NCBI RefSeq assembly: GCF_027923905.1
Contig: NZ_AP026966.1
Location: 4,961,001 to 5,025,000 of the forward strand
Direction of reading: 5' to 3'
DNA: 64,000 nt
Source: Massilia varians
GTDB taxonomy: Bacteria > Pseudomonadota > Gammaproteobacteria > Burkholderiales > Burkholderiaceae_D
In this document: positions 1-64,000 of the stretch, piece by piece
Position numbering within the stretch: position 1 is the first letter of the stretch
Layout: each line of letters starts with the position of its first letter
Position numbers and translations under genes: made by a program
The notes under the pieces: model-generated
Seen by the model: only the letters and a program-made list of their open reading frames with translations
Databases searched by the model: none
Told to the model about the DNA's origin: nothing

Positions 1-618
1 GTCGCTGGTGACGTTCGGGACGTTATCGGACAGCAGCAGGGTTTCGGCGTCAGGAGCGTGCTCGTAGACGGCGATGCCCATGTCGTTGAAGGTGCCGATG
101 ATGCCTTCGATCGCTTCCGGATCGACGATGTTGTCCGGCAGGTGGTCGTTGATCTCGGAGTAGGTGAGGAAGCCGCGCTCCTTGCCCGACTTGATCAGGG
201 CCTTGAGCTTGTTGCGGCGGATCTCGAGCTCTTCTTCGCTCGCCTCGGTATCCGAGGAGAACGCGTCCTTCAGCAGCGCCTTTTCCTTGGCCTTGCGGTC
301 CTTGGCCTTGGCCTTGTCCGCTGCCTTCAGTTCGGCGCGCTCGACCGCGTTCAGTGCGGCGATCTCATCGTTCTCGGGCGTGAATTCCTTGGGCTTGCGG
401 CCACGGCGTCCGGGGACCTTGACGGTGGGCAGGACGTAACCGGACGTGTCGATGGCGGCCAGTGCGGCCGCATCGGTCGTCGCGTTGACCGGTGCCGGGC
501 TCGCCGTACGAACCTCGGCCTGGTCTTGGCCTTTGTCCACCTTGGCGGACGCTCGCGTGGTCTTTGCAGCCACTTTGGTTTCGGGTTTCTTGGTTGGCAC
601 AGGCGCTTTCGAAGTCAC
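1..618 (-). CDS. rpoD: RNA polymerase sigma factor RpoD (sigma-70), N-terminal part
   Basis: This is the primary sigma factor that directs RNA polymerase to housekeeping promoters. Only the first 206 codons are inside the window; the gene continues past base 1. The N-terminal about 110 residues are an Ala/Lys/Glu-rich, low-complexity basic segment (KKPETKVAAKTT, GRRGRKPKEF), as in betaproteobacterial RpoD. Region 1.1 follows, recognisable from LKALIKSGKERGFLTYSEIN, DHLPDNIVDPEAIEGII and NDMGIAVYEHAPDAE. The best start is GTG at 618, because no in-frame ATG lies upstream; it lacks a clear Shine-Dalgarno, so the start is less certain than the identity. It is the last gene of the rpsU-yqeY-dnaG-rpoD order and has its own promoter in the gap after dnaG. 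Confidence 0.93.
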   Translation of the reverse strand, partial: MTSKAPVPTKKPETKVAAKTTRASAKVDKGQDQAEVRTASPAPVNATTDAAALAAIDTSGYVLPTVKVPGRRGRKPKEFTPENDEIAALNAVERAELKAADKAKAKDRKAKEKALLKDAFSSDTEASEEELEIRRNKLKALIKSGKERGFLTYSEINDHLPDNIVDPEAIEGIIGTFNDMGIAVYEHAPDAETLLLSDNVPNVTSD

Positions 619-674
619 AACGACTAACTTTACGATGGTTAAAGATAAAGTTTTTTGTTACCTTACATCACCCT

Positions 675-742
675 GCGGGCAACGAAGCGTTGCCCCGCTA
701 ACTGAAACTCCACGCCCCGATTGAAACGAAAAATTGTTTCAA
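675..742 (-). other. rpoD 5' leader with two hairpins
   Basis: Between the rpoD promoter and the GTG start there are two clear inverted repeats. One is GCGGGCAACG / CGTTGCCCCGC with an AAG loop (675-697). The other is TTGAAAC / GTTTCAA around an A/T loop (721-742). On the minus strand they would form stem-loops in the rpoD leader RNA, upstream of the translation start. No T-tract follows either stem, so they are not intrinsic terminators. A role in mRNA stability or translation is inference. Confidence 0.5.
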
Positions 743-764
743 CAGTTGCAATAGTTAGCGTTTT

Positions 765-792
765 ATTATAGCACGCACCCCTGTTTTTCCAA
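765..792 (-). promoter_or_regulatory. sigma-70 promoter of rpoD
   Basis: On the minus strand TTGGAA (bases 792-787) and a consensus TATAAT (770-765) are separated by 16 bases. It lies in the 212-bp gap between dnaG and rpoD. It gives rpoD a transcript independent of the upstream rpsU-yqeY-dnaG genes, as known for rpoD in other proteobacteria. It predicts a leader of roughly 140 nt. Confidence 0.7.
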
Positions 793-830
793 GTTGCACA
801 AATGACCACACTGGCGTCGGCCGGCAATCA

Positions 831-2627
831 TTAACGGGGTGTCATTGCTGCAGAATCTTCCCGAGCCAGGAGCTCCTGCTGGGCAACGATTTCGCGATAG
901 CGAGTACTCACCTGATCTGGGGTCAGCCCCGAAGAAAACAACTGGTTAAGTTCTTGCTTTAACGCGTCCATCTTGATCTGGCGCACAGCACTAAGCAGCC
1001 AGATGCGATCTGCCTCAACGTCCGATTCCGGTTCCGCAGCAATTTCCGATATCAAACTGTCGTATTCTGCCGTCACTTCTTTTAACTGTTGTGACAAGGC
1101 GGCGAAAGTGCCGTACTCGCCCAGTCCCTGGGCCAGGTGCACCAGGTGGCGCAGGGCGTCGGCGGCTTCCTGGCCGAAATAGTCGAACGAGGCCAGCGCT
1201 TCGTCGTTCAGCTGCAGCGCCAGGTGCGGGTGCGAGACCAGGATGCGCAGCATCTGCAGCTCGAGGCCCACCGGCTTCGGGCGGCCCTGGCGCGGCGGCG
1301 CGCGGCGCACCACCGATACCGGCTTAGACAACTCGAACAGCGATTCGATCTCGGCCGACGAGGATTCGGTCAGGTTGGCCAGCCCGCGCACGATCTGCAG
1401 GCGCAGCGCGGTCGGCGCCATTGCCTGCAGCATCGGCTTGGCCTCGTGCTGGGCATGCGCCCTGCCCTCCGGCGTGTCCAGGTCGTGCTCGGCGGTCACT
1501 TCGCGCAGCAGGAACTGCGACAGCGGCATCGCGTCGTGGATCTCCTGTTCGAACGCCTCGGCGCCGCGCTCGCGCACGAAACTGTCCGGGTCGTGCTCCT
1601 GCGGCAGGAACAGGAATTTGATGGTCTTGTCGTCCGTCACCTGCGGCAGGCAGGCTTCCAGCGCGCGGCGGGCGGCGCGGCGGCCGGCCTTGTCGCCGTC
1701 GAAGCTGAAGATCACGGTGTCGGTCTGGCGCAGCAGCTTTTGCACGTGGGTGCTGGTGCAAGCGGTGCCGAGCGTGGCTACGGACTGCGGGAAGCCGAGC
1801 TGGGCCAGGGCGACCACGTCCATGTAGCCTTCCGTCACCAGGACGTAGCCGGCGTCGCGGATGCTTTGCCGCGCCTCGAACAGGCCGTACAGCTCCAGGC
1901 CTTTCTGGAACAGCGGCGTTTCGGGCGAGTTCAGGTATTTCGGTTCGCCGCCGTCGAGCACGCGGCCGCCGAAGCCGATCACCTGTCCCTTGGTATTGCG
2001 AATCGGGAACATGATGCGCTCGCGGAAGCGGTCGTAGCGTTTCTTGTTGTTGCCGTCCTCGTCGATCTTGTCGATCACCAGGCCGGATTCCACCAGCGCC
2101 AGGGCATCGTAGTCGGGGAAGACCGAGCGAAGGTTGTCCCAGCCGCCGGGGGCGTAGCCCATGGCGAAGCGGGCCGCCACCTCGCCGGTCAGGCCGCGGT
2201 TCTTCAGGTAGGCGATGGCATTCGGCGCTTCGCGCAACTGGGCGCGGTAGTAGGCGCAGGCCTGGGTCAGCGCTTCGGTCATCGCCAGCGACTGGGCCTG
2301 CTGGGCGGCGCGCTGCTGCGGCGGGATCTTGTCGTCCTGGTCCGGGACCACCATGCCCACGTTCTGGGCCAGGTCCTTGACGGCATCGACGAAGCCCATG
2401 CCGGAGTATTCGATCAGGAAGCCGATCGCGGTGCCATGGGCGCCGCAGCCGAAGCAGTGATAGAACTGTTTGGTCGGGCTGACGGTGAAACTGGGGGACT
2501 TTTCGTTGTGAAACGGGCACAGGCCCATGTAGTTGGCCCCGCCCTTTTTCAGCTGGACGTAGCGGCCGACGATGTCGACGATGTCGACACGGTTGAGCAA
2601 ATCGGTAATGAAGGATTGCGGAATCAC
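831..2627 (-). CDS. dnaG: DNA primase DnaG
   Basis: DnaG synthesises the RNA primers for lagging-strand replication at the fork, in contact with DnaB helicase. The 598-residue product is full length. The CHC2 zinc-binding domain is at the N-terminus with ligands C37, H40, C58 and C61 (CPFHNEKSPSF, YHCFGC). The central TOPRIM catalytic domain shows VTEGYMDVVAL and FSFDGDKAGRRAARRAL. The C-terminal third is the more variable helicase-binding region. The start is GTG at 2627, which aligns with the usual N-terminus (IPQSFITDLLNRVDIVDIV); an AGGAGG nearby is on the other strand, so this start has no obvious Shine-Dalgarno. It lies between yqeY and rpoD; a 210-bp gap with a REP-like repeat separates it from yqeY. 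Confidence 0.97.
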   Translation of the reverse strand: MIPQSFITDLLNRVDIVDIVGRYVQLKKGGANYMGLCPFHNEKSPSFTVSPTKQFYHCFGCGAHGTAIGFLIEYSGMGFVDAVKDLAQNVGMVVPDQDDKIPPQQRAAQQAQSLAMTEALTQACAYYRAQLREAPNAIAYLKNRGLTGEVAARFAMGYAPGGWDNLRSVFPDYDALALVESGLVIDKIDEDGNNKKRYDRFRERIMFPIRNTKGQVIGFGGRVLDGGEPKYLNSPETPLFQKGLELYGLFEARQSIRDAGYVLVTEGYMDVVALAQLGFPQSVATLGTACTSTHVQKLLRQTDTVIFSFDGDKAGRRAARRALEACLPQVTDDKTIKFLFLPQEHDPDSFVRERGAEAFEQEIHDAMPLSQFLLREVTAEHDLDTPEGRAHAQHEAKPMLQAMAPTALRLQIVRGLANLTESSSAEIESLFELSKPVSVVRRAPPRQGRPKPVGLELQMLRILVSHPHLALQLNDEALASFDYFGQEAADALRHLVHLAQGLGEYGTFAALSQQLKEVTAEYDSLISEIAAEPESDVEADRIWLLSAVRQIKMDALKQELNQLFSSGLTPDQVSTRYREIVAQQELLAREDSAAMTPR

Positions 2628-2762
2628 TAGGAGGTACTCAGTGTTTGTCTTAACTCAGACTATACCGCAGCGGTGACTGCAAATTGATTTATGACAAGAC
2701 ATCCGTTTGGATGGGGTCGGCTGTGGGGAACATGCGTCGCGGCGGTTCCAGAGCCGGTTGGA

Positions 2763-2824
2763 CGCGCGCACGGCTAAGCCGTGCACCCTACGCAGGGTGG
2801 TCGGCTTAGCCGACCGCGCGTTCA
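2763..2824. repeat. REP-like inverted pair, GTAGGGTG family (ends facing inward)
   Basis: Two short palindromic units sit back to back. The left unit has a GCACGGCTTAGCCGTGC stem ending in CCCTACG; the right unit has GGTCGGCTTAGCCGACC ending in CGCGCGTTCA. Here the CCCTAC/CAGGGTG ends face each other, the reverse of the other paired copies in this window. It occupies the gap between yqeY (stop at 2837) and dnaG. Confidence 0.8.
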
Positions 2825-2836
2825 GCCACATGCGGA

Positions 2837-3286
2837 TCAGCCGCCCGACAAGGCCTTCTTGACCAGGCCAGAGACCACGGTCATGTCCGCACGCCCCGCC
2901 AGCTTCGGCTTGAGCACGCCCATCACCTTGCCCATGTCCTGCGGGCCGGCAGCGCCGGTCGAGGCCACCGCGGCCGCCACTTCGGCGGCAATTTCCTCGT
3001 CCGACAGCCCGGCCGGCATGTAGGTCGACAGGATCGCCAATTCGGCTTTCTCGATGTCGGCCAGGTCGGCACGGCCGCCGGCTTCGAACTGGGTGATCGA
3101 ATCCTTGCGCTGCTTGATCATCTTTTCGACGATGGCCAGGGTCTGGGTATCGTCCAGCTCGATCTGCTCGTCGACTTCCCTGCGCTTGATCTCGGCAAGG
3201 ATCAGGCGGATCGTGGCCAGGCGGGCGCTTTCCTTGGCGCGCATCGCGGCTTTCATGTCCTCGGTGAGTTGTGCTTTCAGGCTCAT
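2837..3286 (-). CDS. yqeY: GatB/YqeY domain protein
   Basis: This is a 149-residue stand-alone YqeY-domain protein, related to the C-terminal tRNA-interacting domain of the GatB amidotransferase subunit. The molecular role of single-domain YqeY is not settled. Recognisable stretches are LKAQLTEDMKAAMRAKES near the N-terminus, ETIR-like helices (ARLATIRLILAEIKRREVDE), and the conserved C-terminal half GPQDMGKVMGVLKPKL. The ATG at 3286 was chosen because GGAG lies 7 nt upstream; a longer in-frame extension exists but has no such site. It sits directly downstream of rpsU, the usual betaproteobacterial arrangement, and ends 13 bp before a REP-like repeat. Confidence 0.93.
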   Translation of the reverse strand: MSLKAQLTEDMKAAMRAKESARLATIRLILAEIKRREVDEQIELDDTQTLAIVEKMIKQRKDSITQFEAGGRADLADIEKAELAILSTYMPAGLSDEEIAAEVAAAVASTGAAGPQDMGKVMGVLKPKLAGRADMTVVSGLVKKALSGG

Positions 3287-3424
3287 GGTATCTCCGTCTG
3301 TTAGAGCTAAATCAATGGATATAAACGACAAAACCCGCCGCGGCATAACCGGAGCGGGCTTGCGGACGCTCAGCGGCTCGCCGGGACCATGGAGTCGCCG
3401 GTGCAAGCCGTCAATGCAGTCTGA

Positions 3425-3637
3425 TTAGTACAGCTTCTTCGGCAGCTGTTGGCTGCGGATGCGCTTATAGTGACGCTTCACTGCGGCGGCCAGCTTGCGC
3501 TTGCGCTCTGCAGTTGGCTTTTCGTAGAACTCGCGAGCACGCAGTTCAGTCAGCAGACCGGTTTTTTCGATAGTGCGCTTGAAGCGACGCATAGCGACTT
3601 CGAACGGCTCGTTTTCTTTAAGGCGGATAGTGGTCAT
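3425..3637 (-). CDS. rpsU: 30S ribosomal protein S21
   Basis: This small-subunit ribosomal protein helps 16S rRNA 3' end base-pairing with mRNA during initiation. The 70-residue product has the typical S21 composition: [20 protein letters not shown] at the N-terminus, then a very basic tail ([20 protein letters not shown]). It is the first gene of the minus-strand rpsU-yqeY-dnaG-rpoD series, so its promoter should lie in 3638-3735. Confidence 0.98.
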
Positions 3638-3735
3638 GTAAAAATCAAACCGTTGGATTTAGGGAAGAACGAAATTCTAGCACCGATTGAGGTGCATTGG
3701 AAGGGTTTATCAATTTGTTCCGCAATTGCCACAGC

Positions 3736-4947
3736 TTACACACTCTGCCCGGCGGCCTGGCCCGAAGCCCAGGCCCACTGGAAGTTGTAGCCGCCCAGCC
3801 AGCCGGTCACGTCGACCGTCTCGCCGATGAAATACAGGCCCGGCACCTTGTTCGCCATCATGGTCTGCTGCGACAGTTCGCGCGTGTCCACACCGCCCAG
3901 CGTCACCTCGGCCTTCTTGTAGCCTTCCGAACCGGTCGGCACGATGGCCCAGCGGTTGATGGCGTCGCCCAGCTTGCGCAGCTTGGCGTCGGCCATGTCG
4001 GCCAGGCGCGCGTCCGGCGCGAAACCATTGGCCACCAGCAGGCCGTCGGCCAGGCGCGCCGGCAGCCACTGCGCCAGCACGTTGCCGAGCTGCTTCCTGA
4101 CCGTGGTCTTCATGCCGATCAGCTCCTCGGCCACGTCCATCTCGGGCAGCAGGTCGAGCACGATCGGGGTGCCGGGCTGCCAGTAGCTCGAGATCTGCAG
4201 GATGGCCGGCCCTGACAGGCCGCGGTGGGTGAACAGCAGGTCTTCGCGGAAGTGGCCGCCCTTGGCCTTGCCCTTGCCCTTGCCGCCGCCGGTGCTCACC
4301 TCCACTTCCAGCGCGATGCCGGCCAGCGGGACGAAGGCTTCCCAGCTGGGACCGTCGAAGGTCAGCGGCACCAGGCCCGGGCGCGGCTCGACGATCTGCA
4401 GATCGAACTGCCGGGCGACGCGGTAACCCAGGTCGGTGGCGCCGATCTTCGGGATCGACAGGCCGCCGGTGGCGATCACCAGGCTGTCGCATTCAATGTC
4501 GCCGCCTTCCGCCGACACCAGGAAACCGGTCCCGGTGTTGTCGATCGCGCCGACCTTGCAGGGCATGCGCCAGCTGACCTCGCCCAGGTTGCATTCGGCG
4601 CGCAGCATCTGAATGATCTGCTCGGACGAGTCGTCGCAGAACAGCTGGCCCTTGTGCTTCTCGTGCCAGGCGATGCGGTGTTTCTTGACCAGGGCAAGAA
4701 AGTCCTGCGCGGTGTAGCGCGACAGCGCGCTGCGGCAGAAATGCGGGTTCTGCGACAGGAAGTTGGCGGGACCGGCGCCGATGTTGGTGAAGTTGCAGCG
4801 GCCGCCGCCGGAAATGCGGATCTTTTCCGCCAGGCGGGTGGCATGGTCGAGCAGCACCACGCGCCTGCCGCGCTGGCCTGCCACCGCCGCGCACATCATG
4901 CCGGCGGCGCCCGCGCCGATTACTGCTACATCATAGTGTTTTGCCAT
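3736..4947 (-). CDS. NAD(P)/FAD-dependent oxidoreductase, HI0933/YhiN family
   Basis: This is a 403-residue flavoprotein of the HI0933-like (YhiN) family, whose substrate is unknown. The N-terminus has the dinucleotide-binding motif VIGAGAAGMMCA (residues about 9-20) and the family motif KIRISGGGRCNFTN. The C-terminus carries the second FAD-contact region GLYFIGETVDVTGWLGGYNF and WAWASGQAAG. Odd detail: a Gly/Lys-rich insert GGGKGKGKAKGG in the middle, probably a surface loop. The start is ATG at 4947 (MAKHYDVAVIGAG). It is convergent with nothing nearby and separated from rpsU by about 100 bp, so it is probably its own unit. Confidence 0.9.
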   Translation of the reverse strand: MAKHYDVAVIGAGAAGMMCAAVAGQRGRRVVLLDHATRLAEKIRISGGGRCNFTNIGAGPANFLSQNPHFCRSALSRYTAQDFLALVKKHRIAWHEKHKGQLFCDDSSEQIIQMLRAECNLGEVSWRMPCKVGAIDNTGTGFLVSAEGGDIECDSLVIATGGLSIPKIGATDLGYRVARQFDLQIVEPRPGLVPLTFDGPSWEAFVPLAGIALEVEVSTGGGKGKGKAKGGHFREDLLFTHRGLSGPAILQISSYWQPGTPIVLDLLPEMDVAEELIGMKTTVRKQLGNVLAQWLPARLADGLLVANGFAPDARLADMADAKLRKLGDAINRWAIVPTGSEGYKKAEVTLGGVDTRELSQQTMMANKVPGLYFIGETVDVTGWLGGYNFQWAWASGQAAGQSV

Positions 4948-5015
4948 GCCCCGTTACCGTGTCCCGCGAATCGCCAAACCGGCCATTGTATACGGTTCAG
5001 GGCGACGGCGGAAAG

Positions 5016-5497
5016 CTAGCCCCCGTCGGCCGCCCGCACGTCCAGGTCGCGCCCGTTGAGCACCGTGCCGTCCCTGGCGATCGTGATGACGTGCATGCCC
5101 GTATCGGTCAGGCCCAGGCGCTTGAGCTGTTCCGGCGACACCCGCAGGAAGTACTCGCCCGGGAAGATCGCGCCGATGACGAATAGCGCAGCATGCCGTC
5201 GGCGAAGCGCTCGCCCTCGCCCGGGGTGTCGGCCGCCTCGAACTGGCCGGCATCCGTCATGCGGCGGTTGACCAGCGAAATGCGGTAGCTGGCCGGCTTC
5301 GTGCCGTTGTTGATCAGTTCGACCTGGGCGGCGCGCTGGTTCTTGTCGAACACGATGCGGGTCGGATGCAGCATGAGATCCGCCTGCGCGGGCCAGGACA
5401 GGGCCAGCAGGATCATGGCCAGCAGGGCGCACAGCGCCAGGCGAGTACGGCGCGAGCCCGGCAGGCCGAAGCGCGGGGCGAACATCGGGGAATCCAT
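5016..5497 (-). pseudogene. Fimbrial-type periplasmic chaperone remnant with internal deletion
   Basis: The first about 105 codons from ATG 5497 read as a PapD-like pilus chaperone: a signal peptide (LALCALLAMILLALSWPAQA) then DLMLHPTRIVFDKNQRAAQV, ELINNGTKPASYRISLVNRR and FADGMLRYS. At about 5180-5187 the family sequence stops and the frame closes as junk. In a second frame the DNA continues with a different coding-like end (FPGEYFLRVSPEQLKRLGL ... TVLNGRDLDVRAADGG, stop at 5016). That tail resembles the C-terminal carboxypeptidase-like/usher proteins encoded after such chaperones. I infer a deletion that removed the second chaperone domain and most of the next gene, fusing the ends out of frame. 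It lies 10 bp after the DUF4402 gene. Confidence 0.7.
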
Positions 5498-5507
5498 GGT
5501 GAGGAAC

Positions 5508-6005
5508 CTACTGAAAATTGACGGTCAGGGGAAACGAACCGGAATACGTCCCGGCTGGCTGGTTCGGCGCCACGGTCAGGGTCGCGCCGATCGACAGGGT
5601 GGTGCCGCCAGTCGGCACCGAGAGGATATTCGTTGGGTTGTTGACGAAATTGTTGACAGCCATGCTGTTGGTGCCGCTGCTCAGGCGAATACTGCCGTTG
5701 GCGGGCACCGAGATCACGACCGCCTTGTTGCTGCCGCCGTTGCTGCTGCGGCCCACGGTGAAACCGGCCTGTCCCGTCGACGGGGAATTGAGGAGCACGA
5801 CGCCGCCGGTGCGGGAACGGACGCCCGCAGGGCTGACGGTGATGGTGCCGCCGGTGCCGGCGACGAAGCGGCCGAAATCGAGGCCGCGCGTGTTGTTGAG
5901 TACGATCTGCTGGGCATGGACCCCGGCAATCGCGCAGAGTCCTGCCAGCGCCGCCAGCACTTTCGTGCCGGCGGGCCTGGGGAAACGGTAGTGGCGTACC
6001 GGCAT
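5508..6005 (-). CDS. DUF4402 domain protein (pilin-like, secreted)
   Basis: This 165-residue exported protein has a basic N-terminus and a hydrophobic signal (VLAALAGLCAIAGVHAQ), then one DUF4402 domain. The domain is seen from the LDFGRFVAGTGGTITVSPAG block, glycine/serine-rich strands, and the closing IGATLTVAPNQPAGTYSG ... VNFQ pattern. DUF4402 proteins are usually encoded with a periplasmic chaperone and an usher-like protein, so a surface fibre subunit is the likely role. It is between a frameshifted paralogue (upstream) and a truncated chaperone (downstream), so it may no longer be assembled. There is no strong Shine-Dalgarno. Confidence 0.85.
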   Translation of the reverse strand: MPVRHYRFPRPAGTKVLAALAGLCAIAGVHAQQIVLNNTRGLDFGRFVAGTGGTITVSPAGVRSRTGGVVLLNSPSTGQAGFTVGRSSNGGSNKAVVISVPANGSIRLSSGTNSMAVNNFVNNPTNILSVPTGGTTLSIGATLTVAPNQPAGTYSGSFPLTVNFQ

Positions 6006-6038
6006 GGTCGGGTGCAGGCTGGGCCGCTACCGCGGCGC

Positions 6039-6571
6039 TCAGTTGTACTCGACGGTGGCGGTGACCGAGCCGGCATAGGTGCCGGCCGGCTGGTTAGCGC
6101 TGACGGTCAGTACGCCGCCGACGAAGATCGACTGGGCGCCGCCACTGCTCAGGGTACCGGTCGCCACGTCGTCGCTGGTAATCGCGCTGGCGCTGGTGTC
6201 GCCGATCCGGATGAAGGCCATGGTGTTGCTGCCATCGCTCAGCGTGGCGGCGCCGCTGAAGGCGATCGAGTAGGTCAGGGACGCCGAACCGGACACGTCG
6301 AAACGGGCCGCGCCCGCGGTGCCGCCCGCCAGCGTCACGCCGCCACCGGCGGTGCGGGCACCGCCCGGCGTGAGGGTGACGGTGCCGCCCGTTGCGCCGG
6401 CTGCGAAGCTGCCGAACGACAGGTTGACCGGTGCGGTGATCGAGATCGGGTGACCACGGTGCTGGTCGAGGTGGCGGTGGCCTGGGCGGCAATCGCGCTG
6501 CCGGCAGCGGCGGTCATCGCCAGTGCAAGGGCAGCGAGGGACAGGTTGGTGAGGCGAGCTTGCTTGGACAT
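6039..6571 (-). pseudogene. DUF4402 domain protein, frameshifted
   Basis: Translation from ATG 6571 (GAAGGAAG upstream) gives a signal peptide (LTNLSLAALALAMTAAAGSA) and the start of the mature protein up to STSTVV. The rest of the domain is in another frame: PISITAPVNLSFGSFAAGA, TVTLTPGGARTAGGGVTLAG, and TVSANQPAGTYAGSVTATVE. The switch is at about 6448-6453, next to a GGG run, and is explained by one missing base where other DUF4402 proteins read VVTPISI. This could be a real mutation or a sequencing error. The neighbouring chaperone gene is also broken, which favours real decay. Confidence 0.8.
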
Positions 6572-6970
6572 GCTGGTCTTCCTTCAGATAGTGATGGAGC
6601 GTATGTTGCGAGCGAGGCTGCTTAGTACGAACCGGACTATAAGTGTCACGGAAGAAACTATAAACGTTGCCATTCGGTATCGTTTTGCTATGTTGCAAGA
6701 AAATAATACCGACTTATTGCGAAAAATCATGACAAAGGTATTCAGAAACGCCAAAGATTGTTGTCAATTTCATCAATAAATGTTAATTGAACACATCTTT
6801 AGTGAGCGTGCTCCTGACGGCTCAATGTATTCACTCGCACATGACGTATCTTTATGGGGAGTTCGCTACGGATGGTGATGTAGGATGTTTCCTACAAAAA
6901 GTGTATGCTGCCAGGATAAATTCGATGTCCTCAGGCCGGACGTTGTTGCCATCCAACGTTCGTCAGCCTG
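6572..6970. other. Non-coding AT-rich intergenic stretch
   Basis: These about 400 bp separate the DUF4402 locus from the ybiB terminator. They are clearly more AT-rich than the surrounding genes, which is typical of a promoter region for surface-structure genes. I see no convincing ORF or RNA gene. Confidence 0.5.
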
Positions 6971-7004
6971 AAAAAACAAAAGGCCATCCCAAGAGATGAC
7001 CTTT
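6971..7004 (-). terminator. Rho-independent terminator of ybiB
   Basis: On the minus strand, AAAGGTCATC and GATGGCCTTT form a 10-bp stem with one mismatch and a 6-nt loop, followed by TTTTGTTTTTT. It begins about 32 nt after the ybiB stop. Confidence 0.8.
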
Positions 7005-7036
7005 GCCGACGAAAGAGAAACCGCAAGGTTGCCGTG

Positions 7037-7996
7037 TCAGCGGCGCAAGGCGCGCGCGACTTCGACGCAGTGGGCCACCTGTGCGGCGACCGGCGGCGGA
7101 ACCGGAACCTCGCCGCGCAGGGCGGCCGCGATCCAGGCCGCGGTGGTGGCCGCGTCGCGCGCCTCCGGGACCTCGGCCAGCTGGTCGGTGGGGGCGTCGC
7201 GTTCGACCAGCAAGCTGCGTTGGCCGCCGTGGAACCAGTCGATCCGCGGGGCGCGGTGCGGATTGGCGACGGTCTCCCCTTCGGTGCCGCGCATCAGGAA
7301 GGCGTCGCCGCGCTCGGGCGGGGCGGCCGTCGTGAAGTACGCGCCCAGCGTCTCCAGGTATTCCGGATGGGTGTAGGACACGAGACGCAGCGCCGGCCCT
7401 TCGAAAGGCTGCAGGATCTTGACCAGGGTATGGGTCGAGTTGCGTACCCCGAGGATGCGGCGCAGCGACAGCATGTGGGCCAGGCTCGGCGCGAGGTTCT
7501 CGATCGGGATGAAGGCGGGACGGCGGCTGGCGAAGGCATCGAGGATGTCGGCGCTCGACCCGGCTTCGGCCAGGCCGAGTTCGAGCAGGATCTCGCTGGT
7601 GGTGATGCGGCCCGGGTCCTTGCGGACGCCATGCACCAGGGTCGGCACGCCCTCGCGCGCCAGCAGCAGGGCCAGAAGCGGGGTCAGGTTGGCCAGCTTG
7701 CGCGCGCCGTTGTAGCTCGGAATCAGGACCGGGGCATGGTCTCCCGGCGGGCTCGGCAAGGGAGCGAACGCGCTTTCCGCCGCATCCATGAAGCCGGCCA
7801 GTTCCTCCACCGACTCGCCCTTGATGCGCATCGCCAGCAGGATCGCGCCCAGCTCCAGGTCGGAAACGCGCCCTTCCAGCATGGCCGCGTACAGGGCGCG
7901 GGCATCCTCGCGCGACATGCTGCGCGCACCTTTCACGCCACGGCCGATTTCCTTGATGAAAGGGGCGGCGGCGAAGCGATCGATGTTCTTGTCCAT
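7037..7996 (-). CDS. ybiB: DNA-binding protein YbiB (TrpD-like fold)
   Basis: This 319-residue protein is homologous to anthranilate phosphoribosyltransferase (glycosyltransferase family 3), but YbiB/TrpD2 proteins are known to bind nucleic acid without that enzyme activity. The N-terminal helical domain is seen in SREDARALYAAMLEGRVSDL and ELGAILLAMRIKGES. The phosphoribosyltransferase-like domain follows, with VLIPSYNGARKLANLTPLLA and TSEILLELGL. A start at ATG 7996 fits the family; the reading frame stays open much further upstream but runs into the divergent aroG gene. In E. coli ybiB belongs to the LexA regulon; no LexA box is evident here. Confidence 0.85.
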   Translation of the reverse strand: MDKNIDRFAAAPFIKEIGRGVKGARSMSREDARALYAAMLEGRVSDLELGAILLAMRIKGESVEELAGFMDAAESAFAPLPSPPGDHAPVLIPSYNGARKLANLTPLLALLLAREGVPTLVHGVRKDPGRITTSEILLELGLAEAGSSADILDAFASRRPAFIPIENLAPSLAHMLSLRRILGVRNSTHTLVKILQPFEGPALRLVSYTHPEYLETLGAYFTTAAPPERGDAFLMRGTEGETVANPHRAPRIDWFHGGQRSLLVERDAPTDQLAEVPEARDAATTAAWIAAALRGEVPVPPPVAAQVAHCVEVARALRR

Positions 7997-8116
7997 GGCG
8001 CAAGGATACAACGCCTGTGCGCGGCCCGTGCGCGCCGGCCTGAGTTTTTGGGCCTTGGTGTGCAAGTGCAGCATTTTCGGTCTACACTGAATATTCCCTT
8101 TAGAAACCATCGCACC

Positions 8117-9178
8117 ATGATCAACACGCCTGCCATTGAAAATACCAACGTCAGTTCGTTCGGGCAGATGCCGACGCCGACCGAACTCCACGCCACGCTG
8201 CCCCTGTCCGACAAGGCCTTTGCCACCGTCATGGCGGGCCGCGAAACGCTGCGCAACATTCTCGACCGCAAGGACAAGCGCCTGTTCGTGGTGGTCGGGC
8301 CCTGCTCGATCCACGATCCGGAAGCCGGCCTGGATTATGCGCGCCGCCTCAAGGCGCTGCAGGCCGACGTGGCGGACACGATGGTGCTGGTGATGCGCGT
8401 GTATTTCGAGAAGCCGCGCACCACCACCGGCTGGAAGGGCTATATCAACGACCCGTTCATGGACGATTCGTTCCGCGTCGACGTCGGCATGGAGCGCGCA
8501 CGCCGCTTCCTGCTCGACGTGTGCGAACTGGGCCTGCCCACCGCCACCGAAGCGCTGGACCCGATCTCGCCGCAGTACCTGGGCGATTTGATTGCCTGGA
8601 CCGCGATCGGGGCCAGGACCACCGAGTCGCAGACCCACCGCGAGATGTCCTCCGGTCTGTCGACCCCGGTCGGCTTCAAGAACGGCACCGACGGCGACGT
8701 CTCGATCGCGATCAATGCCGTGCTGTCCTCGGCCAACCCGCATGCCTTCCTGGGCATCAACGGCCAGGGTACGGTGTCGATCGTGCGCACCAGCGGCAAT
8801 GCCTACGGCCACGTGGTGCTGCGCGGCGGCGGCGGCCGTCCCAACTACGATTCGGTGTCGGTGGCGATCGCCGAGCAGGCGCTGAACAAGGCCGGGCTGC
8901 CGGCCAACCTCGTGGTGGATTGCTCGCATGCCAACAGCTACAAGAAGCCGGAACTGCAACCGCTGGTGATGTCGGACGTGATCCAGCAGATCCGGCACGG
9001 CAACCGCTCGCTGGTCGGCGTGATGATCGAATCGAACATCGTCAGCGGCAGCCAGGCGATTCCGGAAGACCTGACGCAGCTGAAGTATGGCTGCTCAGTG
9101 ACCGACGGCTGCATCGGCTGGGAAGAGACCGAGGCGATGCTGCGTAGTGCGCACAAGGAACTGTTGCAAAGACCTTAA
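8117..9178 (+). CDS. aroG: 3-deoxy-7-phosphoheptulonate synthase (DAHP synthase), AroG type
   Basis: This enzyme condenses phosphoenolpyruvate and erythrose 4-phosphate to DAHP, the first step of the shikimate pathway. The product has 353 residues, typical of type I-alpha enzymes. Diagnostic segments are VVGPCSIHDP, MRVYFEKPRTTTGWKG, GARTTESQTHREMSSGLS, VGFKNGTDG, DCSHANSYKKP and SVTDGCIGWEETE. These include the substrate-binding KPRT motif and the metal-ligand Cys and His. Feedback specificity (Phe, Tyr or Trp) cannot be told from sequence alone. It is divergent from ybiB and followed within 8 bp by a REP-like repeat. Confidence 0.96.
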   Translation: MINTPAIENTNVSSFGQMPTPTELHATLPLSDKAFATVMAGRETLRNILDRKDKRLFVVVGPCSIHDPEAGLDYARRLKALQADVADTMVLVMRVYFEKPRTTTGWKGYINDPFMDDSFRVDVGMERARRFLLDVCELGLPTATEALDPISPQYLGDLIAWTAIGARTTESQTHREMSSGLSTPVGFKNGTDGDVSIAINAVLSSANPHAFLGINGQGTVSIVRTSGNAYGHVVLRGGGGRPNYDSVSVAIAEQALNKAGLPANLVVDCSHANSYKKPELQPLVMSDVIQQIRHGNRSLVGVMIESNIVSGSQAIPEDLTQLKYGCSVTDGCIGWEETEAMLRSAHKELLQRP

Positions 9179-9185
9179 GGCTTTT

Positions 9186-9294
9186 CGTAGGGTGTTCGGC
9201 TCTGCCGAACGCGCGTTCACATCACGCATGCGTAGACGCATCGATGATTCATACCCTGGTTGAACGCGCGGACGGCGGAGCCGTCCACCCTACG
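9186..9294. repeat. REP-like inverted pair, GTAGGGTG family (ends facing outward)
   Basis: The left unit is CGTAGGGTGTTCGGC / GCCGAACGCGCGTTCA. The right unit is its mirror with a GGACGGC / GCCGTCC stem ending in CACCCTACG. A 40-bp spacer lies between them. It starts 8 bp after the aroG stop and ends before tsaD. The two stems differ in sequence (TTCGGC versus GGACGGC), yet each remains fully paired. Confidence 0.85.
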
Positions 9295-9331
9295 GTAAAA
9301 TCGTTGTTTTTCCCTCCTGCTGTTTCCCCCC

Positions 9332-10372
9332 ATGATTGTTCTCGGCGTCGAATCCTCCTGCGATGAAACCGGCCTGGCTCTGTACGACACCGAGCGCGGC
9401 CTGCTGTCCCATGCCCTGCACTCGCAGGTGGCCATGCACGAAGAGTACGGCGGCGTGGTGCCGGAACTCGCTTCGCGCGACCATATCCGCCGCGCCCTGC
9501 CGCTGCTGGAAGAGGTCTTGAAACGCGCCGACCTTTCCGCGCCACGCATCGATGCCATCGCCTACACCCAGGGCCCCGGGCTGGCCGGCGCACTGCTGGT
9601 CGGCTCCTCGCTAGCCTGCTCGCTGGCCCTCGCCCTCGACAAGCCGGTGCTGGGCGTGCACCACCTGGAAGGCCACCTGCTCTCGCCCCTGCTGGCCAGC
9701 GAGCGCCCGGAATTCCCCTTCATCGCCCTGCTCGTCTCGGGCGGCCACACCCAGCTGATGCGGGTGGACGGCGTCGGCCGCTACACCCTGCTGGGCGAGA
9801 CCCTCGACGATGCCGCCGGCGAAGCCTTCGATAAATCGGCCAAGCTGCTGGGCCTGGGCTATCCGGGCGGGCCGGCGATCTCGCGCCTGGCCGAGTTCGG
9901 GGACCCGCTTGCCTACACGCTGCCGCGCCCGATGCTGCATTCGAAGGACTTCAACTTCAGCTTCTCGGGCCTGAAAACCGCCGTGCTCACGGTAGTGAAG
10001 AACCACGAGGAAAAAGTGGTGGCGAATATCTGCGAGCAGGACAAGGCCAACATCGCACGCGGCTTCGTCGACGCCATCGTCGAGGTCTTGACCGCCAAGT
10101 GCGTGAACGCGCTGAAACACACGGGCCTGAAGCGCCTGGTGATCGCCGGCGGCGTCGGCGCCAACCGCCAGCTGCGCGAATCGCTCAATGCCGCGGCCGC
10201 CAAGCGCAAGTTCAGGGTCTATTATCCGGAGCTGGAATTCTGCACCGACAACGGCGCCATGATCGCCTTCGCCGGTGCCATGCGCCTCGAGCGCAACCCG
10301 GATCTGGCCCAGCGCGACTACGCTTTCAACGTGCGTCCGCGCTGGCCGCTCGACGAGCTGGAAGCCGCCTGA
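9332..10372 (+). CDS. tsaD: tRNA N6-adenosine threonylcarbamoyltransferase TsaD
   Basis: TsaD transfers the threonylcarbamoyl group to A37 of tRNAs that read ANN codons, acting with TsaB and TsaE. The 346-residue protein has the ASKHA-fold signatures: N-terminal [17 protein letters not shown], the metal-binding [11 protein letters not shown] (HxxxH), SGGHTQL, and C-terminal [13 protein letters not shown] and [12 protein letters not shown]. The start is ATG at 9332. tsaE is in the same window at 24606. No tsaB is seen here. Confidence 0.97.
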
Positions 10373-10492
10373 CCAGCCCTTTTACCGTGTTTTCAACATT
10401 GAACTTGCAAGCCTGACATCGATCCTACGGTGTGACCGCCCCTTGCCAAACGATGGCAATATCCGACGGTTAAGTTTTACGGAGGGTCTGCG

Positions 10493-11335
10493 ATGCGCGT
10501 TGTAAGTTGGAACATTCGTTGGGGTTGTGGCAAGGACGGCCGGATACGGATTCATGCGATCATCGACGTCCTGCGGCGGCTGAATCCGGATGTCGTGTGT
10601 CTGCAGGAAGTCGCGGCCAATCACTCGGAACTGGAAGGCAGCGCCACCGCCAACCAGTTCAAGCAGCTGGGCGGCGCCTTCGGCGGCTACCACGCGATGG
10701 AGCATGCTCCGAGCGAACTCTACAAGAACAACTCGCCCCGCCTGTTCGGCAACCTGATCCTCTCGCGCTACCGCATCTCGCAGGTGCACCGCCACCTGCT
10801 GCCCTGGCCGGCCGATCCGGAGAACCCGGCCGGCATGCCGCGCGGCCTGATGGAAACCGTGATCGACGCGCCCAGCGGCAAGCTGCGCCTGATGACCACC
10901 CACCTCGAGTACTATTCGGCGCTGCAGCGCAGGGCGCAGGTGCAGCGCATCCGCGAACTGCACGCCGAAGCCAGCGCCCGCGCCCGCATCTTCCAGCCGG
11001 ACCCGAGCCTGGATGCGCCCTTCCGGCTGGGTTTTCGTCCGGCATCGAGCATTCTTTGCGGCGATTTTAATTTCACCCCGGATTCGAGCGACTACCAGGC
11101 CATGCTGGCGCCGATCGACGGCGCCCCGGCTTTCGTGGACGCCTGGCGCGTCGCCCACGGCGGCGTGGCGCGCGCCCCGACCACCGGCCTGCACGGCTAT
11201 CCGTGGCCGGACAAGCCGGACTGCTACGACTACTTCTTTGTCACCGACGACCTGGCGCCGCGCGTAGTGACGGTCGACGTGCAATCCGAGACCGCGGCGT
11301 CGGACCACCAGCCGGTCGTGCTCGACCTGAAATAA
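10493..11335 (+). CDS. Endonuclease/exonuclease/phosphatase family protein
   Basis: This 280-residue protein has the EEP (Mg-dependent hydrolase) fold. Motifs in order are VVSWNIRWGCGKDGR (Asn), VCLQEVAAN (metal-binding Glu), MTTHLEYYSALQRRAQ (catalytic His), SILCGDFNFTPDSSDY (Asp, Asn) and AASDHQPVVLDL (Asp-His pair). All catalytic positions are present. No signal peptide is seen, so it is cytoplasmic. The substrate (nucleic acid, phosphoester or lipid) is unknown. GGAGGG lies 6 nt before the ATG. A second, dissimilar EEP protein is at 13360. It ends 3 bp before the convergent DsbA-type gene. Confidence 0.88.
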   Translation: MRVVSWNIRWGCGKDGRIRIHAIIDVLRRLNPDVVCLQEVAANHSELEGSATANQFKQLGGAFGGYHAMEHAPSELYKNNSPRLFGNLILSRYRISQVHRHLLPWPADPENPAGMPRGLMETVIDAPSGKLRLMTTHLEYYSALQRRAQVQRIRELHAEASARARIFQPDPSLDAPFRLGFRPASSILCGDFNFTPDSSDYQAMLAPIDGAPAFVDAWRVAHGGVARAPTTGLHGYPWPDKPDCYDYFFVTDDLAPRVVTVDVQSETAASDHQPVVLDLK

Positions 11336-11338
11336 TGC

Positions 11339-12001
11339 TTACTGCGCGGGTGCGTCGCCGCGCGCCGCGATCTCGCGCAGCGCCTGCTCGAACACTTCCG
11401 GCGGCTGGCCGCCCGAGATCAGGTGGCGCTGGTTGATGATGATGGCCGGTACCGAGTGGATGCCGGCGCGCTGGAAGAACTGCTCGCGCTCGCGCACCTC
11501 CTCGGCATACTCATCGGACTCCAGGATGCGCTTGGCCCGCTCGCGGTCCAGGCCGACCCGCTCGACGACGTCCAGCAGCACGTCGTGGCAGCTGGGGTCC
11601 TGGCAATGGCTGAAATAGGCTTCGAACAGGCCCATCTTGAGGTCGCGCTGGCGGCCCTCTTCCTCGGCCCAGGACAGCAGGCGGTGGGCATCGAAGGTGT
11701 TGTAGATGCGGCCGCGCCGCTCCATGTCGAAACTGAAGCCGACGTCCGCGCCGCGCTGGCGGATCATCTCGCGGCTGCTGGCCTGCTGCTCGGCGGTGGC
11801 GCCGTATTTCTCGGTGATGTGCTCGACGATGTCCTGGCCGTCCGGCCCCATGTTCGGGTTCAGCTCGAAGGGCTGGAAATGCATGTCGGCCGCGATCTCT
11901 CCCTTGACGCGCGCAAGCGCCAGTTCCAGCGAGCTCAGGCCGATCGCGCACCAGGGGCAGGAGACGTCCGAGACGAAATCGATGCGAAGTTGTTTGCTCA
12001 T
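11339..12001 (-). CDS. DsbA family oxidoreductase, FrnE-like
   Basis: This 220-residue thioredoxin-fold protein of the DsbA/FrnE class has a CPWC active site near the N-terminus (FVSDVSCPWCAIGLSS) and a cis-Pro region (GIHSVPAIIINQRHLISGGQ). It lacks a signal peptide, as expected for cytoplasmic FrnE proteins, which are thought to act as disulfide isomerases/oxidoreductases. The start was set at ATG 12001; a longer reading frame upstream has no family similarity. It lies downstream of the plsY terminator, so it probably has its own promoter. Confidence 0.87.
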   Translation of the reverse strand: MSKQLRIDFVSDVSCPWCAIGLSSLELALARVKGEIAADMHFQPFELNPNMGPDGQDIVEHITEKYGATAEQQASSREMIRQRGADVGFSFDMERRGRIYNTFDAHRLLSWAEEEGRQRDLKMGLFEAYFSHCQDPSCHDVLLDVVERVGLDRERAKRILESDEYAEEVREREQFFQRAGIHSVPAIIINQRHLISGGQPPEVFEQALREIAARGDAPAQ

Positions 12002-12088
12002 GGAGGTGCCACCTTTCTGGTTCGTTGCGGCACCGCAGGTGCCTGATGGCGATATGGTAACGCGATGCGGCTTTTTCGGTGCGCCATG

Positions 12089-12115
12089 AAAAATGGGGGA
12101 GCATTGCTCCCCCAT
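12089..12115 (-). terminator. Rho-independent terminator of plsY
   Basis: Read on the minus strand, ATGGGGGAGC pairs with GCTCCCCCAT across a 3-nt loop and is followed by TTTT. It starts about 20 nt after the plsY stop codon. Confidence 0.75.
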
Positions 12116-12135
12116 GTTGCCGGCAGACGCTCGCC

Positions 12136-12756
12136 TTATTTCCTGGCCGCGCCCTTGGCCTTGCTGCCGATCTTCGATTCCTTGCCCGCCATCAGGTTGC
12201 CGATATTGCTGCTGTGGCGCCACAGGAGCAGCAGGCTCATGGCCGCCACCGCGAACAGGATCTCGTCCGCTCCGAACAGCAGGCCGTAATAGAAGGGCGC
12301 GAAGATCGACGCGATCAGCGCCGCCAGCGAGGAGTAGCGGAAGGCATAGGCCACGATCAGCCAGGTCGCCAGCGTCGCCAGGCCCAGCCAGACGTTAATG
12401 CCGAGCAGCACGCCGAGCGCGGTCGCCACGCCCTTGCCGCCGACAAACTTGAAGAACACCGGCCACAGGTGCCCCAGGAACACGGCGATCGCGACCAGGG
12501 CGATGCCGCCGTCATCGAGGCCGTACTGCGGCCCGAACTTGACCGCCAGCCAGACCGCGAGCCAGCCCTTGGCGGCGTCGCCGACCAGGGTCGCGATCGC
12601 GGCCTTCTTGCTGCCGCTGCGCAGCACGTTGGTGGCGCCCGGGTTCTTGGAACCGTAGGTGCGCGGGTCGGACAGGCCGAAGGCGCGGCTCATCACGACT
12701 GCGAAGGAAATCGAGCCGATCAGGTAGGCGGCAATGGTGGCGATCAGGGTGTTCAT
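12136..12756 (-). CDS. plsY: Glycerol-3-phosphate acyltransferase PlsY
   Basis: PlsY is an inner-membrane enzyme that transfers the acyl group from acyl-phosphate to glycerol 3-phosphate, the first step of phospholipid synthesis. The 206-residue protein has five or six hydrophobic segments. Family motifs are present: [30 protein letters not shown] (motif 1), [19 protein letters not shown] (motif 2), and [18 protein letters not shown] (motif 3). A basic tail ([15 protein letters not shown]) ends it. The start is ATG 12756. Confidence 0.96.
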
Positions 12757-12829
12757 GTCACTTTCTTACTGTTTGTCGGTACGGATACTGGGCGCTCGGA
12801 CTATACACAGTGAGCATGCCCTTTGGCAA

Positions 12830-13321
12830 TCATTCCGCCAGCGCGCACTGCACCGGCTTGGCGCCCAGCGTCGTGGTCAGCACGCCGGGGGCGATCCCGA
12901 CCAGGTAACCGCGGCGGCCGCCGTTGATGTAGATCTTGTCCAGGGCCAGGATCGATTCCTCGACGTACACCGGCATCGCCTTGCGGATGCCGAAGGGCGA
13001 GGTGCCGCCGACCAGGAAGCCGGAATGGCGCTGCGCCACCTCCGGCTTGCAAGGCTCGACCGACTTGCAGGGAATCGCGCGCGCCAGGTTTTTGGTCGAG
13101 ACCTTGCGGTCGCCGTGCATCAGCACGATCAGCGGCCGCGCCGCTTCGTCCTGCATCACCAGGGTCTTGACGACATTGTGCTCGGGCACACCCAGTTCGC
13201 GCGAGGACACGGCCGTGCCGCCATGCTCTTCGTACTCGTAGGGATGTTCGGTAAAAGCCACGCCATGCTTGCGCAGGAACTGCGTCGCGGGTGTCTCAGA
13301 AACGTGCTCTTTCTTGGCCAT
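12830..13321 (-). CDS. ybaK: Cys-tRNA(Pro)/Cys-tRNA(Cys) deacylase YbaK
   Basis: This YbaK/EbsC-type protein hydrolyses mischarged Cys-tRNA(Pro). It has 163 residues. Landmarks are TPATQFLRKHGVAFTEHPYE, AVSSRELGVPEHNVVKTLVM, GDRKVSTKNLAR (with the catalytic Lys region), GFLVGGTSPFGIRKAMPVYV and YINGGRRGYLVGI. An ATG eight codons earlier is possible, but MAKKEHVSETPA fits the usual start. It is divergent from the EEP gene at 13360 with only 38 bp between the starts. Confidence 0.92.
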   Translation of the reverse strand: MAKKEHVSETPATQFLRKHGVAFTEHPYEYEEHGGTAVSSRELGVPEHNVVKTLVMQDEAARPLIVLMHGDRKVSTKNLARAIPCKSVEPCKPEVAQRHSGFLVGGTSPFGIRKAMPVYVEESILALDKIYINGGRRGYLVGIAPGVLTTTLGAKPVQCALAE

Positions 13322-13359
13322 GCGTGGTACGCTAAAGACGAACATAAGGGGTTTCTATT

Positions 13360-14334
13360 ATGCAGCAAGAAATTCGCTTTGCCACCTTCAACACCTTCAA
13401 CCTGGCCCCGCCAGGCATGCGCTGCTACGAGAACCTCGCCCCCTGCACGCCGGAGGAGTACGAGGCCAAGCTGGACTGGACCGCGCACCAGATCGATCTG
13501 CTCAATGCTGACGTGATCGGTTTCCAGGAAATCTTTTCGCAGGCTACCTTGCGGGAAGTGCTGTCGCGCACCCGCCGCTTTCGCGAAGCGGTCCACCTGG
13601 GCTTCGATCCCGACCCGGAAGCGCCGCGCCTGACCCCGAGCGTGGCCCTGGTCTCGCGCCTGCCCGTGCGCAGCCATCCGCGCGCCATCAGCATGTTCCC
13701 GGACAAGGTGGCGATGCCGCCGGGCAGCCGCGACCCGGACCGTTTCACGCGCGCGCCGCTGCATGCCGAGGTCGAACTGGCGCCCGGCATCGTCATCGAC
13801 GTGATCGTCGTGCACCTGAAATCGCGCCGCCCCGACTACCGCAGCAGCGACACCGGCGAAGACCCGAACCTGTACGCCCTCGCCTGCCTGCGCTCGCTGA
13901 TCCGGCGCGGCACCGAGGCCACCGCCCTGCGCGTGCTGCTCACCGACATGGCGCGCGACAAGGGGCGCCCGCGCATCGTGCTGGGCGACTTCAACGACGT
14001 CGCCGATTCGGTGACCACCGAGATCGTGCTCGGCGAGGGCGCGCCGCTGGCCGAGCGCATGTTCGACGCGGCCCGCCTGCATATGCACCAGGACAACCTG
14101 CGCAGCGTCGGCTTCTCGATCGTGCACGAAAGCCGGCACTCGACCATCGACCACATCCTGGTGTCGCAGGAATTCAATCCGGTGCTGCCGAACGCGATCG
14201 GCGAGGTGGTCGACGTGGTGTACCTGAACGACCACCTGAACCTGGGGTTGCCGGAAGCCTCGGACCATGGGCAGGTGCTGGCGCGCATCCGCCTGTATCC
14301 GCAGGCCGGGCAGCCGGAGGGCGGCGTGGATTGA
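13360..14334 (+). CDS. Endonuclease/exonuclease/phosphatase family protein (second)
   Basis: This 324-residue EEP-fold hydrolase has ATFNTFNLAPPGMRC at the N-terminus, LNADVIGFQEIFS (metal Glu), VIVVHLKSRRPDY (His), RIVLGDFNDVADSV (Asp/Asn), STIDHILVSQEF and LPEASDHGQVLARI (Asp-His). All catalytic positions are present. It differs from the 10493 protein by a longer middle section and is not an obvious recent duplicate. No signal peptide is seen. The substrate is not known. It is divergent from ybaK. Confidence 0.87.
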   Translation: MQQEIRFATFNTFNLAPPGMRCYENLAPCTPEEYEAKLDWTAHQIDLLNADVIGFQEIFSQATLREVLSRTRRFREAVHLGFDPDPEAPRLTPSVALVSRLPVRSHPRAISMFPDKVAMPPGSRDPDRFTRAPLHAEVELAPGIVIDVIVVHLKSRRPDYRSSDTGEDPNLYALACLRSLIRRGTEATALRVLLTDMARDKGRPRIVLGDFNDVADSVTTEIVLGEGAPLAERMFDAARLHMHQDNLRSVGFSIVHESRHSTIDHILVSQEFNPVLPNAIGEVVDVVYLNDHLNLGLPEASDHGQVLARIRLYPQAGQPEGGVD

Positions 14335-14372
14335 TCAAAGCGCGCTGCAGGCAAGCGCGGCGCTTCGCTTTT

Positions 14373-14539
14373 GTAAGGTGGGCGGCTCTACCGCTCACGC
14401 CGGTAATCTTGCGCCATGCCGGCCGCCCACGCGTTCAACGCCGGCATGAACAGACGATCGGTCTATGCATGGACGGTCTGCACGCGTGGGCGGCGGATAT
14501 GGCGCGGCATAGTTCGTTTCAGGTGTAGCCCCACCCTGC
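14373..14539. repeat. Degenerate REP-like pair, GTAGGGTG family
   Basis: A GTAAGGTGGGCGGC unit at 14373 faces a distant CACCCTGCG end at 14539. The intervening DNA has several CGTGGGCGGC-like and GCCGGCATGAAC-like pieces. The pairing is broken in both arms, so this is probably an old, decayed copy. It fills the 226-bp gap between the EEP gene and the GGDEF/EAL gene. Confidence 0.4.
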
Positions 14540-14560
14540 GAACATCTCAGTTCAGCGGGC

Positions 14561-16783
14561 TCAGCGCACCGCCGGATTGAAATCCGGCCGGCTGCTCGCC
14601 CCCGCGGCATAAAACCCCTGGTACTCGTCGCAGCCGTGCTGGCGCAGGAAGCGCAATTGCTCCTCGGTCTCGACGCCTCCGGCCACCACGCGCAGGCGCA
14701 GGCTGCGCGCCACCGCGATGATCGCCGGAATCAGGGCTGCGTCCGCCGGATCGTGCTCGATGTCGCTCACGAAGCTGCGGTCGATCTTCAGCTTCGACAG
14801 CGGGAAGCGGCGCAGCGACGACAGGCTGGACAGCCCGGTGCCGAACCGGTCGATGGTCAGCTGCACCCCGCGTTCGCGCAGCGACTTCACGGTGTCGTCG
14901 AGCACATGGTCGCCGCGCATGATGGCGCCCTCGGTGATTTCCAGGTCGAGCCAGGCCGGCGCCAGGCCGGACTGCGCCAGCGCGGAATCGACCGTCTCGA
15001 GCAGGCGGCCGTGCAGGAACTGGATGTCGGACAGGTTCACCGCCACCGTTACCGCATGGCCGGCGTCGCGCCAGGCGCGCGCCCGGGTGCAGGCCTCGAC
15101 CAGCACCCACTCGCCGATCGGCACAATCAGGCCGCACTCTTCGGCCACCGGCAGGAACTCGTGCGGCAGCAGCAGCCCGCGCTCCGGATGGCGCCAGCGG
15201 ATCAAGGCTTCCATGCCGATCACCTTGCCGGATCCGACCTCGAGCTCGGGCTGGTACTCGAGCACGAATTCGCGCCGTTCGAGCGCCTGGCGCAGGCGCT
15301 TTTCCAGTTCGCCGCGCTCCAGCACGCGCGCATTCATCTCGGGGCTGAAGAAGCGGAAGCTGCTGCCGCCGTGCTGCTTGGCGTGGTACATCGCCACGTC
15401 GGCATGGTGCATCAGGGTGTCGACGTCGCCGCCGTCGGTGGGACAGATGGCGATGCCGATCGAGGCCGACAGCGTCAGCTGCTGCCCCGCCGCCTCGATG
15501 GGACGGGAGACCGCCCCCATCACGGCATGGGCGACGTGCGCGGCCTGGTCGACCCCGCCGATATCGGCCAGCAGCATCACGAACTCGTCGCCGCCCAGGC
15601 GGCTGATGGTGTCGACCCGGCGCACGCAGCCGCGCAGGCGCGCGGCGACTTCGCGCAGCACCGCGTCGCCGGTCTGGTGGCCGTTGTTGTCGTTGATGGC
15701 CTTGAAACGGTCGAGGTCGAGGAACAGGACCGCGAAACTGTCGCGCTGGCGGCGCCAGGTGGCCAGCGCCTGGTGCATGCGGTCGAGGAACAGGGCGCGG
15801 TTGGGCAGGCCGGTGAGGACGTCGTGCTCGGCCTGGTGGCGCACCTGCGCTTCGGCGCGCTTGCGTTCGCTGATGTCGGACAGCGTCGCCATATAGCTGC
15901 TGGCGGCGCCATGCGGGTCGCGGATGGTGGTGAGCGCCACCCAGGCGGTGTAGTGCTCGCCGTTCTTGCGCACCGCGGGTAGCTCGCCCTGCCAGCGGTC
16001 CTGGCCGTCGAGCTGGGACCAGATGGTGTCGTAGAAGCCGCCGCCGCCGTCCTCCTTGTCCTTGTCCTCGCCCCAAGGCAGGCTGGCGAGCGTGGAACCG
16101 ATGATGTCGGCGGCGTCGAAACCGGTGATGGCGGTGAAGGCCTGGTTGACCGCCTGCACCCGGTATTCGGCGTCCATGACGATGATGGCTTCGTGCGCGT
16201 TCTCGAACACCCGCGCCGCCTGGCTCAGGTTGTCTTCGACCTGCTTGCGCGCGGTGATGTCCACTTCCATGCAGAACACCTGCTGCGTGTGGCCGTCGCG
16301 CTTGACCGGGAAGTGGTTCGAATGCAGCCACAGGCGCCGGCCGGCGGCGCTCTCGACCCGCCAGTCGCGCGGCGCCGGCGCCGCGCCGTCGCGCCAGATG
16401 GCGGCGATGGTGTTGTCGAATTCGTGCTGCTGGTCGAGGTGGGACACCAGGTCGCGGAAGGGCTTGCCCAGCGCATGGCTGGCGGGGATGCCGAACAGCT
16501 GGGCGCAGGCATGGTTCCAGAATCGCACGATGCCTGCGCCATCGCGCGAGTGCACTGCCACCGCCGGCGCCAGTTCGATCGCCGTCACGAAACGGTACAG
16601 CCAGTCGAGCGCCTGGCGGCCAGGACCGTCGAGCTCGGCGGCTTCAGGCAGGGCGCCGGCTGCCGGATGCGGCGCCGGCACCGCCTGAAGCTGCTCCTGG
16701 ACGTGGCGGACAGGATCGGCGGGCAAATCCAGCCCGCGCGGGCCACTGGGCCAGCCGGTCGGGTCGCGCGCTTGTTCGCTCAC
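14561..16783 (-). CDS. PAS-PAS-GGDEF-EAL cyclic-di-GMP signalling protein, EAL site degenerate
   Basis: This 740-residue sensor protein has two PAS domains (about 60-185 and 185-315), GGDEF (about 317-485) and EAL (about 490-735). It has no membrane segment. The GGDEF signature is intact at 397-401, and the preceding RRVD matches an allosteric RxxD I-site, so diguanylate cyclase activity is likely. The EAL domain keeps EAL (525-527), an NLSDIQF Asn, the EITE Glu and KID. It has lost the second Asp of DDFG (D-R at 645-646) and the first Glu of EGVE (Gly at 702). Both are metal-binding or catalytic in active phosphodiesterases, so hydrolysis is unlikely. The start is GTG 16783, with AAAGGA 8 nt upstream. 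Confidence 0.9.
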   Translation of the reverse strand: MSEQARDPTGWPSGPRGLDLPADPVRHVQEQLQAVPAPHPAAGALPEAAELDGPGRQALDWLYRFVTAIELAPAVAVHSRDGAGIVRFWNHACAQLFGIPASHALGKPFRDLVSHLDQQHEFDNTIAAIWRDGAAPAPRDWRVESAAGRRLWLHSNHFPVKRDGHTQQVFCMEVDITARKQVEDNLSQAARVFENAHEAIIVMDAEYRVQAVNQAFTAITGFDAADIIGSTLASLPWGEDKDKEDGGGGFYDTIWSQLDGQDRWQGELPAVRKNGEHYTAWVALTTIRDPHGAASSYMATLSDISERKRAEAQVRHQAEHDVLTGLPNRALFLDRMHQALATWRRQRDSFAVLFLDLDRFKAINDNNGHQTGDAVLREVAARLRGCVRRVDTISRLGGDEFVMLLADIGGVDQAAHVAHAVMGAVSRPIEAAGQQLTLSASIGIAICPTDGGDVDTLMHHADVAMYHAKQHGGSSFRFFSPEMNARVLERGELEKRLRQALERREFVLEYQPELEVGSGKVIGMEALIRWRHPERGLLLPHEFLPVAEECGLIVPIGEWVLVEACTRARAWRDAGHAVTVAVNLSDIQFLHGRLLETVDSALAQSGLAPAWLDLEITEGAIMRGDHVLDDTVKSLRERGVQLTIDRFGTGLSSLSSLRRFPLSKLKIDRSFVSDIEHDPADAALIPAIIAVARSLRLRVVAGGVETEEQLRFLRQHGCDEYQGFYAAGASSRPDFNPAVR

Positions 16784-17066
16784 GGAAGAATCCTTTTCTA
16801 ACGGAAACAGCCATGGATGCCATGACAATCCCGTCATTCTTCCCCGCCCGGCCGAGCCGGCGTTTGCGGGCACGCAAACGCCACGCTCGCCTGCATTTCG
16901 TCGCGCCCGGAAGGCATTCCAGACCCGCGCTTCGACCGCCTGTCGCATCCGGCTGGATGCGCGCGCGTCGCCTGGCTATATTGGCATCATGCGCAAGGAG
17001 CTCCACCCTCGCCAAGAGGACGGAGCCCGAGCGCGAAGTATTCCTGCCCGCCCCGCGGACGCGCCT

Positions 17067-17237
17067 TCAAGCGAGGTCCTGCGGGGCCGCTTCGTTCTGC
17101 TGCGCCGGCGGCTGGCCGTCAGCGCCCTCTACCGTTTCGCGCTTGGCGTCCTGCTTGCGCTTGGCCTTTTCTTCCGCCTTGCGCTTCTTTTCGAGTTCGC
17201 GCTGTCGCTTTTCATACTGGAAATTCGTCCGTGCCAT
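17067..17237 (-). CDS. Conserved small basic coiled-coil-like protein
   Basis: This 56-residue ORF starts at ATG 17237 with AGGTGA upstream and begins MARTNFQYEKRQRELEKKRK. It continues as a Lys/Glu/Arg-rich amphipathic helix to about residue 35 and ends in a Gln/Pro/Ala-rich tail (PPAQQNEAAPQDLA). I recognise the MARTNFQYEKRQ start from small hypothetical proteins common in Burkholderiales; no function is known. It lies between xerD and the GGDEF/EAL gene, all on the minus strand. Confidence 0.75.
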   Translation of the reverse strand: MARTNFQYEKRQRELEKKRKAEEKAKRKQDAKRETVEGADGQPPAQQNEAAPQDLA

Positions 17238-17320
17238 GTTCACCTCGTTACAGTGGATGTGAAGGGTGATGATCGGTCCCGCAGGCCCATTATGGCCGAC
17301 TGCGTGCGCGGCGGCTTGAA

Positions 17321-18226
17321 TTAACCCCGCGGATGATGCTGGGCATGCAGGTGCTTGAGGCGCTCGCGCGCAACATGCGTATAGATCTGTGTGGTCGAAA
17401 TGTCGGCGTGGCCCAGCAACAGCTGCACGACACGCAGGTCGGCGCCATGGTTCAACAAATGGGTGGCGAAGGCGTGGCGCAGGGTGTGCGGCGAGAGCGG
17501 TCCCTGGATGCCGGCCTTTTGCGCGTGTTTCTTGATCAGTATCCAGAACATTTGCCGCGTCATCGCCCCGCCGCGGGCAGTGACGAACAGGGCGTCGTCG
17601 ACCTGCCCGTTCAGGATGATGCCGCGCGCATCCCGCAGGTAGCGCTCCAGCCAGTTGCGCGCCTCCTGGCCGAAGGGCACCAGGCGGGTCTTGCTGCCCT
17701 TGCCGGTGATGCGCAACACGCCATCGTTCAAGCTGACTTCGACCAGTTTCAAGTCCACCAGTTCCGACACCCGCAGCCCGCTCGCATACATCAGCTCGAG
17801 CATGGTGCGTTCGCGCAGGCCCAGCGGCGTGGACACGTCCGGCGCCGCGAGCAAGGCTTCGACCTGGCTTTCGCTCACGGTGTGGACGAAGCGGGTCGGC
17901 TGCTTGGCCGACGCCATCTTCAGGCAGGGATCCATCGGGATCTGGTTGCGGCGCAGCGCCAGCCCGTAGAAGCGTTTCAATACCGACAGGCGCCGGTTGG
18001 CCGTGCTGGGGCGGGTCTCCAGGTGGCGCTCGGCGAAGTAGGCGGCGATGTCCTCGGGTTGCACGGCCAGCAGGCTGGCGCGCTGGGGCCGCTTGGCTTC
18101 CAGCCAGCCGGCAAACAGCTTGAGGTCGCGGCGGTAGGCGTCGAGCGAATTTTTGGCCAGCCCCTGTTCCAGCCAGAGGGTGTCGCAGAACTCGTCGATC
18201 AGTCCCAGATCGATTGCTGCTGCCAT
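17321..18226 (-). CDS. xerD: Site-specific tyrosine recombinase XerD
   Basis: XerD works with XerC at the chromosome dif site to resolve dimers before division. The 301-residue protein has the N-terminal SAM-like core-binding domain (LIDEFCDTLWLEQGLAKNSL, YRRDLKLFAGWLE). The C-terminal catalytic domain shows Arg in YASGLRVSEL, Lys in GKGSK, HTLRHAFATHLLNHGADL (HxxR), GHADISTTQIYTHV (His and Tyr nucleophile). Length and order match housekeeping XerD rather than a phage integrase. The ATG at 18226 lies inside the end of ogt, a 28-bp overlap that suggests co-transcription. Confidence 0.95.
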   Translation of the reverse strand: MAAAIDLGLIDEFCDTLWLEQGLAKNSLDAYRRDLKLFAGWLEAKRPQRASLLAVQPEDIAAYFAERHLETRPSTANRRLSVLKRFYGLALRRNQIPMDPCLKMASAKQPTRFVHTVSESQVEALLAAPDVSTPLGLRERTMLELMYASGLRVSELVDLKLVEVSLNDGVLRITGKGSKTRLVPFGQEARNWLERYLRDARGIILNGQVDDALFVTARGGAMTRQMFWILIKKHAQKAGIQGPLSPHTLRHAFATHLLNHGADLRVVQLLLGHADISTTQIYTHVARERLKHLHAQHHPRG

Positions 18227-18723
18227 GGGGATGCGGTGGCGCCTTCGTGGCGCAGCAGCCAGCGCTTGACGGACAGGTGGAAGCCGTTCTCGTCGTCCTG
18301 GTTGGAAAAGCCTCCCAGGCCGCCGGATGCCGTCACCCGGTGGCAGGGAACGATGAGCGGGAACCAGTTGGCGCCGCAGGCCTGGCCGACCGCGCGCGGG
18401 GCCGAGCCGATCGTCTTGGCCAGCAGGCCATAGGTCTTGACGGTGCCGCGCGGGATCGCGGCGATCTCGGACCAGACGCGGCGCTGGAAGGCGGTGCCGG
18501 CCTCGCACAACGGCAGCTCGAAACGGAAATCGGGGTCTTGCAGGTAGTGCGCCACCTGCCGGGCGGCTTGATCGGCCACCTCGTTGTCGGCGGCTTTTTC
18601 CTGGAACGAGGGCTGCAGATAGACCAGTTCGCGCACACGGCCGTCCATGGTGCGGATCCCGATGGCGCCGAACGGCGCCGGGACGATGGCGTTGAACAAG
18701 GTGCTTGCCTGGTCGGTCTTCAT
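18199..18723 (-). CDS. ogt: Methylated-DNA-protein-cysteine S-methyltransferase (O6-methylguanine repair)
   Basis: This suicide enzyme moves the alkyl group of O6-methylguanine in DNA to its own cysteine. The 174-residue protein has the active-site motif PCHRV with Cys127, preceded by the DNA-binding helix region GTVKTYGLLAKTIGSAPRAV (Arg finger) and GQACGANWFPLIVPCHRV. C-terminal features GGLGGFSN and the Trp-rich end are typical. It is a stand-alone Ogt/MGMT type with no Ada regulatory domain. It overlaps xerD. Its start is 57 nt downstream of an intrinsic terminator that closes a structured RNA (see 18780-18966), so its expression may involve readthrough. Confidence 0.94.
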   Translation of the reverse strand: MKTDQASTLFNAIVPAPFGAIGIRTMDGRVRELVYLQPSFQEKAADNEVADQAARQVAHYLQDPDFRFELPLCEAGTAFQRRVWSEIAAIPRGTVKTYGLLAKTIGSAPRAVGQACGANWFPLIVPCHRVTASGGLGGFSNQDDENGFHLSVKRWLLRHEGATASPWQQQSIWD

Positions 18724-18779
18724 TCCAGCATCTTAACCGCTGGGATGACGCCCTGCCACCCCATGGAGGAGCGCAAGCG

Positions 18780-18808
18780 AAAAAAAAAAGCGCACCCTGA
18801 GGTGCGCT
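18780..18808 (-). terminator. Intrinsic terminator upstream of ogt
   Basis: On the minus strand, AGCGCACC pairs perfectly with GGTGCGCT over a 4-nt loop and is followed by ten T residues. It is one of the strongest terminators in the window. It lies 57 nt before the ogt start codon and about 270 nt after the dctP-like stop. Confidence 0.9.
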
Positions 18809-18966
18809 CCAATGCGGGTCACGTCCCCGGCCGTTTAGCGGTGCTAACGGCTTCTGTAAAACGTGTGTCTCCTCGATTGTTCTCCGGTATGGATTACCGT
18901 GATTTTCTCTATGCTCCCCAAAACCGTGTGTGTTCTGTTCGCGTACGCACCATGTGGGTGCGAAGA
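18780..18966 (-). ncRNA. Candidate structured RNA or leader upstream of ogt
   Basis: A putative -10 box TATGAT (minus strand, 18978-18973) would start an RNA near 18966. Within the next about 185 nt there are at least three short hairpins: CGCACC/GGTGCG, CGGTA/TACCG, and a bulged GCCGTTAGC/GCTAAACGGC. The strong terminator at 18808-18780 then ends it. A tiny ORF (MVRTRTEHTRFWGA, no good ribosome site) is inside. I do not recognise the fold as 6S, tmRNA, SRP or a known riboswitch. It could be a stand-alone sRNA or a leader that attenuates ogt-xerD. Confidence 0.5.
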
Positions 18967-19080
18967 GGCCCCATCATAACGCAAGCTTTTCGAGCAAACG
19001 TATCTTTTTGGCCACATTACAGAAAATTATTTTAGATATGCGAAAAACGCATGAGCGTTCGCAGGCGTGTCATGACGCTG

Positions 19081-20091
19081 TCATTTGCCGCTCTTGTCCA
19101 CCTCGCGCCGGATCGCCTGCACCACGTCCTTGCCGATGCGCGCTTCCATCTGCGTGTACACCGACTGCATGGCGCGCCGCCACTCGGCCTGCTGCTGCGG
19201 GCTGAGCGTATGGATGGTGATGGTGCCGGCGCGGCGGATAGCCTCCAGGGCCGCGTCGTTGGTCCGCTGGGCGATGGTCTTCTCGTAGGCAGTGGCTTCC
19301 ATCATGGCTTTTTCCAGCGTCTTGCGGATGCCGCCCGGCAGGCCGTCCCAGAACTTCTTGTTGACGATGACCGCATAGCCCAGGTAGCCGTGATTCGACA
19401 CCGTCAGGTGCTTCTGCGACTCGTGCATGCGCTGGGTGAACATGTTCGAGGGCGTGTTCTCGGTGCCTTCCACCACGCCGTCGCGCAGGGCGGGCGTGGT
19501 TTCCGAGAACGCCAGCGCCAGCGGCTGGGCGCCCAGCGAACGCATCTGGGCCTCCAGCACCCTGGAAGCCTGGATGCGCATGCGCAGGCCGCGGAAATCA
19601 GGCGGCGCCAGCAGCGGCTTGTTGGCCGACATCACCTTGAAGCCATTGTCCCAGTAGGCCAGCCCGGTGATGCCCTTGGACTCGAGTTTGCGCAGCAGGC
19701 CGCGCCCGATGCGCCCTTCCGTCACCGCGTACAGCGCCTGCTTGGACGGGAAGATGTAGGGCAGGTCGAAGGCTTCGAATTCTTTCACGCCCAGCGGCGA
19801 GAACTTGGCCAGCGAGGGCGCCAGCATCTGCACCGCGCCCAGCTGCAGGGCTTCGAGTTCCTCGCGGTCCTTGTAGAGCTGGCTGTTCGGGTAGACTTGC
19901 ACCTTCACCCTGCCGCGGGTCATCTGCTCGGCCAGGAGCTTGAAGCGCTCGGCGGCGCGCCCTTTTGGCGTGTCCGGCGCGACCACGTGGCTGAACTTGA
20001 TGACGATCGGCGCCTGCGCCCATGCGGCATTGCCTGCAAGGGCCAGCAGCACGGCGGACAAGAGGCGGATCTGGACGGCGGTTCGGTTCAT
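19081..20091 (-). CDS. TRAP-type dicarboxylate-like substrate-binding protein (DctP family), orphan
   Basis: This 336-residue periplasmic protein has a Sec signal peptide (RLLSAVLLALAGNAAWAQ). The DctP fold is recognisable from IVIKFSHVVAPDTPKGRAA, VQVYPNSQLYKDREELEALQ, FDLPYIFPSKQALYAV, ASRVLEAQMRSLGAQPLALA and EGTENTPSNMFTQRMHE. These proteins normally deliver C4-dicarboxylates or other organic acids to DctQ/DctM membrane subunits, but neither is adjacent. It is divergent from a DctS/DctR-like sensor-regulator pair with 116 bp between starts. It may be regulated by that pair, or may serve as its periplasmic ligand sensor; both are inference. Confidence 0.9.
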   Translation of the reverse strand: MNRTAVQIRLLSAVLLALAGNAAWAQAPIVIKFSHVVAPDTPKGRAAERFKLLAEQMTRGRVKVQVYPNSQLYKDREELEALQLGAVQMLAPSLAKFSPLGVKEFEAFDLPYIFPSKQALYAVTEGRIGRGLLRKLESKGITGLAYWDNGFKVMSANKPLLAPPDFRGLRMRIQASRVLEAQMRSLGAQPLALAFSETTPALRDGVVEGTENTPSNMFTQRMHESQKHLTVSNHGYLGYAVIVNKKFWDGLPGGIRKTLEKAMMEATAYEKTIAQRTNDAALEAIRRAGTITIHTLSPQQQAEWRRAMQSVYTQMEARIGKDVVQAIRREVDKSGK

Positions 20092-20207
20092 CCTGCTGAT
20101 TGATGCAAATAAGGTGGGTGGGAACCAGTCTGCGAGGCATGCGGCCGGCGCGCCATCGTGGACTTCCACAATAGTAGCCCGACAGTGTAACGAAATACGG
20201 AGCCTCG

Positions 20208-22211
20208 ATGACATTCCCGTTCGCCCAGCACCAGCCCGACGCGCAGCGTGCGCGCTCCTGGCGCTGGCTGGTGCCGGTCCTGCTGGTGCTGCTGTTCCTG
20301 GCGGTGCTGATCTGGCTGCCCTGGCAGGCGCGCCAGATGGAAGCGACCGAACGCCAGGAACAGCTGATCGCCGACACGCTCTGGGTCGAGCAGACCCTGC
20401 GCTTCGAGCTGGCGCGCAGCGAAGAAGCGCTGGCCGCGCTCGGCGCCGACCTGTCGCGCCCGCCGTATCAGCGGCCGGGCGCGGAGGCGCTGCAGGCGCG
20501 CTGGCGCCAGATGTTCGAGAACGGCCCCGAGCTGGTGCGCATCGTCTGGTATGACGCCGAGGGCAAGGTGCTGGCCAGCCACGGCCTGGAGCCGCCCGCC
20601 GCCCTGCCCGCGCCGACCCGGCTGGCGGCCGAGGTGGCCGGCGCCACCAGGCGCGGCCGCTACAGCGAACCCTACGGCGCCAGCGCCGCCACGCCGGGCG
20701 TGCTCGACTTCTACCTGCCGCTGTACGCGGACGGCAAGCCGGCCGGCAGCCTGGTCGCCACCTACAGCCTGCAGACCCTGCTCGACGAAGCCGTGCCCTG
20801 GTGGTTCGCGCAGGACAATGCCCTGACCCTGCTTGACCGCGACGACGACCCGGTGGCGCGCCGCGCCGCCGGCGGCCCGGGGCGCGGCGTGTACACCCAC
20901 CGGCGCGAGCTCGACCTGCCGGGCGCACTGGTGGTGCTGTCCACCGACAGCGTCAAGCGCGCGCCCCAGCTGCTGCCGAATCTGCTGGTGGGCTCGGTCA
21001 TCGTGCTGGCCCTGGGCCTGGTGATGAGCCTGGGTTCGCTGTGGCGCCACATCTCGCGCACGCTGGCGGCCGAGCGCGCGCTGCGCCAGCAGATGGCCTT
21101 CCGCACCGCGATGGAGAACTCCCTGATCACCGGGCTGCGGGCGCGCGACCTGGAAGGGCGTGTGACCTACGTGAACCGGGCCTTCTGTGAGATCGTCGGC
21201 CTGCCGGCGCAAGAACTGGTCGGCAAGAAGCCGCCCATGCCCTACTGGGCGCCGGAAGTCATGGCCGACTACGAAGAACGCTTCGCCAGCGTCCTGTCGG
21301 GCAACGTCACCCCGCAATTCGAAACCGTGTTCCAGCGCCCGGACGGCGTGCGGGTGCCGGTGCTGGTCTACGAGGCGCCGCTGGTGGATGCCGACGGCCG
21401 CCAGACCGGCTGGATGAGTTCGATCCAGGACATCACCGACCGCAAGCGCGCCGAGGAACTCAACCGCCAGCAGCAGGAAAAGCTGGAAACCAGCGCGCGC
21501 CTGGCCACCATGGGCGAGATGTCCTCGATGCTGGCCCACGAGCTGAACCAGCCGCTGGCGGCGATCTCGAGCTATACGGCGGGCGCCCTCAACGTGCTGG
21601 AGCGCAGCGGCAAGGCGGGCGAACCGGTGAATGCCGGCATGCTGCGGCACGCGCTGGAGCAGGCGCGCCAGCAGGCGCAGCGCGCCGGCCAGATCATCCG
21701 CAGCGTGCACGAGTTCGTGAAAAAGCGCGAACCGCGCCGCGAGCCGGTCACCATCCCCAGCGTGGTCGAGGGCGTGCGCGCCCTGGTCGAGCTGCAGGCG
21801 CGCCAGGCCGGCGTCATCCTGCGCGTCGAGCTGCCGCCGCAGTTGCCGAAGGTGGAGGCCGACCGCGTGATGCTGGAGCAGGTGCTGCTCAACCTCACCC
21901 GCAATGCGATCGAAGCGATGGTCGACACCCGGCTGGACCAGCGCGTGCTGCGCATCGGCGCCGCGCACGCGGACGGCATGGTGGCGGTGTCGGTGATCGA
22001 CCGCGGCCACGGCATCGCGCCGGAAGTGGCGGCCGGGCTGTTCTCGCCCTTCTATTCGACCAAGCTCGACGGCATGGGCATGGGCCTGTCGATCTGCCGC
22101 ACCGCGATCGAGTTCCACGGCGGCACCCTGAGCCATGCGCCGAACCCGGGCGGCGGCACCATCTTTACGTTCTCGCTGCCGGCGCAAGCGGCGGGCGGGG
22201 CGCTGGGCTAA
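20208..22211 (+). CDS. Sensor histidine kinase, DctS/DctB-like, with PAS domain
   Basis: This 667-residue membrane sensor kinase has a transmembrane helix near the N-terminus (WLVPVLLVLLFLAVLIWLPW) and a large periplasmic domain of about 220 residues. A second helix follows (LLVGSVIVLALGLVMSLGSL), then a cytoplasmic PAS domain (about 305-430). The HisKA segment has phospho-acceptor His444 in MLAHELNQPLAAI. The HATPase_c domain shows LLNLTRNAIEAM, VIDRGHGIAPE, FSPFYSTKLDGMGMGLSIC and a GGGTIF G-box. This layout matches kinases that sense dicarboxylates. GGAG lies about 8 nt before the ATG at 20208. The response-regulator gene follows 59 bp later. Confidence 0.93.
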   Translation: MTFPFAQHQPDAQRARSWRWLVPVLLVLLFLAVLIWLPWQARQMEATERQEQLIADTLWVEQTLRFELARSEEALAALGADLSRPPYQRPGAEALQARWRQMFENGPELVRIVWYDAEGKVLASHGLEPPAALPAPTRLAAEVAGATRRGRYSEPYGASAATPGVLDFYLPLYADGKPAGSLVATYSLQTLLDEAVPWWFAQDNALTLLDRDDDPVARRAAGGPGRGVYTHRRELDLPGALVVLSTDSVKRAPQLLPNLLVGSVIVLALGLVMSLGSLWRHISRTLAAERALRQQMAFRTAMENSLITGLRARDLEGRVTYVNRAFCEIVGLPAQELVGKKPPMPYWAPEVMADYEERFASVLSGNVTPQFETVFQRPDGVRVPVLVYEAPLVDADGRQTGWMSSIQDITDRKRAEELNRQQQEKLETSARLATMGEMSSMLAHELNQPLAAISSYTAGALNVLERSGKAGEPVNAGMLRHALEQARQQAQRAGQIIRSVHEFVKKREPRREPVTIPSVVEGVRALVELQARQAGVILRVELPPQLPKVEADRVMLEQVLLNLTRNAIEAMVDTRLDQRVLRIGAAHADGMVAVSVIDRGHGIAPEVAAGLFSPFYSTKLDGMGMGLSICRTAIEFHGGTLSHAPNPGGGTIFTFSLPAQAAGGALG

Positions 22212-22270
22212 AATCCGGGTGCGGCCCGCGCCGCCGATTAACCAACAGAACAAGTCCGGAGACCCACCAC

Positions 22271-22867
22271 ATGCTGCACATCGTCGACGATGAAGACGTC
22301 ATCCGCGACGCGCTCGCCTGGCTGGCGCAATCGCGCGGCCTGGAAGCGCGCGGCTACGCCAGCGGGGAGGAATTCCTCGCCGCCGTCGCCGCGTCCGCCC
22401 CCGGCGCCGGCGGCGCGCAGGGCGACTGCGTCCTGCTGGACGTGCGCATGCCCGGCATGAACGGCATCGCCGTTTTTGACCAGTTGGTAAAAAATGGCCT
22501 GAGCGCGCGCCTGCCGGTGATCTTCCTGACCGGCCACGGCGACGTGCCGATGGCGGTTGACTCGCTCAAGCGCGGCGCCTTCGACTTCTTCGAAAAACCC
22601 TTCAACGACAACGTGCTGATGGACCGCGTCGAGGAAGCGCTGGTCGCCTCGCGCAAGGCGCTCGATGCCGCGGCGGTGCAGGCGCGCCTGGCGACCCTGT
22701 CGGCGCGCGAGCGCGAAGTGCTGGACCTGATCCTGGCCGGCATGATGAACAAGGTGGTGGCCGACAAGCTCGGGATCAGCATGCGCACGGTGGAGGTGCA
22801 CCGCGCGCATATCTTCGACAAGATGCAGGTCAAGACGGCGGTCGAGCTGGCCGGCCTGCTGAAGTGA
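22271..22867 (+). CDS. Response regulator, FixJ/DctR type (REC + LuxR HTH)
   Basis: This 198-residue regulator has an N-terminal receiver (HIVDDEDVIRDALAWLAQ, phospho-acceptor Asp57 in LLDVRMPGMNG, Thr in FLTGHGDVPMAV, Lys in FFEKPFNDNVL). The C-terminal LuxR-type DNA-binding domain shows LSAREREVLDLILAGMMNKV and SMRTVEVHRAHIFDKM. It is the partner of the kinase immediately upstream. Likely targets include the divergent dctP-like gene, by analogy with DctS-DctR, which controls TRAP transport genes. Confidence 0.93.
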   Translation: MLHIVDDEDVIRDALAWLAQSRGLEARGYASGEEFLAAVAASAPGAGGAQGDCVLLDVRMPGMNGIAVFDQLVKNGLSARLPVIFLTGHGDVPMAVDSLKRGAFDFFEKPFNDNVLMDRVEEALVASRKALDAAAVQARLATLSAREREVLDLILAGMMNKVVADKLGISMRTVEVHRAHIFDKMQVKTAVELAGLLK

Positions 22868-22905
22868 CTCTGCCGGCACCGTTACCACAATTAATACTTT
22901 GCTTA

Positions 22906-22939
22906 TCACCGCGTGGGCAGGAAACCTGCCCACCCTACA
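22906..22939. repeat. Single REP-like unit, GTAGGGTG family
   Basis: One unit reads ATCACCGCGTGGGCAGG / CCTGCCCACCCTAC, with a stem GTGGGCAGG / CCTGCCCAC and a 3-nt loop. It lies 38 bp after the response-regulator stop. Its left end ATCACCGCGTGGGC is shared with the copy near 60511. Confidence 0.75.
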
Positions 22940-23083
22940 CGCCCTCAATTGCTCTTCGTTCTCCTTCTTTTTCGCGCGGCAAGCGTCCCTGCGGTTTGAA
23001 GGAAGCCTTGTAAAATGTACCGGAACGCGACACGGCCGCTGCATTCTGTGGCGATCGCGGAGTTATTGCATTTAGGGATACTC

Positions 23084-23461
23084 ATGAACGAAAAAACAGT
23101 TGCAGACAAGATGTTCCTGAGGACGGCGAAATCGATGCTGATCCTTAACGGACAAGCCAACCCCGGCGTGGCGGCGCAGATGCCGCAGCACCTGGTCAAG
23201 GAAGGCGACGGCCCCTTCGACGTGATCCTGATGTTCGCGCTCAACCGCAAGGAGCTCGAGCAATACCTGCCGGTGGCCAAGGAAAAGCTGGGGGAAAAGG
23301 GTTCGCTGTGGATCGCCTACCTCAAGCAGACCGCCTCCAAGGCCACCGACATCAATCGCGATTCGATCAATGCCTATGCCAAGGAAAACGGCATCACCGC
23401 GGTGGCGATGATCTCGATCGACGGCGACTGGTCGGGCCTACGCCTCAAGCGTATCGAGTGA
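23084..23461 (+). CDS. DUF3052-like small protein
   Basis: This 125-residue protein resembles the DUF3052 family (unknown function). It reads MNEKTVADKMFLRTAKSMLI at the start. The core has a Rossmann-like pattern (GPFDVILMFALNRKELEQYL, GEKGSLWIAYLKQTASKATD) and ends AMISIDGDWSGLRLKRIE. The ATG at 23084 was preferred to an in-frame start 23 codons earlier because TTAGGGA lies upstream. Its last 24 bp overlap the end of queG on the other strand. Confidence 0.7.
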   Translation: MNEKTVADKMFLRTAKSMLILNGQANPGVAAQMPQHLVKEGDGPFDVILMFALNRKELEQYLPVAKEKLGEKGSLWIAYLKQTASKATDINRDSINAYAKENGITAVAMISIDGDWSGLRLKRIE

Positions 23462-24553
23462 TACCCCATGGCGGCCGAGCGCCCAGGCCACGTGCTCGCG
23501 CACCAGGCTGGAAGGGTGGCCGGCGCGGGCTTGCAAGGCCGCCACGATCGCCGCATCGCCCTTGAGGTCCGCGCTGGCGGCGGCATTGCCCAGCCCCACC
23601 GCCAGGTTGCGCAGCCAGCGCTCGTGGCCGATACGGCGGATCGGACTGCCTTCCATCCGGCGGTTGAATTCCTCCTCTTCCCACCCGAACAGCTCGACCA
23701 TGCCGGCCGCGCCCAGGCCGTTCCTCTCGTCGAAATCGGGCAAGCTCGCGCGCTGTGCGAACTTGTTCCACGGGCAGGCCAGCTGGCAGTCGTCGCAGCC
23801 GTAGATGCGGTTGCCGATCAGGGGACGCAGGTCTTCCGGAATGGCGCCCTTGAGCTCGATGGTGAGATAAGAGATGCAGCGCCGTGCATCCAGCCGGCCG
23901 GGGCCGAGGATGGCCTGGGTCGGGCAGACCTCGATGCAGGCCTGGCACGCGCCGCAGTGGGCGCCGGTGGGCGGATCGACCGGCAGCGCCAGGTCGACCA
24001 GGATTTCGCCAATGAAGAAGGTGGAGCCGGCCGTGCGCGACAGCAGCAGCGTGTGCTTGCCGCGCCAGCCCAGGCCGGCTTTTTCCGCCAGCGGCAATTC
24101 CATCACCGGCGCCGAATCCGTAAACACGCGATAGCCCAGCTCGCCCACCGCCGCTTTCACGCGCTCGGCCAATTGCTGCAGGCGGTTACGCAGCACCTTG
24201 TGGTAGTCGCGCCCGCGCGCATACACCGAGACCACGGCGGCGCCGGGTTCCAGCTGGCGCGCGTGTTCCTCGCCACGCCAGTCGTCCCCGCGCGACATCG
24301 GCAGGTAGTCCATGCGCGCGACGATGGCGCGCACCGTGCCCGGCACCAGCTCGCTTGGCCGCGCACGCTTCATGCCGTGGCTTGCCATATAATCCATCTC
24401 ACCATGGCAGCCGGCGTCCAGCCAGGCCTGCAGGCCGGCTTCCGCATGCGCCAGGTCGACGTCCGCGATGCGCACGTCGGCGAAACCGAGTTCCGCGCCC
24501 CAGGTCTTGATGGTGCGTGCGAGCTCGTGCAGGTCGGGTGGGGATGTCAGCAT
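23438..24553 (-). CDS. queG: Epoxyqueuosine reductase QueG
   Basis: QueG carries out the last step of queuosine synthesis, reducing epoxyqueuosine to queuosine in tRNA with cobalamin and two 4Fe-4S clusters. The protein has about 371 residues. Landmarks are GCHGEMDYMASHG, FTDSAPVMELPLAEKAGLGW (active-site region), FIGEILVDLALP, and the ferredoxin-like cysteines CGACQACIEVCPTQAI and YGCDDCQLACPWN. A C-terminal HEAT-like segment (ALQARAGHPSSLVREHVAWA) ends it. The start is uncertain: ATG 24553 or an upstream GTG at 24592; neither has a strong ribosome site. tsaE begins on the opposite strand about 50 bp away. Confidence 0.95.
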   Translation of the reverse strand: MLTSPPDLHELARTIKTWGAELGFADVRIADVDLAHAEAGLQAWLDAGCHGEMDYMASHGMKRARPSELVPGTVRAIVARMDYLPMSRGDDWRGEEHARQLEPGAAVVSVYARGRDYHKVLRNRLQQLAERVKAAVGELGYRVFTDSAPVMELPLAEKAGLGWRGKHTLLLSRTAGSTFFIGEILVDLALPVDPPTGAHCGACQACIEVCPTQAILGPGRLDARRCISYLTIELKGAIPEDLRPLIGNRIYGCDDCQLACPWNKFAQRASLPDFDERNGLGAAGMVELFGWEEEEFNRRMEGSPIRRIGHERWLRNLAVGLGNAAASADLKGDAAIVAALQARAGHPSSLVREHVAWALGRHGVSLDTLEA

Positions 24554-24605
24554 GGCGGGATGAACAACATGGCGACAGCGGTCGCTTAACACGCTATTTT
24601 ATTCG

Positions 24606-25094
24606 ATGCAGCCTTTCAAAGCCTACTTGCCCGACGAATCCGCCACTGCCGCCCTGGGTGCGGCGCTGGCACGCGCGCTCCAGCCCGGCCTGGTGATCTA
24701 CCTGCACGGCGACCTGGGCGCGGGCAAGACGGCGCTCACCCGCGCCCTGATCCAGGCGGCCGGGCACAAGGGCACGGTCAAGAGCCCGACCTACACGCTG
24801 TCCGAGCCCTACCGCGTGCAGGTCGACGGCCAGGATATCAACATCATCCACTACGACCTGTACCGGATGTCGAGTCCCGAGGAATTCCTGGACGCGGGCT
24901 TCCGCGAAGACTTCGATGGCAGCAATATCTGCATCGTGGAATGGCCCGAAAAAGGCGAGCCGGTGTTGCCCTCACCCGACGTTCGAATCTTGCTTGACGT
25001 CAGCGGTCTCGGCCGTGAGGTAGAATTGCAGGCGTTGACTCAACCAGGCCTGCTATGTCTCGACCGCCTCGCCTACCCTCCACCGACTCCCTGA
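24606..25094 (+). CDS. tsaE: tRNA threonylcarbamoyladenosine biosynthesis ATPase TsaE
   Basis: TsaE is the P-loop ATPase of the t6A-modification complex with TsaB and TsaD. It has 162 residues, with Walker A GDLGAGKTALTR, then SPTYTLSEPYRV, IHYDLYRMSSPEEF and CIVEWPEKGE. The last 40 bp overlap the amiC start in another frame. This coupling of tsaE and amiC is common in proteobacteria. Confidence 0.95.
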   Translation: MQPFKAYLPDESATAALGAALARALQPGLVIYLHGDLGAGKTALTRALIQAAGHKGTVKSPTYTLSEPYRVQVDGQDINIIHYDLYRMSSPEEFLDAGFREDFDGSNICIVEWPEKGEPVLPSPDVRILLDVSGLGREVELQALTQPGLLCLDRLAYPPPTP

Positions 25095-26479
25095 TTCCTG
25101 GTTCGCCGCGCCGCCGCACCATGCTCAAGGCCGGCGGAACGCTGCTGCTCTCCGTGATCGCCCCGCTGCCGGCCAACGCCGCGCAGATCCTGGCCGTTCG
25201 TGTCTGGCCGGCGCCCGACTACACCCGCGTGACGCTGGAAAACGACAGCGACCTCAAGACCGAGCACTTCCTCCTGTCCGACCCGCCGCGGCTGGTGGTG
25301 GACATCGATGGGCTGGGGCTGAACAGCACCCTGAAGAGCCTGGTCGCCAAGATCGAATCGAACGACCCCTACATCCAGCAGGTGCGGGTCGGCCAGAACC
25401 GTCCGAACGTGGTGCGCCTGGTGTTTGACCTGAAGGAAGAGATCAAGCCGGAAGTGTTTACGCTGGCCCCGGTGGCCGGCTACCAGCACCGCCTGATCTT
25501 CGACCTCTACCCTACCCGGCCGGTCGATCCGATCGCCGCGCTGATCGAAAAGGGCGACTGGTTCAGCGAGGCGCCGACCTCGGCGGCTGCCGGCAGCGCC
25601 AATCCGGCCTCGCCCCTGCCCGCCGCGCCACCGGCCCAGTCCGGCGCCGTCCCGGAAGCCATCGCCAAGCTCGAATCCGAGATGTCGGCCCTGGACGGCA
25701 CCCCGCCGCCGCATCCGGTGCAGCCGACGCCCTCGAAAGCCGGCGCCAAGGCGCCGCCGCCCAAGGTGGTACGGATGGTCACCATCGCGCTCGATCCGGG
25801 CCACGGCGGCGAGGACCCCGGCGCGATCGGCGCCAACGGCAGCCGCGAGAAGGATATCGTGCTGTCGGTGGCCAAGCGCCTCAAGGCCAAGCTCGAGCAA
25901 CTGCCCAACACCCGCGTCATGCTCACCCGCGACGGCGACTATTTCGTGCCGCTCGGCCAGCGCGTGCAGAAGGCGCGCAAAGTGCAGGCCGACCTGTTCG
26001 TGTCGATCCACGCGGACGCCTGGATTTCGCCGACCGCGCGCGGCTCCTCGGTCTTCGTGCTGTCCGAGAAGGGCGCCAGTTCGAGCGCGGCGCGCTGGCT
26101 GGCGGACGGCCAGAACCGGGCCGACCTGGTCGGCGGCGCCAACTTCGCGGTGCAGGACAAGCAGATCGCGAGCGTGCTGTTCGACCTGTCGACCACGGCC
26201 CAGATCAACGACAGCCTCAAGCTCGGCAAGGCGGTCCTGCGCGAGATCGGCGGCATCAACCGCCTGCACAAGGCCTCGGTCGAGCAGGCCGGCTTCGCAG
26301 TGCTGAAAGCGCCTGACATCCCGTCGATTCTGGTGGAAACTGCATTCATCTCGAACCCGCAGGAAGAAGCCAAGCTGCGCGACGAGGCCTACCAGAACCA
26401 GCTGGCCGACGCGATCACGAACGGCATCAAGCGCTATTTCTCCGACAACCCGCCAATGGCCAAGAGCGGCCAGACCTGA
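25055..26479 (+). CDS. amiC: N-acetylmuramoyl-L-alanine amidase AmiC-like (AMIN + Amidase_3)
   Basis: This periplasmic zinc amidase splits septal murein during cell division. It has 474 residues. The N-terminus holds a Tat-type signal (SPRRRTMLKAGGTLLL ... ANAAQ). The AMIN domain follows (LAVRVWPAPDYTRVTLEND). A Pro/Ala-rich linker (about 165-240) leads to the Amidase_3 domain with zinc ligands in ALDPGHGGEDPGAIG (His), REKDIVLSVAK (Glu), SIHADAW (His) and ILVETAFISNPQEE (Glu). The start overlaps tsaE by 40 bp. The twin-arginine signal matches the known Tat export of AmiA/AmiC. Confidence 0.95.
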   Translation: MSRPPRLPSTDSLIPGSPRRRTMLKAGGTLLLSVIAPLPANAAQILAVRVWPAPDYTRVTLENDSDLKTEHFLLSDPPRLVVDIDGLGLNSTLKSLVAKIESNDPYIQQVRVGQNRPNVVRLVFDLKEEIKPEVFTLAPVAGYQHRLIFDLYPTRPVDPIAALIEKGDWFSEAPTSAAAGSANPASPLPAAPPAQSGAVPEAIAKLESEMSALDGTPPPHPVQPTPSKAGAKAPPPKVVRMVTIALDPGHGGEDPGAIGANGSREKDIVLSVAKRLKAKLEQLPNTRVMLTRDGDYFVPLGQRVQKARKVQADLFVSIHADAWISPTARGSSVFVLSEKGASSSAARWLADGQNRADLVGGANFAVQDKQIASVLFDLSTTAQINDSLKLGKAVLREIGGINRLHKASVEQAGFAVLKAPDIPSILVETAFISNPQEEAKLRDEAYQNQLADAITNGIKRYFSDNPPMAKSGQT

Positions 26480-26492
26480 GCCTGAATCGACC

Positions 26493-27287
26493 ATGACCCT
26501 CGCCACCCACACCACCGTCGGGCAGCTGCCCGCGATCCGGATCCAGGCGCCGGACGGCGCCGAGGCCACCATCACCCTGTACGGCGCCCACCTGGTGTCG
26601 TGGAAGGGCGCGGACGGCCAGGAACGCATGTTCATGAGCGAAAAATCGGTGCTCGACGGCAGCAAGGCGTTGCGCGGCGGCGTGCCGGTGATCTTCCCGC
26701 AATTCGCCGAACGCGGCAAGGGCATGCGCCACGGCTTCGCCCGCGTGAGCAACTGGCGCCTGGAAGACAGCGGCCTGGACGAGGGCGCGGCCTGGGCCAG
26801 CTTCGACCTGGCGGCGGGCGACCTGCCGACCACCCTGGCCGACGCCTGGCCGCACACCTTCGCCCTGTGCCTGCGCGTGGCGGTGCGCGCCAACGAACTG
26901 CACATGACGTTCACCGTGCGCAACCTGGGCGCGGCGCCCTTCCCCTTCTCGGCGGCGCTGCACACCTACCACCTGGTGCCGGACGTGTGCGAGGCGCGCA
27001 TCGAGGGCATCTCCTCGGACGAGATCTCGATCGTCGACAAGCTGGACGAGGTCTATCCGCACGTGGCGGGACGCGCCCAGCTGGCCACCAGCGCCGGGAC
27101 GCTGGTGCTCGAACAGAGCGGCTTCACCGACGCGGTGGTGTGGAACCCGGGCGCGGTGGATGCGGCGGCGCTGCCGGACATGGAGAACGACGAGTACAAG
27201 CGCTTCGTGTGCATCGAGCCGGCCGTGCTCGATCCGGTGACGCTGGATGCGGGGCAGTCCTGGACCGGGACCTACCGCGTCAGCTGA
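26493..27287 (+). CDS. D-hexose-6-phosphate mutarotase (YeaD-like aldose 1-epimerase)
   Basis: This 264-residue galactose-mutarotase-fold protein interconverts alpha- and beta-anomers of glucose 6-phosphate-type sugars. Diagnostic stretches are ITLYGAHLVSWKGADGQERM, LRGGVPVIFPQFAERGKGMR, HGFARVSNWRLE (His), LHTYHLVPD and FVCIEPAVLDPVTLDAGQSW (Glu). It begins 13 bp after amiC and is probably co-transcribed with tsaE-amiC; the physiological link is not obvious. Confidence 0.92.
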   Translation: MTLATHTTVGQLPAIRIQAPDGAEATITLYGAHLVSWKGADGQERMFMSEKSVLDGSKALRGGVPVIFPQFAERGKGMRHGFARVSNWRLEDSGLDEGAAWASFDLAAGDLPTTLADAWPHTFALCLRVAVRANELHMTFTVRNLGAAPFPFSAALHTYHLVPDVCEARIEGISSDEISIVDKLDEVYPHVAGRAQLATSAGTLVLEQSGFTDAVVWNPGAVDAAALPDMENDEYKRFVCIEPAVLDPVTLDAGQSWTGTYRVS

Positions 27288-27320
27288 AATGAAGAAGCCC
27301 AGGCCTGGAGCCCAGGCCTG

Positions 27321-27403
27321 GGGTCAGGTCTGACTTTCGGACACGGACTGAGCAATACAATCACGCAATGCTCGAGTTCGTGTCCAAATGTCAGACCTGA
27401 CCC
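27321..27403. repeat. 83-bp imperfect palindrome with perfect 14-bp ends
   Basis: The ends GGGTCAGGTCTGAC (27321-27334) and GTCAGACCTGACCC (27390-27403) are exact inverted repeats. Inside, GGACACG and CGTGTCC also pair, with a few mismatches and a central loop. It encodes nothing. Size, hairpin shape and clean ends suggest a short mobile palindrome (MITE- or REP-like) distinct from the GTAGGGTG family. It sits between the mutarotase stop and the operon terminator. Confidence 0.8.
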
Positions 27404-27423
27404 TCATGTAAGCCGCTCATGTA

Positions 27424-27450
27424 AGCCGGGCACTGCCCGGCTTCTTTTTT
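27424..27450 (+). terminator. Rho-independent terminator, tsaE-amiC-mutarotase unit
   Basis: GCCGGGCA and TGCCCGGC form an 8-bp GC-rich stem with a 1-nt centre, followed by TTCTTTTTT. Its T-tract overlaps the stop codon of the convergent carbonic anhydrase gene. Confidence 0.85.
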
Positions 27451-28516
27451 AGTTCGACTCCTTGATCATCCTGCCGTTACTTGGCTGGATCGGCCGCGCA
27501 TTGAGCGGATACAGGCGCGAGAACAGCGCCATCTGCGCCGGCGACGCCTGCATGGTCTGCTTCATCACGATCCACAGCACGTCCTCGGTGCACGGCGGCT
27601 CGCTCAGGGAACCCATGTAGGTGAAGTACTCGCGCTTCTCAGGCAGCGCCTCGCGCGGATCGATCAGGATCGAGGGCGACACGGTCTGCTGCTTTTCCAG
27701 CGGCAGGTGGTTCCACACCGTCTGGATCAGGGGATTGGCCTTGCCGCGCTCGAGCAGCACCGCCAGCACCAGCAGCTTGCCTTCGTAGCTGCGGTGCACC
27801 AGGTGGATCACCATCTCGGTGCCCTTGCCGTTGATGCGCTCTTCCGATGGACGGTGGAAGTGGAACTGCTGCAGCTCGTAGCTCATGTTGCCGACCGTGA
27901 GGAAGTTGCCGCCGCCGACCGTCACCTGGATGGTGTGGCCGTTGTCGATCTCGCTGAACGAGCTGGGACGGTAATCGAAGGCGATCTGCTCGAGGTCGAC
28001 CTTGATTCCGTCGCGCAGGTCGATCGGCGACTGGCGCTTGCCGGTATTGCACTTGGCCCAGTTCGAATTGATGTTCGACCAGTTGGCCGGACCGTACTCG
28101 CCTTCGTAGCTCCAGTGGGTGCCGTTCTTCGGCTTGTTGGCGGCGGCGATCGCGGCTTCGGCTTCCTTGCGGCGCTTGGCCTCAAGCGCTTTCCTCGCCT
28201 TGGCGGCCGCGGCGGCGCGGGCCGCCTGCTGCTCGCGCAACTGGGCCAGGCGCTCGGCGATACGCACCGACAGGTCGACTTCAGACTGTTCTTCGTCGCC
28301 TGCCGCGGGCGCCGGGCGGGCGGGCGCCGCGCCGCGGGCATCGGCCGCGGCGGCCAGGGCCTTCATGTCCGGCTTGACCGCGCCGGCAACCGGCTTGCCT
28401 TCGAGGATGGCCTTGACGGTGGCCGTCTTGCCATCGGTGGGCTTGGGAGCGGGGTCGCTCGCGCTTGCGCAGGCCATGGCAAGGCTGCAAGCGAACAGGG
28501 CGATGAGGTGGCGCAT
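27449..28516 (-). CDS. Alpha-class carbonic anhydrase with N-terminal helical extension
   Basis: This periplasmic zinc enzyme hydrates CO2 to bicarbonate. It has 355 residues, with a signal peptide (RHLIALFACSLAMACASA) and an Ala/Pro-rich stretch. A charged coiled-coil-like segment follows (AERLAQLREQQAARAAAAAK, ALEAKRRKEAEAAI). The catalytic domain starts at about residue 130 (THWSYEGEYGPANWSNINSN, KRQSPIDLRDG). Zinc ligands are His219, His221 (QFHFHRPSEE) and His238 (IHLVH). GSLSEPPCTEDVLWIV is typical. The extension is not in minimal bacterial alpha-CAs and may tether or oligomerise it. The ATG nine codons further up is also possible. Confidence 0.92.
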   Translation of the reverse strand: MRHLIALFACSLAMACASASDPAPKPTDGKTATVKAILEGKPVAGAVKPDMKALAAAADARGAAPARPAPAAGDEEQSEVDLSVRIAERLAQLREQQAARAAAAAKARKALEAKRRKEAEAAIAAANKPKNGTHWSYEGEYGPANWSNINSNWAKCNTGKRQSPIDLRDGIKVDLEQIAFDYRPSSFSEIDNGHTIQVTVGGGNFLTVGNMSYELQQFHFHRPSEERINGKGTEMVIHLVHRSYEGKLLVLAVLLERGKANPLIQTVWNHLPLEKQQTVSPSILIDPREALPEKREYFTYMGSLSEPPCTEDVLWIVMKQTMQASPAQMALFSRLYPLNARPIQPSNGRMIKESN

Positions 28517-28582
28517 GAGAATCCAGGGGGTGGCTATCCTCATGCTTATCGGCAATAAGAGCGGCAAACTTGAGTGCGCTGG

Positions 28583-28610
28583 AACAAGAACGCCCCGAAA
28601 AATCGGGGCG
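28583..28610 (-). terminator. Rho-independent terminator of the DedA gene
   Basis: On the minus strand, CGCCCCGA / TCGGGGCG pairs with a 4-nt T loop and is followed by TTCTTGTT. It lies about 26 nt after the DedA stop codon. Confidence 0.75.
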
Positions 28611-28635
28611 CTGTGTGGATGGCAAGCCTGCGTAC

Positions 28636-29283
28636 TTACCGGCTCAGCAAGTTGCGGCCGAATTTGTACAGGCCGCCGATCGCCAGCGGCACCATCGCCG
28701 CCGAGATGCCGACCAGCACGATCTCGCTCAGGTGGGCCTTGATCACCGGGATATCGCCGAACAGGTAGCCGGCGGTGACCAGGCTGCCCACCCACAAGAC
28801 CGCGCCGGTCACGTTGAACATCTGGAAGCGGGTCAGCGTCATCTCGGACACGCCCGCCACCAGCGGCGCGAAGCTGCGCACCACCGGCACGAAGCGCGCC
28901 ACGATGATGGTCTTGCCGCCATGCTTCTCGAAGAAATCGTGGGTGCGGCGCAGCGCGTCCTTGTTGATCCAGCGGTAGTTGTGCGTAAACACACGCTGGC
29001 CGATGGCCCGCCCGACGTAGTAGTTCACGGTATTGCCGGTCACCGCGGCCACGATCAGGAGGCTCATCAGGAGCGCGAAGTTCATCTGGCCGGTGGCGCA
29101 GAAGGCGCCCGCGATGAACAGCAGGGTGTCGCCGGGGAGGAAGAAGAACAGGACCAGTCCGGTTTCGGAAAACACGATCGCGAACAGCACGATGTAAACA
29201 TAGGTTCCGTACTGGGCCAGGAGCGCGCCCAGCGTCCTGTCGACATGCAGGAGCATGTCGAATAACTGCATCAGATCCATCAT
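28636..29283 (-). CDS. DedA family membrane protein (SNARE-associated/VTT domain)
   Basis: This 215-residue polytopic inner-membrane protein belongs to the DedA/VTT family, whose members support envelope integrity, and some act as undecaprenyl-phosphate flippases. Landmarks are FSETGLVLFFFLPGDTLLFI (the conserved E ... PGDT motif), GNTVNYYVGRAIGQRVF, FFEKHGGKTIIVARFVPVVR (the R-x-x-P-x-x-R motif) and FAPLVAGVSEMTL. The start is MMDLMQL at 29283. Confidence 0.92.
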   Translation of the reverse strand: MMDLMQLFDMLLHVDRTLGALLAQYGTYVYIVLFAIVFSETGLVLFFFLPGDTLLFIAGAFCATGQMNFALLMSLLIVAAVTGNTVNYYVGRAIGQRVFTHNYRWINKDALRRTHDFFEKHGGKTIIVARFVPVVRSFAPLVAGVSEMTLTRFQMFNVTGAVLWVGSLVTAGYLFGDIPVIKAHLSEIVLVGISAAMVPLAIGGLYKFGRNLLSR

Positions 29284-29416
29284 CTTCCTAGAGGTTAGCC
29301 GCGCATCATACCACCAGTTACCCTCGCCGCATGCGCGACCATCCGGACGGCTTTACCTTCCGACCACATTCCCGCACAATCGACGGGATAAGCAATCGAC
29401 AACATCTGGAGACCGC

Positions 29417-30346
29417 ATGACCGCTTCGTTCAATGCATCACGCCTGGCGCTCGCCGCCCTGGCCCTGCTGGCCGCCGGCAGCGCCGGCGCCGCCCCCGCC
29501 AAGCCGGAAAAAGAATTGCCGCCGAAACCCTCGCTGGCTGACGTGCTCAAGGCATCCAAGCCCGGCGACTGGCGCGCGCTGGATCCGGACAACACCCTGT
29601 ACATGGACCTGCCGACCGGCCGCATGATCATCGAACTGGCCCCGAGCTTTGCGCCAGCCACCGCCGCCAACATCCGCGCCCTGGTGCGCGAAAAATATTT
29701 CGACGACCTGTTCATCATCCGCTCGCAGGACGGTTTCGTGGTGCAGTGGGGCGATCCGGACGAGGAGAACCCGAAGCCGTTCAAGGCCGCCAAGACCGTC
29801 AAGGCCGAGTTCACCGCGCCGATCAAATCGGCCGGCAGCTTCACCCGCCTGAAGGATGGCGACGTGTATGCGCCCCAGGTCGGACACGTAGAAGGCTTCC
29901 CGGCCGCGCGCGACCCGGCAAGCGGCCAGACCTGGCTGGTGCACTGCCCGGCAATGATCGGCGTGGCGCGCGACACCGGTTCTGACACCGGCAACGGCTC
30001 GCAGCTGTACGTCGTCACCGGCCACGCGCCGCGCCACCTCGACCGCAACATCACCGTGGTCGGCCGCGTGGTCCAGGGCATGCCGCTGTTGTCGGTCCAG
30101 CCGCGCGGCACGGGCGCCGCCGGTTTCTACGAGAAGCCCGAGCAGCGCATGTCGCTCAAGCGGGTAGCCATGGCGGCTGACGTGCCGGAAGCCGAACGCA
30201 GCCGTTTGGAAGTGATGCGCACCGACAGCGCCACCTACCAGGCCGTGGTCGAGGCGCAGCGCAACCGCGGCGGGCCGTGGACCAAGGTCGCGGCCGGTAG
30301 GATCGACCTGTGCAATGCGCCGATCCCGGTGCGTGAGCAGAAATAG
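29417..30346 (+). CDS. Exported cyclophilin-type peptidyl-prolyl isomerase
   Basis: This 309-residue protein has a Sec signal peptide ([19 protein letters not shown]). The cyclophilin-like domain has [52 protein letters not shown] and [20 protein letters not shown]. It has a longer middle and C-terminal tail than standard PpiA and no obvious lipid anchor, so it is probably periplasmic. GGAG lies 7 nt before ATG 29417. It precedes mutL by 18 bp; a shared transcript is possible, but the functions differ. Confidence 0.9.
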
Positions 30347-30364
30347 GCGGGATATAATCGGGGG

Positions 30365-32293
30365 ATGAACGCGCCCGTCCCTACCGTTGCCACTGCGGCT
30401 GCTACTTCGCACCGCCCGATCCAGCAACTCCCCGACCAGCTCATCTCCCAGATCGCAGCCGGCGAAGTGGTCGAGCGGCCCTCCGCCGTGGTCAAGGAGC
30501 TGCTGGAAAACGCCCTCGACGCGGGCGCGACCCAGATCACCGTGCGCCTGGAAGAAGGCGGCGTCAAGCGCATCGCCATCACCGACAACGGCCGCGGCAT
30601 CGCGCCGGAGCAGCTGCCGCTGGCGCTGGCGCGCCATGCCACCTCAAAAATCGCCTCGCTACACGACCTCGAACACGTCGGCACCCTGGGCTTTCGCGGC
30701 GAGGCGCTGGCCTCGATCGCCTCGGTGGCCGCGGTGCGCATCACCTCGCGCACGCCAGACGCCGCCCACGCCTGGGAAATCGTCGGCTCGCACGAGGGCA
30801 CCGTGGCGCCCTCTTCCGGCGCCTTCGGCACCACCATCGACGTGCAGGACCTGTACTTCAACACCCCGGCGCGGCGCAAGTTCCTGAAGTCCGAGCAGAC
30901 CGAATACGGCCACTGCGCCGAAGTCGTGCGCCGCATCGCGCTCTCGCGTCCCGACGTCGCTTTCAGCCTGACCCACAACGGCCGCACCATCGACCACTGG
31001 AACGTGAGCGAAGCGGCCAAGCGCAGCGGCCAGATCCTCGGCAACGACTTCGCCGAGGCGCGCCTGGCGCTGGACGAATCCGCGGGCCCCTTGCGCCTGC
31101 ACGGCTACGTCGGCCTGCCGACCGCCTCCAAGGCGCGCGCCGACGGTCAGTTCTTCTACGTAAACGGGCGTTTCGTGCGCGACAAGCTGCTGGTGCACGC
31201 GGTGCGCGCGGCCTACCAGGACGTGCTGCACGGCGACCGCTTCCCCTGCTACGTGCTGTCGCTCGACCTCGACCCGGCGCTGGTCGACGTCAACGTCCAC
31301 CCATCCAAGATCGAGGTGCGCTTCCGCGACAGCCGCGCGGTGCACCAGTTCGTGTTCCACGCGGTGCAGCGCGCACTGGCGCAGACTTCGGCCACCGCCC
31401 ACGGCAGCGCGCCGGCGCCGATCTCCGCCGCCGAAGTCAAGCCCACCGGCACGCCGGTATGGGCGCCGCGCCCGCACGAGCAGACCTCGTTCGGCGCCCA
31501 GCTTGCGCCCACCTTCTCGCCCTCGCCCTTCGCGCCGGGCAGCCGCTGGGACGATCCACACCCGGCGCCGTCGACCGGCGGCGTGGCGCAGCGTCTTGAA
31601 TCCTATGGCGCCCTGTTCGCCGCCGGCGGACCGGCCAGGGCCGAGGCCCCGGCCGGCGTGCCGCTGTCAGGCTCCGAGCGCCCGCTGTCGAACGAGGACT
31701 TCCCGCTCGGCTTCGCCCTGGCCCAGCTGCACGGCATCTACATCCTGGCCCAGAACACCAAGGGCCTGGTGCTGGTCGACATGCACGCGGCCCACGAACG
31801 CATCCTCTACGAGCAGATCAAGAACGCGCTGGACGCACGCGCGGCAGGCGAAGAACTGCAGGTGCAGCAACTCCTGATCCCGGTGACCTTCTACGCCGAC
31901 GCCATCGAGGTGGCGACCGCGCAGGACCACGGCGAGACCCTGAAGACGCTCGGCTTCGACATCGCCGCCCTGTCGCCGACCACGCTGGCGGTGCGCACCG
32001 TGCCGACCCTCTTGAAGAACGCCGACGCCCAGACGCTGGCGCGCGACGTGCTGCGCGACGTGCGCGAATTCGGCGGCTCGCGCGTGCTGATCGAGCGCCG
32101 CAACGAGCTGCTCGGCACCCTCGCCTGCCACACGGCGGTGCGCGCCAACCGCATCCTCTCTGTGCAGGAGATGAACGCGCTGCTGCGCCAGATGGAGATC
32201 ACCGAGCGCTCCGACCAGTGCAACCACGGCCGTCCGACCTGGGTCCAGCTCGAAATCTCGGCACTCGATAAACTCTTCCTGCGCGGGCAGTAA
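30365..32293 (+). CDS. mutL: DNA mismatch repair protein MutL
   Basis: MutL couples MutS mismatch recognition to downstream repair. It has 642 residues. The GHKL ATPase domain shows [39 protein letters not shown] and [10 protein letters not shown]; a Pro/Ala-rich linker spans about 350-440. The C-terminal domain has [12 protein letters not shown] at 472-483, a DQHA-x2-E-x4-E endonuclease motif with Gln replaced by Met, plus ACHTAVRAN and CNHGRP. These are the parts of a nuclease-competent MutL, unlike E. coli MutL. miaA follows 5 bp later. Confidence 0.96.
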
Positions 32294-32298
32294 TCAAG

Positions 32299-33249
32299 AT
32301 GAGCAACAAGAAACCGATGGCCGTGGCCATCATGGGCCCGACCGCGTCCGGCAAGACCGCGGCGGCGCTGGCGATCGCCCGCACCCGCCCGGTCGAGATC
32401 ATCTCGGTCGACTCGGCCCTGGTCTACCGCGGCATGGACATCGGCACCGCCAAGCCCAGTCTTGATGAGCTGGCCGCCGTGCCGCACCACCTGATCGACA
32501 TCATCGACCCGCTGGAAGCCTATTCGGTGATGCAGTTCCGCGAAGACGCGATCCGGCTGGTGGGCGAGATCAGCGCGCGCGGCGCCCTGCCGCTGCTGGT
32601 GGGCGGCACCATGATGTACTTCAAAGGCCTGACCGACAGCCTGGACGAGCTGCCGACCGCCGACCCGGCCCTGCGCGCCCGGCTCGATGCGGAAGCGGCT
32701 AGAATCGGCTGGCCCGGCATGCACGCCAGGCTGCGCACGCTCGACCCGGTGACCGCCGAGCGCCTGAAACCAAACGACGCGCAACGCATCAACCGCGCGC
32801 TGGAAATCATCGCCCTGACCGGCAAGCCGATGTCCGAGCTGCTGGGCAAGCGCGAGAAGCCCGAGCTGCCGTTTGACTTGATCTCGTTCGCGCTGGAGCC
32901 CTCGGAGCGCGCCGTGCTGCACCAGCGCATCGCCCAGCGCTTCGACGCCATGCTGGGGGAGCGCGACGACGCGGGGCTGGTGGCGGAAGTGGCGCGCCTG
33001 CGCGCGCGCGGCGACCTGTCGCCAAGCCTGCCCTCGATCCGCTGCGTCGGCTACCGCCAGACCTGGGACTACCTGGACGGCAAGATCGACCGCGCCGAGC
33101 TGCGCGAACTGGGCATCATCGCCACGCGCCAGCTGGCCAAGCGCCAGATCACCTGGCTGCGCGCGATGCCGGAGCGGATCGTGATAGACTGCCTGGGTAC
33201 GGACCCGACGGGCGAGCTGATGCACAGGCTGAGCCAGTTGGAAAAATGA
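32299..33249 (+). CDS. miaA: tRNA dimethylallyltransferase MiaA
   Basis: MiaA adds a dimethylallyl group to A37 of tRNAs reading UNN codons, the substrate for MiaB (49265). It has 316 residues. P-loop [63 protein letters not shown] and [13 protein letters not shown] are all present. It is 5 bp after mutL, the classic mutL-miaA pair. tRNA-Met genes follow. Confidence 0.97.
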
Positions 33250-33290
33250 CATTGACGCGAGATTTTTGCGTCGCAGATCGGCGTCCAGCC

Positions 33291-33319
33291 TTGACAGGCG
33301 GCGCGCCGGCATCGATAAT
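33291..33319 (+). promoter_or_regulatory. sigma-70 promoter of the tRNA-Met genes
   Basis: TTGACA (33291-33296) and GATAAT (33314-33319) are separated by an optimal 17-bp spacer, 12 bp before the first tRNA. This is close to the sigma-70 consensus and typical of a stable-RNA promoter. Confidence 0.8.
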
Positions 33320-33331
33320 GCCTGCCGTTGC

Positions 33332-33408
33332 GGTGATATAGCTCAGCTGGTTAGAGCACAGCACTCATAATGCTGGGGTCGGTGGTTCAAGTCCACCTAT
33401 CACCACCA
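33332..33408 (+). tRNA. tRNA-Met (anticodon CAT), copy 1
   Basis: The 77-nt cloverleaf has acceptor GGTGATA / TATCACC with discriminator A and encoded CCA, a D-arm with GCTCAGCTGG, an anticodon loop CTCATAA (CAT) and a T-arm with GGTTCAAGTCC. The acceptor G1-C72 pairing rules out an initiator, so it is elongator Met. A CAT anticodon could also be a tRNA-Ile that is lysidine-modified. Confidence 0.93.
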
Positions 33409-33472
33409 CAGAATTCCAAACGGATGGCTTGGCTCGCAGGGTCAAGCCATTTTGTTTCCGCGGTACTTTTTC

Positions 33473-33549
33473 GGTGATATAGCTCAGCTGGTTAGAGCAC
33501 AGCACTCATAATGCTGGGGTCGGTGGTTCAAGTCCACCTATCACCACCA
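33473..33549 (+). tRNA. tRNA-Met (anticodon CAT), copy 2
   Basis: Identical over all 77 nt to the copy 141 bp upstream, with encoded CCA. The 64-bp spacer contains a weak ATGGCTTG/CAAGCCAT hairpin followed by a T-rich tract. Exact identity points to recent duplication or gene conversion. Confidence 0.93.
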
Positions 33550-33554
33550 GACAG

Positions 33555-33590
33555 AAACGGCCCGGTTCTCGCGAACCGGGCCGTTTTCTT
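33555..33590 (+). terminator. Rho-independent terminator of the tRNA-Met genes
   Basis: AAACGGCCCGGTTC and GAACCGGGCCGTTT form a strong GC-rich stem with a 3-nt loop, followed by TCTT. It is 6 bp after the second tRNA's CCA. Confidence 0.85.
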
Positions 33591-33602
33591 ATCAAGATCG
33601 AC

Positions 33603-33761
33603 TCAGTGCTTCTTGCCGCCACCCGAAATCTTGTTCTCGGTGGCCCAGGCGCGCCGTTCCGCTTCCTTCTTCGGCACCCCCTTCTTCTCGTAGCCCTGCT
33701 CGATATGCTCGGCCTGGCGCTTCTGCTTGTCCGTGTAGGACGATTTATCACCTTGAGGCAT
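33603..33761 (-). CDS. Conserved small hydrophilic protein
   Basis: This 52-residue protein starts at ATG 33761 with AAGGAG 8 nt upstream. It is Lys/Glu/Gln-rich (DKSSYTDKQKRQAEHIEQGY) and ends GGGKKH. I recall relatives with the same SSYTDKQKRQAEHIEQGYEK pattern being annotated as plasmid-stabilisation-like proteins; that label has no clear basis and the function is unknown. A longer in-frame start 11 codons up lacks a ribosome site. Confidence 0.75.
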   Translation of the reverse strand: MPQGDKSSYTDKQKRQAEHIEQGYEKKGVPKKEAERRAWATENKISGGGKKH

Positions 33762-33855
33762 GATGAGGCTCCTTTCGACGGTGGGATAGTCCACGATGAA
33801 AGCCTACGCTCCTGCCCGCCCTTGTAACGTTCGGTAGCTCACGCAAAGGGAGCTT

Positions 33856-34170
33856 CTACTCAGCAGTAAAGGACTCGTCCAGCGCATAGTCGCCGCGCGC
33901 CAGGCCCGCCAATACGGCGCCGGCCTGCTGCAGGTAGTCCGAGGGCACCAGGATGCGCACGCCCCCCAGCGCCGGGGCCAGCAGCAGGTCGGTCTGCATC
34001 AGGTGGGCGTCCGCCAGCACGGCCGGAATGCCGGCGGCGACCAGGCAGCCCTGGGCCAGCGTGGCTTCCATCGGCACCAGGTACCTGGCGATGATGAACA
34101 GGTCGCGGCCGGGGATCTGGACCACCTCCGGGTTGGCGGCCAGCCAGGCGTTCAGTGCGAGTTGTTCCAT
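33856..34170 (-). CDS. DUF2007 domain protein (putative signal-transducing)
   Basis: This 104-residue protein matches the DUF2007 pattern: LFIIARYLVPMEATLAQGCL, VAAGIPAVLADAHLMQTDLL and LGGVRILVPSDYLQQAGAVL. DUF2007 proteins look like GlnB-type small regulatory folds, but no role has been shown. The start is ATG 34170, with AGAGGGGG upstream. It lies downstream of the DUF445 gene on the same strand. Confidence 0.85.
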   Translation of the reverse strand: MEQLALNAWLAANPEVVQIPGRDLFIIARYLVPMEATLAQGCLVAAGIPAVLADAHLMQTDLLLAPALGGVRILVPSDYLQQAGAVLAGLARGDYALDESFTAE

Positions 34171-34201
34171 GCGACCCCCTCTTGGTAATTTTACCGTTCG
34201 G

Positions 34202-35467
34202 TCAAAACAGCGCATGCGCCTGTGACAGCAGGTACAGGGTGACGCCGATCAGGCCACCGACGATGGTGCCGTTGATGCGAATGTACTGCAAGTCCTTGCC
34301 GATGTTGAGTTCGATTTGCTCGGACATCTCGCGGTCGTCCCACTGTTTCACCGTATCGGCGATGTGGCGGGTCAGGAAGCCGGCGAACTCGGGGGCGACG
34401 CCGCGCGCCGCCGATTCCAGGTTCTCGCTCAGGGAAGCGCGCAGCTGCGGGTCCTCGGCCAGCACCTTGCCGACCCAGGCCCCGGTCGCCACCAGGCGCC
34501 GGCGCAGGCGCGAATCCTCGCGCTGCAGGTCCTGCTTGACCCAGCCCTTCAGCTCGCCCCACAGGGTGGCGAGATAGCCATTGAGCGTCTCGTCGCCCAG
34601 CAGGTAGGCCTTGATCTCGTCCGCCTTGCCGGCGAAGGACGGGTCGGCCTTGAGGCGCTCGATGAATTCCTGGGTGAAGCTGTCGAAACGCGCGCGCAAG
34701 GGGTGGGACGGATCGCTTGCTACCTTGTTCAGGATGCCGGAGGCAAGCCGCACCGCCAGGCCGGCGCCCTTGCGGCCGATCAGCTCCGAGGGCAGCATGC
34801 TTTCGATGAAGGCATAGTCTTCCTTGAGCCAGTCGACGATGCCCTGCGAGATGGTGGCCTGGGTGTCGGCATTGTCGAGCAGGCGCGCCAGTTGCGTGAT
34901 GCCTTCGTTGAGCAGTTCCTGGTGGCGCCCGTCGCGGGTCAGGCTCTCCAGGATGGTGCCGGCCGACTTCGACAGGTCGACGCTGTTCACCATGGCGTGC
35001 ACGGCGCGCCGGATGAAACCCTGCACCGCGCTGTCCTCGATGAAATCGAGCAGCCAGACGCCCACCCGCACCAGGTGCCGGCCCAGCAGCTCGGTGTTGG
35101 CGGGCTTGACCAGCCAGTCGGCCACCTTCTGCACCGGGTCGTGGCGCTGGATCAGCCCGACGATCGATTCGGTGTCGAGGAATTTTTCGTGCACGAAGCG
35201 CCCCAGATTGTCGGCAATGCGCTCCTTGTTCTTGGGGATGATCTCGGTATGGCGCGCGACGATCGGGATCGGCACGCGCTTGAACAGCGCCACCACCGCG
35301 AACCAGTCGGCCAGCGCGCCGACCATGGCGGCCTCGGAAAAGGCGCGCAGCAGGCCGGTCCACCAGTTCTGGGGCAGGAACAGGGTCAGCACGAACAGCA
35401 AGGCCGCACCCGCGAAGAACGCGAGCGCCAGCATTTTCGATCGCCGCAGTTCGGCTTCTTTCGTCAT
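34202..35467 (-). CDS. DUF445 family membrane protein
   Basis: This 421-residue protein has an N-terminal transmembrane segment (LALAFFAGAALLFVLTLFLP), a conserved region (FSEAAMVGALADWFAVVALF, RVPIPIVARHTEIIPKNKER) and a long helical middle. A C-terminal membrane segment (INGTIVGGLIGVTLYLLSQA) ends it. Function is unknown. The start is ATG 35467 (GGAG upstream); an earlier in-frame ATG five codons up exists. It follows the CaiB-like gene by 34 bp and may be on the tail of that transcript. Confidence 0.85.
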   Translation of the reverse strand: MTKEAELRRSKMLALAFFAGAALLFVLTLFLPQNWWTGLLRAFSEAAMVGALADWFAVVALFKRVPIPIVARHTEIIPKNKERIADNLGRFVHEKFLDTESIVGLIQRHDPVQKVADWLVKPANTELLGRHLVRVGVWLLDFIEDSAVQGFIRRAVHAMVNSVDLSKSAGTILESLTRDGRHQELLNEGITQLARLLDNADTQATISQGIVDWLKEDYAFIESMLPSELIGRKGAGLAVRLASGILNKVASDPSHPLRARFDSFTQEFIERLKADPSFAGKADEIKAYLLGDETLNGYLATLWGELKGWVKQDLQREDSRLRRRLVATGAWVGKVLAEDPQLRASLSENLESAARGVAPEFAGFLTRHIADTVKQWDDREMSEQIELNIGKDLQYIRINGTIVGGLIGVTLYLLSQAHALF

Positions 35468-35501
35468 AGGCTCCGGGGTCATGCCGTCCACCCCATGCAT
35501 G

Positions 35502-36659
35502 CTATATGACTTCGCCGTTTCTCAGCGCTTCGATTGCCTGCCTGGTGAACCCCCAATCGGCCAGGATCGCCTCGCTGTCCGCTCCGGGGCTGCTCGGCAC
35601 GCCGGGAGTGGTGGGAACCGTGCGGCTGAAGCGCGGCGCCGGCGCCGGCTGGGTGACGCCGTCGATCTCGACAAACGTGCGCCGGGCCGCATTGTGCGGG
35701 TGGCGTGGCGCCTCTTCCAGGTCGAGCACCGGCGCGAAGCACACCTCGGTGCCCTCCAGCAGGCGGCACCATTCGTCGCGCGTCTTCGTGAGGAACAGCT
35801 CGGCGAAGCGTTCCTGCAGCGCCGGCCAGTGCGCCTTGTTCCAGCGCTTGGTAAACAGCGGATCGCCCTGCCCGGTGAGCTTCAGCAGGGTGGCGAAGAA
35901 CTGCGGCTCGATGGCGCCGATCGAAATGAACTTGCCGTCGCTGCAGGCATAGGTGTCGTAGAACGGCGCGCCGCCGTCGAGCAGGTTGCCTTCGCGCTGG
36001 GCGCTCCAGCTGCCCGCGCTGCGCAAGCCGTACAGCATGGCGCCGAGCAGCGCCGCGCCGTCGGTCATGGCGGCATCCACCACCTGGCCCCGGCCGGACT
36101 TGCGCGCCTCCAGCACCGCGCAGACGACGCCGAAGGCCAGCATCATGCCGCCGCCGCCGAAGTCGCCCACCAGGTTCAGCGGCGGCGGGGGCGGACTGTC
36201 GGCCCGGCCGGTCGAGTACAGCATGCCCGACAGGGCAAGGTAGTTGATGTCGTGCCCCGCCGCCTGCGCCAGCGGTCCGGTCTGGCCCCAGCCGGTGACG
36301 CGGCCATACACCAGCTTCGGGTTGCGCTCCAGGCATTCGTCCGGGCCCAGGCCCAGGCGCTCCATCACGCCCGGCCGGAAACCTTCCAGCAGGACGTCGG
36401 CCCGTTCGATCAGCTTCATCGCCGCGCAGCGCCCGGCCGCACTCTTGAGGTCGAGCGCGAGCGAGCGGCGCCCGCGCGCCATCACGTCGTGGCGCGTGCC
36501 CAGCACCGGGTAGGGTGTGTCCGCGTCGGGACTGGCCCCAGCCTTCCTGTCGATGCGGATCACCTCCGCCCCCATGTCCGCCAGCATCATCGCGGCGAAC
36601 GGGCAAGGGCCGATGCCGACCATCTCGACCATCCGTACTCCTGCCAATGGTCCTGCCAT
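35502..36659 (-). CDS. CaiB/BaiF CoA-transferase family, alpha-methylacyl-CoA racemase-like
   Basis: This 385-residue protein belongs to the CoA-transferase III family and looks most like alpha-methylacyl-CoA racemase (AMACR). It has [20 protein letters not shown], the catalytic His in [13 protein letters not shown], the Asp in [10 protein letters not shown] and the Glu in [15 protein letters not shown] epimerises the 2-methyl centre so that the S-form can enter beta-oxidation. The start is ATG 36659, with GGAGG 9 nt upstream. It is third in the thiolase-dehydrogenase-racemase order. Confidence 0.88.
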
Positions 36660-36674
36660 TTTCGTCAACCTCCC

Positions 36675-37817
36675 TCAGAGCGAACGGGCGATGATCTCTT
36701 TCATGATCTCGTTGGCGCCGCCATAGATGCGCTGGACCCTGGCGTCCACGTACATCTGGGCGATCGGGTATTCCAGCATGTAGCCATAGCCGCCGAACAG
36801 CTGCACGCACTGGTCCACCACCTTGCACTGCAGGTCCGAGATCCAGTATTTCGCCATCGAGGCGCGCACCGTGTCCATGCGCCCGGCAAGCATGTCCTCG
36901 ATGCAGCGGTCGATGAAGATGCGCGCGACGGTCGCCTCGGTCTTGATCTCGGCCAGCACGAAACGGGTGTTCTGCATCTCGATGAGGGCCTGGCCGAAGG
37001 CCTTGCGCTCGCGGGTGTGCTCGATCGTGAGCTGCAGGGCGCGCTCGATGGCGGCCACACCGCATACGCCGAGGATGGTGCGCTCGTAGGGCAGCTCGGT
37101 CATGAGCTGGGCAAAGCCCCTGCCCTCCTCGCCCCCCAGCACGTTCGCCAACGGGACGTAGGCCTCGTCGAAGAACAGCTCGCAAGTGTCCTGGCCTTTC
37201 TGCCCCACCTTGTCCAGGATGCGGCCGACGCGAAAGCCGGGGTTGTCCCGCGTTTCCAGCAGCAGGAGCGAGACGCCCTTGGCGCCGGCGGCCGGGTCGG
37301 TCTTGGCCACCACCAGGATCAGGTCGGCCAGGTAGCCGTTCGAGATGAAGGTCTTGGAGCCGCTCACCCGGTAGCCATCGAGGTCGCGCACGGCCGTGGT
37401 ACGGATGCCTTTCAGGTCCGAGCCGGCGCCCGGCTCGCTCATGGCGATCGCCGCGATCATCTCGCCGCTAGCCAGGCGCGGCAGGTATGTCCGTTTCTGC
37501 TCCTCGGTGCCCTGGTTCAGCAGGTAGTGCGCGACGATCGCGTGGACATGGATGCCGAAGGCGGTGTCGCCGCCATAGGACAGCTCTTCGAACACCACCG
37601 CCATGTGGGCGAAGCTGCCGCCGGCGCCGCCGTATTCTTCCGGGATGTCGGCCAGCAGCAGGCCCATCTCGCCGGCCTTGCGCCACAGGTCGCGGTCGAC
37701 GTGCTGCTGCTCGCGCCAGGTCTGCTGGTGCGGCGTGATCTCGCCGACCACGAAGCGGCGCACGGCATCGCGAAACGCGTGCAGTTCCTCGTTCATCCAG
37801 GGGGACGTGATCTGCAT
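36675..37817 (-). CDS. Acyl-CoA dehydrogenase (long-chain/LCAD-like)
   Basis: This 380-residue flavoenzyme oxidises acyl-CoA to trans-2-enoyl-CoA. N-terminal LLADIPEEYGGAGGSF, middle AMSEPGAGSDLKGIRTTA, and C-terminal FGGYGYMLEYPIAQMYVDAR and RIYGGANEIMKEIIARSL are typical. The catalytic Glu is in the helix-G position (ELPYERTIL), as in long-chain and isovaleryl enzymes; the usual Glu of the C-terminal IYEG motif is Gly here. It is between the thiolase and racemase genes. Confidence 0.93.
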   Translation of the reverse strand: MQITSPWMNEELHAFRDAVRRFVVGEITPHQQTWREQQHVDRDLWRKAGEMGLLLADIPEEYGGAGGSFAHMAVVFEELSYGGDTAFGIHVHAIVAHYLLNQGTEEQKRTYLPRLASGEMIAAIAMSEPGAGSDLKGIRTTAVRDLDGYRVSGSKTFISNGYLADLILVVAKTDPAAGAKGVSLLLLETRDNPGFRVGRILDKVGQKGQDTCELFFDEAYVPLANVLGGEEGRGFAQLMTELPYERTILGVCGVAAIERALQLTIEHTRERKAFGQALIEMQNTRFVLAEIKTEATVARIFIDRCIEDMLAGRMDTVRASMAKYWISDLQCKVVDQCVQLFGGYGYMLEYPIAQMYVDARVQRIYGGANEIMKEIIARSL

Positions 37818-37827
37818 GCGCGTCCCC

Positions 37828-39009
37828 TCAGCCGTTGCGGTACATGGTGACGACGCAGGCGCCGCCCAGGCCCAGGTTGTGCTGCAGCGCCACGCGCGCG
37901 CCCTCGACCTGGCGCGCCTCGGCAGAGCCGCGCAGCTGGTGGGTCAGCTCGTAGCACTGGGCCAGGCCGGTGGCCCCCAGCGGGTGGCCTTTCGAGAGCA
38001 GGCCGCCGGACGGGTTGGTGACCACCCGCCCGCCATAGGTGTTGTCGCCCTCGCGGATGAACTTGTCGGCGCCGCCTTCCGGGCACAGGCCCAAGGCTTC
38101 GTAGGTGATCAGTTCGTTGTGCGCGAAGCAGTCGTGCAGCTCGACCACGTCCAGGTCTTGCGGGCCGAGACCGGACTGCTCGTACACCTGCTGCGCGGCC
38201 GAGCGGCTCATGTCGTAGCCGACCAGGCGCATCATGTCGCCGCCTTCGAAGGTGTTCGGGCGGTCGGTGGTCATGGCCTGGGCGGCGATATGGACGTCGC
38301 GGCGCAGGCCGTGGCGCAGCGCGAATTCGCCCGACACCAGCACGCAGGCTGCCGCGCCGCAGGTCGGCGGGCAGGCCATCAGGCGCGTCATCACGCCCGG
38401 CCAGATCGCGGGGGCGTCGAGCACGTCCTGGGCCGTGACCTCCTTGCGGAACAATGCCAGCGGATTGTTCACGGCGTGGCGGCTGGCCTTGGCGCGGATG
38501 CGCGCAAAGGCCTCCAGCGGCGTGCCGTACTTGTCCATGTGCGCCAGGCCCGCGCCGCCGAAGTAGCGCAGCGCCAGCGGGATGTCCGGCTTGCCCACCA
38601 GGCGGTCGGTGACCTCGTCGAAGGCGTCGAAGGGCGTCGGGCGGTCGGTGAAAACCGAGCCGAGGGCGCCGGGACTCATCTGCTCGAAGCCGAGCACCAG
38701 CACGCACTCGGCGGCGCCGCTGGCGATCGCCTGGCGGCCGAGGAACAGCGCGGTCGAGCCGGTCGAGCAGTTGTTGTTGACGTTGACGATCGGGATGCCG
38801 CTCATGCCCACCGCGTACAAGGCCTTCTGGCCACTGGTCGAATCGCCGTAGACGTAGCCGGCATAGGCCTGCTCCACCTGGTCGTAGACGACGCCGGCAT
38901 CTTCCAGCGCGGCGCGCGCCGCCTGCGCACCCATCTCGTGGTAGGGGCTGCTCGCGCCCGGCTTGGCGAAAGGGATCATCCCGACGCCGCTGACATACAC
39001 CTTCCGCAT
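37828..39009 (-). CDS. Thiolase family protein, SCP-x/lipid-transfer type
   Basis: This 393-residue thiolase of the sterol-carrier-protein-x class cleaves beta-ketoacyl-CoA. The acylated Cys is in NNNCSTGSTALFLGRQAI. YVSGVGMIPFAKPG is the N-terminus; CFAHNELITYEALG and NPSGGLLSKGHPLGATGLAQ (active-site His) are in the C-terminal half. The start is ATG 39009, with AGGAGA upstream. As first gene of the minus-strand acyl-CoA unit it is immediately downstream of the palindromic operators and divergent from the TetR gene. Confidence 0.9.
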   Translation of the reverse strand: MRKVYVSGVGMIPFAKPGASSPYHEMGAQAARAALEDAGVVYDQVEQAYAGYVYGDSTSGQKALYAVGMSGIPIVNVNNNCSTGSTALFLGRQAIASGAAECVLVLGFEQMSPGALGSVFTDRPTPFDAFDEVTDRLVGKPDIPLALRYFGGAGLAHMDKYGTPLEAFARIRAKASRHAVNNPLALFRKEVTAQDVLDAPAIWPGVMTRLMACPPTCGAAACVLVSGEFALRHGLRRDVHIAAQAMTTDRPNTFEGGDMMRLVGYDMSRSAAQQVYEQSGLGPQDLDVVELHDCFAHNELITYEALGLCPEGGADKFIREGDNTYGGRVVTNPSGGLLSKGHPLGATGLAQCYELTHQLRGSAEARQVEGARVALQHNLGLGGACVVTMYRNG

Positions 39010-39029
39010 CCTGTCTCCTGTTTCTTGAC

Positions 39030-39045
39030 TAGGTCGCACGACCTA
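39030..39045. promoter_or_regulatory. TetR operator 1 (perfect 16-bp palindrome)
   Basis: TAGGTC-GCAC-GACCTA is a 16-bp palindrome with 6-bp arms, 21 bp upstream of the thiolase start and 60 bp before the TetR start. It is the likely binding site of the divergent TetR protein. Confidence 0.75.
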
Positions 39046-39059
39046 CTATTGATCAATTA

Positions 39060-39075
39060 TAGGTCAGTCGTACTA
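39060..39075. promoter_or_regulatory. TetR operator 2 (imperfect copy)
   Basis: TAGGTC-AGTC-GTACTA repeats the first operator with an intact left arm and 4 of 6 bases in the right arm. Centre-to-centre distance to operator 1 is 30 bp, about three helical turns, so two dimers could bind on one face. Confidence 0.65.
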
Positions 39076-39105
39076 TTTACGATATGCCTCTGCGATAATC
39101 GTGCG

Positions 39106-39753
39106 ATGCCCTCCATTTCCGACGATTCCATCGATAACGCCCTGCGCAATAAGGCCTCCACCACCACCGAAAAAGGCTTCGGGCGCGCGGTCGAGATCCT
39201 GCAGGTTGCGCACCGCCTGCTGGCCGCCGAAGGCTATGCCGGGCTGACGATGCGGCGCGTGGCCCAGGAAGCCGGCATGAGCCTGTCGAACCTGCAGCAT
39301 TACTACGGCAGCAAGGAGCAGCTGCTCGAAGCCCTGCTCCTGACCACGATGGACGAGTTCCAGGCCAAGATGGACCGGATCGCGGTGGCGATGGCCGGCC
39401 GGCCGCAGGTGGAACGCTTTCTGACCACGGTCGACATGTTCCTCGACGAGATCACCGAGCCGACCATGCATGCGATCTTCTTCGAGATCTGGGCGCTGGC
39501 CTCGCGCCACCCTTTCGCGTCCAGCCTGATGGGCAAGATGATCGGGCGCGAGCGCAAGGCGGTGTATGGCCTGATCCATGGCCTGAATCCGGCCATCGAC
39601 GACGAACAGTGCATGGAACGTGCGGTGCTGATCGTGGCGCAAATCCAGGGGCTGATGCTGTTCCGGCTGGACCGCAATGCGCGGCCGGAACAGTACGCCG
39701 CAGTGCGCGCATCGCTGCATAAAGTGCTGCTATCCCTCGCAGGCGTGCCGTGA
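39106..39753 (+). CDS. TetR/AcrR family transcriptional regulator
   Basis: This 215-residue repressor has an N-terminal TetR HTH: AVEILQVAHRLLAAEGYAGL, TMRRVAQEAGMSLSNLQHYY and GSKEQLLEALL. The C-terminal ligand-binding half is helical and unassigned. Divergent placement next to the acyl-CoA genes, with paired palindromes between them, suggests it represses them and itself, with an acyl-CoA or its precursor as inducer. Confidence 0.93.
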   Translation: MPSISDDSIDNALRNKASTTTEKGFGRAVEILQVAHRLLAAEGYAGLTMRRVAQEAGMSLSNLQHYYGSKEQLLEALLLTTMDEFQAKMDRIAVAMAGRPQVERFLTTVDMFLDEITEPTMHAIFFEIWALASRHPFASSLMGKMIGRERKAVYGLIHGLNPAIDDEQCMERAVLIVAQIQGLMLFRLDRNARPEQYAAVRASLHKVLLSLAGVP

Positions 39754-39855
39754 TCTGCCGCTAACTGGCGCAAAGTCGGCCATAAAAAGTGCCGATGAGC
39801 GCTTTCCCGTCGCGTATACTCGCGGGCTTGTCAATCTGCCACGGAGGCCGCACGG

Positions 39856-41559
39856 ATGCACCATGAACTCAGTCTGATCACCACCATCGCAGCCGCACTG
39901 GGCTTCGGCCTCGTGTTCGGCATGCTCGCCATTCGCCTGAAACTGCCCGCGCTGGTCGGCTACCTCGCCGCCGGCGTCCTGATCGGTCCGGCCACACCGG
40001 GCTTCGTCGCGGACGTGCAGCTGGCTTCCCAATTGGCGGAGATCGGGGTGATGCTGCTGATGTTCGGCGTCGGCCTGCACTTCTCGCTGGGCGACCTGCT
40101 CGACGTGAAGAAGATCGCCCTGCCCGGCGCGCTGCTGCAGATCGGCGTGGCGACGGCGATGGGCATCGGCCTGGCCCATTGGTGGGGCTGGGGCCTGGGT
40201 GCGGGACTGGTGTTCGGCCTGGCGCTGTCGGTGGCCAGTACCGTGGTGCTGCTGCGCGCGCTCGAGGCGCGCGGCGTGCTCGATTCCATGAACGGCCGCA
40301 TCGCGGTGGGCTGGCTGGTGGTCGAGGACCTGGTGATGGTGCTGGTGCTGGTGATGCTGCCGGCCCTCGCAGGTCCCTTGGGCGGCAAGGGCGATGCCGG
40401 CGCCGAGCTGTGGCCGGCGCTGGGCAAGACCCTGCTGCAGGTGGGCGCCTTCGTCGCCTTCATGCTGGTGGTCGGCCGCAAGATCTTCCCGTGGTTCCTG
40501 TGGCGGGTCGCCAAGACCAATTCGCGCGAACTGTTCACGCTGTCCGTGATCGCCGCGGCGGTCGGCATCGCCTTCGCCTCCTCGGCGCTGTTCGGCGTGT
40601 CCTTCGCGCTGGGCGCCTTCTTCGCCGGCATGGTGCTGCGCGAATCCGAACTGAGCCACCGCGCGGCGGAAGAATCGCTGCCGCTGCGCGACGCATTCTC
40701 GGTGCTGTTCTTCGTCTCGGTCGGCATGCTGTTCGACCCGATGGTGCTGGTGCAGTATCCGCTGGAGGTGCTGGCGACCGTGGCGATCATCCTGTTCGGC
40801 AAGTCGCTGGCGGCCTTCGTGCTGGTGCTGGCGCTGCGCTATCCGATCAACACCGCCGTCACGGTATCGGCCTCGTTGGCCCAGATCGGCGAGTTCTCCT
40901 TCATCCTGGCGGCGCTGGGCATGCAGCTCGAACTGCTGCCGGAACTGGGGCAGAACCTGATCCTGGCCGGCGCCATCATCTCGATCGCGGTCAATCCGCT
41001 GATGTTCAGCCTCGCCTCGCCGCTGGAAAAATGGCTGCAGGCCAGGCCCGAGCTGGCGCGCAAGCTGGAGCGCCCGGCCGACCCGTTGGCCGAGCTGCCG
41101 ATGGAGACGGAGCGCGAAAAACTGAGCGGACAGGTGGTACTGGTGGGCTTCGGCCGCGTCGGCCGCCGCATCGCCGACGACCTGGTGGCGCGCGGCGTGC
41201 ACTTCGTGGTGGCGGAGCAGAACCGCGAGGTCGTCGAGCAGCTGCGCGGGCGCGGCATCCCGGCGGTGGCCGGCAACGCGGCCGAGCCGGCGGTGCTGAT
41301 CCAGGCCCACATCACCCATGCGGCCCTGTTGGTGATCGCCACGCCCGACACCTTCCATGTGCGCCGGATGGTGGAGATCGCGCGCATGCTCAACCCCGCG
41401 GTCAAGGTGGTGGTGCGCTCGCATAACGAGGGCGAGGCGGCGCTGCTGCGCGAGGAGACCGGCGGCAAGGTGTTCGTCGGCGAGCAGGAGCTGGCGGCCA
41501 GCATGACCCGGCATGTGATGGAGACGCTGAGGGAACCGGTGGCGGTCCATCAGGCATAA
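39856..41559 (+). CDS. Kef-type K+/cation:proton antiporter, YbaL-like, with TrkA-N domain
   Basis: This 567-residue CPA2-family antiporter has about 12 membrane segments (LGFGLVFGMLAIRLKLPALV, GYLAAGVLIGPATPG, LSVASTVVLLRALEARGVLD, VSASLAQIGEFSFILAALGM). It ends in a cytoplasmic RCK/TrkA-N domain with nucleotide-binding VVLVGFGRVGRRIADDL and NREVVEQLRGRG. It lacks an adjacent KefF/KefG ancillary gene, as is usual for YbaL. An insertion sequence begins 5 bp after its stop; the 8-bp target duplication overlaps the stop codon but leaves the protein intact. Confidence 0.9.
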   Translation: MHHELSLITTIAAALGFGLVFGMLAIRLKLPALVGYLAAGVLIGPATPGFVADVQLASQLAEIGVMLLMFGVGLHFSLGDLLDVKKIALPGALLQIGVATAMGIGLAHWWGWGLGAGLVFGLALSVASTVVLLRALEARGVLDSMNGRIAVGWLVVEDLVMVLVLVMLPALAGPLGGKGDAGAELWPALGKTLLQVGAFVAFMLVVGRKIFPWFLWRVAKTNSRELFTLSVIAAAVGIAFASSALFGVSFALGAFFAGMVLRESELSHRAAEESLPLRDAFSVLFFVSVGMLFDPMVLVQYPLEVLATVAIILFGKSLAAFVLVLALRYPINTAVTVSASLAQIGEFSFILAALGMQLELLPELGQNLILAGAIISIAVNPLMFSLASPLEKWLQARPELARKLERPADPLAELPMETEREKLSGQVVLVGFGRVGRRIADDLVARGVHFVVAEQNREVVEQLRGRGIPAVAGNAAEPAVLIQAHITHAALLVIATPDTFHVRRMVEIARMLNPAVKVVVRSHNEGEAALLREETGGKVFVGEQELAASMTRHVMETLREPVAVHQA

Positions 41560-41563
41560 AAAA

Positions 41564-42614
41564 GGCGCTGTTCTCATTATGTGTGGAAGATCCCGATCGC
41601 CGCTCTCAGGAAGCGCTCGGGCGACGCGATCCGTTCCCCGTCGAGCGCCCAGCGCCAGCCGAGGTAATTGGGCAGGTAGCGCGAGGCCACGCCGTGAAAA
41701 CGCGCCAGCCAGCTGCGCAGGCGCTGGTGGTAGGCGTTGACGTTTTGCACGTGCACCGCACACCGCACGCGCTCACCGAGGCGCAAGTTGACGAAGGCGT
41801 GTGCGATGCGCGCCTGGCGGGCAAAGGTCCGGTAGGCGCGATGGCCGTCGGTCACGAGCAGCACGTCCGGATCGAGCATAGGGCGCAGGTGCCGGTGCAA
41901 TTGCTTCACTGTTACGGCAGCCCGACCCGTGACGAAGGAACAGGTCTGGCCGGCACGGTCGCGTGCGACCAGGATGCAGTCGTGTTCCTGGCTGATGCCA
42001 CGGCTATGGGCGACACCGCCGCGCTTGCGTGCCGGTCGGTCGAGCTTGTGCGAACCCTTTTGCGATTCCAATAGAAACATCTCGTCGGCCTCGGCGATGC
42101 CGGCCAGGCGTTCCGGCTGGTCCCGTCTTGCGCCGTCGAGAAAGCGGTGGCGCCAGCGAAAGCTGGTAGTGCGGTGTACGCCAAGCAGCTTGGCGGCGGC
42201 CCGCACGCTGCGCGAATCCAGCATCTGTTTGAGGAAGTCGAGCCATTTGCCGCGGTGGCGCAGGCGTGCCAGCGGTGTGCCGCTCAGGGCGCTAAAGATG
42301 CGTCCGCAGGCGCAGCAACGGTAGCGCTGCAGGCCGCGGTTGAGGCCGTGGCGATAGTGACGATTGCTGCCGCAGTCGGGACAGCACAAGGGTGCCGGCC
42401 GCGCGCCGTCGATCGCCGCACAAACGCTGTCGAGCCCGATTGCCGGCTGTAACGCCGTGGCAAGCTGGGCTCGCTGCTGCCGGGTAAGCGAGGGCAAGCT
42501 GCGCAGCAATCGGCTAAAACCTGTCGGCCGCATCGATCCTCCTGGCGATTCAGTCCAGGTTGGACATTCACTCAGCTCGACAGTTCAATTTCTACACTTG
42601 GCGCGAACAGCGCC
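41564..42614. mobile_element. IS1595-family insertion sequence, complete, with 8-bp target duplication
   Basis: The element is 1051 bp. Terminal inverted repeats start GGCGCTGTTC at both ends, with further matches (GTGTRGAA) inward. It is flanked by identical 8-bp direct repeats ATAAAAAA (41556-41563 and 42615-42622), the size typical of IS1595. One transposase gene fills it. The target is the T/A-rich tract of a terminator between the antiporter and AAA-protease genes. Intact ends and duplication indicate recent insertion. Confidence 0.92.
41577..42533 (-). CDS. IS1595-family transposase (ISXO2-like)
   Basis: This 318-residue DDE-type transposase has an N-terminal zinc ribbon (CCPDCGSNRHYRHG, YRCCACGRIFSALSGT) and an HTH region (SVRAAAKLLGVHRTTSFRWR). 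The catalytic core shows IAEADEMFLLESQKGS (first Asp), LLVTDGHRAYRTFA (second Asp) and HVQNVNAYHQRLRSWLARFH, with GVASRYLPNYLGW downstream. The frame is intact, so it should be active. AGGAGG is 4 nt before ATG 42533. Confidence 0.92.
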   Translation of the reverse strand: MRPTGFSRLLRSLPSLTRQQRAQLATALQPAIGLDSVCAAIDGARPAPLCCPDCGSNRHYRHGLNRGLQRYRCCACGRIFSALSGTPLARLRHRGKWLDFLKQMLDSRSVRAAAKLLGVHRTTSFRWRHRFLDGARRDQPERLAGIAEADEMFLLESQKGSHKLDRPARKRGGVAHSRGISQEHDCILVARDRAGQTCSFVTGRAAVTVKQLHRHLRPMLDPDVLLVTDGHRAYRTFARQARIAHAFVNLRLGERVRCAVHVQNVNAYHQRLRSWLARFHGVASRYLPNYLGWRWALDGERIASPERFLRAAIGIFHT

Positions 42615-42615
42615 A

Positions 42616-42648
42616 TAAAAAAACCCGCCGGCTCACGCACGGCGGGTT
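42616..42648 (-). terminator. Terminator of the AAA-protease gene, cut from its T-tract context by the IS
   Basis: On the minus strand AACCCGCCG / CGGCGGGTT pairs over a 9-nt loop and is followed by TTTTTAT. It ends the 42669-44639 gene. The IS inserted in its T-tract and duplicated those bases, so the terminator itself remains complete. Confidence 0.8.
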
Positions 42649-42668
42649 GAATAACAGCAAGGAAAAAC

Positions 42669-44639
42669 TCAGGCGGCAACCACCTCTTCCACGCACAGCT
42701 TGAGGTTGGCGTGGCGGCCGTGCAGCTGCGAGTGGATCAGCTCGCTGCGCTCTTCGAGCAGCGCGAACACCGCGTCCTTCGACAGCACGTACTCTTCCAT
42801 CAGGGTGTCCTTGAGCGACTCGATCACCAGCTTGTAGTCGCGGATCGCGTTCAGGGTGTAGCTGTAGAGCTCATCGGCCTTTTCTTCCACCAGGCGCAAG
42901 GTGTGCTCGCCGCCCATGTCCTTCTGCAGCTGCGAATAATCCAGCTTCGAGCGCGAGTACATCGACAGGCGGCCTACCATCAGGTTCAGCATCTTGGTGA
43001 TCTTCTCGATGTCGTTCTGGCTGCCCACCGAAATGCCGCGCGGGCCGTAGAACAGCTCTTCCGCCGCCACGCCGCCGTACAGGCCGATCACGTCGCGCTC
43101 CAGCTCTTCCAGCGTGCGCAGCGACATGTCCTGGCCCGACTGCAGCACGTAGCCCAGCGCGCCGATCTTCGACACCGCCTCGGTGCTGATCTTCAGCAGG
43201 TGCGACTTTTCCTTCACCTCACGCAGACTCATGCCGGCGCGCAGGTAGGGGTCGATCTGCATGAAGAAGTGACCCAGTTCGTGCAGGGCGATGCGTTCGC
43301 GCTGCTTGGTCTTCTCGGCGGTGGTGGCGCGGTCGGTCAGGCCGATGGTGGCGCGTTCGTAGGCACGGAACAGCAGGTTGGTGTTGATGATCGTCTTTTC
43401 CTGGATCGACAGCATCGACGCGCGCTCGACCACGGTTTCCAGCAGCGCCGGGCTCAGGTTCTGGGTGATTTCCGCCACCTGGTCCAGGTTGGTGTCGGGC
43501 CAGTCGACCAGTCCTTCCTTCTTGCGTGCCAGGAAGCTGCGCAGGAGCTCCTTGCGCTCGCCCTTGTTCGGCAGGCGGAAGTTGATCTTGACCGAGAAGC
43601 GGCGCAGCATCGCTTCGTCCATCTCGGTGTTCGAATCGTCGAAGTTCGAGGCGACCACCCAGATCACGCCCTGGCCCTTGTCGCTTTTCACGCCGTCCAG
43701 CAGGCCCAGCAGGGTGTTGGCGGTATCGTCTTCCCACTTCTTCTCGCTGCGGCCGCGCGGCATGAACAGGGTCTGCGCTTCATCCAGGAAGATGATGCAC
43801 TTGCCCTTGGCGCAGGCCTTCTTGTACAGCGCGTTCAGCGCCTTCGAGCCGCCGCCGACGTAGCCCGACTCCAGCGCCGAGCCCGAGGCCGAAATCAGCG
43901 GCAGGTCCAGGCGCTTGGCCAGGTAGCCGACCAGCTTGGTCTTGCCGGTGCCGGCCGGACCGGTCAACATCACGTTGAAGGGCTTGTCGATGTTGTGCGA
44001 CTGGTATTCGTCGCGGTTGCGGATCATGTCTTCCAGGTGCAGGACTTCCTGCTTGATGTCGTCCATGCCGATCAGGTCGTCCATGCTGCCTTTGAGCTTG
44101 TCCGGGGTGATGACCGAAGCGCTCATGCCCATGCCCGGCACGCCGAACTTGAGCAGGTACAGCACCAGCAGCAGCACGCCGATGGTCAGGCCGTAGTTCT
44201 TCAGGAAGGTGCCGGCGGTATCCAACGCGGTGGCGCCGTCGTCCATCACGGCCTTGTGGCTGGCCAGGTAGTCGTCCTTGGCGATCGAGTAGGGAATCGC
44301 GTTCTTCAGCAGCACTTCGCGCTCGAGCGACAGGTGCGAAGTGCTCGGCACCTTGACCACGTGGATCGCGTCCGCATCCTTGAACTTGTAGACGTAGCGC
44401 GGCGACTCCGACAGCGGCTTGGCGATCAAGAGGTATTCCAGGCGCTCTTTTTGGGCGGCCAGTTCGGTGATCTCGGCAATATTTTGCGACTGCACCACCG
44501 GGTTCGGATGTTGCGGCACGGTCGATTTCCAGATTGCCACCGCCGCAATGACACCGAGCAGGGCCGCCAGCGCGATGCGGACGGACATGCTCTTGAATGC
44601 GTTCTTGAAGGCAAGCTGAAGTTGGGCGAAATTCGGCAT
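42669..44639 (-). CDS. Divergent membrane AAA+ metalloprotease (FtsH/M41-like)
   Basis: This 656-residue protein resembles FtsH in plan. It has a membrane helix at about 19-37 (SVRIALAALLGVIAAVAIWK), a periplasmic domain to about 147 and a second helix (YGLTIGVLLLVLYLLKFG). An AAA domain follows with Walker A GPAGTGKT (227-234) and Walker B IIFLDEA (Asp286). A C-terminal M41-like domain has the zinc motif HELGH (453-457) and AAEELFYGPR. It departs from canonical FtsH: the second region of homology reads DEAMLRRFSVKINFRLP without RPGRFDR. A cell normally has a regular FtsH as well, so this is probably a specialised paralogue; substrates are unknown. Confidence 0.88.
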   Translation of the reverse strand: MPNFAQLQLAFKNAFKSMSVRIALAALLGVIAAVAIWKSTVPQHPNPVVQSQNIAEITELAAQKERLEYLLIAKPLSESPRYVYKFKDADAIHVVKVPSTSHLSLEREVLLKNAIPYSIAKDDYLASHKAVMDDGATALDTAGTFLKNYGLTIGVLLLVLYLLKFGVPGMGMSASVITPDKLKGSMDDLIGMDDIKQEVLHLEDMIRNRDEYQSHNIDKPFNVMLTGPAGTGKTKLVGYLAKRLDLPLISASGSALESGYVGGGSKALNALYKKACAKGKCIIFLDEAQTLFMPRGRSEKKWEDDTANTLLGLLDGVKSDKGQGVIWVVASNFDDSNTEMDEAMLRRFSVKINFRLPNKGERKELLRSFLARKKEGLVDWPDTNLDQVAEITQNLSPALLETVVERASMLSIQEKTIINTNLLFRAYERATIGLTDRATTAEKTKQRERIALHELGHFFMQIDPYLRAGMSLREVKEKSHLLKISTEAVSKIGALGYVLQSGQDMSLRTLEELERDVIGLYGGVAAEELFYGPRGISVGSQNDIEKITKMLNLMVGRLSMYSRSKLDYSQLQKDMGGEHTLRLVEEKADELYSYTLNAIRDYKLVIESLKDTLMEEYVLSKDAVFALLEERSELIHSQLHGRHANLKLCVEEVVAA

Positions 44640-45254
44640 TGTTTGATCTTTGGCAAAGTTGTCGGGCAGCGGTACTTCTGGTGCCGTGCCGGCGTGGTCT
44701 CTCGCGGGATCGGCATGCGGCGTGTGGTGGGCGCTTTAGGCGTTACACGCCGTGTCCAAACGTGTTCGTTTGGTATTGTTTTGATGCCCGAGGGCAATGG
44801 GATAAGGAGACTATACCCGCAAAAAAAACCGAGGTGTATACCGTGCGATGAAAAAAATGGCGATCGCAACGATAGTGAATAAATAAATAATGAAATTTAT
44901 TGGCAGAGTATCAGCAAAAATTATCGAACTTTCAAATAAACGCAATTTCTTTGCTAAAACGACATGTCAAATCGAGTAGCTGCTTGCAATAATGCCAGGA
45001 TGAAGCGAGGCTAATCTGCGACAGTGGAAGTTTCTTTGATTGAGCGCAACATGCGCCCATTTGTCACCAAACTGATGACTTCTTTGCGCAACTCAGCAGT
45101 TCTAATTGAGCGCAGCAATTTTGCTGCTTTTGATATGCTGATTCCACCGGAATGCCGTGCTGCGACCGTCCCTATATGGGGTTGGCTCGGCCGGATGCAA
45201 GTCGCAGCCCAGTCCGGCCAGGCAAGAAATCGAGCAACAGCAAGAGGAACGGCT
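44640..45254. other. Non-coding region between AAA protease and PEP-CTERM gene
   Basis: This is a 615-bp AT-rich stretch. On the minus strand a possible TACACC-N17-TATAGT promoter (44838-44810) would give the protease gene a leader of about 165 nt, holding an exact CCAAACG-TGTT-CGTTTGG palindrome (44756-44773). The right half should hold the promoter of the 45255 gene. No convincing further ORF was found. Confidence 0.45.
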
Positions 45255-45524
45255 ATGAATAGATACGCATTGGCAGCAGCACTGGCGATCTGCCTCGGCA
45301 GTCCCGCGCAAGCTGCCCTGATCGACCTTTCCACCAGCAACCAGGCCATGGCGCGCGTACAGCAACCGGTACGCAATCTGTCGGTCACCCAGCGCCAGGA
45401 CGTCGTGGCGCCGCCAGCGAACATGTCGGAACTGCCCGAACCGGAAGTGTTCGCGATGATGTTGCTGGGGCTGATCCTGATCGGCTACAAGGCGGGGCGC
45501 GACAGCAGCGAGAAGTTCAAGTAG
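45255..45524 (+). CDS. Small exported protein with PEP-CTERM-like tail
   Basis: This 89-residue protein has a signal peptide (RYALAAALAICLGSPAQAA), a short polar middle rich in Gln/Asn/Ser, and a C-terminal PEP-CTERM-like module: ELPEPEVFAMMLLGLILIGY followed by a basic KAGRDSSEKFK. The Pro-Glu-Pro plus hydrophobic helix plus basic end is what exosortase recognises; the tail after the Arg is longer than usual. GAGGAA precedes ATG 45255. The function is unknown. Confidence 0.7.
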   Translation: MNRYALAAALAICLGSPAQAALIDLSTSNQAMARVQQPVRNLSVTQRQDVVAPPANMSELPEPEVFAMMLLGLILIGYKAGRDSSEKFK

Positions 45525-45544
45525 TCAGCGGGCCCTGGCGGGCT

Positions 45545-46090
45545 TCAGGCCGCACCGCACAGGGCATGCAGTTTCAGCAGCGTATTCCAGTTACGGGACG
45601 TGGTCCCATCCCCAAGAAGTTTCCCAAGGGACGTAGCCGCAGCGCTAAGCAGCATCCCTTCCGGACACCAGACATAGGCGGCGCGCTCACCCAGCGCAAG
45701 CCGCTCGCAGCCCCAGTCGCGGCCGTCGAGCGCAGCCAGCCTGTCACGCTGCGCGGCCGCATCCAGCAGGAAGACGATCAGGCGTGCGTGGTCGGTCGCC
45801 ACATCGAGCAGCGGACTGCCCTCGATGATGGCGCCCAGTTCCTCGCGGCCGAGCACGAACACGCGCGCCGCCACGCCGAGCCTGAGCGCCAGCGCTTCCT
45901 CGATCGCCCGAGCGGCCTCCTGCGCCGTGACGCCTGCCGCCCGGAACACGAGGTTGCCGCTGTTGAGCAGGCTGCGCACGCCGGTATAACCGAGGCCCTC
46001 GACCAGCGCGCGCAGGTCGGCCATGGCAATGCGCTTGGCGCGTCCGACGTTAATTCCTCGCAAGAATGCGACGTAGCAGGAGCCGTTCAT
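45545..46090 (-). CDS. DUF1697 family protein
   Basis: This 181-residue protein matches DUF1697: YVAFLRGINVGRAKRIAMAD, LVEGLGYTGVRSLLNSGNLV, AARVFVLGREELGAIIEGSP and SRNWNTLLKLHAL. It is a common small cytoplasmic family of unknown function. The ATG at 46090 was chosen because it begins the conserved block. Confidence 0.9.
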   Translation of the reverse strand: MNGSCYVAFLRGINVGRAKRIAMADLRALVEGLGYTGVRSLLNSGNLVFRAAGVTAQEAARAIEEALALRLGVAARVFVLGREELGAIIEGSPLLDVATDHARLIVFLLDAAAQRDRLAALDGRDWGCERLALGERAAYVWCPEGMLLSAAATSLGKLLGDGTTSRNWNTLLKLHALCGAA

Positions 46091-46148
46091 GGGCGCGATC
46101 CTACCCGAGGCCTTGCCGGCGTGGCGCATTGCTCATGCTGCGCTGGGC

Positions 46149-46754
46149 TCAGGCCAGGCCTTCGGCGCGCAGCGCTTCCTGCACGGCCGGGATCGCGCCG
46201 ATCCTGGCCTGGTAGGCCTGCAATGCCGGCCAGTCGTCCAGGCTGAACTTGGCGAACTGCGCCCAGTTCAGCACGGTGAACAGGTAGGCGTCGGCGATGG
46301 TGAAGGTCTCGCCCGTCAGGAACGCACGGCCTTCCAGCTTGCCGGCCAGGTAGCCCAGCGGACGGGCCAGCGCCGCCCACGCCGCGCTGCGGCCCTCTTC
46401 GGTGCAGCCCGGGGTGAACAGGGGCGTGAAGCGCTTGTGCACTTCGGTGGCGATGTAGTTCAGCCATTCCATCACCTGGTAGCGCTCGAAGGTCCCGTGG
46501 GCCGGGGCCAGGTTCGCGCCCGGCGCCTGGTCGGCGACGTACTGCAGCAGGACCGCGGCTTCGGTCAGCACCCTGCCGTCGTCCAGTTGCAGGGCCGGCA
46601 GCGCGCCCTTGTCATTGATGTCACGGTAGTCGCCGCCGCTGGCGATGGCCTTGGTCTTCAGGTTCACGCGCTCGACCGCGAACGGCAGGCCGGCGGCGAT
46701 CAGCGCGATATGCGGGGCCAGCGAACACGCGCCTGGACTGATATAGAGCTTCAT
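46149..46754 (-). CDS. Glutathione S-transferase, beta-class
   Basis: This 201-residue GST has the beta-class N-terminus MKLYISPGACSLAPHIALI with the active-site Cys10 region, the cis-Pro block GALPALQLDDGRVLTEAAVL and a C-terminal helical domain with GETFTIADAYLFTVLNW (N-capping box). It conjugates glutathione to electrophiles or serves in redox protection. Confidence 0.94.
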   Translation of the reverse strand: MKLYISPGACSLAPHIALIAAGLPFAVERVNLKTKAIASGGDYRDINDKGALPALQLDDGRVLTEAAVLLQYVADQAPGANLAPAHGTFERYQVMEWLNYIATEVHKRFTPLFTPGCTEEGRSAAWAALARPLGYLAGKLEGRAFLTGETFTIADAYLFTVLNWAQFAKFSLDDWPALQAYQARIGAIPAVQEALRAEGLA

Positions 46755-46919
46755 CGTTTCCTTTCATGAGGGGAGCGACACGGTCGCGACCGACAAGCGT
46801 ACAACATTTCTCAAACACGCTGCGGGAATGCCACACGAGCTGCGCCAGCGCGGGTGGCGGCGCAAGCCCGGTGTTAAGATCGTCCAACTTATTGAAAGCA
46901 GGAAAGAACTGGAGAATAC

Positions 46920-47249
46920 ATGAGCGATAGCTACGAGCTGGTGCCACTGGCGCACCTGTATCCGGGCATGGTGCTCGCCGATGCGCTGCTTGACGCGCAC
47001 GGGAAGGTACTGCTGGCCGAAGGCGCGGTGCTGGGCGAGGCGACCATCCTGTCGCTGTCCCGGCATGGCGTCGGCGCGGCCCCGATCCGCCGCGCCGCGC
47101 CGCCGAGCCAGCCGGACCCGGGCGCGGTGCAGGCGCGCCTGGACCATCTGTTCCGCCGCAACGACCGCGACGACCACGCCGACTGGGCGACCGGCCTGCT
47201 GCGCCGCTATGTCGAGGATTACCGCCTGCGGGGCGAGGTGGCGCCATGA
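46920..47249 (+). CDS. Small protein paired with an HDOD protein
   Basis: This 109-residue protein begins with a segment seen at the N-terminus of HD-GYP/HDOD regulators: YELVPLAHLYPGMVLADALL, DAHGKVLLAEGAVLGEATIL and SLSRHGVGAAPIRRA. The C-terminus is charged and helical. Here it is a stand-alone gene. Its stop overlaps the HDOD start by 4 bp (ATGA), implying translational coupling. The function is unknown. Confidence 0.75.
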   Translation: MSDSYELVPLAHLYPGMVLADALLDAHGKVLLAEGAVLGEATILSLSRHGVGAAPIRRAAPPSQPDPGAVQARLDHLFRRNDRDDHADWATGLLRRYVEDYRLRGEVAP

Positions 47250-48109
47250 GCGCGCACCTCGAACCAGCGGCGCCGATCGACAGCGCCGACATCCTGGGCG
47301 GCGTCGACGACCTGCCCTCGCTGCCGGCCGTGGTCATGGAGCTGCTCGGCAGCCTCGACCAGGAAGACCTCGACATCGCCGTGCTGGCGAAAAAGGTCTC
47401 GAACGACCCGGCGCTGACGGCCAAGACCCTGCGCCTGGCCAACTCCTCGGCCTTCGGCCTGCAGGTCAAGGCGACCACGATCCAGCAAGCCATGACCTAT
47501 CTCGGCTTCGAAGCCATGCGCAGGCTGATCACGACGGCCGCGCTGACCGGCTGCTTCCCGGCCGGGCGCTGCCCGGGCTTCAACGACAAGGCCTTCTGGC
47601 GCCACTCGATCGCCAGCGCCGCCTGCGCCCGCGCGCTGGCGCGCCGGGTACGCTTCAATGCGGACTACGCCTTCACCGCCGGCCTGCTGCACGACATCGG
47701 GCGGCTGGTGCTGGTGGCGCGCTTCCCCGAGCGCTATCAGGCAGTGCTGTCGCTGCGCGACAAGATGGATGGCGAACTGATCGATGCTGAACGCGCCCTG
47801 CTGGGCGTGGACCACGTCGACGCCGGCGTGGCGCTTGCGCTGCACTGGGATTTTTCGGACACCATGCGCCAGGCAATCGCTTACCACCATGCGCCGGAGG
47901 CGGCTGGCGCCGGTTTCCTGGCGACGATCGTGCATGTGGCAAGCGCGGTCGTGCATGCGCTGGACCTGGCCGGGAATCCGGACGAACTGGTGCCGCGCGT
48001 GTCCTCGGTGGCCTGGACGGCGCTGGGCCTGACGGAGGAAGCGTGGCTGCAGGTCTTCCATGAAACCGAGCTGCAGTACGAGGAGATGTCGGCCATCCTG
48101 ATGGCCTGA
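47246..48109 (+). CDS. HDOD domain protein
   Basis: This 287-residue protein has an HDOD domain (LPSLPAVVMELLGSL, SNDPALTAKTLRLANSSAFG, IQQAMTYLGFEAMRRLITTA) and the HD-like part FTAGLLHDIGRLVLVARFPE. HDOD proteins are regulatory, often in c-di-GMP, motility or phosphorelay networks, and usually lack phosphodiesterase activity. The start overlaps the upstream 109-residue gene by 4 bp, so the pair is an operon. Confidence 0.92.
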   Translation: MSAHLEPAAPIDSADILGGVDDLPSLPAVVMELLGSLDQEDLDIAVLAKKVSNDPALTAKTLRLANSSAFGLQVKATTIQQAMTYLGFEAMRRLITTAALTGCFPAGRCPGFNDKAFWRHSIASAACARALARRVRFNADYAFTAGLLHDIGRLVLVARFPERYQAVLSLRDKMDGELIDAERALLGVDHVDAGVALALHWDFSDTMRQAIAYHHAPEAAGAGFLATIVHVASAVVHALDLAGNPDELVPRVSSVAWTALGLTEEAWLQVFHETELQYEEMSAILMA

Positions 48110-48163
48110 CGGAAACGGAAATAGCGCAGATGGGCTGCGCAAAGAAGAGCCGGCCGGACCGGT

Positions 48164-48235
48164 GCGGCACTGCGGTCAGACCGCGGTGCCGCCGCCCGCT
48201 GCTACCGAAGGCATGACAGGCGCGGCTGTCATGCC
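48164..48235. terminator. Two strong hairpins between convergent genes
   Basis: Hairpin 1 (48164-48192): GCGGCACTGCGGT / ACCGCGGTGCCGC with one G-T wobble and a 3-nt loop. Hairpin 2 (48210-48235): GGCATGACAG / CTGTCATGCC with a 6-nt loop. Neither has a T-tract, so they may act as bidirectional 3' end stabilisers rather than classic terminators between the HDOD gene (+) and the HTH gene (-). Confidence 0.45.
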
Positions 48236-48242
48236 CGCGGCA

Positions 48243-48650
48243 TCAGTGAGCATAATTGCCGGTCGACGGATTTGCTTCGTTACCTTGCTGCTGTTGCTGA
48301 GGCTGTTGCTGTTGCTGCTGGGCTGCCGCTGCGGCGGCTGCCTGGGCTGCCTTCTCTTCTGGCTTCGGGCGGCCTTGTGCGTCCGACAGGCGATATTTGG
48401 TACGACGGTCGCCCATCAGGTCGCGCAGGTCGCGGATGCTCATACCGGTCACTTCGTGCATGCGGATCAGCAGCGAAGCGCCGACCGGCAGACGGTGGTG
48501 ACGGATCTTGCTGATGACTGGCGGCGCAACTTCGAGCATGCGCGACAGCGCGGCGTCGTTCTTCAGCTGCATTTTACCGAGCAGGATGTCCAGCAGATGG
48601 TTGGGGTTGTAGCTTTCCTGCGAAGACAGAGCATGATGCTGTTGTGCCAT
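48243..48650 (-). CDS. Glutamine-rich HTH-like regulator
   Basis: This 135-residue protein has a compact N-terminal region that looks like a Cro/C1-type or related HTH (HLLDILLGKMQLKNDAALSR, EVAPPVISKIRHHRLPVGAS, EVTGMSIRDLRDLMGDRR). An Ala run and a low-complexity tail follow: AAAAAAAQQQQQQPQQQQQ. The tail is encoded by CAG/CAA-type triplets, so repeat-length variation is possible. It probably binds DNA; a GTTC-N6-GAAC palindrome 31 bp before its start could be an autoregulatory site. GAGGTAA precedes ATG 48650. Confidence 0.7.
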   Translation of the reverse strand: MAQQHHALSSQESYNPNHLLDILLGKMQLKNDAALSRMLEVAPPVISKIRHHRLPVGASLLIRMHEVTGMSIRDLRDLMGDRRTKYRLSDAQGRPKPEEKAAQAAAAAAAQQQQQQPQQQQQGNEANPSTGNYAH

Positions 48651-48680
48651 GATGTTTACCTCTTCAGTTTGGTTAAAATA

Positions 48681-48694
48681 GTTCCTTTACGAAC
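48681..48694. promoter_or_regulatory. Possible operator of the glutamine-rich HTH gene
   Basis: GTTC-CTTTAC-GAAC is a 4-6-4 palindrome, 31 bp upstream of the HTH gene start. A related GTTCC sequence recurs at 48726 and around 49152. Whether the HTH protein binds it is inference. Confidence 0.35.
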
Positions 48695-49264
48695 TTTTGT
48701 TAAAGACTACATTTCATCAACATAAGTTCCTGGACTACCTTTAGGAAATTAAACAGGTCGCGCCTGAAGAACTCCTTAAGACATCGTCCGTTTGCAACCT
48801 CCCGCGTACCCTCCCCGCATGCGCACTTGTCTTTCAAACAAATTATCAGGCTCATACGTCCACAGTACATCCGAGCAGCGCATGTGACTCATTGTCAGAA
48901 ATCAAGCTATCGTGCGGAAAGCTTGTCACATAGGCATTTCAGCACATGGGGATTATTTGTGGCGCACGCAAGAGATTTCTGCAATAAATTTTCCTGATCA
49001 GAAGTTAAACCGAAGCTGTTGATTTACAAGAAGAAAGAATCGATTCCAACATGACCATTTTCAACAGGTCGAGCACTTTTGTTCATCATCGCACATTTAA
49101 CAATCTGAGCAGCTTTGCAACGACTTTAGGTTAAGAGATTTATCGTTCCTTAAAGCATTGAAACGCGCTGCGCACGGGCCGATTTCCTGGACGGGCGGCG
49201 ATTTACGCTAAACTGGCCACGTCTTTAGTCAAAGCATCAGCTACTCCTCTCAATACAGCACGCC
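48695..49264. other. Long non-coding AT-rich region upstream of miaB
   Basis: This is a 570-bp region with many stops in all frames and clearly lower GC than the flanking genes. It must hold the promoters for miaB (plus) and the HTH gene (minus), but it is longer than needed for that. No RNA gene could be confirmed. Confidence 0.45.
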
Positions 49265-50623
49265 ATGCAGAAAAAAGTATTCATCAAGACCTTCGGCTGC
49301 CAGATGAACGAATACGATTCGGACAAGATGGCGGACGTCCTCGGCGCATCCGATGGACTGGTCCGTACCGACTCGCCCGAAGATGCCGACGTCATCCTGC
49401 TGAACACCTGCTCGGTGCGTGAAAAAGCACAAGAGAAAGTGTTTTCCGACCTGGGCCGCTTCAAGGCGCTCAAGCGCGACAAGCCGGACCTGGTGATCGG
49501 CGTCGGCGGCTGCGTGGCCTCGCAGGAAGGGGAAGCCATCGTCAAGCGAGCCCCGCACGTGGACGTGGTGTTCGGGCCGCAGACCCTGCACCGCCTGCCG
49601 CAACTGATCCGCGAACGCCGCCATAGCGGCGCGGCCCAGGTCGACATCAGCTTCCCCGAAATCGAGAAATTCGACCACTTGCCGCCCGCCAAGGTGGAAG
49701 GCCCGGTGGCCTACGTCTCGATCATGGAAGGCTGCAGCAAGTACTGCAGCTACTGCGTGGTGCCCTACACCCGCGGCGAGGAAGTCTCGCGCCCCTTCGA
49801 GGACGTGCTGACCGAGTGCGCCGGCCTGGCTGCCCAGGGCGTGAAGGAAATCATGCTGCTGGGCCAGAACGTGAATGCCTACCGCGGCACCATGGAGGGC
49901 GGCGAAGTAGCCGACTTCGCGCTGCTGCTGGAATATATTGCCGACATCCCCGGCATCGCGCGCCTGCGCTACGTCACCAGCCACCCGAAGGAATTCACCC
50001 AGCGCCTGATCGACGCCTACGCCAGGATCCCGCAGCTGGTGAACCACATCTACCTGCCGGTGCAGCACGGTTCCGACCGCGTGCTCGGGGCCATGAAGCG
50101 CGGCTATACCGCCCTTGAATACAAGTCGATCATCCGCCGCATCCGCGCGGTGCGCCCGGAGATGGCCTTCTCGTCCGACTTCATCGTCGGCTTCCCCGGC
50201 GAAAGCGATGCCGACTTCGAGGCCATGATGAAACTGGTGGAAGACGTCGGTTTCGACAACAGCTTCAGCTTCATCTTCAGCAAGCGCCCGGGCACTCCGG
50301 CCGCCAATCTCGAGGACGACACCCCGCACGAAGTCAAGCTGGCGCGGCTGCAACGCTTGCAGGCCTTGATCGATGCGAATACGCGCAAATATAGTGCAGC
50401 CATGGTCGGCAGCGTCCAGCGCGTGCTGGTCGAAGGCCCGTCCAAGAAAAACCCGGAGCAGCTGCAAGGCCGTACCGAAAACAACCGCGTGGTCAACTTC
50501 AGCGCCGACGACGGCATCCAGCTGGTCGGACAACTGGTCGATGTGCGTATCGTCACCAGCCACGATTATTTCCTCAGCGGCGAACTCGTCGCCAACCTAG
50601 ACACGATTGCCAAAGCCAGTTGA
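49265..50623 (+). CDS. miaB: tRNA-2-methylthio-N6-dimethylallyladenosine synthase MiaB
   Basis: MiaB is a radical-SAM methylthiotransferase that makes ms2i6A37, using the i6A made by MiaA (32299). It has 452 residues. The N-terminal cluster cysteines are in [23 protein letters not shown] and [11 protein letters not shown]; the radical-SAM CxxxCxxC is CSKYCSYC; a TRAM-like C-terminus ([14 protein letters not shown]) is present. Its stop overlaps the ybeZ TTG start, and it heads miaB-ybeZ-ybeY. Confidence 0.97.
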
Positions 50624-51705
50624 AAAACACACCCCAACAGCCTTCGTACTTCATCCCCGAGCCGCTCGACAACACGCGGCTTGCCCACCTGTGCGGCCCG
50701 CTCGACGAGAACCTGCGCCAGATCTCGGCCGCGCTTGACGTCACCATTTTCCGGCGCGGCGAGAAATTCATCGTCAGCGGCAGCAATGCCGAACGCGCGG
50801 TCGAACTGCTGGAGCGCTTCTACGCGGTCGCCAACAAGGTCGTGCCGATCGAGGAAGTCCAACTGGCCCTGGTGGAACAGCGTTCCGGCCTGAAGCCGCG
50901 CGTCCCCGGCGAAGCGCAGCAGCCGGAACCGGCCGCCCGCGAAGTCAAGGACGCCGCGGAAGACGCCGGCGAAGCTTCCGAACTGGTCAGCCCCACGCTC
51001 AAGACCCGCCGCAGCGACCTGCGCGGGCGCACGCCGCACCAGATCCAGTACCTGCGCGCCGTGCTCGAGCACGACATCAGCTTCGGCGTCGGCCCGGCCG
51101 GCACCGGCAAGACCTATCTCGCGGTGGCCTGCGCGGTGGACGCGCTGGAACGCGACGCGGTCAAGCGCATCATCCTGACCCGCCCCGCGGTGGAAGCGGG
51201 CGAGCGCCTCGGCTTCCTGCCGGGCGACCTGAGCCAGAAGGTCGATCCCTACCTGCGCCCGCTGTACGACGCGCTGTACGACCTGCTCGGCTTCGACCGC
51301 ACCCAGAAGCTGTTCGAGAAGCAGGTCATCGAGATCGCCCCGCTGGCCTACATGCGCGGGCGCACACTGAACCACGCCTTCGTGATCCTGGACGAGGCCC
51401 AGAACACGACGGTCGAGCAGATGAAGATGTTCCTGACCCGCATCGGCTTCGGCAGCAAGGCCGTGATCACCGGCGACGTCACCCAGGTCGACCTGCACAA
51501 GTCGCAGCGCTCCGGCCTGGTCGACGCCATCCACGTGCTGAAGAACGTGCGCGGCATCGCGTTCACCCATTTCGCCAGCGAAGACGTGGTGCGCCACCCG
51601 GTGGTGGCGCGCATCATCGATGCCTACGAAAAGAATTCCTCGATCGAGGAACTGGCCGCCCTCCCCAAACCGACCCCTGTGAAAAATGCAAGAAAAAAAA
51701 CATAA
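50620..51705 (+). CDS. ybeZ: PhoH-like ATPase YbeZ
   Basis: This 361-residue PhoH-family P-loop ATPase works with the YbeY RNase in RNA maturation. It has an N-terminal KH-like part ([20 protein letters not shown]), an acidic linker, then [20 protein letters not shown] (Walker A), [37 protein letters not shown] (Walker B) and [10 protein letters not shown]. The start is TTG at 50620, overlapping the miaB stop (TTGA). It overlaps ybeY by 20 bp. Confidence 0.94.
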
Positions 51706-52153
51706 GCTCGACCTCGAAGTCCAGTATCCCGACACCCGCCTCGAACAGGACATCACCGAGGAGATGCTGCAGCGCTGGGTGGAAGCCGCCCTGCTCGGCC
51801 CGGCGGAACTGTCGATCCGCTTCGTCGATGCCGAGGAAGGCCTGGCCCTGAACCGCCAGTACCGCGGCAAGGACTACGCGACCAATGTGCTGACCTTCGC
51901 CTACAACGAAGGCGAGGAACTGGGCGAGGACGACCCGACCCAGGCCGACATCATCCTGTGCACCGACGTGCTGGTGCGCGAGGCCGAGGAGCAGAAGAAG
52001 ACGGTCGAGGAACACGCGGCCCACCTGGTGGTGCACGGCGTGCTGCACGCCCAGGGCTACGACCACGAGCACGACGAGGAAGCCGAGGAGATGGAGCAGT
52101 TCGAGCGCGACATCATGGAAGTGCTGGGTTATCCCGACCCGTATTCCGAATGA
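51686..52153 (+). CDS. ybeY: rRNA maturation RNase YbeY
   Basis: YbeY is a zinc-dependent endoribonuclease required for 16S rRNA 3' maturation and quality control. It has 155 residues, with the zinc motif [16 protein letters not shown] and [20 protein letters not shown]. It overlaps the end of ybeZ and is followed within 3 bp by a REP-like repeat. Confidence 0.96.
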
Positions 52154-52155
52154 TT

Positions 52156-52263
52156 CGTAGGGTGGACGGCTTCACCGTCCGCGCGTTCAAACTATCTCGA
52201 TGCAGCCCGCTCGTCTGTTCTACTGCTGGTTGAACGCGCGGTCGGCAGAGCCGACCACCCTAC
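52156..52263. repeat. REP-like inverted pair, GTAGGGTG family (ends facing outward)
   Basis: The left unit is CGTAGGGTGGACGGC / CCGTCCGCGCGTTCA; the right unit TTGAACGCGCGGTCGGC / GCCGACCACCCTAC. They are separated by a spacer of about 40 bp. It starts 3 bp after the ybeY stop and lies between ybeY and corC. Confidence 0.85.
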
Positions 52264-52361
52264 TTTCCTAGCATCAACATGCGCTAACGGCGCGCATTGT
52301 GGGGCCTTTCGCCCTTTTGGTGTATCCTATACCCATCGTAACAACGGCTTCACGCCAAACT

Positions 52362-53240
52362 ATGCCCGAGTATCCCAGTGACGTCCGATCGGACGTCAAA
52401 CCCCACCGGTCGCTGTTCGAACGGCTGACCGCACTCATCTCCCCCGAGCCTGAAAACCGCGCAGAACTGCTCGAAGTCCTGCACGAAGCCCACGAGCGCA
52501 AGCTGATCGATGCCGACGCACTCTCGATGATCGAGGGCGTGTTCCAGGTGTCCGACCTGTCCGTGCGCGACATCATGGTGCCGCGTTCGCAAATGGACGT
52601 GATCGACATCACCGATCCGATAGAGCAATGGCTGCCGATCGTGCTCGAGACCCAGCACTCGCGCTTCCCTGCCATCGAGGGCGAGCGCGACAAGGTGGTC
52701 GGCATCCTGCTGGCCAAGGACCTGCTGCGCTACTATGCCGAGGACTCCTTCGACGTGCGCAAGATGCTGCGCCCGGCGATCTTCATCCCGGAATCGAAGC
52801 GCCTGAACGTGCTGCTGCGCGACTTCCGCGCCAACCATAACCACATGGCCATCGTCGTCGACGAGTACAGCGGCGTGGCCGGCCTGATCACCATCGAGGA
52901 CGTGCTCGAACAGATCGTCGGCGACATCGAGGACGAGTACGACTTCGACGAGGACGAGGACAACATCCTGTCGATCAAGGAAGGCCAGCTGGGCCCGCGC
53001 TGGCGCGTCAAGGCGCTGACCGAGATCGAGCAGTTCAACGAAGAGATCGGCGCCGACCTGCCCGAGATCGACGCCGACACCATCGGCGGCCTGGTCGCCA
53101 GCCACCTCGGGCGCATGCCGCACAAGGGCGAAGTGGTCGACCTCGACAACCTGCGCTTCGAAGTGCTGCGCGCCGACGCGCGCCAGATCCACGTGCTGCT
53201 GGTCGAGAAGCTGCCGTCGCCCGAGACCGACCGCGACTGA
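52362..53240 (+). CDS. corC: HlyC/CorC family transporter-associated protein with CBS domains (CorC/YbeX)
   Basis: This 292-residue soluble CorC/YbeX protein has a tandem CBS pair (SVRDIMVPRSQMDVIDITDP, VGILLAKDLLRYYA, IVVDEYSGVAGLITIEDVLE) and a C-terminal CorC_HlyC domain (EIDADTIGGLVASHLGRMPH, VDLDNLRFEVLRAD). CorC is linked to Mg/Co efflux and, as YbeX, to ribosome homeostasis with YbeY/YbeZ. The start is ATG 52362. The stop overlaps the lnt start by one base. Confidence 0.94.
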   Translation: MPEYPSDVRSDVKPHRSLFERLTALISPEPENRAELLEVLHEAHERKLIDADALSMIEGVFQVSDLSVRDIMVPRSQMDVIDITDPIEQWLPIVLETQHSRFPAIEGERDKVVGILLAKDLLRYYAEDSFDVRKMLRPAIFIPESKRLNVLLRDFRANHNHMAIVVDEYSGVAGLITIEDVLEQIVGDIEDEYDFDEDEDNILSIKEGQLGPRWRVKALTEIEQFNEEIGADLPEIDADTIGGLVASHLGRMPHKGEVVDLDNLRFEVLRADARQIHVLLVEKLPSPETDRD

Positions 53241-54811
53241 TGCTGCGCCGCCGTACCCAGCCCACCACCGCCCCTGATCCAGCATTACGCGGCACCAGGC
53301 CTTCCCCGAAGGCCCTGGTAGCGATGGCGCTGGCAGGCGCTGCCAGCCTGCTGTCCTTCCAGCCCTTCGGCTGGTGGCCGGTGCAGTTCCTCGCCCTTGC
53401 CTGCTTCTTCTACCAGGTCGGCATGGGCACGTCGCCGCGGCGCGGCGCGTGGCTGGGCTGGGCCTTCGGCTTCGGCTGGTCGGTGGCCGGCATGCACTGG
53501 CTGTACATCGCCGTCACCCGCTTCGGCGGCCTGCCCGCCATCCTGGGCGCGATCGCGATCGCCCTGCTCGGCCTGTACATGGGCCTGTTCGGCGCCTTCG
53601 CCGGCGGCGCCGCCAGCTGGTTGCGCCGCAAGTGGTCGCTGCCGGTGAGCGCCTTCGTGCTGCTGGTGCTGCCCGCCATGTGGGGCGTGTCGGAATGGAT
53701 GCGCGGCTGGATCTTCACCGGCTTCCCCTGGGCGGCCTCGGGCTATGCCCACAACGTCTCGCCCCTTGGCGGCTACGCGCCGCTCGTCGGCGTCTACGGC
53801 CTCGGCGTGCTGGCCGCCTTGTGCGCAGGCTGCCTGGTCATGCTGACCCAGCGCGCGCGCTGGCCGGCCATCGGCCTGCTGGCGGCCGTGATGGCGGTCG
53901 GCTTCGGCCTGAAGCAGGTCAGCTGGACCCAGGAAGTGGGACAGCCCTTGAGCGTGCGCCTGCTGCAGGGCGACGTCAGGCAGGACCAGAAATTCGACGC
54001 CGCTTATCTCCACGAGATCATCGACCGCTACCAGGCGATGATCACGGCGGCGCCGGCCGACCTGGTCGCCACGCCGGAAACGGCGATTCCCGTCACGCCG
54101 CAGCAGCTGCCCGACGGCTACCTGGGCGCGCTGCAGGGCTTTGCCCAGCAGAGCGGCAGCCACCTGATGATCGGCATTCCGACCCTGAACCGCGAGGGCC
54201 GCTATGCCAACAGCGTGATCGCGCTCGATCCGCGCGGCGCGGCGGGAACGCAGGGCTACCTCTACAACAAGCACCACCTGGTGCCCTTCGGCGAATTCAT
54301 TCCGCCGGGCTTCCGCTGGTTCACCGACCTGATGCGCATTCCGCTGGGCGACCAGACCCGCGGCGAGCCGCTGCAGGCGCCCTTCCCGGTGAAGGACCAG
54401 CTGGTGCTGCCGAATATCTGCTACGAGGACGCGTTTGGCGAAGAGATCGCGGCCCAGCTGCGCAATGCCGCGCAGCCCGCGACCCTGCTGCTGAACGTGT
54501 CGAACCTGGCCTGGTATGGCGAATCGGTGGCGATTCCGCAGCACCTGCAGATCTCGCAGATGCGCGCCATCGAAACCGGGCGCCCGATGCTGCGCTCGAC
54601 CAACAACGGCGCTACCGCCGTCATCGACGGCCGCGGCAATGTCGTGCAGCGCCTGCCCTTCTACGAGCGCGGCGTGCTGGCGGCAACGGTGCGCGGCACC
54701 GAAGGCCTGACGCCCTACGTCCGCGCCGGCAACCTGGCTTTCCTGGCGCTCGCCGGCCTGATGTTCCTTGGCGCATGGATCGCCGGCCGCTACCGCAATC
54801 GGGTTTCGTAG
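53240..54811 (+). CDS. lnt: Apolipoprotein N-acyltransferase Lnt
   Basis: Lnt adds the third acyl chain to lipoproteins. It has 523 residues: several N-terminal membrane segments and a periplasmic nitrilase-like domain with a Glu-Lys-Cys triad in DLVATPETAIPVTP (Glu), NKHHLVPFGEFIP (Lys) and LPNICYEDAFG (Cys). A last membrane segment is at LAFLALAGLMFLGAWIAGRY. The stop TAG at 54809-54811 is the TAG of the REP-like repeat that begins at 54807. The start ATG overlaps the corC stop. Confidence 0.96.
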   Translation: MLRRRTQPTTAPDPALRGTRPSPKALVAMALAGAASLLSFQPFGWWPVQFLALACFFYQVGMGTSPRRGAWLGWAFGFGWSVAGMHWLYIAVTRFGGLPAILGAIAIALLGLYMGLFGAFAGGAASWLRRKWSLPVSAFVLLVLPAMWGVSEWMRGWIFTGFPWAASGYAHNVSPLGGYAPLVGVYGLGVLAALCAGCLVMLTQRARWPAIGLLAAVMAVGFGLKQVSWTQEVGQPLSVRLLQGDVRQDQKFDAAYLHEIIDRYQAMITAAPADLVATPETAIPVTPQQLPDGYLGALQGFAQQSGSHLMIGIPTLNREGRYANSVIALDPRGAAGTQGYLYNKHHLVPFGEFIPPGFRWFTDLMRIPLGDQTRGEPLQAPFPVKDQLVLPNICYEDAFGEEIAAQLRNAAQPATLLLNVSNLAWYGESVAIPQHLQISQMRAIETGRPMLRSTNNGATAVIDGRGNVVQRLPFYERGVLAATVRGTEGLTPYVRAGNLAFLALAGLMFLGAWIAGRYRNRVS

Positions 54812-54930
54812 GGTGGACGGCTCCGCCGTCCGCGCATCCGACTCACCGACGCTCTGTGGCAACGCATCCGATCATTGAACGCGCGGACGGCGTAAAACAG
54901 TCCACTGGACTGTTTTACCGTCCACCCTAC
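54807..54930. repeat. REP-like inverted pair with nested 27-nt palindrome
   Basis: The left unit CGTAGGGTGGACGGC / CCGTCCGCGC is normal. In the right unit the stem loop is replaced by an exact 27-nt palindrome at 54892-54918: arms GTAAAACAGTCCA and TGGACTGTTTTAC around a central C. The outer GGACGG / CCGTCC pairing is kept. The first bases overlap the lnt stop codon. Confidence 0.85.
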
Positions 54931-54958
54931 AAAAACCCCACCAATTCGTACTGCTGAG

Positions 54959-54986
54959 TTGAATCGCTCCCCAGAATACCGATAAA
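54959..54986 (+). promoter_or_regulatory. Possible promoter of glyQ-glyS
   Basis: TTGAAT (54959-54964) and GATAAA (54981-54986) are separated by 16 bp, 83 bp upstream of the glyQ start. It is a moderate match to the sigma-70 consensus and lies in AT-richer DNA between the repeat and glyQ. Confidence 0.4.
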
Positions 54987-55068
54987 ACTTAGTAGAATTG
55001 GTCATTTGGCAAATTTACCGTGACCGCGGCAGGCAATGCCGCAGCGCCTCACCTATCGCTCACATCCG

Positions 55069-56013
55069 ATGCTCACATTCCAACAAATCATCCTCACCCT
55101 GCAGACCTACTGGGACAAGCAGGGTTGCGCACTGCTGCAGCCCTATGACATGGAAGTCGGCGCAGGCACCTTCCACACCGGCACCTTCTTGCGCGCGATC
55201 GGCCCGGAGCCGTGGCGCGCCGCCTACGTGCAGCCGTCGCGCCGTCCGAAGGATGGCCGCTACGGCGAGAACCCGAACCGCCTGCAGCACTACTACCAGT
55301 ACCAGGTGGTGCTGAAGCCCGCGCCGGAAAACATCCTCGACCTCTACCTCGGCTCGCTCGAGGCCCTGGGCCTGGATCTGAAGAAGAACGACGTGCGCTT
55401 CGTGGAAGACGACTGGGAAAGCCCGACCCTGGGCGCCTGGGGCCTGGGCTGGGAAGTCTGGCTGAACGGCATGGAAGTCACCCAGTTCACCTATTTCCAG
55501 CAGGTCGGCGGCCTCGATTGCAAGCCGGTGCTGGGCGAGATCACCTACGGCATCGAGCGCCTGGCCATGTACCTGCAGGGCGTCGAGAACGTCTACGACC
55601 TGGTGTGGACCGAGTGGGAGGAAAATGGTGCGGCCGGCGCTCCGGTCAAGAAGACCCTGTCGTACGGCGACGTCTTCCACCAGAACGAAGTCGAGCAGTC
55701 GACCTACAACTTCGAGCATGCCAACACCGAACTGCTGTTCCAGGCGTTCAGCAACCACGAAGCCGAGGCCAAGCGCCTGGTCGAGCTGCAGCTGACCCTG
55801 CCGGCCTACGAGCAGATCATGAAGGCTTCGCACAGCTTCAACATGCTGGACGCGCGCGGCGCCATCTCGGTGACCGAACGCGCCGCCTACATCGGCCGCG
55901 TGCGCACCCTGTCGCGCCTGGTGGCTCAGGCCTATTACGAGTCGCGCGAGAAGCTGGGCTTCCCGATGCTTGGGGCCGCCGAGGCCCGGGCTGACCAAAA
56001 GAACGCCGCTTGA
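55069..56013 (+). CDS. glyQ: Glycyl-tRNA synthetase alpha subunit
   Basis: This is the catalytic alpha chain of the alpha2-beta2 class-II enzyme that charges tRNA-Gly. It has 314 residues. Segments [40 protein letters not shown] and [20 protein letters not shown] are characteristic. The start ATG 55069 ([12 protein letters not shown]) is the usual N-terminus in Burkholderiales; an ATG 11 codons earlier is less likely. glyS follows 17 bp later. Confidence 0.96.
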
Positions 56014-56030
56014 AAAGAACAGAACAGACC

Positions 56031-58127
56031 ATGAATCAAACACTCCTCGTCGAAATCCAGACCGAAGAACTGCCCCCGAAAGCGCTCGTCAAGCTGGGCG
56101 CCGCGTTTGCCAACGGCATCGCCAATGGCCTGAAGGCGCGCGACTTTTTGGAAAGCGACAGCGTCGTCACCTCGCACGCCACCCCGCGCCGCCTGGCCGT
56201 CATGATCACCAACGTGCGCGGCACCTCGCCCGACAAATCGATCCGCGAAAAGGTGCTGCCGGTGTCGGTTGCCCTGGACAAGGACGGCAATCCGAGCGCC
56301 CCGCTGGCCAAGAAGCTGGCCGCGCTGGGCTTCCCCGACCTGAAGATCGGCGACCTCGAACGCGCCCAGGACGGCAAGGCCGAATCCTTCTTCTACACTT
56401 ACACCGCCAGCGGCAGCGCGCTCGCCAGCGCCCTGCAGGACGTGCTGCAGGACAGCGTCGCCAAGCTGCCGATCCCGAAAGTGATGAGCTACCAGCGCCC
56501 GAGCGGCGACACCGTGCACTTCGTGCGCCCAGTGCACCTGCTGCTCGCCCTGCACGGCGAACAGGTGCTGCCGCTGACGCTGCTGGGCCTGGAAGCCGGC
56601 CGCCACACCATGGGCCACCGCTTCCTGTCGCACGGCGGGAGAATCGCCATCCCGCACGCCGACCAGTACGCCAGCGTGCTGGAAAACGAAGGCAAGGTGC
56701 TCTCCAGCGCGGAGGCACGCAAGGAAAGCATCCGCAAGCAGCTGCTGGACAAGGCAGGCGCCGACCAGGTCCTGATGCCGGAGTCGCTGCTCGACGAAGT
56801 CGCCGCGCTGGTCGAATGGCCGGTGGTCTACGAATGCCGCTTCGAGGACGAATTCCTGGCCGTGCCGCAGGAATGCCTGATCCTCACCATGCAGACCAAC
56901 CAGAAGTATTTCGCGCTGACGGACAGCACCGGCAAGCTGCGCTCGCGCTTCCTGATCGTGTCGAACATCGCCACCGACGATCCGTCCGCCATCGTCGGCG
57001 GCAACGAGCGCGTAGTGCGCCCGCGCCTCTCGGACGCCAAGTTCTTCTTCGAGCAGGACAAGAAGAAGACCCTGGAATCGCGCCTGCCGCTGCTGGAAAA
57101 CGTGGTCTATCACAACAAGCTCGGCACCCAGCTCGAGCGCAGCGAACGCGTCACCGTCCTGGCGAGCAGCATCGCGCGCCGCCTGGGCTATGACGTGCCG
57201 CTGGCCGAACGCGGCGCCCGCCTGGCCAAGGCCGACCTGCTGACCGACATGGTCGGCGAGTTCCCCGAACTGCAGGGCATCATGGGCACCTACTACGCAC
57301 GCCACGACGGCGAGCACGAGGAAGTCGCCCTGGCCGCTTCCGAGCACTACCAGCCGCGCTTCGCCGGCGATACCCTGCCGTCCACCAATACCGGCCTGGT
57401 GGCCGCGCTGGCCGACAAGCTGGAAACCCTGGTCGGCATCTGGGCCATCGGCCTGCAGCCGACCGGCGAGAAGGATCCGTTCGCGCTGCGCCGCCACGCC
57501 CTGGGCGTGATGCGCATGCTGGTCGAGAAGCGCCTGCCGCTGTCGATCTCCGAGCTGCTGGCCGCAGCGGCCGGCGTGTTCGAAGGCCAGGCCGCGTTCA
57601 AGGATCCGCGCGCCGAGGTCACCGTGTTCATGCTGGACCGCCTGCGCGGCATGCTGCGCGAGCGCGGCTTCTCGCCGAACGAGGTCGAGGCCGTCCTGGC
57701 CCAGAACCCGGACCGCGTCGACGACGTCGTCCAGCGCCTGGAAGCGGTGCAGGCCTTCGCCGCCCTGCCGGAGTCGAGCTCGCTGGCCGCCGCCAACAAG
57801 CGCATCACCAACATCCTCAAGAAGAACGAGGAGGCGATGCCGGCCGACGCTTCGGTCAAGCAGGCGCTGCTGATCGAGCCGGCGGAAAGCGCGCTGGCCG
57901 CCAAGATGACCGCGCTCGAGGGCGAGGTCACCAGCGCGTTCGAGAACAGCGACTTCACCGGCGCCCTCAGGACCCTGGCGCTGATGAAGGATGAAGTCGA
58001 CGCCTTCTTCAACGACGTCATGGTGATGGCGGAAGACGTCAACCTGCGCAACAACCGCCTGGCGCTGCTGTCGCAGCTGCACGGCATGATGAACCGCGTC
58101 GCGGATATTTCGAAGCTCGCGGCATAA
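56031..58127 (+). CDS. glyS: Glycyl-tRNA synthetase beta subunit
   Basis: This 698-residue beta chain binds tRNA-Gly for the catalytic alpha chain. Landmarks are [30 protein letters not shown] [30 protein letters not shown] [55 protein letters not shown] and the anticodon-binding-like C-terminus ([20 protein letters not shown]). ATG 56031 is preferred. Confidence 0.97.
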
Positions 58128-58136
58128 GGCCTTATC

Positions 58137-58691
58137 ATGAAACTCATCATCCTCGACCGGGATGGAGTCATCAACCACGATTCGCCGGACTTCATCAAGT
58201 CGCCGGCGGAGTGGATCCCCATTCCCGGCTCGCTGGAAGCGATCGCCCGCCTGAACCAGGCGGGCTACCGGGTCGTGATCGCCTCGAACCAGTCGGGCAT
58301 CGCGCGCCAACTGTTCGACATCACGACCCTGAACGCGATCCACCAGAAACTGCACGCCAGCGCCCAGCTGGCCGGCGCCGACATCGACGCCATCTTCTTC
58401 TGTCCGCACGCCGCCAGCGACAACTGCGATTGCCGCAAGCCGAAGGCCGGCATGTTCGAAGAGATCAGCAAGCGCTACAAGCTGAGCCTGAAGGGCGTGC
58501 CGACCGTGGGCGATTCGCTGCGCGACCTGCAGGCCGGTTTTATCATGGGCTGCGTGCCCTACCTGGTCCTGACCGGCAAGGGCGAGAAGACGCAGCAGAC
58601 CGGGGGCCTGCCGCCCGGCACCCAGGTATTCCCCGACCTCGCGTCGATGGTGAACGCCTTTCTCAAGACCGCGGCACAGCGGCCCGAGTAA
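58137..58691 (+). CDS. gmhB: D-glycero-beta-D-manno-heptose 1,7-bisphosphate 7-phosphatase GmhB
   Basis: GmhB makes heptose 1-phosphate for the LPS inner core. The 184-residue HAD-superfamily protein has LDRDGVINHDSPDFIKSP (nucleophile Asp), VIASNQSGIARQLFD (Ser/Thr motif), the zinc-site loop FFCPHAASDNCDCRKPKAGM and VGDSLRDLQAG (Asp motif). It is 9 bp after glyS. waaC and waaA nearby use the heptose/Kdo pathway. Confidence 0.96.
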   Translation: MKLIILDRDGVINHDSPDFIKSPAEWIPIPGSLEAIARLNQAGYRVVIASNQSGIARQLFDITTLNAIHQKLHASAQLAGADIDAIFFCPHAASDNCDCRKPKAGMFEEISKRYKLSLKGVPTVGDSLRDLQAGFIMGCVPYLVLTGKGEKTQQTGGLPPGTQVFPDLASMVNAFLKTAAQRPE

Positions 58692-58739
58692 ATAAGCAAG
58701 CTATCACATCCAGAACCAGTCCAATTGTCCGGAGCCCCT

Positions 58740-59480
58740 TTGCATACCCTCAGCCTGTTCCTGCGTTCCCTGCTCTTCAAGATCGTCATGATCGTGGCCA
58801 CCGTGGTGTGGGCCTGTGTATGCTTCCTGGCGGCGCCGCTGCCCTACAACAAGCGCTTCTGGGTGACCTCGCGCTGGAACGTCTTCATCATCTGGGCTGC
58901 GCGCGTCATCTGCGGCATCCGCTACGAGTTCAAGGGCTACGAGAACCTGCCGGACGGCCCGGCCATCATCCTGTCCAAGCACCAGTCGGCGTGGGAGACC
59001 ATCTTCCTGCTGCCGAACCTCACCCGGCCCCTGGTCTACGTCTTCAAAAAAGAGATCCTCTACATCCCCTTCTTCGGCTGGGGCATGGCGTTGCTGCGCA
59101 TGATCCCGATCGACCGCAAGCAGGGCAAGAACGCGTTCGCCCAGGTGGTCAGGCATGGCCGCCGCCGCCTCGCGGACGGCCAGTGGATCATCATGTTCCC
59201 GGAAGGGACGCGCATCCCGGTCGGCCAGAAAGGCAAGTACAAGAGCGGCGGTACGCGCCTGGCTGTCGAAACCCAAACCGTGGTCGTCCCGATCGCGCAT
59301 AATTCAGGCGAGTGCTGGCCGAAGAATTCCTTCCTCAAGCGCCCCGGCCTGATCACGGTTTCGATCGGCAAGCCGATTTCGCCGGACAACCACACCCCCG
59401 ACAGCATGATGCAAGAGGTCGAAAATTGGATAGAATCCGAAATGCGCGTTATCTCGCCCCACGTCTACAAAGGTGGCTGA
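58740..59480 (+). CDS. plsC: 1-acyl-sn-glycerol-3-phosphate acyltransferase PlsC
   Basis: PlsC makes phosphatidic acid from lysophosphatidic acid at the membrane. It has about 246 residues: an N-terminal membrane segment (LFKIVMIVATVVWACVCFLA), then motif I ILSKHQSAWETIFL with H-x4-E, GMALLRMIPIDR, and motif III IIMFPEGTRIPVG. The start was set at TTG 58740 because GGAG precedes it by 5 nt; another TTG is 15 bp up. Confidence 0.92.
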   Translation: MHTLSLFLRSLLFKIVMIVATVVWACVCFLAAPLPYNKRFWVTSRWNVFIIWAARVICGIRYEFKGYENLPDGPAIILSKHQSAWETIFLLPNLTRPLVYVFKKEILYIPFFGWGMALLRMIPIDRKQGKNAFAQVVRHGRRRLADGQWIIMFPEGTRIPVGQKGKYKSGGTRLAVETQTVVVPIAHNSGECWPKNSFLKRPGLITVSIGKPISPDNHTPDSMMQEVENWIESEMRVISPHVYKGG

Positions 59481-59524
59481 GCGACGTCAGCGCCCAGATC
59501 AGGAATTCAAGACCGCAGCAATCC

Positions 59525-60427
59525 ATGACCTCCTCCAGGATCGACGGGCACCAGCTGGAACTGTTTGCACAGGAATTCTTCGCGGCGCTCAAGCCTTCGG
59601 ATAAACCGGCTCCGCCCGCGCAGCCTCTCTTCAAGGCGCCGCCTCCGGCGCCGCGCCACCTCATCCCGACGCCGCCGGTCGCCGACGGCGAGCCGCCGCT
59701 CAAGCGCATCGTCCTCGGCGCCCACACCGTCGATTACGCCCTGCGCCGCTCGACGCGCCGCTCGATCGGCTTCATGATCGACGACGACGGCCTGCGCGTG
59801 ACCGCCCCGCGCCGCTGCACCCAGATCGACATCGACAACGCGATCCGCGCCAAGCAGCGCTGGATCCTCACCAAGCTGCTGGAGCGCGGCGAGCGCCGCG
59901 CCCAGCGCCAGGAACGCATACCGGTGGCGTGGAAGGACGGCGCCCGCCTGCCCTACCTGGGCGGCGAGATCACCCTGCGGCTGGAAGAAGCGTCGCGCAG
60001 CCACTGCCAGTACGATGCGGCGAACCGCGAGCTGTGGATCGGCGTGGTGCCCGGCCTGTCGGAATGGCAGCTGAAGGAACGCGTCAAGCTGTGGTTCCAG
60101 GCCGAGGCGAAACGGCTGTTCAGGGAGCGCCTGGATTTCTTCGCGCCGCAGCTGAACGTGGCCTACAAGGCCTTTGCGCTGTCGTCGGCCGGCACGCGCT
60201 GGGGTTCGTGCACGATCGAGGGGAATATCCGCCTGAACTGGCGCCTGGTGCACTATCCGGCTTCCCTGGTGGACTACGTGGTGGTGCACGAACTGGCGCA
60301 CCTGCGCGAAATGAACCACAGCCCGCGCTTCTGGGCGACGGTGGCCGAGGTGTATCCGGATTACGACGGGGCGCGGCTGGCGCTCAAGAAGCGCTCGCTG
60401 GAGATGCCAGTTTTATTTGCGGATTGA
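59525..60427 (+). CDS. YgjP-like (DUF45) metal-dependent hydrolase
   Basis: This 300-residue protein of the YgjP/M48-related metallopeptidase family has a Pro-rich N-terminus (about 30-55), then SIGFMIDDDGLRVTAPRRCT, GGEITLRLEEASRSH, SAGTRWGSCTIEGNIRLNWR (family signature) and the zinc motif VVHELAHLREMNHSPRFW (HExxH plus His). The substrate is unknown. The start is ATG 59525. It follows plsC by 44 bp and ends 4 bp before a REP-like repeat. Confidence 0.9.
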   Translation: MTSSRIDGHQLELFAQEFFAALKPSDKPAPPAQPLFKAPPPAPRHLIPTPPVADGEPPLKRIVLGAHTVDYALRRSTRRSIGFMIDDDGLRVTAPRRCTQIDIDNAIRAKQRWILTKLLERGERRAQRQERIPVAWKDGARLPYLGGEITLRLEEASRSHCQYDAANRELWIGVVPGLSEWQLKERVKLWFQAEAKRLFRERLDFFAPQLNVAYKAFALSSAGTRWGSCTIEGNIRLNWRLVHYPASLVDYVVVHELAHLREMNHSPRFWATVAEVYPDYDGARLALKKRSLEMPVLFAD

Positions 60428-60431
60428 TTTT

Positions 60432-60565
60432 CGTAGGGTGGGCGGGTCTGCCGCCCACGCGGTGATCGCCATCGGCTCCGTTATCGCGCCGGATGATCTC
60501 GCTTCAAACTATCACCGCGTGGGCGGCAAAGCGTGATCTGGTCCACTGGACCAGATCACCCCTAC
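60432..60565. repeat. REP-like inverted pair with nested 27-nt palindrome (second case)
   Basis: The left unit CGTAGGGTGGGCGGG / CCGCCCACGCGG is normal. The right unit ATCACCGCGTGGGCGGC is interrupted by an exact 27-nt palindrome at 60533-60559, with arms GTGATCTGGTCCA and TGGACCAGATCAC around C, and ends CCCTAC. The core GTCCACTGGAC is the same as in the 54892 palindrome. The last bases supply the stop codon of the YcxB-like gene on the other strand. Confidence 0.85.
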
Positions 60566-61110
60566 AGAAGCGAATCCCGGCGGGCAGCCGCCAACTCTTT
60601 CATCGCCCCCTTCTGCGCATCCGACAGCGCCCGATACGGAATCGGCAAGGTCCCGCGCTTGAGCACCATCATGAACCCGCGCGAGTAGGTGCGCACGCCG
60701 ATCACGTCTTCCCACCCGATCAGGGTCACGCCCCCGCTGGTGCGCACGATGCCGTGCTGGTCGATGGTGAACTCGTAGGTGCGGCGTCCGCGGCCGAGCA
60801 TGACGAAATGGAGGGCGGCGCCCAGGGTGCTTTTCAGGCGCAGGTAGAGGCTGGCTGGCCAGCGGATGCGGCGGCGGCGGATGAGGAAGCCGCCGTGCTG
60901 CCACATGAAGCTGATGTATTCGCCGAGCGTGTAGCGCACGAAGAAATGCAGTTCGGACAAGGGGACGGGAGGCGCAGCGGATGGCGCCGGCATGTCGACG
61001 GGGCGGTCACTCACAGGCACGTGCAGCAGCTTGTCGTCGGCCTGTTCCTGGATCAGCATGGCGACGGGTTTATTGCTGTTAACGGGCCTCGGGTGATTAA
61101 ACGACAACAT
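60562..61110 (-). CDS. YcxB-like protein
   Basis: This 182-residue protein has a C-terminal YcxB-like domain (YEFTIDQHGIVRTSGGVTLI, GWEDVIGVRTYSRGFMMVLK, GTLPIPYRAL). The N-terminal half is more polar (PVSDRPVDMPAPSAAPPVPL), with a mildly hydrophobic stretch further on (SELHFFVRYTLGEYISFMWQ). The function is unknown. AGGGG precedes ATG 61110. Its stop codon TAG (60564-60562) lies inside a REP-like repeat. It follows waaA on the same strand. Confidence 0.8.
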   Translation of the reverse strand: MLSFNHPRPVNSNKPVAMLIQEQADDKLLHVPVSDRPVDMPAPSAAPPVPLSELHFFVRYTLGEYISFMWQHGGFLIRRRRIRWPASLYLRLKSTLGAALHFVMLGRGRRTYEFTIDQHGIVRTSGGVTLIGWEDVIGVRTYSRGFMMVLKRGTLPIPYRALSDAQKGAMKELAAARRDSLL

Positions 61111-61160
61111 AGCGCATCCCCTGGTTATTATCCGAGCTCGAACCGGAATGGTAGCAAAAC

Positions 61161-62429
61161 CTACCGGATAAGTCGTCGCAGGAGTTCAACAGTGCGCAGG
61201 GTGGCGCCGCGGTGGCGGCCCGCGAACGCGAGCGCGTGGGCGCCCATCGCGCTGCGCGCGGCCCCGTCTTCCAGCAGGCGCAGCGCGGCCGCCATCAAGG
61301 CGTCGGCATCAGGCACGCGCAGGGCCGCGCCGTCGGCCACCGCCTCGTCGGTCGCCTGGGCGAAGTTGAAGGTGTGCTCGCCCACCAGCACCGGCTTGCC
61401 GAGGGCGCAGGCTTCGATCAGGTTCTGGCCGCCCAGCCGCATCAGGCTGCCGCCGATGAAGGCGCAGTCGCAGGCGGCGTAATAGGCGAACATCTCGCCC
61501 ATCGAGTCGCCCAGCAGCACGTCGGCGCCCTCGAGGCCCGCTTCCAGGCGCGAGCGCCGCTCCACCCTCAGGCCGCGCGCCGCCGCCAGCTTCTCCACCT
61601 CGTCGAAACGCTGCGGATGGCGCGGCACGATCGCCAGCAGCGCAGCGGCCGGCTTGTCGGCGGCGCGCACCCAGGCGTCCAGGATCAGGGCTTCCTCGCC
61701 CTCGCGGGTGCTGGCGCACAGGAACACCGGGCGCTGGCCAAACTGCGCACGCAGCCAGGCGCCCTTCTCCAGCGCGGCCTGGGGCGGCACCACGTCGAAC
61801 TTGATGCTGCCGGTCACCGCCACCTGCGGCGCGCCGAGCGAGCGGATACGGGCCGCGTCAGCCTCGGTCTGCGCCGCCACCAGGGTGATGGCCTGCGCCG
61901 CGTCCGTCATCAGGGCGCCCATTTTGCGCCCGCGTCTGAGCGAGCGTTCCGACAGGCGCGCATTGACCAGCGCCACCGGCACCCCGGCCGACGCGCAGCC
62001 GGCAATCAGGTTCGGCCAGACCTCGGTCTCCATCAGGATGCACACGCGCGGCTGGAAGCGGCGCAGGAAGCGCCCCACCATGAAGCCGGTGTCGTAAGGC
62101 AGGTAGGACTGCACCAGGCGCTCGCCATGGTGGCCGAACAGGGACTTGCCGGTGGCGCGCCCGGTCGGCGTCATGTGGGTCAGCAGGATGCGGGAATCGG
62201 GATACGCGGCCAGCAGCGCCTCGACCAGCGGCTCGGCCGCGCGGGTTTCGCCCACCGAGACGGCGTGCACCCACAGGGTCATGCGCGTCGATGGCGGCGC
62301 AGCGGGAAACCCGAGCCGCTCGGCCCAGTGGGCGCGGTAGCCGGGCTCCTGGCGCCCGCGCCACCACAGGCGGCCGAACACGAGCGGCAGCGCCAGCCAC
62401 CAGGCCAGCGAGTACAGCCAGCGCTTCAC
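61161..62429 (-). CDS. waaA: 3-deoxy-D-manno-octulosonic acid transferase WaaA (KdtA)
   Basis: WaaA transfers Kdo from CMP-Kdo to lipid A. The 422-residue GT-B glycosyltransferase has an N-terminal membrane-associated helix (LYSLAWWLALPLVFGRLWWR), the catalytic Glu in HAVSVGETRAAEPLVEAL, ILMETEVWPNLIAGC, ALVNARLSERS, and nucleotide-binding GDSMGEMFAYYAACD and GGSLMRLGGQNLIEACALGK. It overlaps waaC by 4 bp. Confidence 0.96.
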   Translation of the reverse strand: MKRWLYSLAWWLALPLVFGRLWWRGRQEPGYRAHWAERLGFPAAPPSTRMTLWVHAVSVGETRAAEPLVEALLAAYPDSRILLTHMTPTGRATGKSLFGHHGERLVQSYLPYDTGFMVGRFLRRFQPRVCILMETEVWPNLIAGCASAGVPVALVNARLSERSLRRGRKMGALMTDAAQAITLVAAQTEADAARIRSLGAPQVAVTGSIKFDVVPPQAALEKGAWLRAQFGQRPVFLCASTREGEEALILDAWVRAADKPAAALLAIVPRHPQRFDEVEKLAAARGLRVERRSRLEAGLEGADVLLGDSMGEMFAYYAACDCAFIGGSLMRLGGQNLIEACALGKPVLVGEHTFNFAQATDEAVADGAALRVPDADALMAAALRLLEDGAARSAMGAHALAFAGRHRGATLRTVELLRRLIR

Positions 62430-63406
62430 ACGGCCTCCAGCAGGCGGCGCGCGGCGGCGATCACCTCAGGCGCGGACGGCGGCGCGCCGAGGTCGCCGAG
62501 GTTGACGATGCGATCCGACCAGTTGCCCTCGGTCTTCCACTTGGGCGAATCGCAGTAGATCTCGACCGTGGGACGGACAAACGCCGCGGCGATGTGGGTC
62601 AGGCCGGTGTCCACGCCGACCGCGAGGCGTGCATGCCGGGCCAGCGCCACCGCGTCCATCATCGACAGCTTGGGCAGCACGCGCGCATTCGGCAGGCCGG
62701 CAGCCATGGCCTCGGCTTCCTGCCGTTCCTGGGGCGAGCCCCACGGCAGCAACACCGGCATCGGCGCCAGCGCGCGCCCCAGTTCGATCCAGTTCTCGCG
62801 CGGCCAGCGCTTGGCGTCGCGCGCGGTGCCGTGGAAGAACACGGCGTAGTCCTCGCGCGGCAGGAAATCGGGACGCGAGCCCGCCTGCGGCGCCGGCAGG
62901 CCGAAATCGGGCGGGTCGTCCACCGCGTAGCCGAGCGCGGCGCCGGCGACCATGCGCCCGCGCGCCACCGCGTGGGTGCGCGGATTCAGTGGAATGCTGT
63001 CGGTATGGAAGATGCGCGAGATGCCCTCATAGCCCGAGCCTTCGCTGCCGTTGGCCAGGCCGACCTTCCTGCCGCCCTTGCGCACGCGCGCCGCGCCCAT
63101 GATGACGCCGGTCTTGAGCAGGCCCTGGGTGTCGAACACATAGTCGTATTCTTCCTCGCGCAAAGTAGAGAAGAAGGCCTTGATCTCGGCCCGGGTCTGC
63201 GCCTTGCCGAGGCCCTTGCGCCAGCGGCGCAGCGCCCAGGGAATGATTTTCCGGACGTGCGGATTCAGGCGCACCAGGCTGGTGTAGCCCTCTTCCACCA
63301 CCCAGTCGATGGTGGCGCCCGGATGGTGGCGCAAGATGTCGGCCACCATCGGCAGGTTATGCAGCACGTCGCCCAGCGACGACACGCGCACCAGCAGGAT
63401 CTTCAA
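62426..63406 (-). CDS. waaC: Lipopolysaccharide heptosyltransferase I WaaC
   Basis: WaaC adds the first heptose to Kdo in the LPS core. The 326-residue GT9 glycosyltransferase has ILLVRVSSLGDVLHNLPMVA at the N-terminus, TIDWVVEEGYTSLVRLNPHV, FFHGTARDAKRWPRENWIEL and GVDTGLTHIAAAFVRPTVEI, the ADP-heptose-binding end. It overlaps waaA (ATGA) and is 10 bp downstream of the phosphohexomutase gene, so the three are co-transcribed. Confidence 0.96.
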   Translation of the reverse strand: MKILLVRVSSLGDVLHNLPMVADILRHHPGATIDWVVEEGYTSLVRLNPHVRKIIPWALRRWRKGLGKAQTRAEIKAFFSTLREEEYDYVFDTQGLLKTGVIMGAARVRKGGRKVGLANGSEGSGYEGISRIFHTDSIPLNPRTHAVARGRMVAGAALGYAVDDPPDFGLPAPQAGSRPDFLPREDYAVFFHGTARDAKRWPRENWIELGRALAPMPVLLPWGSPQERQEAEAMAAGLPNARVLPKLSMMDAVALARHARLAVGVDTGLTHIAAAFVRPTVEIYCDSPKWKTEGNWSDRIVNLGDLGAPPSAPEVIAAARRLLEAV

Positions 63407-63416
63407 GCGCAGGTCC

Positions 63417-64000
63417 TTAGAACGGCAGTGCGGCGTCCGGCTTGGCCGCCAGGATCACGGTCTTGAACTCGGCCTGGATGCGGGCCAGGGCTTCCGGGTT
63501 CTCGCCTTCGAAGCGCAGCACCACCACCGGGGTGGTGTTCGAGGAACGCGCCAGGCCGAAGCCGTCCGGGTATTCCACGCGCAGGCCGTCGATGCCGTTG
63601 ATGCTGGTGGAGGTCGGAAAAGTCGCGTTGGCGCGCAGGCTGTCGATCAGGGCGAAGTTCTCGCCTTCGTTCAGGTGCAGGTGCAGTTCCGGCGTGCTGC
63701 TGGCGATCGGCAGGCTGTTCAGCAGCTTGGAAGGGTCCTGCTCTTTCGTCAGGATCTCGAGCATGCGCGCGCCGGCGTACAGGCCGTCGTCGAAGCCGTA
63801 CCAGCGGTCCTTGAAGAAGATGTGACCGCTCATCTCGCCGCCCAGCGGTGCGCCGGTTTCCTTGAGCTTGGCCTTGACCAGCGAGTGGCCGGTCTTCCAC
63901 ATCAGCGGGCGCCCGCCCGCTTTCTCGATCCAGGGAGCGAGGTGGCGCGTGCACTTGACGTCGTACAGGATTTCGGCGCCCGGGTTGCGCGACAGGACGT
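63417..64000 (-). CDS. Phosphomannomutase/phosphoglucomutase (AlgC-type), C-terminal part
   Basis: Only the last about 194 codons are in the window; the 5' end lies beyond 64000. Signatures are KCTRHLAPWIEKAGGRPLMW (third-domain start), KTGHSLVKAKLKETGAPLGG, GGEMSGHIFFKDRWYGFDDG (sugar-specificity loop EMSGH) and the C-terminal phosphate-binding VEYPDGFGLARSSNTTPVVV. These match the alpha-phosphohexomutase AlgC/PMM-PGM group, which makes mannose 1-P and glucose 1-P for LPS and exopolysaccharide. Confidence 0.93.
   Translation of the reverse strand, partial: VLSRNPGAEILYDVKCTRHLAPWIEKAGGRPLMWKTGHSLVKAKLKETGAPLGGEMSGHIFFKDRWYGFDDGLYAGARMLEILTKEQDPSKLLNSLPIASSTPELHLHLNEGENFALIDSLRANATFPTSTSINGIDGLRVEYPDGFGLARSSNTTPVVVLRFEGENPEALARIQAEFKTVILAAKPDAALPF

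Follow-up and report, generated by a model that had tools for sequence, protein, structure and literature searches.

In Massilia varians, a member of the Massilia/Telluria group, and in its relatives, GTAG-tagged REP hairpins harbour a 27-nt hairpin module, and we judge the chances evenly balanced that this module enters hairpins as a single block and spreads with the population of REPs and their REP-associated tyrosine transposases (RAYTs). Block insertion as such is well supported, and the inserting enzyme would be the RAYT. No account of such a module was found in the open-licence PMC literature, and the papers that match the letters of its core bear unrelated titles, one of them on small ORFs of Streptococcus pneumoniae.

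The two palindromes of the window

The window, a stretch of 64,000 nucleotides of contig NZ_AP026966.1, contains two BIMEs whose right-hand REP carries a module:

54808..54831, plus strand: left GTAG-REP hairpin (GTAGGGTGGACGGC TCC GCCGTCC), matching the REP pattern, in a BIME downstream of an lnt-like gene
54881..54891, minus strand: right REP, proximal part (GCGCGGACGGC)
54892..54918, plus strand: 27-nt hairpin module, arms GTAAAACA, loop-type position; judging from the REP pattern, 27 nt would replace about 5 nt
54919..54930, minus strand: right REP, distal part (CGTCCACCCTAC)
60433..60461, plus strand: second BIME, left-hand GTAG-REP hairpin
60516..60532, minus strand: right REP, from its 5' arm through the loop to the second nt of the 3' arm (CGCGTGGGCGGCAAAGC)
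60533..60559, plus strand: 27-nt hairpin module, arms GTGATCTG, 3'-arm position; by the same pattern, 27 nt would replace about 6 nt
60560..60565, minus strand: right REP end CCCTAC

As the sequence-only reading had described them, both modules are exact perfect palindromes with 13-nt arms, a central C and a common 11-nt core (GTCCACTGGAC) that occurs twice in the window against a shuffle mean of 0.04; the flanking arms differ (GTAAAACA at 54892-54918 versus GTGATCTG at 60533-60559), each being matched on the opposite side. The single other window palindrome with arms of at least 11 nt (loops of 0, 1 and 3-8 nt) is a 32-nt hairpin at 33555. For each module the best description is a 12-bp stem capped by a triloop ACT, the stem at 54892 being 11 bp when the whole unit is folded. 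Both palindromes had been thought to replace a REP loop, which holds at 54892, where the REP arms are partly kept (GGACG..CGTCC), but not at 60533, where the 3' arm of the right-hand REP is for the most part replaced by the module (CGCGTGGGCGGCAAAGC[27]CCCTAC). Neither window copy occurs at the corresponding site of the relatives compared, the nearest among them: the 54892-54918 module is absent from 13 orthologous loci read, and at the site matching 60533-60559 the nearest relative has two intact REPs and no module.

Copies, pairing and insertion sites in the genus

The genome of the window holds 29 GTCCACTGGAC cores (5 in a reversed-pattern control), 28 of which lie within such hairpins, 23 of these with unbroken arms, as well as 23 full 27-mers of the form GT-N6-core-N6-AC (0 in the control). 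GTAG-REP units contain 26 of the 28 hairpins, 23 assigned by script (one of them, L012, on a degenerate end) and 3 by eye, the REP context being set by short end patterns that leave up to 14 cases per genome outside assignment. The window copies are thus not the only two cases, and the proposal of a further structured element associated with the GTAGGGTG family is supported. Across 62 genomes of the genus there are 150 pattern matches (up to 28 per relative), 125 perfectly paired and 20 with 12 of 13 pairs, among which 33 distinct perfect 27-mers (arm pairs) occur. Because the exact core and GT..AC ends were demanded, these counts miss variants such as a GG..CC module beside a RAYT gene in G019, and the absence of the pattern from all 267 genomes in the family's other genera holds for that pattern only. 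Like REPs and REPINs, the modules are mostly extragenic and present in many copies per genome.

The suggestion that the arms co-vary and that pairing is what is conserved was borne out in an alignment not selected for arm pairing (A1), in which 97.0% of cells are paired versus 81.4% after shuffling, the covariation score is 0.457 versus 0.151 (reached by 0 of 500 shuffles) and each of the 6 varying pairs shows changes in both arms. Covariation in a second alignment (A2) was left unused because A2 was chosen for full pairing and would show it by construction. The 11-nt core is the same in both window copies, but other cores, always paired, occur elsewhere (GGCCACTGGCC, GGGCAATGCCC, TGCCACTGGCA, CTCCACTGGAG), and its constancy is partly an effect of viewing just two copies. 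Stem length is locked near REPs: triloop stems there number 71 at 9 bp (the REP itself), 1 at 10 bp, 0 at 11 bp, 122 at 12 bp and 12 at 13 bp or more, a few loci of the own genome being counted twice.

Insertion at one site, as had been supposed, gave way to several REP positions and to places outside REPs. The 145 REP-context cases comprise two main positions, with 54 of type A and 31 of type B, and 60 cases elsewhere in REPs; 131 of the 145 are 27-mers that start with GT and end with AC, and the arm sequence goes with the position, GTAAAACA and GTAGTTCA belonging to the loop type. In a single orthologous BIME, four species (L009, L295, L307, L347) each have the module at a position of their own. 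Some of the genome stretches analysed had been selected because they surround modules already known and do not form a random sample. Comparisons of filled and empty orthologous sites have 27 nt in place of 5-6 nt. Beside a RAYT gene, the empty site in G003 reads GGCTC-CGCCG-TCCGCGCG versus GGCTC-[27]-TCCGCGCG in G000, with 93% identical flanks (L018), and 6 nt are replaced in the comparisons of G002 with G000 (L312/L004) and of G030 with G045 (L366/L370). The module also lies within a second repeat family (L288, L322, L371), within another repeat in G052 (L073, L085) and, as tandem self-insertions, inside earlier copies of itself (L294, L061, L289). In moeA of G045, the one confirmed coding insertion among the copies studied, it adds 24 nt in frame (VSSSTGAA) that two relatives lack, and the ORF is intact (414 aa, three MoeA domains). 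Turnover between species is fast, presence at individual sites changing even between close ones.

A phage source of the module was rejected, as the 29 pattern matches in viral contigs pair at chance level only, none with at least 12 of 13 pairs. Copying of the arms from the target was rejected too, since the agreement of type A arms with the complement of the host REP dinucleotide (11/41 versus 7.1 by shuffle, p = 0.026) is too weak for a mechanism.

Association with RAYT genes and strand

Modules adjoin RAYT genes in G000 and G019, and only 2 of 22 RAYT loci are flanked in this way; the family was confirmed by NF047646 (194.8 bits, cut-off 80). A close RAYT subfamily (at least 73% identity) is present in 9 of the 62 genomes, all of which carry modules versus 8 of the 53 others (Fisher 1.2e-6, confounded by clade), and these 9 hold 134 of the 150 copies. 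Among the 19 REP-rich genomes, modules occur in 8/8 with the subfamily versus 3/11 without it (p = 0.003); the 8 module-bearing genomes that lack the subfamily include G025, with 5 modules. Because GyrB groups 8 of the 9 subfamily genomes in one clade (at least 96%), with only G007 (92%) independent, the linkage may be one of descent; strong as the association is, it is to a large extent confounded by clade.

A modest strand bias is seen: the GTAG strand coincides with the KOPS strand in 52 of 136 REPs that bear a module versus 50 of 87 intact REPs (Fisher 0.006), with G000 the only nominally significant genome (6/23) and no bias in G007 (19/39). By core orientation G045 is opposite to G000 (16/20), a pattern that makes sense only with REP orientation as the deciding factor.

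Origin and spread of the module

The small dispersed repeats (SDRs) of Nostoc, SDR5 and others, treated by Elhai and co-workers in 2008, are reportedly hairpin-forming, 21-27 nt long, nested in other repeats and subject to compensatory changes. The module resembles them as a nested hairpin of 20-30 nt with compensatory changes, but in kind only, Nostoc SDRs belonging to another phylum and presumably having another sequence. SDRs are also cited in a passage of PMC3116915. GTAG-tagged REPs and REPINs with their RAYT (TnpA_REP) are described in PMC3116915, PMC3733652 and PMC8266576; compensatory changes in the hairpins of REPIN spacers and REPs in frame inside ORFs have been reported. The GTAGGG host unit is itself a GTAG-tagged REP, and the module is like a REP or REPIN in being a short, perfect, dispersed hairpin with compensatory changes, in some cases beside a RAYT gene. 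It is unlike them in having no GTAG tag of its own at the hairpin foot (the adjoining tag is part of the host REP, and the moeA, L011 and L026 copies do without it), in its 12-bp stem with triloop ACT, and in sitting inside REPs and elsewhere, where it replaces 5-6 nt. Rickettsia palindromic elements, according to PMC3733652 palindromic inserts in frame in ORFs, are longer than the module (24-27 nt insert), whose main home is REP hairpins and for which in-frame insertion is confirmed in the single moeA case.

We propose that a discrete 27-nt hairpin, with a 12-bp stem, a triloop ACT or near variants and mostly GT..AC ends, would insert as a block into a hairpin already present, usually a GTAG-REP, replacing about 5-6 nt of its arm or loop. 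New copies would arise on single-stranded hairpin DNA, either fork-exposed or a REPIN intermediate, the likeliest enzyme being this lineage's RAYT, a Y1 HUH enzyme. Perfect pairing would persist because mobilisation is confined to copies that fold well, because one arm serves as template for the other, or for both reasons. No excision product or circle of the module was seen. REP spread or gene conversion could also copy the module passively.

Several other explanations have to be weighed. There is a real, if minor, chance that the hairpin arose a few times inside REPs as a long-stem variant with no mobility of its own and spreads only via REPIN/BIME copying and gene conversion, as most copies lie in REPs with exact common junctions (the 54 type A and 31 type B of 145), arms group by position, and GTAG REPs with 12-13 bp stems (GTAG-24) appear in PMC3733652. 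This is difficult to reconcile with the moeA insertion, with those in the second repeat family, the G052 repeat and earlier module copies, and with the L018 pair, which swaps 27 for 5 nt while the REP region around it is 93% identical. Switching of the template during replication at hairpins, the quasipalindrome mechanism, would make palindromes on the spot and keep their arms matched, the common core reflecting a preferred foldback or an ectopic donor. Template switching (PMC8794818, PMC8604942) would account for the maintenance of perfect arms, and in PMC8794818 it is reported both to create hairpins and to maintain them; arms with 12 of 13 pairs (20/150) are as repair intermediates would be, and 5-6 nt replaced in a hairpin arm are the expected kind of scar. 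It is nevertheless an unlikely origin, as the mechanism does not explain the fixed 12-bp length, the common core or the dispersed copies, a simple foldback copies local sequence whereas inner arms and core are absent from empty REPs, and inverted triloops, which should be frequent if switching between the arms recurs, are seen in at most 1 of 54 type A copies (and that one ambiguous) and in none of the 31 type B copies. Very improbable, finally, is a hairpin kept for an RNA-level function, as a terminator or stabiliser of mRNA 3' ends. Both window copies are intergenic and their BIMEs fold very stably (z-scores -8.6 and -8.5, as DNA), but no T run of an intrinsic terminator follows either hairpin (CGTCCACCCTAC and CCCTACAGAA come next instead), positions 54700-60700 have no Rfam match, site-by-site presence differs between close species and one copy lies within moeA.

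A further reading, which we regard as doubtful, is that of a free-standing transposable 27-nt hairpin recognised by its shape, the 12-bp stem and ACT triloop, which would insert two bases into the 3' arm of its target hairpin, where five to six bases would be lost; the same insertion rule would hold for its relatives in Lachnospiraceae (tRNA-Pro copies), other Clostridia, Rhodobacter, Bifidobacterium and Streptococcus. Among the matches listed outside Massilia (at least 60), at least 12 are perfectly paired and at least 6 more have 12 of 13 pairs. Such hairpins from Clostridia, Streptococcus and other groups may be either kin or background; kinship is not claimed, since among 257 billion bases, where true hairpins abound, some perfect ones with the same core are expected anyway. 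The best candidates for kinship are two tRNA-Pro cases (L095, L128) with 27 nt in place of 5 and intact tRNA-Pro(cgg) copies beside them; L148 resembles them, with no tRNA called there.

The 27-nt module may be one of the smallest DNA pieces spreading within genomes and, if it were a free-standing transposable hairpin, it would be about the smallest mobile DNA known; in MoeA, a DNA piece of less than 30 nt gives an in-frame peptide insertion. The module bears on how REP-like sequences spread and on how hairpins keep their perfect pairing as their sequence changes. It offers clean filled and empty sites, a fixed insertion geometry and a candidate enzyme, and the genus allows REP-rich genomes with and without it to be compared, which therefore makes both questions testable.

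Pairing, size and core of the module

Both palindromes described in the sequence-only reading are exact and lie where it placed them:

54892-54918, 27-nt hairpin module (12-bp stem, triloop), in the loop of a REP (GTAG-tagged hairpin repeat)
60533-60559, 27-nt hairpin module of the same build

There are two copies of their core, GTCCACTGGAC, in the window (bases 4961001-5025000 of a single-contig genome of 5.58 Mb), where 0.04 would be expected, and 29 in the whole genome, compared with five for the control core. All but one of these 29 form hairpins, 23 with unbroken arms of at least 13 and five with a mismatch, and GG..CC ends are found in one of the 23; the exception, L001, lies in a coding region and lacks extended arms. 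A script assigned 23 of the 28 hairpins to REP context (L012 on a degenerate end), and among the five it left, degenerate REP ends were recognized by eye at L008, L010 and L014 and none at L011 and L026. Between 844020 and 2336724 of this genome, the exact REP matches listed are all on the + strand, elsewhere forming +/- pairs, which may be due to the listing or to a genuine strand asymmetry.

A search of the genus (62 genomes) for GT-N6-GTCCACTGGAC-N6-AC, a pattern that leaves six outer arm positions unconstrained, gave 150 matches in 17 genomes, and the reversed control pattern gave none. Pairing extends over all 13 positions in 125 matches, over 12 in 20, over 11 in four and over 10 in one. 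The matches comprise 53 distinct sequences (33 perfect), in which 97.0% of cells are paired, the figure for shuffles being 81.4%. Each of the six pairs that vary has changed on both sides; the proposed co-variation of the arms holds, and the conserved property of the 27-mers is pairing. In viral contigs the same pattern matched 29 times with 7-11 pairs each, none above 11. A scan of the family recovered it in 12 of 294 genomes, every one in this genus, the exact pattern being absent from all 267 genomes of 43 other genera.

The core varies, the size of the module does not. A scan for 12-bp stems, run on 2.43 Mb drawn from the surroundings of known modules in five relatives and from stretches of the own genome, returned the further cores GGCCACTGGCC (9), GGGCAATGCCC (6), TGCCACTGGCA (4) and GTCCACCGGAC (4), plus others. 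Near REPs, in a tally that counts a few own loci twice, perfect triloop stems of 9 bp (the REP's own stem) occur 71 times, those of 10 bp once, those of 11 bp never and those of 12 bp 122 times, with 12 longer ones. Among 145 modules in REP context the loop is ACT in 128, AAT in 10, ACC in five and ACA in two, and 131 have GT..AC ends. Four 27-nt hairpins with core TGCCACTGGCA and an ACT triloop lie at L288:8606, L322:11348, L371:7499 and L327:6267; all but the last sit in another dispersed repeat (CCGGCGAAGG..).

Filled and empty sites

That the 27-mers came by insertion, not drift, is well supported by comparison of orthologous loci. Upstream of a RAYT (REP-associated tyrosine transposase) gene, genome G003 reads GGCTC-CGCCG-TCCGCGCG where M. 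varians reads GGCTC-[27]-TCCGCGCG, with flanks 93% identical and [27] denoting the module; in two further pairs, L004/L312 and L370/L366, 6 nt are replaced. The moeA gene of G045 holds the 27-mer GTAAGCAGCTCCACTGGAGCTGCTTAC, which the orthologs of M. varians and G030 lack, at a net gain of 24 nt in frame (VSSSTGAA); the ORF encodes 414 aa with MoeA_N, MoCF_biosynth and MoeA_C domains and scores 393 bits with the NCBIfam MoeA model, under its cut-off of 440. Since its core differs at one pair, we infer that this 27-mer is the same module from size, loop and ends.

One orthologous BIME (two REPs in opposite orientation) carries the module at four positions in four species (L009, L295, L307, L347), and among the ortholog pairs listed, module and position are common to two loci only, both between M. 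varians and G003. Site 54892 has no module in any of 13 orthologous loci: G045 and G007 hold a BIME without it, G003 a collapsed single REP, and the remaining orthologs no REP in the stretch shown. The G003 locus (L425, ortholog of 54808-54930) is a BIME collapsed to one hybrid REP, GTAGGGTGGACGGCTCCGCCGTCCACCCTAC. For site 60533 the matching stretch of G003 has two intact REPs, and at the corresponding coordinates the listings for G003, G045, G007, G054 and G002 contain no 27-mer. Tandem self-insertions occur at L294, L061 and L289:19710.

Two geometries recur among the 145 modules. In 54 (type A) the REP is preserved through its 5' arm and loop and for two bases beyond (GC 42, CC 12), after which comes the module; in 31 (type B) GTAGGG..GGCTY is kept and the REP resumes in its 3' arm; 60, loop positions such as 54892 included, follow neither. 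The module is inverted relative to the REP in at most one of the type A and none of the type B cases. A second Massilia repeat also hosts it (..CCGGCGAAGGC[27]TCCAAG), and on what we take to be the empty form of that repeat the geometry fits. In G052, modules at L073 and L085 lie within a non-GTAG repeat (..ATGGG[27]CCTTCGCGGGAACGACG and kin).

Strand bias and a candidate enzyme

In M. varians, with dnaA at base 1, the GGGNAGGG strand switches between about 2.92 and 3.05 Mb (few motifs per stretch), and 21 of 28 cores lie on the GGGNAGGG strand (p = 0.013); in G045 the orientation is opposite in 16 of 20. Counted by REP orientation in six genomes, the ratio is 52/136 for module-bearing versus 50/87 for intact REPs, with no bias in G007. 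This modest bias, which rests on local motif counts, is compatible with, and no proof of, single-strand mobility like that described for IS200/IS605 relatives (PMC6006769).

The ORF adjoining the module L018 is a RAYT (NF047646; Y1_Tnp). RAYTs of at least 73% identity occur in nine genomes, all of which have modules, compared with eight of the 53 others, and these nine hold 134 of the 150 copies. Among 11 REP-rich genomes without this subfamily the pattern is absent from eight (G008, G009, G026, G041, G044, G055, G056, G061), and REPs alone are therefore not enough. Counting against the link, eight of the nine genomes fall in one clade by GyrB identity, and the module adjoins only two of 22 RAYT loci.

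Similar hairpins outside the genus, and classification

A search of genome contigs gave at least 119 matches, at least 59 of them in Massilia/Telluria (at least 49 perfect). Among the matches listed, at least 60 are from other taxa (at least 12 perfect, at least six at 12/13), namely Clostridia, Lachnospiraceae, Rhodobacter, Bifidobacterium, Saccharibacteria, a gammaproteobacterium and others; these hairpins may be kin of the module or mere background. In tRNA-Pro-like copies of Lachnospiraceae and another Clostridiales MAG, the intact copy reads AGAGG-CCGCT-GGTTCG and the other AGAGG-[27]-GGTTCG, [27] being here a 27-nt hairpin; this is the same geometry as that of the Massilia REP modules. 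A model search of two rabbit-gut Clostridia genomes (G063, G067) matched 81 times in one and 44 times in the other, with many of the matches counted for both strands; in their composite repeats (e.g. L225:1738) one position is taken by perfect hairpins whose sequence changes (TTGTGAAATAGTCCACTGGACTATTTCACAA, TTGAAAAACAATCCACAGGATTGTTTTTCAA). Streptococcus mitis (L150, L130) has alternating-hairpin arrays in which every second hairpin is a short palindrome with changing arms (CTCCACTGGAG, GTCCCCCGGAC, GTCCAGTGGAC, GTTCAGTGAAC, GTCTGGGAGAC), and Saccharibacteria (L194, L202) have two perfect hairpins with unlike arms (GTTTATAA, GTTTAAGA) in similar context.

The nearest kinds to the module are REP/REPIN, RPEs and, as we take it, Nostoc SDRs. 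Because it lacks the GTAG of a GTAG REP, we place it among the small-hairpin repeats as a new variant, not as a REP. The observation is confirmed and reaches further than the first description of it: the 27-mers belong to an insertion module of 27 nt whose structure is conserved.
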